From a virus: a stretch of DNA of 25,424 nucleotides. The notes beneath the pieces are model-generated. The model was not told the DNA's origin and did no database searches. It worked only from the letters and a program-made list of their open reading frames with translations. Numbering within the stretch: position 1 is the stretch's first letter; each line of letters starts with the position of its first letter. The translations under genes were made by a program, and so were the position numbers. The DNA is taken from the IMG/VR virus record IMGVR_UViG_3300028133_000027, positions 1 through 25,424 of that record; one strand, 5' to 3'. Of this stretch, positions 1 through 25,424 are shown in pieces.

Positions 1-2
1 AA

Positions 3-86
3 GCAAAAGGACACGTAGGTAACAATGGATTAGGTATTTTTGGTTGGGCTATTATACTTTTAATTTTATGGACAGTATTTGGATGA
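3..86 (+). CDS. C-terminal end of a small membrane protein (partial)
   Basis: This open frame enters from the left edge and stops at the TGA at 84-86. The visible 27 residues are mostly hydrophobic: a Gly-rich stretch followed by a run of I, L, W and F long enough for one membrane-spanning helix right at the C-terminus. The stop overlaps the next start as ATGA, so the two genes are probably translationally coupled. The family cannot be named from this fragment. It is called a membrane protein only because of the hydrophobic tail. Confidence 0.55.
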   Translation, partial: AKGHVGNNGLGIFGWAIILLILWTVFG

Positions 87-292
87 GTGGACAACGTCGT
101 TGGTTAAAACTATGGAGTAGAACAGTTGGCATGCCAGTTGGCGTAAATGATGAGGACAAGCCAGAGTTTTTGCCAATTACACAACATGATGTTCACAAAG
201 CATTATGGTTCAGAACCTTCTGGATTGTCTTGCATATTTGTACATGTGGCTTTATAATAGTTGGTAACGGAAGAACACTTGGATTATGGTAA
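83..292 (+). CDS. Small single-span membrane protein, unknown function
   Basis: A 69-residue protein. I chose the ATG at 83 because it overlaps the upstream stop as ATGA. An in-frame ATG at 68 and a TTG at 44 lie further upstream but have no such support. The N-terminal half is soluble and begins with basic and aromatic residues (MSGQRRWLKLW). Residues about 40-62 form a hydrophobic stretch rich in W, F, I and V with two Cys, likely one membrane helix. The next gene starts directly after its TAA. I recognise no functional motif. It and the preceding fragment look like a pair of small membrane proteins. Confidence 0.7.
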   Translation: MSGQRRWLKLWSRTVGMPVGVNDEDKPEFLPITQHDVHKALWFRTFWIVLHICTCGFIIVGNGRTLGLW

Positions 293-763
293 ATGAGCAA
301 ACTTAGTATCAAAGAAGAAATGCGAGCTATTGATCAGCGTGACAGAGCGTGGTGGGATAGTTTAACAGAAGAAGAAAAAAAGAAACTTGGTATCTTTGTG
401 CTAATGCGCTATACCAGTGCAGTGCAAACTAAAAATCCAGATATTGAATATCATTATTTGGCACTTACAAATGAGCTAGTGAACAAGCATTATAATATAT
501 TGCGCAAAGAACCTGAACTACAATTCAAACTGTTGCAGTGTGTAGGCTTAGGTATGAATCAATTTCATCCTTGGATACCTCCCAGTAAACAGCGCAAAGG
601 CAAAGCAGGCAAACTTCTCAAATGGTTGCAAGAACTTTATCCAACATACAACGACGACGAGCTAGAACTTCTGGTAAGTACAAATGACATCAACGACTTT
701 AAAGCAGTAGCAGAAGAACTGGGCATGGATAAAAAGCAAATAAAAGATCTGTTTAAAAAATGA
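293..763 (+). CDS. Hypothetical phage protein, 156 aa, mainly helical
   Basis: The start ATG at 293 follows the upstream TAA with no gap, and the end overlaps the next gene by four bases (ATGA). The protein is charged. It has an acidic/basic helical N-terminus (EEEKKK near residues 26-31), a central aromatic-rich region with HPWIPP at about 92-97, and a Lys-rich helical C-terminus ending in FKK. No catalytic motif, signal peptide or membrane span is visible. Its position in a tightly coupled cluster with a zinc-finger protein and a DnaE-like protein suggests a nucleic-acid-related role, which is inference only. Confidence 0.75.
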   Translation: MSKLSIKEEMRAIDQRDRAWWDSLTEEEKKKLGIFVLMRYTSAVQTKNPDIEYHYLALTNELVNKHYNILRKEPELQFKLLQCVGLGMNQFHPWIPPSKQRKGKAGKLLKWLQELYPTYNDDELELLVSTNDINDFKAVAEELGMDKKQIKDLFKK

Positions 764-1467
764 CCACAGCAGAAGAACTAGTAAATGCAGTAGGAAGTAT
801 AGGATTGACAAAAGGTAAATTCACATGTGATTATTGCAAGAAGAGCTTTCAACGTGAAGGCACATTACTAGCTCACAGTTGTGAAAAGAAAAGACGTTGG
901 CAAAGTAAACTTAATCAAGATGTCTTGGTAGGCTTTGCTAGTTATGATTTGTTTTATAGAATTGAAATGCAAAGCAAGCCTAAGGAATACAAGGACTTTG
1001 TTGACAGTCAGTATTATACAGCATTTGTAAAGTTTGGTGCATACTGTTTAAACATACGCTGTATAGATCAAGAAGCATTTACTCGCTGGTTAATTAAAAA
1101 CAAAGCCAAACTCAAAGATTGGCCCACTGATAAAATGTATTTGTTGTTTGTACAGGATCATTGTAAACGTGAAAGTGTAGAACGTGCGCTAGAACGTTTT
1201 GTAGAGCATGCCGCTGAAACAGATTACTTTGCAACATTCTGGGAAAACGCTAGTGGATACTTGATAGCTGAATGGTGTGAAATGGGTAAGATTTCGCCAT
1301 GGATTATGTTGAACAGCAAACGAGCGCAAACAGCATTAAGCAATATGCCAGATGAATGTTTTGCAAGAATAGCAAACAGCATTGATGCAGATCATTGGGG
1401 AAAGAAAACAAAACTTAATCCACATGATGCAAACTTTGTACGGGAGATGATAGATGGGATTACCTGA
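760..1467 (+). CDS. Zinc-finger-containing protein, 235 aa
   Basis: Near the N-terminus is one probable zinc finger of the C2HC type: C23 and C26, a 12-residue linker with aromatic and Leu positions as in classical fingers, then H39 and C41. The remaining 190 residues are mostly helical, with many W, Y and F residues and no motif I recognise. The gene overlaps the previous one by four bases and the next by 14, so it belongs to the same unit as the DnaE-like gene. The finger suggests DNA or protein binding and the gene order suggests replication or recombination, but neither is demonstrated. The finger is clear; the function is unknown. Confidence 0.75.
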   Translation: MTTAEELVNAVGSIGLTKGKFTCDYCKKSFQREGTLLAHSCEKKRRWQSKLNQDVLVGFASYDLFYRIEMQSKPKEYKDFVDSQYYTAFVKFGAYCLNIRCIDQEAFTRWLIKNKAKLKDWPTDKMYLLFVQDHCKRESVERALERFVEHAAETDYFATFWENASGYLIAEWCEMGKISPWIMLNSKRAQTALSNMPDECFARIANSIDADHWGKKTKLNPHDANFVREMIDGIT

Positions 1468-2023
1468 TATCGATATTGACTTTGCAGATAGAAGTCAAGC
1501 ACTAGAATTATTTAAAAATGTACCAGCCAGGCTCAAGAAGAGAAAACACAATACTGGTGTTTATTTTCATAGAGTACCCAGCAATCCATTTACAAATGTG
1601 TGTACAGTTGAACACACACAAGCTGACGATATGGGATTCTTTAAATTGGATCTACTTAATCTAAGCATATACAAAGACGTAAACGATGACGATCATCTAA
1701 AGCAATTAATGGAAAAGGAACCAGTATGGGAACTTCTGGAACACAAAGACTTCGTAGATCAGCTATTTCATCTAAGCGGGCACGACAGTCTATTAAAACA
1801 ATTGAAGCCTACTTCGGTACAGCAATTGGCGGCTACACTGGCAATTATCAGACCAGCCAAACGACATTTACAAGACAAAGGCTGGCAGACAATAATGGAT
1901 CAAGTATGGGTAAAACCCGTAAACGATAACAAGGCTTACTATTTTAAGAAAGCACACGCACTAAGTTATGCTATGGTTGTTATCGTACATATGAATCTCA
2001 TATGTGAACAATTAGGATATTAA
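1454..2023 (+). CDS. Miniature DNA polymerase III alpha (DnaE)-like protein
   Basis: At 189 aa this is far shorter than bacterial DnaE (over 1,100 aa), yet it keeps several DnaE landmarks in the right order. LPDIDIDF at 3-10 matches the palm motif PDFDVDF, whose first two Asp are catalytic in E. coli (D401, D403). FFKLDLLNL at 62-70 matches LVKFDFLGL, which carries the third catalytic Asp (here D66). FHLSGHDSLLKQLKP at 105-119 matches the FQLESRGM segment, followed by an IRPA/FRPG-like piece at 132-135. YFKKAHALSYA at 163-173 matches the GFNKSHSAAYA motif. The PHP domain, beta-binding and OB regions are absent. GGAG seven bases upstream supports the ATG at 1454. Whether it polymerises DNA is unknown; it could be a structural or regulatory relic. 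Confidence 0.75.
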   Translation: MGLPDIDIDFADRSQALELFKNVPARLKKRKHNTGVYFHRVPSNPFTNVCTVEHTQADDMGFFKLDLLNLSIYKDVNDDDHLKQLMEKEPVWELLEHKDFVDQLFHLSGHDSLLKQLKPTSVQQLAATLAIIRPAKRHLQDKGWQTIMDQVWVKPVNDNKAYYFKKAHALSYAMVVIVHMNLICEQLGY

Positions 2024-2024
2024 C

Positions 2025-2786
2025 ATGGATGAAAATAGATTTGTAAAAGAAATTAATGATATAGGATTTACAGTTCACAGCGATACGTTTGATAAAGATT
2101 GTATACAAGAGCTCAATGAATATGCAAGTACATTTGCGCCTGAGAGAGGACATACCAGAGATTTAAAATGGTATGGTTGGAACCAAATACAGGAACAAGT
2201 AGCTGAAGGTAAAGATCCACACAAAGAAATTGATTGGGCATACTTTTGGACAGATGAACCCAAAGGCAATCATTTTATTGATAACGTTATTAAACCTGAA
2301 CTAGGTAAATGTGCAGATGCTGCATTTGGAGAAAACAATTGGGAATGGTATATGTGTGATTTTATTTCACTATACCCGGGTATGAATTTTATTAGACCAC
2401 ACATTGATACACCTTATAGATTCAAAGAGTTTAAGTACACAGAAGGTTTACTAGGTTTGCAATTTATGGTAATGTTGTGCGACTTTACTCCGGACAATGG
2501 TGCTACTGGATATGTGCCAGGTACACACAAGTACATCTACGACTATTATCAAAACATGTATGCAGATAAAAGTCATTTTGATTTATTTTTTATGGACAAT
2601 TACAAACAACACCTAGCACCGGCTGGAAGTTTTGTGTGCTGGCATCCTCGAGTCATGCACAGTAGTATGCCTAATCACAGTGATAGCATTAGAAGAGGTT
2701 TGCTATTGCATGCGGCTGAAAAAACTACTGCTAGAAGATTGCGTACAATTGATCCTCAAAAGAATCACATCTTGCGCACAAGTTGA
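2025..2786 (+). CDS. 2-oxoglutarate/Fe(II) dioxygenase, phytanoyl-CoA dioxygenase-like
   Basis: A 253-aa protein with the 2-His-1-carboxylate iron site of this superfamily: H126-I-D128 in a PHIDTPY context, a distal H212 in PRVMHSS, and R223 or R224 about a dozen residues later as the likely 2-oxoglutarate anchor. The segment DNGATGYVPGTHK (about 163-175) is typical of PhyH-like enzymes. Such enzymes hydroxylate small molecules, proteins or nucleic acids, and the substrate cannot be read from the sequence. The start at 2025 is one base after the upstream TAA, with TAGGA just before. The 3' end overlaps the convergent minus-strand gene by 22 bases. The family call is secure; the role is open. 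Confidence 0.88.
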   Translation: MDENRFVKEINDIGFTVHSDTFDKDCIQELNEYASTFAPERGHTRDLKWYGWNQIQEQVAEGKDPHKEIDWAYFWTDEPKGNHFIDNVIKPELGKCADAAFGENNWEWYMCDFISLYPGMNFIRPHIDTPYRFKEFKYTEGLLGLQFMVMLCDFTPDNGATGYVPGTHKYIYDYYQNMYADKSHFDLFFMDNYKQHLAPAGSFVCWHPRVMHSSMPNHSDSIRRGLLLHAAEKTTARRLRTIDPQKNHILRTS

Positions 2787-3145
2787 ATATTTCTTCGTTT
2801 AACACGTTTTTGCATTATGTTGCTTAAACTAATACAAGGCCCGTGTAGTATTTCAAAGTCTTTAATACTAAAGGTAATTAGACACACACGATATTTTTCA
2901 AATGCTTGTTTGAATATAATGTTGATGGGAATCATTCGATTGGTTCCCCACCACCATTCTTCACCAAGTTCTAAAAAATCTTGTCTGTCTACGAGTTCTT
3001 TGATGTTTTCATAATTGTACATGCTAACTAAATTGTTATCCATGTTTTGAATTATACCCACATACTCGTTACCTCCGTATTTGACCAGTGTCAAAAAAGG
3101 AAATTTATCTAACAAATCTTGATATTTCTTTGGTACGTTGTTCAT
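2765..3145 (-). CDS. Hypothetical phage protein on the minus strand, 126 aa
   Basis: This is the only well-supported minus-strand gene in the window. It fills the space between the convergent 2OG oxygenase gene, which it overlaps by 22 bases, and the divergent structural gene that starts 42 bases away. The protein begins MNNVPKKYQDLLDKFPFL and has a region reading like a small beta-barrel (LVKYGGNEYVGIIQNMDNNLVSMY split over residues 20-43). An acidic, Trp-rich segment (GEEWWWG, about 61-67) follows, and the C-terminus is very basic. No catalytic motif is visible. It is accepted because composition and codon use look natural and no plus-strand gene would otherwise fill 2787-3187. Confidence 0.7.
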   Translation of the reverse strand: MNNVPKKYQDLLDKFPFLTLVKYGGNEYVGIIQNMDNNLVSMYNYENIKELVDRQDFLELGEEWWWGTNRMIPINIIFKQAFEKYRVCLITFSIKDFEILHGPCISLSNIMQKRVKRRNIQLVRKM

Positions 3146-3161
3146 TGTAATTACTTATTCA

Positions 3162-3169
3162 AATAAATA
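3162..3169 (+). promoter_or_regulatory. T4-type late promoter, AATAAATA
   Basis: The octamer differs from TATAAATA only at its first base. By the T4 rule (octamer at -13 to -6) the transcript would start at 3175, giving a 13-base leader that opens with the ribosome site GGAGA and leads to the ATG at 3188. Confidence 0.6.
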
Positions 3170-3187
3170 GTAGTGGAGAATATACAC

Positions 3188-3964
3188 ATGTATCAAGCAA
3201 CAATATATCAATATAACCAAAGATCTGAGATTCTTATCCCAGAACGCAGAGGCACTACATATTATGGCCCAGACAATCACAAGCCTTTGGTTGTTTATAG
3301 AGGTCTTAACATTGACATTGACTTTTTTGTAAAAGACACGGACAATAAAAGACAAGCCATACACAATAAAACATATGTTGCAACTATTGTTGATAGAGCA
3401 AATGGTGCTCAAGTTCTTCAAAAGAATATGAATCCCATCGACTATGATGCAGGTAAGTTGGTTCTCCATTTGGATCACGAAGAAACATTCCTATTGGATG
3501 CTAAACTACACGATCTCATAGTTACTTATAACGTCACTGACCAGGCTGGAAATTATGGCGGTACTAGTGATCGCAACATGCGTCTTACGTTTGTGGTAGA
3601 TGTTAGAGACCAAAGTCTACTCAATATAACAGACAGTAGCACAGTTGCAACATTTAATATAGACGGTGATGATAGGGTTGGCAGTAGAATGGCTGGTCCT
3701 GCTCAAAACTCAAACAAGCAAGGACTACAAACTGCGGTGGTACACATGACAAACTATACAGGTGTGTACAAGTTTCAAGCCACACTAAGCATACAGCCAA
3801 CTGAAGTTGATTACTTTGATGTGCCAAGTCAAAGCTATACAGTGAGTGCAAAAACTGGATTGGTTTATCATAACTTTTATGGAAACTATCAGTTTGTAAG
3901 ATTGGTTCACACACCAGATTCTGGCAACACAGGAACACTTGACAAAGTCGTTTATAGAAGTTAA
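3188..3964 (+). CDS. Putative virion structural protein (beta-rich)
   Basis: A 258-aa protein. I chose the ATG at 3188 rather than the GTG 15 bases upstream because GGAGA lies eight bases before the ATG, and the predicted late transcript starts inside the longer version. The sequence is rich in T, V, N, D and Y with alternating hydrophobic residues, as in beta-sandwich virion proteins. The N-terminal part (PLVVYRGLNIDIDFFVKDTDNK, split around residues 33-54) resembles the opening of phage baseplate/BppU-like domains. No enzyme motif is seen. The late promoter supports a virion role. The exact component, such as neck, baseplate or fibre attachment, is not identifiable. Confidence 0.7.
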   Translation: MYQATIYQYNQRSEILIPERRGTTYYGPDNHKPLVVYRGLNIDIDFFVKDTDNKRQAIHNKTYVATIVDRANGAQVLQKNMNPIDYDAGKLVLHLDHEETFLLDAKLHDLIVTYNVTDQAGNYGGTSDRNMRLTFVVDVRDQSLLNITDSSTVATFNIDGDDRVGSRMAGPAQNSNKQGLQTAVVHMTNYTGVYKFQATLSIQPTEVDYFDVPSQSYTVSAKTGLVYHNFYGNYQFVRLVHTPDSGNTGTLDKVVYRS

Positions 3965-3973
3965 TATTAAAAC

Positions 3974-4993
3974 ATGATAGTATTGGACTTTATCCGTCAG
4001 CACATGCCTTATGGCTGGAAGCAAACACCTAGTGGGTGGATCAGTGGAAACTGTACAATGTGTCACACTCGCGGTCACAGTGCTGACAAGCGTGGTCGTG
4101 GCGGCATTATGTTCCATGATGATAAGTTTCAATACAACTGTTTTAACTGTGGATTTAAAACTGGCTGGAGTGTAGGTAAACGTATCAATGGTAGACTTAC
4201 ACAATTGTTAAAAACGTTTGGTGTAGATGAAGCTGACATACAGCGTGTTAACTTTGAACTGCTTAAACAAGAAGAAGCAGATGATATTGCAGGACAGTTT
4301 ATACCCAAAGAGCGTGTACAAAAAGTCACAGTGGAATGGCATCCAGATGAACTGCCACCAGATTCACATCAAATTGGCAATTATCCATTGGACACACTAG
4401 ACTCCAAGCAGTTGGATAAGCTAGCACTAGCATGTACATATCTTATGAAGCGTGGATTAGACTTTTATACTGACTGGTATTGGAGCCCACACATGCACTT
4501 TGCTAGTAGGGTTATACTGCCGTTTAGACATCAAGGCAACATAGTTGGATACACTGCACGTTGGTGTCCAGACAGTAGACCAGAAGGCATGCCCAAATAC
4601 TATTTGAAAAGTCCTAAAAACTTTGTGTTCAATTTAGATGCACAAAAGAAACATGACATAATTATAGTAACAGAGGGACAGTTAGATGCACTACAAGTAG
4701 GCGGCGTTGCACTAGCAGGCAACACACCTAGTAATGTTCAATGCAGTATAATTGAAGAACTAGATAAACAAATAGTACTATTGCCAGACTTTGATAAAGC
4801 AGGAATGGACACAGTGAATGTTGCGGTAAAGCGTGGCTGGGCAGTTGCATTTCCTGAATGGGATGACGATATAAAAGATGCCAGCGATGCAGTAGAACGC
4901 TATGGTAGATTATTTACAGTGAGGAGTATATTAGAAAGTGTTGAGACATCGAGCACAAAGATCAAAATACTTGCGAAATCCCGTTGTAGATGA
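3974..4993 (+). CDS. 61: DNA primase, T4 gp61-like
   Basis: At 339 aa it is close to the length of T4 gp61. The N-terminal zinc-binding domain has C27-x2-C30 and C56-x2-C59, with a possible extra ligand at H31 or H35. A Toprim domain follows: TEGQLDAL at 233-240 supplies the catalytic Glu (E234), and PDFDKAG at 271-277 supplies the metal-binding pair D272 and D274. Known members make short RNA primers for lagging-strand synthesis and work bound to the gp41 helicase, whose gene lies just downstream. The start at 3974 follows the structural gene by nine bases without a strong ribosome site. The end overlaps the next gene by 56 bases. Confidence 0.93.
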   Translation: MIVLDFIRQHMPYGWKQTPSGWISGNCTMCHTRGHSADKRGRGGIMFHDDKFQYNCFNCGFKTGWSVGKRINGRLTQLLKTFGVDEADIQRVNFELLKQEEADDIAGQFIPKERVQKVTVEWHPDELPPDSHQIGNYPLDTLDSKQLDKLALACTYLMKRGLDFYTDWYWSPHMHFASRVILPFRHQGNIVGYTARWCPDSRPEGMPKYYLKSPKNFVFNLDAQKKHDIIIVTEGQLDALQVGGVALAGNTPSNVQCSIIEELDKQIVLLPDFDKAGMDTVNVAVKRGWAVAFPEWDDDIKDASDAVERYGRLFTVRSILESVETSSTKIKILAKSRCR

Positions 4994-5270
4994 TTACAAC
5001 ATTAGAGATGATGAATTTTACAGACGGGCAGCAAACATGAAACCAATTGGAGTTTATGCAAACTTGGAAGCAGAATGGACACAGAGATTTGCTTGGTGGC
5101 CCAAACGCAGTGACATAACCAATCAACGAATTTGGTTGACAAACTATTGGGAATACGCTATAAAAATGGATAGCCAAGGCGCTGTACCAAAAAAATCCAA
5201 CAGCTGGATTATGATATATACCAGAGAAGAGTATATTACAAAGAAGTTGCAAGGGGAAATTAATGAGTGA
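4938..5270 (+). CDS. Hypothetical protein between primase and helicase, 110 aa
   Basis: A small, basic protein with many Trp, Tyr and Arg residues. The frame opens with GTG at 4938 directly followed by TTG at 4941, and either could be the start. GAGGAG at 4921-4926 lies about 11 bases before the GTG. The gene overlaps the primase end by 56 bases and the helicase start by eight, so it is embedded in the primosome operon and is likely translated together with both. The central segment RRAANMKPIGVYANLEAEW (about 29-47) looks compact and possibly conserved. No known motif is visible. A role as a primase or helicase accessory factor is a guess from position. Confidence 0.7.
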   Translation: MLRHRAQRSKYLRNPVVDDYNIRDDEFYRRAANMKPIGVYANLEAEWTQRFAWWPKRSDITNQRIWLTNYWEYAIKMDSQGAVPKKSNSWIMIYTREEYITKKLQGEINE

Positions 5271-6657
5271 AGATTACAGCGCAGAATTACAACAACTATA
5301 TTTAGAGTTCTTGTTGGCAGACAAGGATCTTTTTGTGCGGTGTAATGCTATCTTAGAAAGCAGTTACTTTGACAGACAGTTCAGAGACACTGTGGACTTT
5401 GTAAAAAAACATGCAGATGAATATCATGATGTTCCCATGTTGGAGCAAGTCAAAGGTGTTGCTGGCATTGAAATAGCTGATGTAAAAGACAAACTAACAA
5501 CAGAACACAAAAACTGGTTTATGGATAACTTTGAACAGTTCTGCAGACACAAAGCACTTGAAGCGGCAATCTTAGCAAGTGCTGATAAACTTGAAAACAA
5601 AGAATATGGTACAGTTGAAGGCATTATCAAAGCCGCAACTGAGATTGGACTTGCTAAAGACTTTGGTACAAACTATTGGGATGATCCTGCTGGACGTATA
5701 CAAAGCATCAAAGACAACAGAGGACAGAACACAACTGGTTGGGAAACATTTGATAGAGTACTGTATGGTGGATTTAATCCAGGAGAACTAAACATCTTTG
5801 CAGGTGGTAGTGGTAGTGGTAAGAGTTTGTTTATGCAGAACTTGGCACTAAACTGGAGTTTGCAAGGCAAGAACGTTGTGTACATCAGTTTAGAACTTAG
5901 TGAAGAACTTTGTGCTATGAGACTGGATGCTATGCTTACAGGCATGAGCACCAAAGACGTTATGAAAAATAGCAGTGATGTTGAACTACGTGTTAAGATG
6001 GCTAGTAAAAAAGCTGGTAGACTACAAGTAATACAAATGAAAAATGGTAGCACTATCAATGATATCAAAGCATATTTGCGAGAATATCAAATACAACACA
6101 ACTTGCATGTGGATGCACTGTTGGTAGATTACTTGGACTTGATGATGCCAATCACAGTTAAAGTAAATCCAAGTGATCAATTTATTAAAGATAAATTTGT
6201 TAGTGAAGAACTACGCAACTTAGCAACTGAACTAGGCATACTGTTTGTAACAGCATCGCAGTTAAACAGAAGTGCAGTTGACGAAATAGAGTTTGACCAT
6301 AGCCATATTGCAGGCGGTATTAGTAAGATCAATACAGCAGATAACTTGATTGGTATCTTTAGCAGTAGAGCTATGCGAGAAAGAGGTAGGGTGCAAATAC
6401 AGTTTATGAAAACACGTAGTAGTAGTGGTGTTGGAAGTAAACTGGATCTCAAGTTCAATATGGACAGTTTGAAAATTGAAGACTTAGATCCAGACGATCA
6501 AGAAGATGAAGGTGCAGTAACCAGCATCTATCAAAAACTAAAAACAAAAAGCAGTGTAGCACCAGCAGGTGAAAGTGTTACAGAGAATAACATGGACGCT
6601 AATCCACAAGTTGATGCTACAGACAGATTAAAAAGTTTATTGAGGAAAAGCGAGTGA
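5263..6657 (+). CDS. 41: Replicative DNA helicase, T4 gp41-like (DnaB family)
   Basis: At 464 aa, close to T4 gp41. The N-terminal half is helical and matches the primase-interacting domain of the family. The RecA-like core carries Walker A GGSGSGKS at 181-188 (K187), an ISLELSEE segment with the probable catalytic Glu, Walker B LLVDYLD at 286-292 (D289), and the Q-containing sensor TASQLNRS at 330-337. The C-terminal 70 residues are acidic and low in complexity. The enzyme is a hexameric 5'-3' helicase that unwinds DNA ahead of the fork and loads primase. GGGGAAA before the ATG supports the start. It overlaps the next gene by four bases. Confidence 0.94.
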   Translation: MSEDYSAELQQLYLEFLLADKDLFVRCNAILESSYFDRQFRDTVDFVKKHADEYHDVPMLEQVKGVAGIEIADVKDKLTTEHKNWFMDNFEQFCRHKALEAAILASADKLENKEYGTVEGIIKAATEIGLAKDFGTNYWDDPAGRIQSIKDNRGQNTTGWETFDRVLYGGFNPGELNIFAGGSGSGKSLFMQNLALNWSLQGKNVVYISLELSEELCAMRLDAMLTGMSTKDVMKNSSDVELRVKMASKKAGRLQVIQMKNGSTINDIKAYLREYQIQHNLHVDALLVDYLDLMMPITVKVNPSDQFIKDKFVSEELRNLATELGILFVTASQLNRSAVDEIEFDHSHIAGGISKINTADNLIGIFSSRAMRERGRVQIQFMKTRSSSGVGSKLDLKFNMDSLKIEDLDPDDQEDEGAVTSIYQKLKTKSSVAPAGESVTENNMDANPQVDATDRLKSLLRKSE

Positions 6658-7076
6658 TCAGATTAGCAACTGAACAAGAATTAGAACACATTAAGAACGA
6701 TCCAGTTAGACCACACATTGGCAAAGAATGGCGCACACGTAGCGGCAGAGAAGTGTATGTGTTGGAACGTGACGGAGAGATTGCTGCATGTATATGTGTA
6801 GCATACATGGACGAAGTGCCTACTAGCGAAACAGATATGAAGTGGGTAGGATTGAATTGTGCAGTATTTTATACTGTATGGAGTTATCAGCGAGGAGCAG
6901 GAAGGGAAATAGTAAATGGAGTAGCAGAGCGAATCAAAAATCAACGGCCTTGGGTTAAAAGATTTGTTACACTAAGTCCGCTAACAGATATGGCAAGGAA
7001 TTTTCATATAAAGAATGGTGCTAGGCTTGTAGCCAAACACAGTACCTGTCAAAACTTTGAGTATGATGTGCGCTGA
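6654..7076 (+). CDS. GNAT-like N-acetyltransferase
   Basis: A 140-aa protein with a GTG start overlapping the helicase stop as GTGA; GAGGAAAA just upstream is the ribosome site. The order fits a GNAT fold: a first strand and helix (residues 1-15), VYVLERDGEIAACICVAY at about 34-51 as the paired central strands, and then the acetyl-CoA loop QRGAGREIV at 79-87, matching the Q/R-x-x-G-x-G/A pattern. TLSPLTDMARNFHIKNGA (106-123) matches the final helix and strand, where the substrate-proximal residues usually lie. It would transfer acetyl groups to an unknown small molecule or protein. Its place at the end of the replication operon does not reveal the substrate. Confidence 0.75.
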   Translation: MIRLATEQELEHIKNDPVRPHIGKEWRTRSGREVYVLERDGEIAACICVAYMDEVPTSETDMKWVGLNCAVFYTVWSYQRGAGREIVNGVAERIKNQRPWVKRFVTLSPLTDMARNFHIKNGARLVAKHSTCQNFEYDVR

Positions 7077-7125
7077 AGCAAAGGTGCAGTCGACCTTATC
7101 TATATCTATTATATGATTCCGAACA

Positions 7126-7189
7126 GCAAACACGGTGTATAAGTTGAGTCATTAATATGAGCCTAGTTGAGCCTGTGTTTTGTGTTTGC
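7126..7189. repeat. Inverted repeat GCAAACAC/GTGTTTGC, 48-base loop
   Basis: The two eight-base arms are perfect complements and enclose the TGAGCCT direct repeats. If transcribed they could close a structured RNA domain. No poly-U follows, so it is not a standard terminator. Confidence 0.4.
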
Positions 7190-7298
7190 ATTGCCATTGA
7201 TGATTTGCTCTTATTTTTAATGGTTGGTCCTATGTTGAGAATCAATTTCTCTGCAACTGCCATAAGTGCTTGTCACCAATGCTCCAGCAACAATATTT

Positions 7299-7306
7299 AC
7301 TAAATA
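7299..7306 (+). promoter_or_regulatory. T4-type late promoter, ACTAAATA
   Basis: Six of eight bases match TATAAATA and the core TAAATA is intact, followed by C as in the stronger copies. The predicted start is 7312, only three bases before the ATG at 7315. It marks the beginning of the late block after the replication genes. Confidence 0.5.
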
Positions 7307-7314
7307 CTACTAAG

Positions 7315-7581
7315 ATGAAGCGTAAAACAAGATCATTATTGGAAGAAATTAATGCTATGTCACCAAAACGTGACAAAAAGCATATTGTTGAGTCAAATGC
7401 ACAACAAGTGATTGTTACAGCGATAAACTTGATCAATTTGATCAATGAAAGTTTTGATGTTGAAACAGCCGCAGATTTAAACAAGCGTTTGATTAACAGC
7501 ATAAGAACCAAAGATCCACGTAAGTTTCAAAGAGGAATTGGTAAAGTAAATGAAGATAGCAGACATACTAGGCGGAACTAA
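7315..7581 (+). CDS. Hypothetical helical protein, 88 aa
   Basis: I chose the ATG at 7315 (MKRKTRSLLEEINAM) over an upstream TTG at 7270 because the late promoter core lies between the two, so the longer form would not be on the late transcript. The protein is strongly helical and charged: basic N-terminus, amphipathic centre (VIVTAINLINLINE) and basic C-terminus. SLLEE near residue 10 also fits the L-x-E cleavage pattern of T4 prohead protease, but such tripeptides are common. It overlaps the nucleotidyltransferase gene by 32 bases in another frame. Function unknown. Confidence 0.65.
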   Translation: MKRKTRSLLEEINAMSPKRDKKHIVESNAQQVIVTAINLINLINESFDVETAADLNKRLINSIRTKDPRKFQRGIGKVNEDSRHTRRN

Positions 7582-8341
7582 GAAACGTAAAAAACGTGGA
7601 AGCCGACTTAAAAGAATAAGACAAAGAAGTTTATTTGATAATGCTCCTATTAAAGAAGGCGGCAATATATTTCCTGATAGTGTGAGCTTTGATCACAAAA
7701 TAATTCCTCAAATTATGAAAACTGTAAACAGTGTATTACAAAAAACTGGCAGTACTGCTATTCCAATTGGAAGCGGCGCAACTCCAACTCCAGGTAAAGT
7801 AAGTGGAGACTTGGATATGATTGTTGATGTAGATCAACTTAAACAACACTTCAATATGGAAGATCAACCAGACAAAGTTATTAGACAAAAGCTACGTCAA
7901 GTATTTGATTTAGCAGGACTTAATACTGGGCAAAGTGGCACCAGTGTACATATCGAAATACCTGTAGGTGACAACACACACCAAGTAGATATTATGGTTG
8001 TACCAAACGCTGATAATGCTGCAAAGTTTCATACACACAGTATTCCACAAGGTTCAAAGTGGAAAGGCGTAAACAAACAGATTGCACTAGCAAATATTGC
8101 TAAGAGCAAAAATATGTTATGGTCACCTTACCAAGGATTATTCAACAGAGATGCTAACGGTAAAAAAGCAGACCTAATAACCAACAACATTGACGAAGTA
8201 GCACGTACACTACTAGGCCCAAATGCCACAGGAAAAGACATTGGCAGTGTGGAGCAGATACTAGCCGCATTGGGTAAAGAAGCAGGCGATGCACTACTTG
8301 CTGATCTTCGCAATGATCCAAATTGGAAAGAACTTGACTAA
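7550..8341 (+). CDS. Nucleotidyltransferase, Pol-beta superfamily fold
   Basis: A 263-aa protein. A very basic tail (residues 11-26, mostly K and R) precedes a nucleotidyltransferase signature: IPIGSGATPTPGKVSGDLDM with G74-S75, then D87-x-D89 in a strand (DLDMIVDV), and a third acidic residue D147 in HQVDIMVV. This G-S...D-x-D...D pattern is the metal-binding site of Pol-beta-type nucleotidyltransferases, which add nucleotides to RNA, DNA, proteins or small molecules. The basic tail suggests nucleic-acid contact. The stop overlaps the ligase-like gene by one base (TAATG), so the two are probably made as a pair. The superfamily call is fairly secure; the substrate is unknown. Confidence 0.72.
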   Translation: MKIADILGGTKKRKKRGSRLKRIRQRSLFDNAPIKEGGNIFPDSVSFDHKIIPQIMKTVNSVLQKTGSTAIPIGSGATPTPGKVSGDLDMIVDVDQLKQHFNMEDQPDKVIRQKLRQVFDLAGLNTGQSGTSVHIEIPVGDNTHQVDIMVVPNADNAAKFHTHSIPQGSKWKGVNKQIALANIAKSKNMLWSPYQGLFNRDANGKKADLITNNIDEVARTLLGPNATGKDIGSVEQILAALGKEAGDALLADLRNDPNWKELD

Positions 8342-9414
8342 TGAGAGCCAATCAGTTTTTAACAGAAGCTACACAAAAAGGTAGAGAGTATAATCACTTA
8401 GAAGATCTAGTTACATTTGAAGGTAGCAAAGGCGCACTCAAAGCCGCAGAGATACTCACACGCCTAGGTCAAGATTCTAAAGATGTCAGCATTAAATGGG
8501 ACGGTAATCCAACATTGTTTTGGGGACGTGAACCAGACGGTCAATTTGTAATGACAGGTAAAAATGGTTGGGGAAAAAATAAATCAACCAGCAGTGGTGC
8601 TCTAGCAGATTTTATTATGAACTCCGGACAAGGAGAAGATTGGCGTAAAGACTTTGCTAGTGACATGGCAGGTGTGTTTGATACGTTGGAAAGAAACACT
8701 CCTGCTGATATGCGTGGATATGTGTACGGAGATTTGCTGTATACACCACGTAAGCCTTTTGCAAAAACAGAACAAGGTATACAGTTTACACCTAACAATG
8801 TTACATACACAGTTGATCCAAATAGTAAACTAGGACAACGCATAGCAAACAGTAGCGTGGGTATTGTTGCACACACATACCATGACGCATTTGGTGATAA
8901 ACAAGGTACACCAATTAAAGATACCAACAGTGTTAACAGCAAGGATGTAGTGGTACTAGGGCAAACCTATGTAACACATCAACCCAAAGTTGATACAAGT
9001 GACGTTCAGGATATAGTTAGTACGGCAAATGCGAACGCACAAATAATAAACAATTGGTTAGCGCCGGAACAGGGACTGAGTAGAAAAGATGCAATACTCT
9101 ATAACTATGTTAACCAAATGACCAAGCAAGGTAAGTTAGACCAACTCAGGACAGGATTTTATGATTGGCTAAAAACCAGCAAAGTCAGCCAAGGACAGCA
9201 AGCAAAACTTATGGCAGGTGACGATAAAGGGTTAGATGCTATACTAGAGCTTGTAGTAAAGATTCAAACAATTAAAAACAATATAATTGACCAATTGGAT
9301 AATGCGGGCAGTGATGTTACAGCAACTACAAAAGGTCAAAAAGGCGGCGAAGGATATGTTGCTACTAGGGATAAAATCAAACTAGTACCACGTCATCGCT
9401 GGACTCCAAATTAA
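8341..9414 (+). CDS. Ligase-like nucleotidyltransferase with capsid-targeting-like N-terminus
   Basis: A 357-aa protein. IKWDGNP at 51-57 matches motif I of ATP-dependent DNA and RNA ligases (K-x-D-G, with K52 as the candidate adenylated Lys). YVYGDLLY at 127-134 could be motif III, with Asp in place of the usual Glu. EGYV at 337-340 and KIKLVP at 345-350 match motifs IV and V. The spacing between motifs I and IV is longer than in small ligases, suggesting an insertion. The first ten residues, MRANQFLTEA, resemble the T4 internal-protein leader MKTYQEFITEA, which targets proteins into the prohead and is cut after the Glu. The gene is coupled to the Pol-beta-like gene. The enzymatic role is inferred and the substrate unknown. 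Confidence 0.65.
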   Translation: MRANQFLTEATQKGREYNHLEDLVTFEGSKGALKAAEILTRLGQDSKDVSIKWDGNPTLFWGREPDGQFVMTGKNGWGKNKSTSSGALADFIMNSGQGEDWRKDFASDMAGVFDTLERNTPADMRGYVYGDLLYTPRKPFAKTEQGIQFTPNNVTYTVDPNSKLGQRIANSSVGIVAHTYHDAFGDKQGTPIKDTNSVNSKDVVVLGQTYVTHQPKVDTSDVQDIVSTANANAQIINNWLAPEQGLSRKDAILYNYVNQMTKQGKLDQLRTGFYDWLKTSKVSQGQQAKLMAGDDKGLDAILELVVKIQTIKNNIIDQLDNAGSDVTATTKGQKGGEGYVATRDKIKLVPRHRWTPN

Positions 9415-9422
9415 GGTAAATA
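9415..9422 (+). promoter_or_regulatory. T4-type late promoter, GGTAAATA
   Basis: The TAAATA core and the following C match the other copies; the first two bases do not. The octamer ends exactly six bases before the ATG at 9428, the same spacing as at 11074 and 20400, so the predicted transcript starts on that ATG. Confidence 0.45.
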
Positions 9423-9427
9423 CTAGT

Positions 9428-10252
9428 ATGGAAAAGTATACAGCAAAACAATGGGCAGAGATCGAAGGAGGCCACACTATGAGTGAAGATAAAAAGTCAC
9501 AGTATGGATTTATCAAAGATCTTAATGAAAGTCGTTTGTTTAGAACCAAACAACGTGTAGAAGGCAGCAGTAGTAGAGATATGGCTGATCTTGCATTTAT
9601 GAACATGCTTAGTTTATATATTATGAGTCATGATTATGATATGGCTCCTGCCGCAAAAGAATATGCCCAGCGCACAATGAAATATGGTAGTAATTTTAAC
9701 TATCAACAAGGTGGCACTGATTTACACGTAGCACTTGCAAGTCTTAAAAATGGAATGAGCGGTGCTGGCGCAAAAAATCAAATGCAAAATTCTAGAGTTA
9801 ATTTACCAGAAATGCAGATAAGACAGTTTTTAAATAACATGAAGCAAGGAAGAGCTATACCAAGTCCTGAAACTTTCTTTATGAGATTAGAAAGAGGACT
9901 AGACATTCAAAACAGCAACTATAGAAGTATCAGACGACTAGCACAAAATTGGCCTAGGCTCAACAACATGCAAAAGAGTTTAGTCATAACAAGAATGAAT
10001 CAATACTATAGAAACAAAGCACTGAGAAGTGAACTATACAGTTACATCAGAGATATTGGACGTACCCAAGGTCTAATGATTAAAAATGCAGGTAATGCAG
10101 AAGCACCACGTATGCGTGGCAGTGACACACTAGCAAAAATAGCAGGCGCTGCGGCAGGAATTGCTGGAGGATATGCACTAGGTAAATCATTTGCAAAAGA
10201 TAGCTTTGGCACGCCAGTTGATCAAAAACAAGTATTTCGCTCGTTTCGATGA
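9428..10252 (+). CDS. Putative virion or internal protein, up to 274 aa
   Basis: There are two credible starts. The ATG at 9428 coincides with the predicted late transcript start and would be leaderless. The in-frame ATG at 9479 has a strong ribosome site, GGAGG at 9467-9471, seven bases upstream, giving 257 aa beginning MSEDKKSQYGFIKDLNESRLFR. The protein is helical, basic, and rich in Met, Asn, Gln and Arg. A glycine/alanine segment near the end (IAGAAAGIAGGYALGKSF, about 237-254) could be a weak membrane-interacting helix. It overlaps the next gene by four bases (ATGA). No family is recognised; late expression suggests a structural, internal or lysis-related role. Confidence 0.68.
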   Translation: MEKYTAKQWAEIEGGHTMSEDKKSQYGFIKDLNESRLFRTKQRVEGSSSRDMADLAFMNMLSLYIMSHDYDMAPAAKEYAQRTMKYGSNFNYQQGGTDLHVALASLKNGMSGAGAKNQMQNSRVNLPEMQIRQFLNNMKQGRAIPSPETFFMRLERGLDIQNSNYRSIRRLAQNWPRLNNMQKSLVITRMNQYYRNKALRSELYSYIRDIGRTQGLMIKNAGNAEAPRMRGSDTLAKIAGAAAGIAGGYALGKSFAKDSFGTPVDQKQVFRSFR

Positions 10253-10662
10253 TCTATACTGCCTTTAGTTTAGTTGACATAACACAAACAGATGTAAATC
10301 GTAACAACAATTTACAATTTAATCAACAGCAGAATCTTAACACACTAATACAAAGTATAGGGCTACGCAGTCAGCCAATTAACACCAAGGTGAAGGTGTT
10401 TATGGCACAAGATGTAGTTGATTATGGCTTTGGAAAACAGTATCAAGGACTACATACTGTATGGAGATTAGACTTTAGTATAGAGCATAACAATGTTTTC
10501 TATAACAACGGCGATAAATTCTATTATTTGAAAAACGACTGTGACGGAGTTGCTATATATACTGGTTTAGAAGAAACAGCAGAACTTAAAACCAAAACAT
10601 TTGAAACATTGGATAAGAAATTAGTAAACATATACTTTAAGTTTAACCAAGACGTATCATAA
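10249..10662 (+). CDS. Hypothetical protein, 137 aa
   Basis: The ATG overlaps the previous stop as ATGA. The protein is rich in N, Q, Y and F, with alternating hydrophobic residues in the second half (TVWRLDFSIEHNNVFY at about 64-79), suggesting a compact beta-rich fold. No membrane span or catalytic motif is visible. The TAA stop lies inside the late promoter for the next gene. Small T4-like baseplate and head-completion proteins have this general look, but no specific match is recognised. Confidence 0.7.
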   Translation: MIYTAFSLVDITQTDVNRNNNLQFNQQQNLNTLIQSIGLRSQPINTKVKVFMAQDVVDYGFGKQYQGLHTVWRLDFSIEHNNVFYNNGDKFYYLKNDCDGVAIYTGLEETAELKTKTFETLDKKLVNIYFKFNQDVS

Positions 10663-10665
10663 ATA
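10658..10665 (+). promoter_or_regulatory. T4-type late promoter, CATAAATA
   Basis: Seven of eight bases match TATAAATA. The upstream gene's TAA stop occupies positions 3-5 of the octamer. The predicted start is 10671, giving an unusually long leader of 128 bases before the ATG at 10799. Confidence 0.6.
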
Positions 10666-10670
10666 CATGG

Positions 10671-10697
10671 TAGGCAAAACATAGGCACACATAGGCA
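10671..10697 (+). repeat. Three TAGGCA repeats spaced 11 and 10 bases
   Basis: TAGGCA occurs at 10671-10676, 10682-10687 and 10692-10697, close to one helical turn apart. The first copy begins at the predicted late transcription start, so the repeats would be the first 27 bases of the leader RNA or an operator on one DNA face. Confidence 0.5.
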
Positions 10698-10701
10698 TAT
10701 A

Positions 10702-10723
10702 CGGAGTTAGTCACTAGCCTCCG
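10702..10723 (+). promoter_or_regulatory. Leader hairpin, CGGAG/CTCCG
   Basis: Five-base arms CGGAG (10702-10706) and CTCCG (10719-10723) enclose a second short pairing, TAG with CTA around a TCA loop. It lies within the long leader just after the TAGGCA repeats. No T-tract follows, so it is more likely a leader structure than a terminator. Confidence 0.35.
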
Positions 10724-10798
10724 ATATCAAAAGGCAAAAAATACATAACTGAACGTCCAACAACGGTTAAAGACACTGGATGAAAGAAGAGTAAAATT

Positions 10799-11053
10799 AT
10801 GTCGAATGGAACGACTTCGCTTGAGCGAACAAATTTAGAAGCCCACGTGGATCTTTGTGCAGAAAGGTACAAGGGATTGGAAACACGACTTGACAATGTC
10901 GAAAAGGCAGTTAAGGATCTCCATACGGAGATGCGAACTATGCACGACGAAAACGTAAAGAATCACCAAAGCACCAACAAAATTATGTTAGGCGCAGCCG
11001 CCACTGTGACAGCAGGTATACTGTCCACTATCATCGTATTATTGATGAATTAA
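10799..11053 (+). CDS. XhlA/holin-like tail-anchored membrane protein
   Basis: An 84-aa protein with a heptad-like charged N-terminal region (residues about 20-50, GLETRLDNVEKAVKDLH) followed by one C-terminal membrane helix (about 62-83, GAAATVTAGILSTIIVLL). This layout, coiled coil then a single terminal span, matches the hemolysin XhlA family, small phage proteins often placed in lysis modules. AAGAG seven bases upstream supports the ATG at 10799. The long structured leader (10671-10798) suggests controlled timing or translation. A holin-accessory or membrane-anchoring role is likely. No endolysin gene is visible next to it, so the lysis assignment is moderate. Confidence 0.6.
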   Translation: MSNGTTSLERTNLEAHVDLCAERYKGLETRLDNVEKAVKDLHTEMRTMHDENVKNHQSTNKIMLGAAATVTAGILSTIIVLLMN

Positions 11054-11060
11054 ACTTCCG

Positions 11061-11068
11061 TATAAATA
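11061..11068 (+). promoter_or_regulatory. T4-type late promoter, perfect TATAAATA
   Basis: A perfect octamer ending six bases before the ATG at 11074. Under the T4 rule the first transcribed base is the A of that ATG, which would make the mRNA leaderless. Confidence 0.7.
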
Positions 11069-11073
11069 CACAT

Positions 11074-11367
11074 ATGAACTTAAATGAATTAGATATCAGT
11101 AATGTGGTTGAAGCACAACTAGTATGGGCTCGTAAAGGTCGTAACTTGGTACGCAAGTATCGTTGCACTGTGGGTCAGAGAGCGGGTCGTTTGGTTAGTA
11201 AACCTGGACAGTGTGGTGCTCCCATTGATATTAAAAAACGTTTAACATTAAGAAAAACTAAAAGTCGCATGGGTAAACGTATGGCACGTAAAGCACAGCG
11301 TACTAAAAAGTTTAATCCAGCTAGTAGAGCACTAAAGAGATTAAACAAGCCAGCGAGGAGACGCTAA
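11074..11367 (+). CDS. Small, highly basic protein, 97 aa
   Basis: The protein begins with an acidic/hydrophobic segment (MNLNELDISNVVEA) and becomes very basic: the second half has more than twenty K and R residues and ends PARRR. Two Cys (C31 and C47) flank the turn region. No ribosome site precedes the ATG, which sits where the late transcript should begin. The composition fits a nucleic-acid-binding or DNA-condensing protein made late, possibly packaged with the genome or part of the prohead core. The first residues up to VVEA loosely recall a prohead-protease target. Function unproven. It overlaps the next gene's start by one base. Confidence 0.7.
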   Translation: MNLNELDISNVVEAQLVWARKGRNLVRKYRCTVGQRAGRLVSKPGQCGAPIDIKKRLTLRKTKSRMGKRMARKAQRTKKFNPASRALKRLNKPARRR

Positions 11368-11759
11368 TGAAGATTATGGACATCATACCAGACAAGTATA
11401 CTGAATCAGGTACATGGGAAAAAGATGGAATATTAATGTGTAGCAAAGAATGTTGCGGATCTCCTGTAAGTGAATGTTCATGTGGGCCTGAATGTAAACA
11501 CTGTAACTGTCACGAACTAAACAAAATGAACGAAGCAGGATACGGAATGCAACGAGGTGTTGCAATGAACAGAAAAGTTAATGCAACAAACATTAATCAA
11601 ACCAAACGTGCTAATAATCGTAACGCTGATGCTAACAGAGAATTAAATGTAGCCAATAAAGCATTAACTAGACGTGCTAGCAGGCTGGGCAAGAAAATGG
11701 CAACAGGCATGCCTCAGAGAATACTTAATCCACAACCAGCACAGGATACACAACAATGA
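11367..11759 (+). CDS. Cys-rich putative metal-binding protein, 130 aa
   Basis: The ATG overlaps the upstream TAA by one base (TAATG); GAGGAG eight bases earlier is the ribosome site. Residues 25-49 hold eight Cys and one His (C25, C29, C30, C37, C39, C43, C46, C48, H49), dense enough to bind one or two zinc ions or an iron-sulphur cluster, though the spacing does not match a finger I know. The rest is basic and Asn-rich, with helical repeats of N, R and A (about 66-105) suggesting RNA or DNA contact. It lies next to another very basic protein and is probably made late. Function unknown. Confidence 0.68.
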   Translation: MKIMDIIPDKYTESGTWEKDGILMCSKECCGSPVSECSCGPECKHCNCHELNKMNEAGYGMQRGVAMNRKVNATNINQTKRANNRNADANRELNVANKALTRRASRLGKKMATGMPQRILNPQPAQDTQQ

Positions 11760-11980
11760 AGACTATGGTGACCAAAGGCGGTATTACTGTTTGGCTCAGC
11801 AGTAGAGAAAATCAGTTTATACAAGAACACTTCAGTGAAGACAAACTATTAGAAAAACAAAATTTAAATGAACGTGATTGTTATATTGCACAATCACTAG
11901 TAACCAAAGGTGTACTAGACAAAGACATCAACAACAAACAAGTAGCATACAAACTTAACACTAACAAAATGGCGAAATGA
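11756..11980 (+). CDS. Hypothetical protein, 74 aa
   Basis: The start overlaps the previous stop as ATGA. The protein is short and mixed in charge, with a beta-like beginning (MVTKGGITVWLSS) and helical middle (ENQFIQEHFSEDKLLEK). The C-terminal part LVTKGVLDKDINNKQVAYKL could form a small winged-helix-like unit, but this is not strong enough to name. It sits between the Cys-rich gene and a helical late protein in the same transcription unit. Confidence 0.62.
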   Translation: MKTMVTKGGITVWLSSRENQFIQEHFSEDKLLEKQNLNERDCYIAQSLVTKGVLDKDINNKQVAYKLNTNKMAK

Positions 11981-11981
11981 T

Positions 11982-12464
11982 ATGGATCAAAATACCAAAA
12001 AAATGTATGATATTCTCAACAAACTCAATAGTGTGGACAGTACTAGTAAAATACTAGCTGAACGTGCTGAAAATGATGTTGAATTAGAAATGGCAATTAC
12101 ACAAAAAGTAACAGAGACTAGTGTTAGTGTACAAAATTATAGAATTGATATTGTATTACAAGAATTTGCAGGTAAACAAAAACGTTTTTATAATGTAGTA
12201 GATGGTAATAAAATCATATACAGAGAATTAGGTTTATTTGAAACTGCTATGGGCATTGTAAAAAATCTAATGCTGGGCAAAAGCAGTAGAGTACAAGAAT
12301 TAGTAACACACGACAACAGTTACATGGATAATCTATACGAAGTTTACATGCACAATACTAGAATTAAACGTGGTACAGTTAACGAAGACGTTGCAGTTGC
12401 CAAGCTGAGCAAAGCAAAAAGTAAAGTTGCTGAAGCAAAATCAAAAATATTAAAAAGACTATAA
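11982..12464 (+). CDS. Hypothetical late protein, 160 aa
   Basis: The ATG lies one base after the upstream stop. The protein has a helical N-terminus ending in KILAERAEND (about 23-32), a beta-rich middle (YRIDIVLQEFAGKQKRFYNVVDGNKIIY divided over about 53-80) and a Lys/Ala-rich helical tail with KSK repeats. LAE within KILAERA fits the L-x-E pattern cut by T4-type prohead protease, which could remove the first 27 or so residues, but this is speculative. The TAA stop lies inside the next late promoter. No enzyme motif is visible. Confidence 0.68.
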   Translation: MDQNTKKMYDILNKLNSVDSTSKILAERAENDVELEMAITQKVTETSVSVQNYRIDIVLQEFAGKQKRFYNVVDGNKIIYRELGLFETAMGIVKNLMLGKSSRVQELVTHDNSYMDNLYEVYMHNTRIKRGTVNEDVAVAKLSKAKSKVAEAKSKILKRL

Positions 12465-12467
12465 ATA
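12460..12467 (+). promoter_or_regulatory. T4-type late promoter, perfect TATAAATA
   Basis: A perfect octamer with the upstream TAA stop at its positions 3-5. The predicted start at 12473 gives a 20-base leader that carries AAGGAA before the ATG at 12493. Confidence 0.7.
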
Positions 12468-12492
12468 CAATATAAGGAACGGGAATAATATT

Positions 12493-13578
12493 ATGTATCT
12501 AAACGATTTAAATAGCGCAAAACACAACGTGGAAAAGCTAAATCGTGTACTAGCAGATACTTTCAATCACGAGATTGATTTATCTGAGATGAGCACGAAT
12601 GCATTAAAGCGTATGTTGTCAGCTACAACAGCAAAAATTGACACAATCAAAGAGAGTGATCTCAAGTATTGGGAAAATCCACAGTATAACAAACTTGGAC
12701 TTATCCAACATCAACTTAAAACATATATCAACGAAGTTGCACCAACACGTAAAGATGGTAAAAGAATGAAGACCAAAGAAAGTGTTGTAATGGAAGACGA
12801 GCTAGACACAGCTGAAGTACTTCTTGCTGCAAATGAACTAGTTGATGAACTACAAGGTATGGTAGAAGACGTTGCAGAAATGCAAGTACAAAAACTAATG
12901 CCAATTGTAGACGCAATGAAAGAACAAATTAGTTTTGAAATTGCAGAGCAGTATAATTCATCAGCAGATGCTGCACTTGCCGCTCTACTAGATCAAATGA
13001 AAGCCGCAAAAGAAGCAATGGAAAATGCTACACTTGCAGCTCAAGGTAAACAACCAAACATGACAGCTCCAACAGACATGGGTGCAGATGATGCAGAAAT
13101 GGACATGGATGTAGATGTAGACATGGGCGACGACTTTGAAGCAGATCCAGCAGCCGCAGGCGATGACAATCCAGTAGGCAGAGAACTAAAAGGCGAAAGT
13201 GCTCTAGCTGATATGGAGAAGGGTGCGTTAGCTGAAAAAAAGTATCTAGAGAGTAAGGACAAGCTCTTTAAAATGGTCGAGAGTGGCAAAATGACGCAAG
13301 AACATTTTATCAATATCATTAGCGAACTAGATGAAGGTACACCAAGTGTACGTATTGATCAAACTCCAAGTGAATATGGTAACACTGGCAAAGACTATAG
13401 AACTATGCCGTATAATCCAATGCCAAAACAGTCCCAACAACCAACAAAGCCGGTTAAGAAACTTCCACAAATGACCAAAAAACCAAGAAGTGCAGGCGGC
13501 TTACAAACAATGGAATTGAGACCAGGTGATACAGGACACAGTGCTATGATGAACTTTTTAAAAAGAAAGTCTAACTAG
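12493..13578 (+). CDS. Acidic, helical scaffold-like or virion protein, 361 aa
   Basis: Preceded by a perfect late promoter and the ribosome site AAGGAA. The N-terminal two-thirds is helical with heptad-like stretches. The centre (about 197-225) is very acidic, with DMDVDVDMGDD-type repeats of D, M and A. The C-terminal third is Pro-, Gln- and Lys-rich and probably disordered. This mix of long helices, acidic core and flexible tail is common in prohead core or scaffold proteins and packaged internal proteins of T4-like phages. DLSEM near residue 30 could be a prohead-protease site. No direct family match is recognised, so the role is inferred from composition and late expression. Confidence 0.68.
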   Translation: MYLNDLNSAKHNVEKLNRVLADTFNHEIDLSEMSTNALKRMLSATTAKIDTIKESDLKYWENPQYNKLGLIQHQLKTYINEVAPTRKDGKRMKTKESVVMEDELDTAEVLLAANELVDELQGMVEDVAEMQVQKLMPIVDAMKEQISFEIAEQYNSSADAALAALLDQMKAAKEAMENATLAAQGKQPNMTAPTDMGADDAEMDMDVDVDMGDDFEADPAAAGDDNPVGRELKGESALADMEKGALAEKKYLESKDKLFKMVESGKMTQEHFINIISELDEGTPSVRIDQTPSEYGNTGKDYRTMPYNPMPKQSQQPTKPVKKLPQMTKKPRSAGGLQTMELRPGDTGHSAMMNFLKRKSN

Positions 13579-13892
13579 TGTTAATATACGAAGTTATAGT
13601 AGAGGATCAAAATAATATTTTGAATGACCTAGAAGAATTAATTACTAGGGCAAAAGCCAATGGCAAGTTCAAAATACCAACAAACATGGTACTTGCTAAA
13701 CTTCGTGCTATGGGTCATAGTATTAGTATTCAAGATCTACTAGACCTATTACCTACAATTACTAGTGTGGGAGCCAGCAATAAAAAAGACATCTCACTGG
13801 ATACAGCAATACCCCGTTCCAATGCTGAACCAGATAGTGATGTTGTTAGTAAGTTGGCTAAAAAGCAAATGCAAAAGGATGATGAACTGTGA
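13578..13892 (+). CDS. Small late protein with possible capsid-targeting N-terminus, 104 aa
   Basis: The GTG start at 13578 overlaps the upstream TAG by one base. The first residues, MLIYEVIVED, resemble the T4 capsid-targeting pattern (MKTYQEFIAEA): an aromatic-Glu pair followed by I-x-E, the recognition shape of the gp21 prohead protease. The body is helical with a small domain-like unit (PTNMVLAKLRAMGHSISIQDLLDLLP at about 35-60, divided here by eye) and a charged tail. It overlaps the next gene by four bases (GTGA). It may be an internal or core protein; certainty is low. Confidence 0.65.
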   Translation: MLIYEVIVEDQNNILNDLEELITRAKANGKFKIPTNMVLAKLRAMGHSISIQDLLDLLPTITSVGASNKKDISLDTAIPRSNAEPDSDVVSKLAKKQMQKDDEL

Positions 13893-14509
13893 CATATTAT
13901 ATTAACAAAACTGAAGCTAGGTCAATGGCGAGAGCAGATCTTACCATTTTCAATGAAACTCAGGCACTTATGAAACAGGTCATCACCGACGCAGGCAATG
14001 GTTTGTATCAAACCACAGTTACAGATGCTACCACAATGACTGAAAGCACACCTACAATTACAATTACAGGTTCTGCAAGTGGCCCTACTATTTCAGGCAC
14101 ACCCACTGTTATTGTTGCAGGCAGTACAATTACATTAGGTACAACAGGTACAAATCTAAACAGTATTATTGCTGATATTAATGATGCGGCAGTAAGTGGC
14201 TTAGTAGCAAGTAAAAACGTCAGTAACAACCTTGTGTTAACATACACTGCACCTGCAAGCACAAGCTGGACTGTTACAGTTGGTGCAGGCACAGCTAATA
14301 CACCACTGGGACTTACTGCACAAACTTATACAGCAACAAATCCAGACAGCGTAACATATTTTAATTGCTGGCAAGGAACTGCAAGTGATCGTGCAAAAAC
14401 AGATCAAATGAATCAAGTCTTGAAGTATTTTCAAAACTTGGGATATACCATTGAGCGTCTTAAAAATACTGCTACAGGAAAGACACTCAAATGGGTAATT
14501 AGTTATTGA
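13889..14509 (+). CDS. Putative virion structural protein with Thr/Gly-rich domain
   Basis: The GTG start overlaps the previous stop as GTGA. The 206-aa protein has a helical N-terminus (ARADLTIFNETQALMKQVI at about 14-32), a central region very rich in T, S, G, A and V with regular beta-strand alternation (about 45-150), and a C-terminal helical domain ending in KWVISY. Such Thr/Gly-rich inserts are common in phage tail and neck proteins and could be exposed on the particle. A clear 9-bp palindrome and a sigma70-like promoter follow the gene. No enzyme motif is visible. Confidence 0.7.
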   Translation: MTYYINKTEARSMARADLTIFNETQALMKQVITDAGNGLYQTTVTDATTMTESTPTITITGSASGPTISGTPTVIVAGSTITLGTTGTNLNSIIADINDAAVSGLVASKNVSNNLVLTYTAPASTSWTVTVGAGTANTPLGLTAQTYTATNPDSVTYFNCWQGTASDRAKTDQMNQVLKYFQNLGYTIERLKNTATGKTLKWVISY

Positions 14510-14534
14510 CAATCAATATAGTTAATGCTACATT
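14506..14534 (+). promoter_or_regulatory. Sigma70-like promoter, TTGACA-17-TACATT
   Basis: A perfect -35 box (14506-14511), a 17-base spacer and the -10 box TACATT (14529-14534). The usual start seven bases after the -10 box would be 14541, the A of the nuclease ATG. The -10 box lies inside the palindrome at 14519-14539. Confidence 0.55.
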
Positions 14535-14539
14535 AACTA
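14519..14539. repeat. Perfect 9-bp palindrome TAGTTAATG-CTA-CATTAACTA
   Basis: Two perfect nine-base arms with a three-base loop sit between the structural gene and the nuclease gene and cover the -10 box. It could be a repressor operator or, as RNA, a hairpin at the end of the upstream transcript. No T-tract follows, which argues against a terminator. Confidence 0.6.
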
Positions 14540-14540
14540 C

Positions 14541-15206
14541 ATGTTAAACATTACTTCACCCTACCCGTATAAAGAATTTAAACGCAAAAGTGTAAACGGT
14601 AAACGTTTATACGAAAATCCTTATGGCGAACCTGTGCCTAGTGTAACAACTATTCTCAGCAAGACCAAGGATATGACACACTTAAATGCTTGGAAAAAGC
14701 GAGTAGGTGAAAAGAAAGCACAAGAGATTGTAACTGAAGCCGCTAGTGTCGGCACAGTTATGCATGAAATATTAGAAGCATGGAGTCTCAATCAAGAGTA
14801 CACAGGCAAGAACTTGCTACAAGCTAAGATGATGGCAGAGACCGTTATAAAAAACGTTGAAGCTGACATTGACGAAGTTTGGGGTAGTGAAGTAAACTTG
14901 TGTTATCCAGGTTTGTATGCTGGTACTACTGATTTAGTTGGCATATACAAAGGACGTCCAACTATTATGGACTTCAAACAAACTAATAAGCCCAAGAAGC
15001 GTGAATGGATCGATGATTACTTTATGCAAGCAGCGGCGTATGGCATGGCCCATAACGAAGTGTTTGAAACTAAAATTGAACATGCTGCAATTTTTATGTG
15101 CAGTAGAGATTGCGAATGGCAACTATGGGAAGTAGGGCCAGAGGAATTTAAACAATGGGAAGAAAAATGGGCAGGCAGGGTAGCAGAGTTCTACAACTTG
15201 TCATAA
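14541..15206 (+). CDS. PD-(D/E)XK nuclease, RecB/Cas4-like exonuclease
   Basis: A 221-aa protein with the core motifs of RecB-type nucleases: GTVMHEILE at 71-79 with H75 in the first helix, D131 in AGTTDLVG, then D144-x-K146 in IMDFKQT, and the downstream Q163-x3-Y167 motif in MQAAAYGMA. Known relatives cut or resect DNA ends and serve recombination, repair or host DNA breakdown. Here it could support phage recombination-dependent replication. No ribosome site is seen before the ATG, and the predicted promoter start falls on it. The stop TAA lies inside the next late promoter. The family call is strong; the biological role is inferred. Confidence 0.88.
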   Translation: MLNITSPYPYKEFKRKSVNGKRLYENPYGEPVPSVTTILSKTKDMTHLNAWKKRVGEKKAQEIVTEAASVGTVMHEILEAWSLNQEYTGKNLLQAKMMAETVIKNVEADIDEVWGSEVNLCYPGLYAGTTDLVGIYKGRPTIMDFKQTNKPKKREWIDDYFMQAAAYGMAHNEVFETKIEHAAIFMCSRDCEWQLWEVGPEEFKQWEEKWAGRVAEFYNLS

Positions 15207-15209
15207 ATA
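15202..15209 (+). promoter_or_regulatory. T4-type late promoter, CATAAATA
   Basis: Seven of eight bases match, with the nuclease stop TAA at octamer positions 3-5. The predicted start 15215 gives a 13-base leader with AGGAG six bases before the ATG at 15228. Confidence 0.65.
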
Positions 15210-15227
15210 CTGTATCAGGAGCACGAA

Positions 15228-15887
15228 ATGGCAGATACAAGAACTAGTAAAATTCAAGTAAGGCAGGGCAATTTTGCAGACTTGCCAGTATTAGATCCGG
15301 GCGAGATCGGATACGCTAAAGACCAAAGACGTTTGTTTATTGGCAACGACATTGTAAACATTGGTACAGGTAATGGTGTACTAACACAGTTCACAGTGCC
15401 TGTTACATTGAGCAAACCTAATATTATTACTGTGTTTGCAGCTGGAACCGCTGTTTCCGCCGTAGATTATACACTGCAAGGCACAACACTTACATTTGCA
15501 AGTGCTCCGACTGGTGCAATTACTGTAAGTTTCAACAGTGAGATTGGTATTGTTACTGATTCTACAGTACCAAGTGCGATTGAACTACCTGCCGCAGGAT
15601 CAACAGCTGATACTGGATTTAGTGTAGACACAACATTGTATAATATATGTGTTATGGACTACACACTAGAAAGCACAAGCGGCGTAAGAGTCGGACAATT
15701 GCGTTTTGCTATTGATACTAGCGCAAGCACAAGCACAATAGATGACCAATTTACACAAACTGCTGCAGTTGGCATAGTGTTTAATGTTGACATTGCAACT
15801 GCAAATACTATGAAACTACAGTACACAGATAGCGACAACAAAATTAGCAAATTCAAGTATACATATCAACTTTGGAACAGCAATTAA
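15228..15887 (+). CDS. Tail-fibre-type protein with Mtd-like N-terminal domain
   Basis: The 219-aa protein opens TSKIQVRQGNFADLPVLDPG and continues EIGYAKDQRRLFIGN (about residues 6-40). This is close to the N-terminal pattern of the phage Mtd/tail-fibre family: strand, R-x-G, then GEIGY and R-LFIG. The rest alternates polar and hydrophobic residues rich in T, S, V and A, as in fibre beta-structure, ending in a strand-rich region (FKYTYQLW). These domains attach fibre proteins to the particle. A late promoter and an AGGAG ribosome site support late expression. It could be a short fibre, an adaptor or a capsid decoration protein. Confidence 0.75.
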   Translation: MADTRTSKIQVRQGNFADLPVLDPGEIGYAKDQRRLFIGNDIVNIGTGNGVLTQFTVPVTLSKPNIITVFAAGTAVSAVDYTLQGTTLTFASAPTGAITVSFNSEIGIVTDSTVPSAIELPAAGSTADTGFSVDTTLYNICVMDYTLESTSGVRVGQLRFAIDTSASTSTIDDQFTQTAAVGIVFNVDIATANTMKLQYTDSDNKISKFKYTYQLWNSN

Positions 15888-16330
15888 TACACACAGCTTG
15901 GTTCGAGGCTCCTAGCACTCGGCTGAGCAAATGGCGAATATTTAGACAAGCGTTAAACACAAACAACACACATGATGTCTGTGAAACGGTTGTTCAGTGG
16001 TGGAAGATGGCACCAATCAGCAGTTGGACTATCGATCCAGTTAACAGTAGCACATGGCCCACACCTTGGGAAATGTTACACAGCGGAGATTTTTGTGACA
16101 ACAGCCTAGCATTAGGTATGAGTTACACTATCTATTATGCAAACGAAACGATACCCAACGAACTGTTGTACATCGTTGACAGAAAAAAAAGTATACAAAG
16201 ATTATGTGTGCATATTGACAATAAGTATCTGCTTAACTTCGAACACGGAGCGATAAGTAAATTACCAACCAAGGATATGGCAATAACTTATCAAAAGAAA
16301 ATTGCAGATGTGATAAAACACAACACATAA
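15872..16330 (+). CDS. Hypothetical protein, up to 152 aa
   Basis: The frame begins with TTG at 15872, overlapping the fibre gene by 16 bases; the first in-frame ATG is about 45 codons later and would remove a conserved-looking Trp-rich segment (WFEAPSTRLSKWRIFRQAL, about 10-28). I therefore keep the TTG start with caution. The protein is rich in W, Y and H with mixed charge, lacks a membrane span and shows no catalytic motif. It ends 50 bases before nrdA. Whether it belongs to the virion or to the downstream metabolic unit is unclear. Confidence 0.66.
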   Translation: MEQQLIHTAWFEAPSTRLSKWRIFRQALNTNNTHDVCETVVQWWKMAPISSWTIDPVNSSTWPTPWEMLHSGDFCDNSLALGMSYTIYYANETIPNELLYIVDRKKSIQRLCVHIDNKYLLNFEHGAISKLPTKDMAITYQKKIADVIKHNT

Positions 16331-16380
16331 CCTATATTGACAGAACAATAAGTACAAAGATAGACAAAGGAAAAACAACG

Positions 16381-18687
16381 ATGAGCGAAATTCAAGTAAT
16401 CAAACGAAATGGTGGTAAAGATACATTAGATTTAGAAAAGTTACACAAAGTAGTGTTTCATGCATGCAGAGACATTAATGGCGTAAGCCCAAGTGAAGTA
16501 GAGATTAAAAGTAGTTTACAATTTTATAATGGTATCACCAGTAGTGAGATTCAAGAAACGCTTATCAAAAGTGCCGCTGATTTAATTAGCGAAGAAACAC
16601 CTAACTACCAATGGGTAGCAGGAAGACTAATTGTTTATCATCTTCGCAAAATGGTTTATGGCGACTATGATCCGTGGCCATTGCTAGACATCGTAAGACG
16701 TAATGTAGAAGAAGGATGGTATGATCCTGCACTATTAGAAGATTATACACAAGAAGAATGGAACGAATTAAACAACTGTGTAAAGCATGACAGAGATGAA
16801 AACTTTACATATGCCGCTATGGAACAATTCCGTGGCAAATATCTTGTACAAAATCGTGTAACAAATGAAATTAAAGAAACACCGCAAGTAGCATACATGT
16901 TAATTGCAGCAACACTATTTGCAGATTATCCAAAAGAAACACGTATGCGTTGGGTAAAGGAATATTATGATGCAGTTAGCAATTTTTATATCAGTTTGCC
17001 TACTCCTGTTATGGCAGGTGTTAGGACACCTCAGCGACAGTTCAGCAGTTGTGTACTCATTGAAAGTGATGACAGCTTGGATAGCATTAACGCTACTACT
17101 AGCAGCATTGTTAAGTATGTTAGTCAAAAGGCAGGTATTGGCATCGGAGCAGGAAGTATACGGGCTCTCGGATCCCCCATACGTCGAGGTGACGCCTATC
17201 ATACCGGAGTCATCCCATTTTTTAAAATGTTCCAAAGTGCTACAAGGAGTTGTAGCCAGGGTGGTGTGCGAAACGGCGCAGCAACCTTATATTACCCTAT
17301 ATGGCACTATGAAGTAGAAGATCTGCTAGTACTCAAAAACAACAAAGGTACAGAAGAGAATCGTGTACGACAAATGGACTATGGTGTTCAATTCAACAAG
17401 TTGTTTTATGAAAGATTAATTAGTAATGGACAAATTACATTGTTCAGCCCAAGTGATGTTCCAGGTCTATACGAAGCATTTTTTGCAGATCAAGACAAGT
17501 TCAGAGAACTATACGAACGTGCAGAACGCAATACAAAACTACGCAAAAAAACTATTAGTGCAACTGAATTGTTTAGTCAATTTATGGAAGAGCGTAAAAA
17601 CACAGGACGCATCTACTTACAGAATGTAGATAATGCAAATGAACACGGTTCATTTAAACCAGACCTAGCACCAATTAGACAAAGTAACCTATGTGCAGAG
17701 ATCGATTTGCCTACAAAACCGTTAACTGATTTTAACGATGACGAAGGTGAGATCGCACTGTGTACACTAAGTGCTATTAATTGGGGTAACATCAAAAAAC
17801 CAGAAGACTTTGCAAAGCCATGTGAGCTAGCAGTACGTGGGCTTGATGCACTACTCAGCTATCAAAACTATCCAGTTAAAGCGGCAGAACGTGCTACAGC
17901 AGGTAGACGTCCATTGGGTGTAGGTATTATTAACCTTGCGTATTGGATGGCTAAGAATGGTATGACATACAGCGATCCAGACTTAGAAATGATTGATACA
18001 TTTGCAGAGGCGTGGAGTTACTATCTAATTAAAGCAAGTGCAGACCTAGCAGTAGAGCAAGGTGCATGCTTGTGGAACAATGAAACAAAGTACAGTGATG
18101 GTATTACACCTAACCAAACATACAAAACAGATGTAGATGAACTAGTACCACACAAAGAGCGTATGCCTTGGAGAGAGCTAAGAGAACAACTCAAAGCTAC
18201 AGGTATTCGTAACAGTACACTAATGGCTCTTATGCCTGCTGAAACATCAGCACAGATTTCAAATGCTACAAACGGTATTGAGCCGCCACGTAGTTTAGTA
18301 AGTGTTAAACAAAGTAAACACGGCATACTAAAACAAGTTGTGCCTGGCATCCATCATCTTAAAAACAAGTATGAGCTGTTATGGGATCAACGTAGTCCAG
18401 AAGGCTATATGACTATTATGGCTATACTACAAAAGTATATTGATCAAGGTATTAGTGTAAACACAAGTTATAATCCTGTGTTCTATGAAGATGAAAAGAT
18501 TAGTATGAGTGAAATGCTTAGACATTTAATGATCTTTTACAAATACGGCGGTAAGCAATTATACTATTTCAATACATATGATGGTCAAGGCGAAATAGAT
18601 ATTGACAAACTTAACGAACCTGCTAATATAGAGATCGAAGACGAATATCAAATAGAAGACGAAGCCTGCGACAGCTGCACAATTTAA
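16381..18687 (+). CDS. nrdA: Ribonucleotide reductase class Ia, large subunit
   Basis: A 768-aa protein, full length for the family. It starts with an ATP-cone (about residues 4-94, IQVIKRNGGKDTLD onward), the allosteric domain that senses ATP/dATP. The active site carries the redox Cys C224 in FSSCVL, the catalytic set N436-L-C438-A-E440, and the radical-transfer pair Y728-Y729 near the C-terminus. The tail ends C763-D-S-C766, the swinging thiols that are re-reduced by glutaredoxin. It reduces ribonucleotides to deoxyribonucleotides with NrdB and supplies dNTPs for phage DNA synthesis. AAGGA before the ATG is the ribosome site. nrdB follows after nine bases. Confidence 0.97.
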   Translation: MSEIQVIKRNGGKDTLDLEKLHKVVFHACRDINGVSPSEVEIKSSLQFYNGITSSEIQETLIKSAADLISEETPNYQWVAGRLIVYHLRKMVYGDYDPWPLLDIVRRNVEEGWYDPALLEDYTQEEWNELNNCVKHDRDENFTYAAMEQFRGKYLVQNRVTNEIKETPQVAYMLIAATLFADYPKETRMRWVKEYYDAVSNFYISLPTPVMAGVRTPQRQFSSCVLIESDDSLDSINATTSSIVKYVSQKAGIGIGAGSIRALGSPIRRGDAYHTGVIPFFKMFQSATRSCSQGGVRNGAATLYYPIWHYEVEDLLVLKNNKGTEENRVRQMDYGVQFNKLFYERLISNGQITLFSPSDVPGLYEAFFADQDKFRELYERAERNTKLRKKTISATELFSQFMEERKNTGRIYLQNVDNANEHGSFKPDLAPIRQSNLCAEIDLPTKPLTDFNDDEGEIALCTLSAINWGNIKKPEDFAKPCELAVRGLDALLSYQNYPVKAAERATAGRRPLGVGIINLAYWMAKNGMTYSDPDLEMIDTFAEAWSYYLIKASADLAVEQGACLWNNETKYSDGITPNQTYKTDVDELVPHKERMPWRELREQLKATGIRNSTLMALMPAETSAQISNATNGIEPPRSLVSVKQSKHGILKQVVPGIHHLKNKYELLWDQRSPEGYMTIMAILQKYIDQGISVNTSYNPVFYEDEKISMSEMLRHLMIFYKYGGKQLYYFNTYDGQGEIDIDKLNEPANIEIEDEYQIEDEACDSCTI

Positions 18688-18696
18688 GGAAATAAT

Positions 18697-19824
18697 ATGA
18701 GCGTATTAAATGAAAAACAACGAAACAAGCATCTCGAAAGTTTGATGTTTTTAGACCCTAATGGCGGCGTCGACATCCAGCGTTATGATGCATTAAAATA
18801 TAAACAGTTTGATAAATTAACAGACAAACAACTAGGATTCTTTTGGCGTCCAGAAGAAGTTGATGTACTAAAAGATAGTGCAGACTTTAAACAATTAACT
18901 GAACACGAGAAACATATCTTTACAAGTAATTTAAAAAGACAAATCTTGTTGGACAGTGTACAAGGTCGTGCGCCAGCTGATAGTTTTAATCCATTAATAA
19001 GTTTGCCTGAGCTTGAAAACTGGGTAACAACGTGGACGTTTAATGAAACTATCCACAGTCGCAGTTACACACACATTATCCGTAACATCTATAGCAATCC
19101 GAGTATCGTGTTTGACGAAATGATGGACATTGCGGAGATTATGGATTGTGCAACTGACATTAGTAAGCACTATGATGATCTTATTGAAATGGGTATGTGG
19201 TACAACCTACTAGGTGAAGGTACACATACAATTAATGGTAAGAAAATTATAGTAGACAAATATGAACTTAAAAAACTAATCTGGAAAGCTATGATGAGTG
19301 TAAACATTCTTGAAGGCGTTCGCTTTTATGTATCGTTTGCATGTAGCTGGGCATTTGCTGAACTTAAAAAGATGGAAGGCAATGCTAAGATTATTAAACT
19401 TATTTGTAGAGATGAGAATGTACACTTGGGTAGTACCCAAACGTTACTTAAACTGATGCCCAAAGACGATCCTGACTTTGCTCGCATTCAACAAGAAACT
19501 CAGGACGAAATGGTACAACTATTTGTAGATGCAGTAGACCAAGAAAAAGCATGGGCAGACTATTTGTTTAAAGATGGCTCAATGATTGGACTAAATGCAC
19601 AACTGTTACATGAATATGTAGAGTGGACTGCTAACAAACGTATGTTAGCCGCAGGACTACCTAGCCCATACAAAGGCGGAAGTAATCCTTTACCATGGAC
19701 ACAAAAATGGATTGCTGGTGCAGAAGTACAAGTAGCACCGCAAGAAACAGAAATCAGTAGTTATGTTATTGGAGGCACAAAACAGGATGTGAACGGAAGC
19801 ACATTCCAAGGAATGAAACTTTGA
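18697..19824 (+). CDS. nrdB: Ribonucleotide reductase class Ia, small subunit
   Basis: A 375-aa protein with the full di-iron site: D86, E117, H120, E206, E240 and H243. The radical Tyr is present as Y124 in the conserved HSRSYTHI segment, so this is a normal class Ia subunit and not an R2c or Tyr-less type. It forms the tyrosyl radical that starts catalysis in NrdA. AAGGA precedes the ATG at 18697. The stop overlaps the glutaredoxin start as TTGA, so all three proteins are probably translated together. The C-terminal tail (about 350-375), which docks onto NrdA, is present. No truncation is seen. Confidence 0.96.
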   Translation: MSVLNEKQRNKHLESLMFLDPNGGVDIQRYDALKYKQFDKLTDKQLGFFWRPEEVDVLKDSADFKQLTEHEKHIFTSNLKRQILLDSVQGRAPADSFNPLISLPELENWVTTWTFNETIHSRSYTHIIRNIYSNPSIVFDEMMDIAEIMDCATDISKHYDDLIEMGMWYNLLGEGTHTINGKKIIVDKYELKKLIWKAMMSVNILEGVRFYVSFACSWAFAELKKMEGNAKIIKLICRDENVHLGSTQTLLKLMPKDDPDFARIQQETQDEMVQLFVDAVDQEKAWADYLFKDGSMIGLNAQLLHEYVEWTANKRMLAAGLPSPYKGGSNPLPWTQKWIAGAEVQVAPQETEISSYVIGGTKQDVNGSTFQGMKL

Positions 19825-20096
19825 TAACACTTTACAGTAAACCCCTATGTCCTTATTGTGACATGGCAAAAACTTATTTGAAAAATAATAATATACAATA
19901 CGAAGAAATACGAGTGGATACCAATACAGAAGCTAGAGAGTTTTTGATCAATGAAGGGCATAGAACTATGCCTCAAATATATCATAACGGAAAACTCTTA
20001 GTTTCTGGCGGAGGGCAAGCACTTGTTCGTATGGATCCAAATCAAGTTAAAAAACTCATAGGAGAAATTATAGATGTTGGTGATATCCAATTATAA
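19821..20096 (+). CDS. nrdC: Glutaredoxin, NrdC-like
   Basis: A 91-aa protein with a TTG start overlapping the nrdB stop (TTGA). The active site is C10-P-Y-C13, the cis-proline motif is T49-M-P51, and a glycine loop sits at 63-65, all typical of glutaredoxins. It would pass electrons from glutathione or a host reductase to the C-terminal Cys pair of NrdA. T4 keeps an equivalent gene (nrdC) with its reductase genes. Length and layout are normal. The 3' end overlaps the next start by 23 bases. Confidence 0.9.
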   Translation: MITLYSKPLCPYCDMAKTYLKNNNIQYEEIRVDTNTEAREFLINEGHRTMPQIYHNGKLLVSGGGQALVRMDPNQVKKLIGEIIDVGDIQL

Positions 20097-20391
20097 AAAA
20101 GGTGATACAGTTAGTATCAAGTTAAGCACAGGCGAGGAGTTAGTTGCACGTTTTGACAGTAGCGATGCAGATGCTATCAAAGTTGTAAAACCTTGTGTAA
20201 TTACACTTAACCCACAAAACGGACAAGCTATGCTTATTCCGTGGCTTATGAGTATAGACACAGCGAGTAGTGATCCAGTTCAGATTCACAAAACGCATGT
20301 AATTGCTACAAACAGACCAAACAAAGGTTTAGGAGATGCATACATACAAAGTACAACAGGCATTGCACCGGCTAGTTCACTGCAACTATAA
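20074..20391 (+). CDS. Small Sm/Hfq-like protein, 105 aa
   Basis: The ATG at 20074 has AGGAGA ten bases upstream, inside the glutaredoxin gene. The first 60 residues read like a five-stranded Sm barrel: KKGDTVSIKLSTGEELVARF (8-27), an Asp-rich turn, then IKVVKPCVITLN and AMLIPWLM strands. In Sm/Hfq proteins the G-x-x-V-x-I-x-L-x-x-G-x-x-x-x-G/A pattern forms the RNA-binding ring; only the general pattern is visible here, and an unrelated beta-barrel is possible. The tail is Thr/Asn-rich. The stop TAA lies in the next late promoter. A role in RNA handling is a hypothesis. Confidence 0.65.
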   Translation: MLVISNYKKGDTVSIKLSTGEELVARFDSSDADAIKVVKPCVITLNPQNGQAMLIPWLMSIDTASSDPVQIHKTHVIATNRPNKGLGDAYIQSTTGIAPASSLQL

Positions 20392-20394
20392 ATA
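20387..20394 (+). promoter_or_regulatory. T4-type late promoter, perfect TATAAATA
   Basis: A perfect octamer with the upstream TAA stop at positions 3-5. It ends exactly six bases before the PAAR gene's ATG at 20400, so the predicted transcript would be leaderless. Confidence 0.7.
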
Positions 20395-20399
20395 GTTGT

Positions 20400-20720
20400 A
20401 TGGCATCATTTGTACACAGACAAGGCGATACTAGAAGTTGCGGCGCAACTACAATCACACGAGTAACAGACGTTCGTGTAAACGGTAGACCTATTAGTGT
20501 GGACAATGATCCAAACACACATGGTGGCGGTAATCTAAAAGCAAGTGTAACTGTAGGACATGTTAGAGCAAACAGTATTCCCGTAATAATAAATGGTGAT
20601 AGTGCAAGTTCTGACAATCTCTGTCCTGAACCAGGAGGCGCTCATTGTGCGCCGAATGCAACCAGTGCAAGTCCTGATGTTAGAGCAGGCGGCTATAATC
20701 CAGCGAGCGGTCCACGATGA
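20400..20720 (+). CDS. 5.4: PAAR-type tail spike tip, T4 gp5.4-like
   Basis: A 106-aa protein with the PAAR-fold pattern: a short N-terminal strand with H6 and C14, repeated Gly-rich strands (VTDVRVNGRPIS, IPVIINGDSAS), and conserved H41 and H82 with Cys residues (C75, C83) near the apex. PAAR proteins form the sharp metal-stabilised cone that caps the central spike and pierces the host envelope. The Ala/Pro/Asn-rich end fits this. It overlaps the large fibre-like gene by four bases (ATGA), so the two virion proteins are coupled. The ATG coincides with the predicted late start and lacks a ribosome site. Confidence 0.82.
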   Translation: MASFVHRQGDTRSCGATTITRVTDVRVNGRPISVDNDPNTHGGGNLKASVTVGHVRANSIPVIINGDSASSDNLCPEPGGAHCAPNATSASPDVRAGGYNPASGPR

Positions 20721-23266
20721 GTTTTAAAGATTTTCCAAATGGTCTAAATGACCTCAATGAATATTTAGATGCACGACATCATATCAGTGGTACAACTGGT
20801 AGTGGAGCAGATTCACTCAAAGTTGTTGCTAGTGCTGAATACAGTTTCACGCTCAGAGAACTTCTTTGCGGTATGCTTAGTGGCAACGGACTTAAACTAC
20901 CAAACGTACAATTGTGTATGCATGCTAATATTAATTCACTTCTGGGTATACCAGGATTACAAAGTGAATTACACGATGCTCTAACAGATCTAATGGGCGG
21001 TGTTGAACAGTTTATGGATCACACCAAACTAGACAATGTACTAGGACGTTTAAATGGTGTACTAGCAGAAGCACAAAACGTTGCAAATTTAATCAACTTC
21101 TGTGCAACACCTGTAAATCCAATTGCGATTCCAAATATGCTAGAACGTGCTATGGGTAGTTTCCTTGGTGCTGGTAAAGACATTATTGATCAAATCGGCG
21201 GTATTGCTCCTGAGAATGTGTGTGCATGTATTGGCCCAAGTGGCTTTAATGCAAGTGTGTTTAATGGCGGAATACTTGGCACTATTGCAAATAACATTGG
21301 TGCCATCAATGCAGGAAATCTAGGACAAAGTGTTATTGACAGTCTAAGAGCTGACATTGCTAGTGTTACAGGTGGCATTACTAATCTTATAAACTTTGAA
21401 AACAATATCAACGGCAGTTATGCACAAGGCGGTAGTCAATTTGCAACACCGGATAGCGGATGCAACAGTCAAATTGGTGTATTACACAATGCAAACACAG
21501 GTGGTGTTGGTGGTAATGCTAGACTGGTAAGCCAACTAAAAAGTTTGTACGATAGATTAGGAGCATATCCTGTACAGTATAGTTTAGGATCTGGTACAAG
21601 TACTACAGGTACAGGACATCAATATGATTCAAACGGTGACCGTATTTTACAAGGAGACGTGGTTGAGTATCCAAATATATTCCACTTGTTACTTGAAGAT
21701 AGTTTACTTGAAATTATACAGCGTGATGATAATCCAAATCCTACTGTAGACAATCAAACACCTGTATACGATTACTGTGGAAATATTATTGGATATACCA
21801 GTAACTTTGCACAAAGAGAAACAACAAACAGTGATGGATCAACACCTACTGTACCTAATAGTCCTGGCTACAACGCAGGTGGACTTGTAACTGATACTAG
21901 TAATATTGCTAGTAGCGGAGGGGCAAGTGATACAACTGTAATCAATAATTTTAACAACAGCGGAAATACGCTATTTGTTGTAGGCAGTGAAAGTGCAATG
22001 CTTAGTGTAAATGCTGCCACAAATGATATTGTAGTACGCAGTGATATATTAACTATATTCACTAGAAAAGATACAAATCAATTCAGCACAGGAACTATTA
22101 ATGATTTCCAACAAGCTACAAGTACACTGTTTGACTTTCTTAATAATCTAAATATAGAATCAGGAAACGGACTTGTTGTAAAAGATGCAGGTGTTAGTAG
22201 AGCTAGAAGTGTTGTTGGCGGCGCTGGTCAAATACAAGTTACAAATGGCGACGGTGCAGGCGGTGATATTCAAATTGATCTACAACCAAACACAAGATTT
22301 CCAGGCACTGCGGCTATTAAGATCCCAGCAGGGTCTACTAGTCAGCGACCTAATACTGAAGTAGGTGAGATACGCTATAACACTGACACACATGTTATTG
22401 AAGGTTACTTTGGTGACACAGGTAGTTGGAAAGTAATTGGTCCTAATTCAATAAACTTTAGTATACAAACTGCGATTAATTTAGGTAGTGGACAACAAGT
22501 ATTCAAACAACTCAACGGCACAGAACTACAGTTTAAAACAATTACATCAGCTGGAGGTATTGCACTTACTAGCAGTGGCACAGAAATACAAGTAACTGAT
22601 ACAATAACATCAAGTAATGTGGGCAGTGGTGGCCAAGTATTCAAAACAAGAAATGCAAATAACTTTGCATTCAGAACACTCACTAGCACAGATAGTAGTG
22701 TAACAATTACACAAAATACAGACACAGTTGATCTAAGCGGGGATCCTGATGTACGCAAAAGTGATGCTGTGCAGACAACAGACGGTACTGCGGTTGCTGT
22801 TAATTTTCATGGCGGTACTATTTCTCCAGCAAATGGCAAAACTTGGTTCTTTGATTTACGTGCAATTGGTGTTGCTACTAGCGGAGAAAAACAAGCATTT
22901 AAAGTTGAAGGTGTGGTAACAAATGTTGCTGGATCACAATCAATAGTTGGCACTAATAATAAAGTAGATTATGTACGTTCAGGAACAGCAGACTTGGCAC
23001 AAACACCTTGGGATCCAATGGCAAGTTACAATTCAAGCGATGTAGTTGAATATGATCTAAATGTATACACAGCCAATAACAATATTACAGGAGGAGCTCT
23101 TAGCAGTAATTTACCTCCTGACCAAGATTCGACAAACTGGACACTGAGTTATTCAGGATGGAACGTTACAGCAGAAGTAGTAGGCGGCAGTTTCAGTATT
23201 AGAGTAAAAGGTACAGCAGGTAAAACTGTTGATTGGAAGCTAAGATTTACCAAAGTTGAAGTATAA
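20717..23266 (+). CDS. Large tail-fibre or baseplate-associated protein, 849 aa
   Basis: The N-terminal 250 residues are helical and carry several Cys pairs (such as CACIG near 170), suggesting an assembly domain. The middle is rich in N, T, S and G. Around 525-575 is a fibre-type segment with the pattern RPNTEVGEIRYNT...EGYF...W seen in many fibre proteins. Two tandem repeats of about 45 aa (from about 588 and 634) share GSG-QVFK and a run of beta strands. Residues 763-810 (W765, Y-N-S-S-D-V-V-E-Y, Y-T-A-N, P-P, N-W) resemble a CBM5/12 chitin-binding module, suggesting sugar recognition. It is coupled to the PAAR gene and likely sits at the baseplate. Host target unknown. Confidence 0.78.
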   Translation: MSFKDFPNGLNDLNEYLDARHHISGTTGSGADSLKVVASAEYSFTLRELLCGMLSGNGLKLPNVQLCMHANINSLLGIPGLQSELHDALTDLMGGVEQFMDHTKLDNVLGRLNGVLAEAQNVANLINFCATPVNPIAIPNMLERAMGSFLGAGKDIIDQIGGIAPENVCACIGPSGFNASVFNGGILGTIANNIGAINAGNLGQSVIDSLRADIASVTGGITNLINFENNINGSYAQGGSQFATPDSGCNSQIGVLHNANTGGVGGNARLVSQLKSLYDRLGAYPVQYSLGSGTSTTGTGHQYDSNGDRILQGDVVEYPNIFHLLLEDSLLEIIQRDDNPNPTVDNQTPVYDYCGNIIGYTSNFAQRETTNSDGSTPTVPNSPGYNAGGLVTDTSNIASSGGASDTTVINNFNNSGNTLFVVGSESAMLSVNAATNDIVVRSDILTIFTRKDTNQFSTGTINDFQQATSTLFDFLNNLNIESGNGLVVKDAGVSRARSVVGGAGQIQVTNGDGAGGDIQIDLQPNTRFPGTAAIKIPAGSTSQRPNTEVGEIRYNTDTHVIEGYFGDTGSWKVIGPNSINFSIQTAINLGSGQQVFKQLNGTELQFKTITSAGGIALTSSGTEIQVTDTITSSNVGSGGQVFKTRNANNFAFRTLTSTDSSVTITQNTDTVDLSGDPDVRKSDAVQTTDGTAVAVNFHGGTISPANGKTWFFDLRAIGVATSGEKQAFKVEGVVTNVAGSQSIVGTNNKVDYVRSGTADLAQTPWDPMASYNSSDVVEYDLNVYTANNNITGGALSSNLPPDQDSTNWTLSYSGWNVTAEVVGGSFSIRVKGTAGKTVDWKLRFTKVEV

Positions 23267-23269
23267 ATA
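23262..23269 (+). promoter_or_regulatory. T4-type late promoter, perfect TATAAATA
   Basis: A perfect octamer holding the fibre gene's TAA stop at positions 3-5. The predicted start is 23275, about 140 bases before the next sizeable gene, so it would produce a late transcript running into the early-type region. Confidence 0.6.
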
Positions 23270-23271
23270 CT

Positions 23272-23316
23272 TTGTCAAGAATTAATTTGTCTTTTTTGCA
23301 TCTTTTTTCTTGACAA
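23272..23316. repeat. 10-bp inverted repeat ending on the -35 box
   Basis: TTGTCAAGAA (23272-23281) and TTCTTGACAA (23307-23316) are perfect complements separated by 25 mostly T-rich bases. The right arm contains the -35 box TTGACA of the next promoter and the left arm starts just after the late octamer, so pairing or dimer binding could link the two promoters. Confidence 0.5.
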
Positions 23317-23338
23317 TCAAGTCGTCTTGCCATAAACT
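23310..23338 (+). promoter_or_regulatory. Early-type sigma70 promoter 1, TTGACA-17-TAAACT
   Basis: A perfect -35 box (23310-23315), a 17-base spacer with CAAGTCGTCTTG, and the -10 box TAAACT (23333-23338). A T-rich tract (23303-23308) lies upstream. It reads toward the small genes from 23371 on. Confidence 0.65.
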
Positions 23339-23353
23339 CTTACTATAGTAAGA
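23338..23353. promoter_or_regulatory. 16-bp perfect palindrome at promoter 1 start
   Basis: TCTTACTATAGTAAGA is fully self-complementary and covers the expected transcription start (about 23345). This position suits a repressor operator; alternatively it forms a hairpin at the RNA 5' end. Confidence 0.5.
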
Positions 23354-23370
23354 ATGAATGGAAAGATGTC

Positions 23371-23418
23371 ATGGCACATAACAGAACTAACATAGGCAAA
23401 GAGAGGCTAAAAAAATGA
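23371..23418 (+). CDS. Possible 15-aa leader peptide
   Basis: A very short frame, MAHNRTNIGKERLKK, begins with ATG at 23371, five bases after GGAAAG (23360-23365), and its TGA overlaps the next gene's ATG (ATGA). The coupling and ribosome site suggest it may be translated to drive the downstream gene. It may also be chance; the length is too short to judge. Confidence 0.3.
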   Translation: MAHNRTNIGKERLKK

Positions 23419-23705
23419 GGTCAAAAGACACTGGCAATGGAAGAAGAATACTCGCAAAAGTAGAAGTCCCACTAAGTGTAGAAGACATTGCGACTTATGC
23501 ACTAAGATATTTGGATGAAGTGGGAGACGATGATCCAAAAGATACCATTATAAACAGCAATAAACGTGAAATATTTAATATGGCTAAGGGTGCTATTTTC
23601 CGTTGGGGAACAGAAGAACCTAAAACTTATATTGCAGAAAATATGAATGGGCATTTCCAACCAATTGAACAAATAGTAAGACACAAGTTTCCGGAGTGTG
23701 ATTAA
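23415..23705 (+). CDS. Hypothetical early protein, 96 aa
   Basis: The ATG at 23415 has GAGAGG (23401-23406) eight bases upstream. The protein is charged with an even mix of K/R and D/E and has a helical centre (SVEDIATYALRYLDEVGDDD, about 20-39) and an aromatic-basic second half (FRWGTEEPKTYIAENMN). No known motif, signal or membrane span is visible. It is the first sizeable gene behind early promoter 1 and overlaps the next start by one base. Small soluble early proteins of T4-like phages often bind host enzymes, but no target can be named. Confidence 0.68.
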   Translation: MRSKDTGNGRRILAKVEVPLSVEDIATYALRYLDEVGDDDPKDTIINSNKREIFNMAKGAIFRWGTEEPKTYIAENMNGHFQPIEQIVRHKFPECD

Positions 23706-23995
23706 TGGCGGATATAATCGACTTTAATGTCGAACGTGCAAAACGCAAAAGCGGATTCAAAGACACTGTATTAATTAAAGATATTATCAGTGAAGGATAT
23801 GATCCTTGTGATTATGTAGAAGTACAAAACTATTATGCTTGGAAAAATTTCCAAGGGTTTATTGATACAGAAGTTGATGTAGAGCATAACTGGACCGATG
23901 AATCATTGGACAAACTAATGCAAGATATTAAGATGTGGAACGATACAGAAAATACAACTGTTACAGTTGAATATGATCCAAAACTTTTTGAATAA
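23705..23995 (+). CDS. Hypothetical early protein, 96 aa
   Basis: The ATG overlaps the previous TAA by one base. The protein begins MADIIDFNVERAKRKSGFKD, a form common in small phage proteins, and continues with acidic and aromatic segments (YVEVQNYYAWKNFQGF, about 39-54; WTDESLDKLMQDIKMW) ending in a beta-like VTVEYDPKLFE. No family is recognised. It is co-transcribed with the previous gene from promoter 1. Promoter 2 starts 15 bases after its stop, and no terminator is visible between them. Confidence 0.66.
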   Translation: MADIIDFNVERAKRKSGFKDTVLIKDIISEGYDPCDYVEVQNYYAWKNFQGFIDTEVDVEHNWTDESLDKLMQDIKMWNDTENTTVTVEYDPKLFE

Positions 23996-24010
23996 AGATG
24001 CAGAAAAAGG

Positions 24011-24039
24011 TTGACAGTAAGACGTCTTGACTGTAATAT
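24011..24039 (+). promoter_or_regulatory. Early-type sigma70 promoter 2, TTGACA-17-TAATAT
   Basis: A perfect -35 box (24011-24016), a 17-base spacer with the palindrome AAGACGTCTT, and the -10 box TAATAT (24034-24039). The downstream stretch (GTAAGTTAGATAAAA) closely resembles that of promoter 3. Confidence 0.75.
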
Positions 24040-24071
24040 GTATATGTAAGTTAGATAAAACGGAGATGAAT

Positions 24072-24389
24072 ATGCAAGTAGCAGTTATACACACAGCGTT
24101 CGAAGATGCACCTAACACAGTAGCATTTGTTGATGTTCCAGATGGAACTGAAACTAACGATGCACTTGAGTATGCATATCGTTGGACTAACAACGTAATG
24201 GGTTCATGGTCAATTAAAGAAGAAAATTTCTCAAACGGAGAAGCAAATGGTGACTACAATCCTAATGTAACAGTAATGGCACCATTACACAAAGGTGGAA
24301 TAGGTCTCCGGTCAACATCAATGGGAGATCAAATGTTGATTGGCAATAAAAAATATAAGGTCGCAATGTGCGGCTTCGAGGCAGTATAA
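24072..24389 (+). CDS. Hypothetical early protein, 105 aa
   Basis: The start is ATG 24072 because GGAG (24062-24065) is six bases upstream. The ATG at 24066 is too close to that site, and a still earlier frame opening at 24027 would lie inside promoter 2. The protein begins MQVAVIHTAFEDAPNTV, with beta-like strands and a D-G-T-E-T turn, then a Trp-containing middle and a Gly/Met-rich end (KGGIGLRSTSMGDQMLIG). It could be a compact alpha/beta fold but matches no family I know. It is the first gene behind promoter 2. Confidence 0.68.
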   Translation: MQVAVIHTAFEDAPNTVAFVDVPDGTETNDALEYAYRWTNNVMGSWSIKEENFSNGEANGDYNPNVTVMAPLHKGGIGLRSTSMGDQMLIGNKKYKVAMCGFEAV

Positions 24390-24454
24390 TACGGGCGAAT
24401 TTGGGAGGAACAAACCGGACACTAAGTCCAATTACTCTATGAAAGGAACCTGAA

Positions 24455-24712
24455 ATGAGTAAAACACTTTACAAAACTACAGCAATCGAGGCTGGAAAAA
24501 TGGCAATCACTGCCGCAAAGATAATTGCAATCAGTGCTACAGGGTTAGTATCCTGTATTGCATTTTGGATGTTTGCAATAGGCTGGGAAGGCGACAACGG
24601 CTTTTTTGCTGGTATGATTAGTTACATAGTACTAGGTAGTTTGTTTATTATGATCAGTAGTGCATACGATCGTGCCAAACTAAAAGAAAAATATCCAGAC
24701 ATCGATCTGTAA
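24455..24712 (+). CDS. Small two-span membrane protein, 85 aa
   Basis: AAAGGA nine bases before the ATG is the ribosome site. Two hydrophobic stretches are clear: about residues 18-45 (ITAAKIIAISATGLVSC, then IAFWMFAIGW) and 50-72 (FFAGMISYIVLGSLFIMISS). A short acidic loop lies between them and the tail is charged (AKLKEKYPDIDL). A two-span hairpin fits a membrane-acting early protein, such as one altering host membrane or superinfection properties, or a holin-like protein. The early-type promoters around it favour the former. A terminator follows 18 bases after the stop. Confidence 0.68.
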   Translation: MSKTLYKTTAIEAGKMAITAAKIIAISATGLVSCIAFWMFAIGWEGDNGFFAGMISYIVLGSLFIMISSAYDRAKLKEKYPDIDL

Positions 24713-24730
24713 AAAAATTATAAGTCATTG

Positions 24731-24762
24731 AAAGTGCAGGATTCTTTTCTGCACTTTTTTCT
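24731..24762 (+). terminator. Rho-independent terminator
   Basis: A perfect nine-base stem AAAGTGCAG (24731-24739) / CTGCACTTT (24749-24757) with a nine-base loop, followed by a T-rich run to 24763. It ends the unit begun at promoter 2 just before promoter 3, whose -35 box starts where the T-run ends. Confidence 0.85.
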
Positions 24763-24790
24763 TGACAATAAGACATCTTGGTGTTATCAT
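24762..24790 (+). promoter_or_regulatory. Early-type sigma70 promoter 3, TTGACA-17-TATCAT
   Basis: A perfect -35 box (24762-24767), a 17-base spacer with AAGACATCTTG, and the -10 box TATCAT (24785-24790). It lies directly after the terminator and before the gene at 24824, which has its own AGAGG site. Confidence 0.75.
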
Positions 24791-24823
24791 GTATGTATAA
24801 GTTAAACAAAAAGAGGTAATAAC

Positions 24824-25126
24824 ATGTTAGCAACTGCACACAACACATATAATGATTATATCGCTTATAACCGTAAATTAGGTTACAGTGTTATTCCCGA
24901 AGATTTGTACAATGGTCTTAAAGATCAAGATGAGATGTACAAACGTTTCAAAGCGGATATGACAGAAGCTGTTGACATGACAGATAACCTTAATAAAGAT
25001 GGAAGTATCAACTGGAGTTTTGTTGATAGTGACATGTACATGACATGGAGTGTTGTTCTTGATGGAGAGCAATACACTGCTTGGTTTGATCAAGCAGCTG
25101 AAGAAATTGAAGGAGCAATAGTATGA
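24824..25126 (+). CDS. Hypothetical early protein, 100 aa
   Basis: AGAGG about eight bases before the ATG supports the start. The protein is acidic and rich in Y, D and M, with a helical N-terminal half (residues 5-50) and a C-terminal beta-like part with aromatic residues (INWSFVDSDMYMTWSVVLDG, about 63-82). No membrane span or known motif is visible. Directly controlled by promoter 3. It overlaps the next gene by four bases (ATGA). Possibly a protein mimicking DNA or binding a host factor, judged only from its acidic charge; the function is unknown. Confidence 0.68.
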   Translation: MLATAHNTYNDYIAYNRKLGYSVIPEDLYNGLKDQDEMYKRFKADMTEAVDMTDNLNKDGSINWSFVDSDMYMTWSVVLDGEQYTAWFDQAAEEIEGAIV

Positions 25127-25317
25127 TACGGATTTTTAATTCAGCATGGGGCCGCAACTCAGACAGCCGTGAGATTCCATTGGACGAGGTCAACATTGTA
25201 ACACAAAAGATTGACTTTTATGGAAAACCTTATATACTGTTTGAGCATAAGGATTATCCACTTGGCGCATTACGTGCTGAGTATGATGGTTCTTATTGGC
25301 AGTGTGATTTAGACTAG
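25123..25317 (+). CDS. Hypothetical early protein, 64 aa
   Basis: The start overlaps the previous stop as ATGA. A short beta-rich protein: an N-terminal strand and Trp (MIRIFNSAWG), a middle with alternating hydrophobic and polar residues (VNIVTQKIDFYGKPYILF) and a charged, aromatic end (YDGSYWQCDLD). No motif is recognised. It continues the unit from promoter 3 and is followed 10 bases later by the next start. Confidence 0.65.
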   Translation: MIRIFNSAWGRNSDSREIPLDEVNIVTQKIDFYGKPYILFEHKDYPLGALRAEYDGSYWQCDLD

Positions 25318-25327
25318 GAGACCAAAT

Positions 25328-25424
25328 ATGGTACAAGAACTTCAAGATATCCAAACACTCGAAAGTGCAGTTATTGCATTTCAAGAAGGTGCAAGTGATG
25401 AAAAGCGAATGGCATTATATTCGC
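25328..25424 (+). CDS. N-terminal part of a protein cut by the window edge
   Basis: An ATG at 25328 with AGGAG (25316-25320) seven bases upstream opens a frame that runs to the window end without a stop (32 codons). The visible part, MVQELQDIQTLESAVIAFQ onward, is helical and acidic/polar. It belongs to the same transcription unit as the previous two genes. The family cannot be judged from this length. Confidence 0.6.
   Translation, partial: MVQELQDIQTLESAVIAFQEGASDEKRMALYS

Follow-up and report, generated by a model that had tools for sequence, protein, structure and literature searches.

A probable T4-type capsid-targeting leader on a ligase-type enzyme and its polymerase-X-like neighbour in a marine T4-like phage

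Does a protein family named as being of unknown function begin, in a marine T4-like phage, with a leader that would send it into the capsid, and what kind of enzyme would the head then carry? The stretch of DNA analysed here (the window) is a 25,424-base IMG/VR fragment, record IMGVR_UViG_3300028133_000027, and its source is a marine T4-like phage. An open reading frame on the plus strand (8341-9414, ATG start) encodes 357 amino acids starting MRANQFLTEATQKG and belongs to the Pfam family DUF6267 (PF19782, E 2.3e-29). Beyond the family itself, scans against Pfam and PHROG assigned this protein no function, and we found no paper on DUF6267 in the open-access literature searched. An annotated phage collection has homologues in 83 records, of which 74 are named as cyanophages. 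Codons 1-11 of the gene (8341-8373) encode MRANQFLTEAT, at which an earlier note had seen an L/I-x-E site followed by alanine. We could confirm this observation: the leader in the window comprises nine residues and reads MRANQFLTE/A, the slash here and below marking the predicted cut, which falls after Glu9 and before Ala10. From its conservation and the disorder of the model, we regard MRANQFLTE (8341-8367, plus strand) as a predicted capsid-targeting leader of the DUF6267 protein.

The remainder of the protein (8368-9414, plus strand) constitutes the DUF6267 core, a ligase-type nucleotidyltransferase-like unit judged from its motifs and model, whose mature product is predicted to start with ATQKG. 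The sequences K52-W-D-G (8494-8505), containing the predicted nucleotidylated lysine, E337-G-Y-V (9349-9360) and the lysine K347 (9379-9381), all encoded on the plus strand, are invariant in 37/37 aligned relatives (alignment A5) and stand in the order of the ligase motifs I, IV and V, which we take the K-x-D-G, E-G and K of DUF6267 to be. A Foldseek search of the PDB with the DUF6267 model returned no match at E 0.001. After realignment of Foldseek's best 1000 chains, nucleic-acid ligases accounted for 49 of 50 rows among the matches listed (47 by title, two chains of NHEJ complexes because they share the residue range of ligase IV), the sole other structure being ATP citrate lyase; their Z-scores were 4.4-5.9, and motif evidence matters for the ligase reading because a Z below 8 may, by the tool's own warning, represent a common arrangement. 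Trl1 (Z 5.9), T4 RNA ligase 2 (Rnl2, Z 5.6) and Naegleria Rnl headed the list (range 5.2-5.9). The sequence profile of DUF6267 found no solved relative in the PDB; one listed chain, with an E of 0.085, was taken as chance. The ligase-type motifs reported earlier are thus upheld by the invariant residues, and structure comparison backs them more weakly.

The T4 precedent for such a leader is described in passages of two articles: IPI, IPII, IPIII and Alt carry N-terminal propeptides that are cut by gp21 (PMC9026906, PMC5694885), the gp21 cut is made behind L/I-X-E, and for packaging the first 10 residues of IPIII are enough (PMC9026906; see also PMC5694885). Propeptides of internal proteins are said to measure 10-19 residues, and those of virion proteins at large 7-65 (PMC9026906). 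In the T4 genome (NC_000866), with cut marks placed by the L/I-X-E rule, ipII and ipIII both start MKTYQEFIAE/A, ipI starts MKTFKEFTSTTTPVSTITEA and reads STITE/A at its site, and gp24 and gp22 start MAKINELLRE/S and MLKEQLIAE/A. The earlier note had likened the window protein to a T4 leader quoted as MKTYQEFITEA; the quotation is wrong by one letter, T4 having MKTYQEFIAEA. Scored against the correct sequence, the DUF6267 N-terminus ranks first of the 40 ORFs of the window. Its per-ORF chance, derived from 3333 internal Met-starting 12-mers, is 0.0018. The targeting residues of the T4 leader are Tyr4 and Phe7; with one gap allowed, Phe6 aligns with Phe7 of T4, and position 4 is an Asn in the window and varies among homologues. 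After allowing for 40 ORFs, the score of this single N-terminus is only suggestive. Nor is the pattern enriched in the window alone (1/40 N-termini against 1/382 internal segments, p 0.18). One N-terminus might therefore resemble a T4 leader by chance, as the lack of significance after 40 ORFs would allow; we consider this highly improbable, given that the site is conserved across 158 loci and recurs in the neighbouring gene.

Among 80 close homologues (the first set), the site is kept in 79/79 that reach the N-terminus, the remaining one (L048) having its N-terminus cut by a contig end. Most of them follow the form M[RK]Axx[FIL]L[TA]E[AS], and six (L012-L016, L056) carry a Cys-rich insert between a FLKE- or FLAE-type part and LTEA. 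In the leader, invariance is confined to A3, L7 and E9 among 14 aligned relatives, and to M1, L7 and E9 when 19 relatives with identities as low as 34% are compared. Over both homologue sets, 158 of 160 loci were usable, giving 80 distinct 20-mers before the core. With Val allowed at P3, [LIV]-x-E lies within these 20 residues in 78/80 cases against 127/1325 internal 20-mers, and [LIV]-x-E with one of A, G, S, D, N and E behind it in 72/80 against 33/1325; the 80 junctions are not 80 independent events, since the sequences share descent. With the site restricted to [LI], an earlier count had yielded 64/68 against 74/1116. Because it is conserved across homologues, the leader is more than a chance resemblance. 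Genome-wide enrichment of such N-terminal leaders in the clade of the window is weak (best p 0.012), and none was found among the N-termini of HTVC008M (0/184).

The length of the DUF6267 leader varies considerably among homologues, from 9 to nearly 100 residues. The second, more distant set (80 loci) contains leaders of very different make, including those beginning MKITDIVGSKKRKPR and MKVRDILGAGLERRFRGPRKPR, with a 97-residue leader (L532) and the short MKALEFIIE as extremes. Leaders are also evident in DLP_6 (MMKFTQFLAE/S), Melnitz-1 (INFSKYITE/D after the start), HTVC008M (MYNDLLVE/D) and the record of L392 (MLTLKFFLTE/A). The DUF6267 proteins of P-TIM40, S-SZBM1, S-PM2, AG-345-P14, Syn1, S-CRM01, P-HM1, S-RSM4, S-SM1 and the record of L391 start straight at the core. 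These ten leaderless records rule out that every DUF6267 member requires the leader, which is therefore an optional add-on. As to the same leader in homologues, which the earlier note had suggested looking for, the site recurs at 79/79 first-set N-termini and 78/80 distinct junctions, and the ten records lack it.

In the AlphaFold model of the DUF6267 protein (mean pLDDT 86), only residues 1-14 fall below 50. That the leader can be detached from the folded protein and occurs on unrelated proteins is seen from the pLDDT, the leaderless homologues, the polymerase-like neighbour described below and the terminase-side proteins of relatives. The highest T4-leader score among all records scored belongs to such a protein of G042, which starts MKSYTEYLTEA, adjoins the terminase gene and has two PHROG matches, one to "internal head protein" (E 0.0011) and one to a virion structural PHROG; its counterpart in G001 matches the virion structural PHROG too. 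In G028, in G042 and at about one in four second-set loci, DUF6267 itself bears a basic leader of the MKI.DI..G.KKRK type, which resembles the leader of the polymerase-like protein, and at these loci no polymerase-like gene was detected adjoining. Many other second-set DUF6267 proteins carry a different Arg-rich leader. On the sequences at hand, the simplest reading would be that the leader is a module moving between genes at this locus.

The ATG of the DUF6267 gene overlaps the TAA stop of an upstream ORF (7550-8341, plus strand) by one base, and the two genes are probably translationally coupled. The upstream ORF has no Pfam match, and its sequence profile gave nothing convincing; only its predicted fold did. 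The model (pLDDT 84.5) falls below 50 at residues 8-17 and 24-37, and the fold resembles DNA polymerase lambda (Foldseek E 9.3e-9) and polymerase beta (Z 12.3 over 181 residues). The core (7658-8341) contains GSGATPTPGKxSGDLDMIVD, in which we recognise what we take to be the family X DNA polymerase signature, GSxxxG..SGDxD. The signature, the third catalytic aspartate and the palm/thumb fold are all present in this protein, and D87, D89 and D147, the last being the third aspartate, are invariant in 17 rows. The ordered core starts near residue 38, the N-terminal 8-kDa lyase/DNA-binding domain is absent, and the alignment with polymerase beta covers palm and thumb alone, beginning at about residue 129 or 142 and ending at 335; for these reasons we call the protein polymerase-X-like only. 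At the level of motifs, this assignment and that of the DUF6267 core both hold; the predicted fold bears out the polymerase-X-like assignment and is favourable, if not decisive, for the ligase-type one.

The polymerase-like protein has a predicted leader of its own, long and basic, which ends in PIKE before GGN (7550-7657, plus strand) according to junction conservation and the model. Among relatives, this leader measures about 5 to 44 residues and ends in [LIVF]-x-E/GG in 35/36 distinct forms (89 loci). Nine further leaders stand outside this count, four cut by contig ends and five visibly ending HLAEGG, HLNEGG, SLHEGG or HLSEGG. Upstream sequence was sufficient at 74 first-set loci; the polymerase-like core ends within 150 bases of the DUF6267 gene in 71 of them and within about 425 in the other three, and in the second set a polymerase-like match lies near DUF6267 at 20/73 loci.

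The DUF6267 gene lies in a conserved interval. In P-TIM40, S-SZBM1 and HTVC008M, it is situated between helicase and ribonucleotide reductase genes, near a cytidylyltransferase, and the window presents the same frame: comparison of gene order and inspection of the translations by eye place a helicase-like gene with a P-loop (5263-6657) at one end and a ribonucleotide reductase large-subunit-like (nrdA-like) gene (16381-18687) at the other, both on the plus strand. The annotation of S-PM2 lists its DUF6267 gene as T4-like gene cluster 71 (T4-GC 71) and the neighbour as cluster 190. Within the interval of the window, the protein encoded at 12493-13578 (plus strand) matches a PHROG annotated as a virion structural protein (phrog_14154, E 7.2e-18). 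Three further plus-strand proteins are possible, weakly indicated leader bearers, namely a small basic protein (11074-11367, MNLNELDISNVVEAQ), a protein at 11367-11759 (MKIMDIIPDKYTES; relatives MKIFDIITED or MKIMDIISES) and one at 13578-13892 (MLIYEVIVED; MLVNEVIITEG in a relative).

This position among replication genes, between the helicase-like and ribonucleotide-reductase-like genes, would also suit a different function of the leader, that of a docking or regulatory tail for cytoplasmic partners such as the replisome, with L-x-E in the interface and the enzymes acting late and unpackaged. The leaderless DUF6267 proteins of several cyanophages fit such a tail as well, as does the failure to locate a protease in the clade records and in the 204-kb G042. 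A docking tail is harder to reconcile with leaders that vary widely in length and composition and keep the junction alone, with the same kind of leader on unrelated enzymes found in virions, and with S-SCSM1, where seven ORFs of the corresponding interval are annotated as virion proteins. On these grounds we judge the docking tail rather unlikely and favour a capsid-targeting leader.

Published virion proteomics of cyanophages provided a comparison. NMNAT, SAM hydrolase, a kinase and Cas9 are among the proteins reported in cyanophage virions in parts of PMC10665884 and PMC9602691. A published table for S-CREM2 contains 52 virion proteins (part of PMC10665884). A basic residue at the start together with [FY][LI]xE by residue 16 was found in 4/52 proteins detected by mass spectrometry (MS) and in 0/167 others (p 0.0029), this being one of four patterns tried (p 0.029, 0.06, 0.0029 and 0.036, uncorrected), which were chosen after the virion list was known and built from elements of T4, the window and P-TIM40. 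The four matches are the SAM hydrolase, an APH-like kinase, a small protein and the cytidylyltransferase. In Cas9, likewise among the detected proteins, LRFASFMAE/A lies slightly further in from the N-terminus. The strict form, L/I-x-E then A/G/S, is not enriched in S-CREM2 (1/52 detected, 2/167 others), and neither is a looser version of it (3/52 and 15/167).

The cytidylyltransferase/NMNAT-type enzyme bears a leader in 4/4 checked cyanophages in which MS detected it in the virion, data that speak for presence and not for cutting: MKKFSAFLNE/A in S-SM1 (PMC3037559), MRFRQFIIE/A in S-SZBM1 (PMC9146016 Table 1), MKNFSSFLTE/A in S-CREM2 (PMC10665884) and MKSFLQFLKE/A in S-SCSM1 (PMC9602691), as far as the consulted portions of these articles go. 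Outside these four, the enzyme of Syn1, P-HM1 and S-RSM4 has no leader. In the portion of PMC9146016 that covers S-SZBM1, the leaderless DUF6267 protein (tag 141) is absent from the 30 detected virion proteins, and its leadered neighbour (tag 140) is present with 2 peptides only. The virion tables of S-CREM2 and S-SZBM1, in the portions consulted, do not name DUF6267, a protein that S-CREM2 may or may not encode. In S-SCSM1, whose seven ORFs are mentioned above, the 45-kb stretch examined contained no DUF6267. The leader reading is well supported by the conserved junction, the disordered leader, a leader type common to two unrelated neighbours and its likeness to leaders on MS-detected virion proteins.

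If the leader is to be removed in the head, a prohead protease is expected. The gp21-like protease implied by the earlier note is present in some relatives, an S77 protease being found in 3/3 complete named genomes with leadered DUF6267 that were searched (HTVC008M, DLP_6 and Melnitz-1), and it had no match in the clade records of the window or in the 204-kb G042. S-CREM2, T4 and G062, the last picked through an S77 search, also have the protease. In 20 clade records PF03420 matched 0/20, with the control genomes silent too, and a two-row protease profile, run without a positive control, gave no match in 18 records; of the other 17 of these, 3 have a DUF6267. With three working controls, PF03420 on 16 further records found none in the DUF6267-bearing G042 (204 kb, leadered), G047 and G050. 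In six records, tblastn with protease, portal and capsid queries detected none of these proteins, and walks beyond the ends of the clade contigs did not reach head genes, the contigs at one map end running into tail-fibre-like genes. A gp21 scan of viral contigs returned 80 loci, with a distant DUF6267 in 2/16 of their records tested. Since portal and capsid proteins went unmatched as well and the contigs run into tail-fibre-like genes, failure to find the protease in the clade carries little weight, though it does tell against the capsid-targeting reading.

Taken as a whole, we favour a T4-type capsid-targeting leader by which a polymerase/ligase pair would be packaged, an explanation that we hold to be moderately probable. 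In the assembling prohead, the leader would attach to the internal core; cleavage behind Glu9 (L-T-E/A) by a gp21-like serine protease would then free the enzyme inside the head, and the trimmed DUF6267 enzyme would be ejected with the DNA. The upstream polymerase-like protein would take the same route with its longer basic leader ending I-K-E/G. Going by conserved sequence features, it is likely that the N-terminus targets the DUF6267 protein to the capsid. We expect with only slightly less assurance that the leader is cleaved off, and just as much that the protein is packaged. Injection of the packaged enzyme is a little better than an even prospect, and the enzyme would presumably act before phage gene expression.

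The cargo would be two enzymes, a polymerase-beta-type gap filler and one of ligase type. In the simplest view, they would form a repair kit for filling and sealing gaps in the arriving DNA, ahead of phage gene expression; as an alternative role, the pair might mend RNA cut by host defences. DNA gap repair by the pair is a tentative proposal, which we would not yet back at even odds. Packaged and trimmed in the same way, the enzymes could instead seal and extend cleaved tRNA or mRNA against host RNases, in keeping with the RNA ligases (Trl1, Naegleria Rnl and T4 Rnl2, Z 5.2-5.9) at the top of the realigned DUF6267 structures and with phage RNA ligases and nucleotidyltransferases being discussed as tRNA repair in parts of PMC9503650. 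DNA ligases align at nearly the same Z as RNA ligases, so the substrate is not readable from the fold, and the top-listed matches of the partner protein are DNA polymerases beta and lambda; we regard RNA repair as possible and somewhat doubtful.

African swine fever virus, by analogy, carries its own polymerase X and ligase. In the open-access literature searched, we came across neither a phage that is reported to package a polymerase/ligase pair nor a virion reported to contain DUF6267. Packaging by a targeting leader is already known, and the cargo is the new part here. That widely sampled marine T4-like phages load a polymerase-X/ligase pair, encoded by overlapping genes, by means of swappable leaders and inject it as a ready-made kit for DNA gap filling and sealing is a speculative extension, which we put at well under even chances. 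If it were true, phages of the sunlit ocean would be able to mend damaged or cut genomes as they arrive, and a direct test of what DUF6267 does would come within reach. Knowledge of the T4 targeting leader comes mostly from a few coliphage proteins; the leader's grammar helps to predict from sequence which proteins the head of a marine phage likely carries, and it points here to a polymerase/ligase pair and not to an inhibitor.

Compared with known systems, the DUF6267 core shares with the ATP-dependent RNA and DNA ligases (T4 Rnl2, Trl1 and DNA ligase I) the motif order and a ligase-like structural alignment, and differs from them by an identity of only about 10% and by a mostly helical stretch (residues ~219-321) between the motifs. 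The upstream protein resembles the family X DNA polymerases beta and lambda in SGDLD, the third aspartate and the palm/thumb fold, unlike them in having no N-terminal 8-kDa domain. Some family X members do without this domain. The virion enzymes of cyanophages (cytidylyltransferase/NMNAT, SAM hydrolase, APH-like kinase and Cas9) likewise belong to T4-like phages, and several start with an M-K-x-F-x-x-F-L-x-E-type leader; they are MS-detected, whereas DUF6267 is absent from two virion tables, in the portions of PMC10665884, PMC9146016, PMC9602691 and PMC3037559 consulted. With the T4 internal proteins, which parts of PMC12373910 describe as injected inhibitors of type IV restriction, the window protein shares a short leader with a basic start, hydrophobic and aromatic residues and L/I-x-E followed by a small residue. 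The leader has nine residues in the window and 10 in T4 IPII and IPIII, and is much longer and Arg-rich in some relatives. As in T4, it is modular on otherwise unrelated proteins; unlike in T4, the predicted cargo comprises ligase-type and polymerase-beta-type enzymes.

In six loci of other records (L012-L016 and L056), the predicted T4-type capsid-targeting leader at the N-terminus of the DUF6267 protein is interrupted by a Cys-rich knuckle of the WVCGKCxSDPCxCE type, which is flanked by an FLKE- or FLAE-type site and then an LTEA site. At locus L193 (record G029), a large N-terminal region beginning MRITEVDTPVTQPQLDALEKVLDRVF precedes DUF6267 in one fused ORF, and the junction between the two carries VMEAEGKNTHLEHLED.

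A P-loop kinase, assigned to the zeta-toxin/AAA_33 type by the Pfam match of the copy in phage record G001 (65624-66319), has a variable N-terminus terminating in [LIV]xE directly before the conserved NDP-type core, with the predicted cut between this Glu and a Gly; in one example, MKINEVINQPLEE is followed across the cut point by GPNDP. Further copies reside in G004 (44476-45159), G022 (71904-72593), G028 (46391-47074), G042 (116664-117353) and phage HTVC008M (gp129). G022 also encodes a product (7279-8127) with the N-terminus MKAFEIINER and a weak PARP-like match below the cut-off (E 0.0047), which may be another injected effector. It adjoins a protein (6105-7223) whose head domain is clearly of the poly(A)-polymerase/CCA type.

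Elsewhere, the last ~60 residues of the product of L194:4145-6076 form a C-terminal stretch common to many loci, often with 80-98% identity, on phage contigs of up to ~355 kb. The 189-residue protein at 1454-2023 of the window matches the PHROG "DNA polymerase" (phrog_11778, E 2.9e-60) and, weakly and below the cut-off, the Pol III alpha finger.

Cyanophage S-CREM2 (OR473000; L107/L108) carries an F-[LM]-x-E leader at or near the N-terminus of gp6, gp12, gp13, gp14 and gp154. These leader-type proteins, all detected by MS, comprise a SAM hydrolase, Cas9, a small protein, an APH-like kinase and a cytidylyltransferase. With such a capsid-targeting-like leader, a Cas9 would be an injected nuclease.
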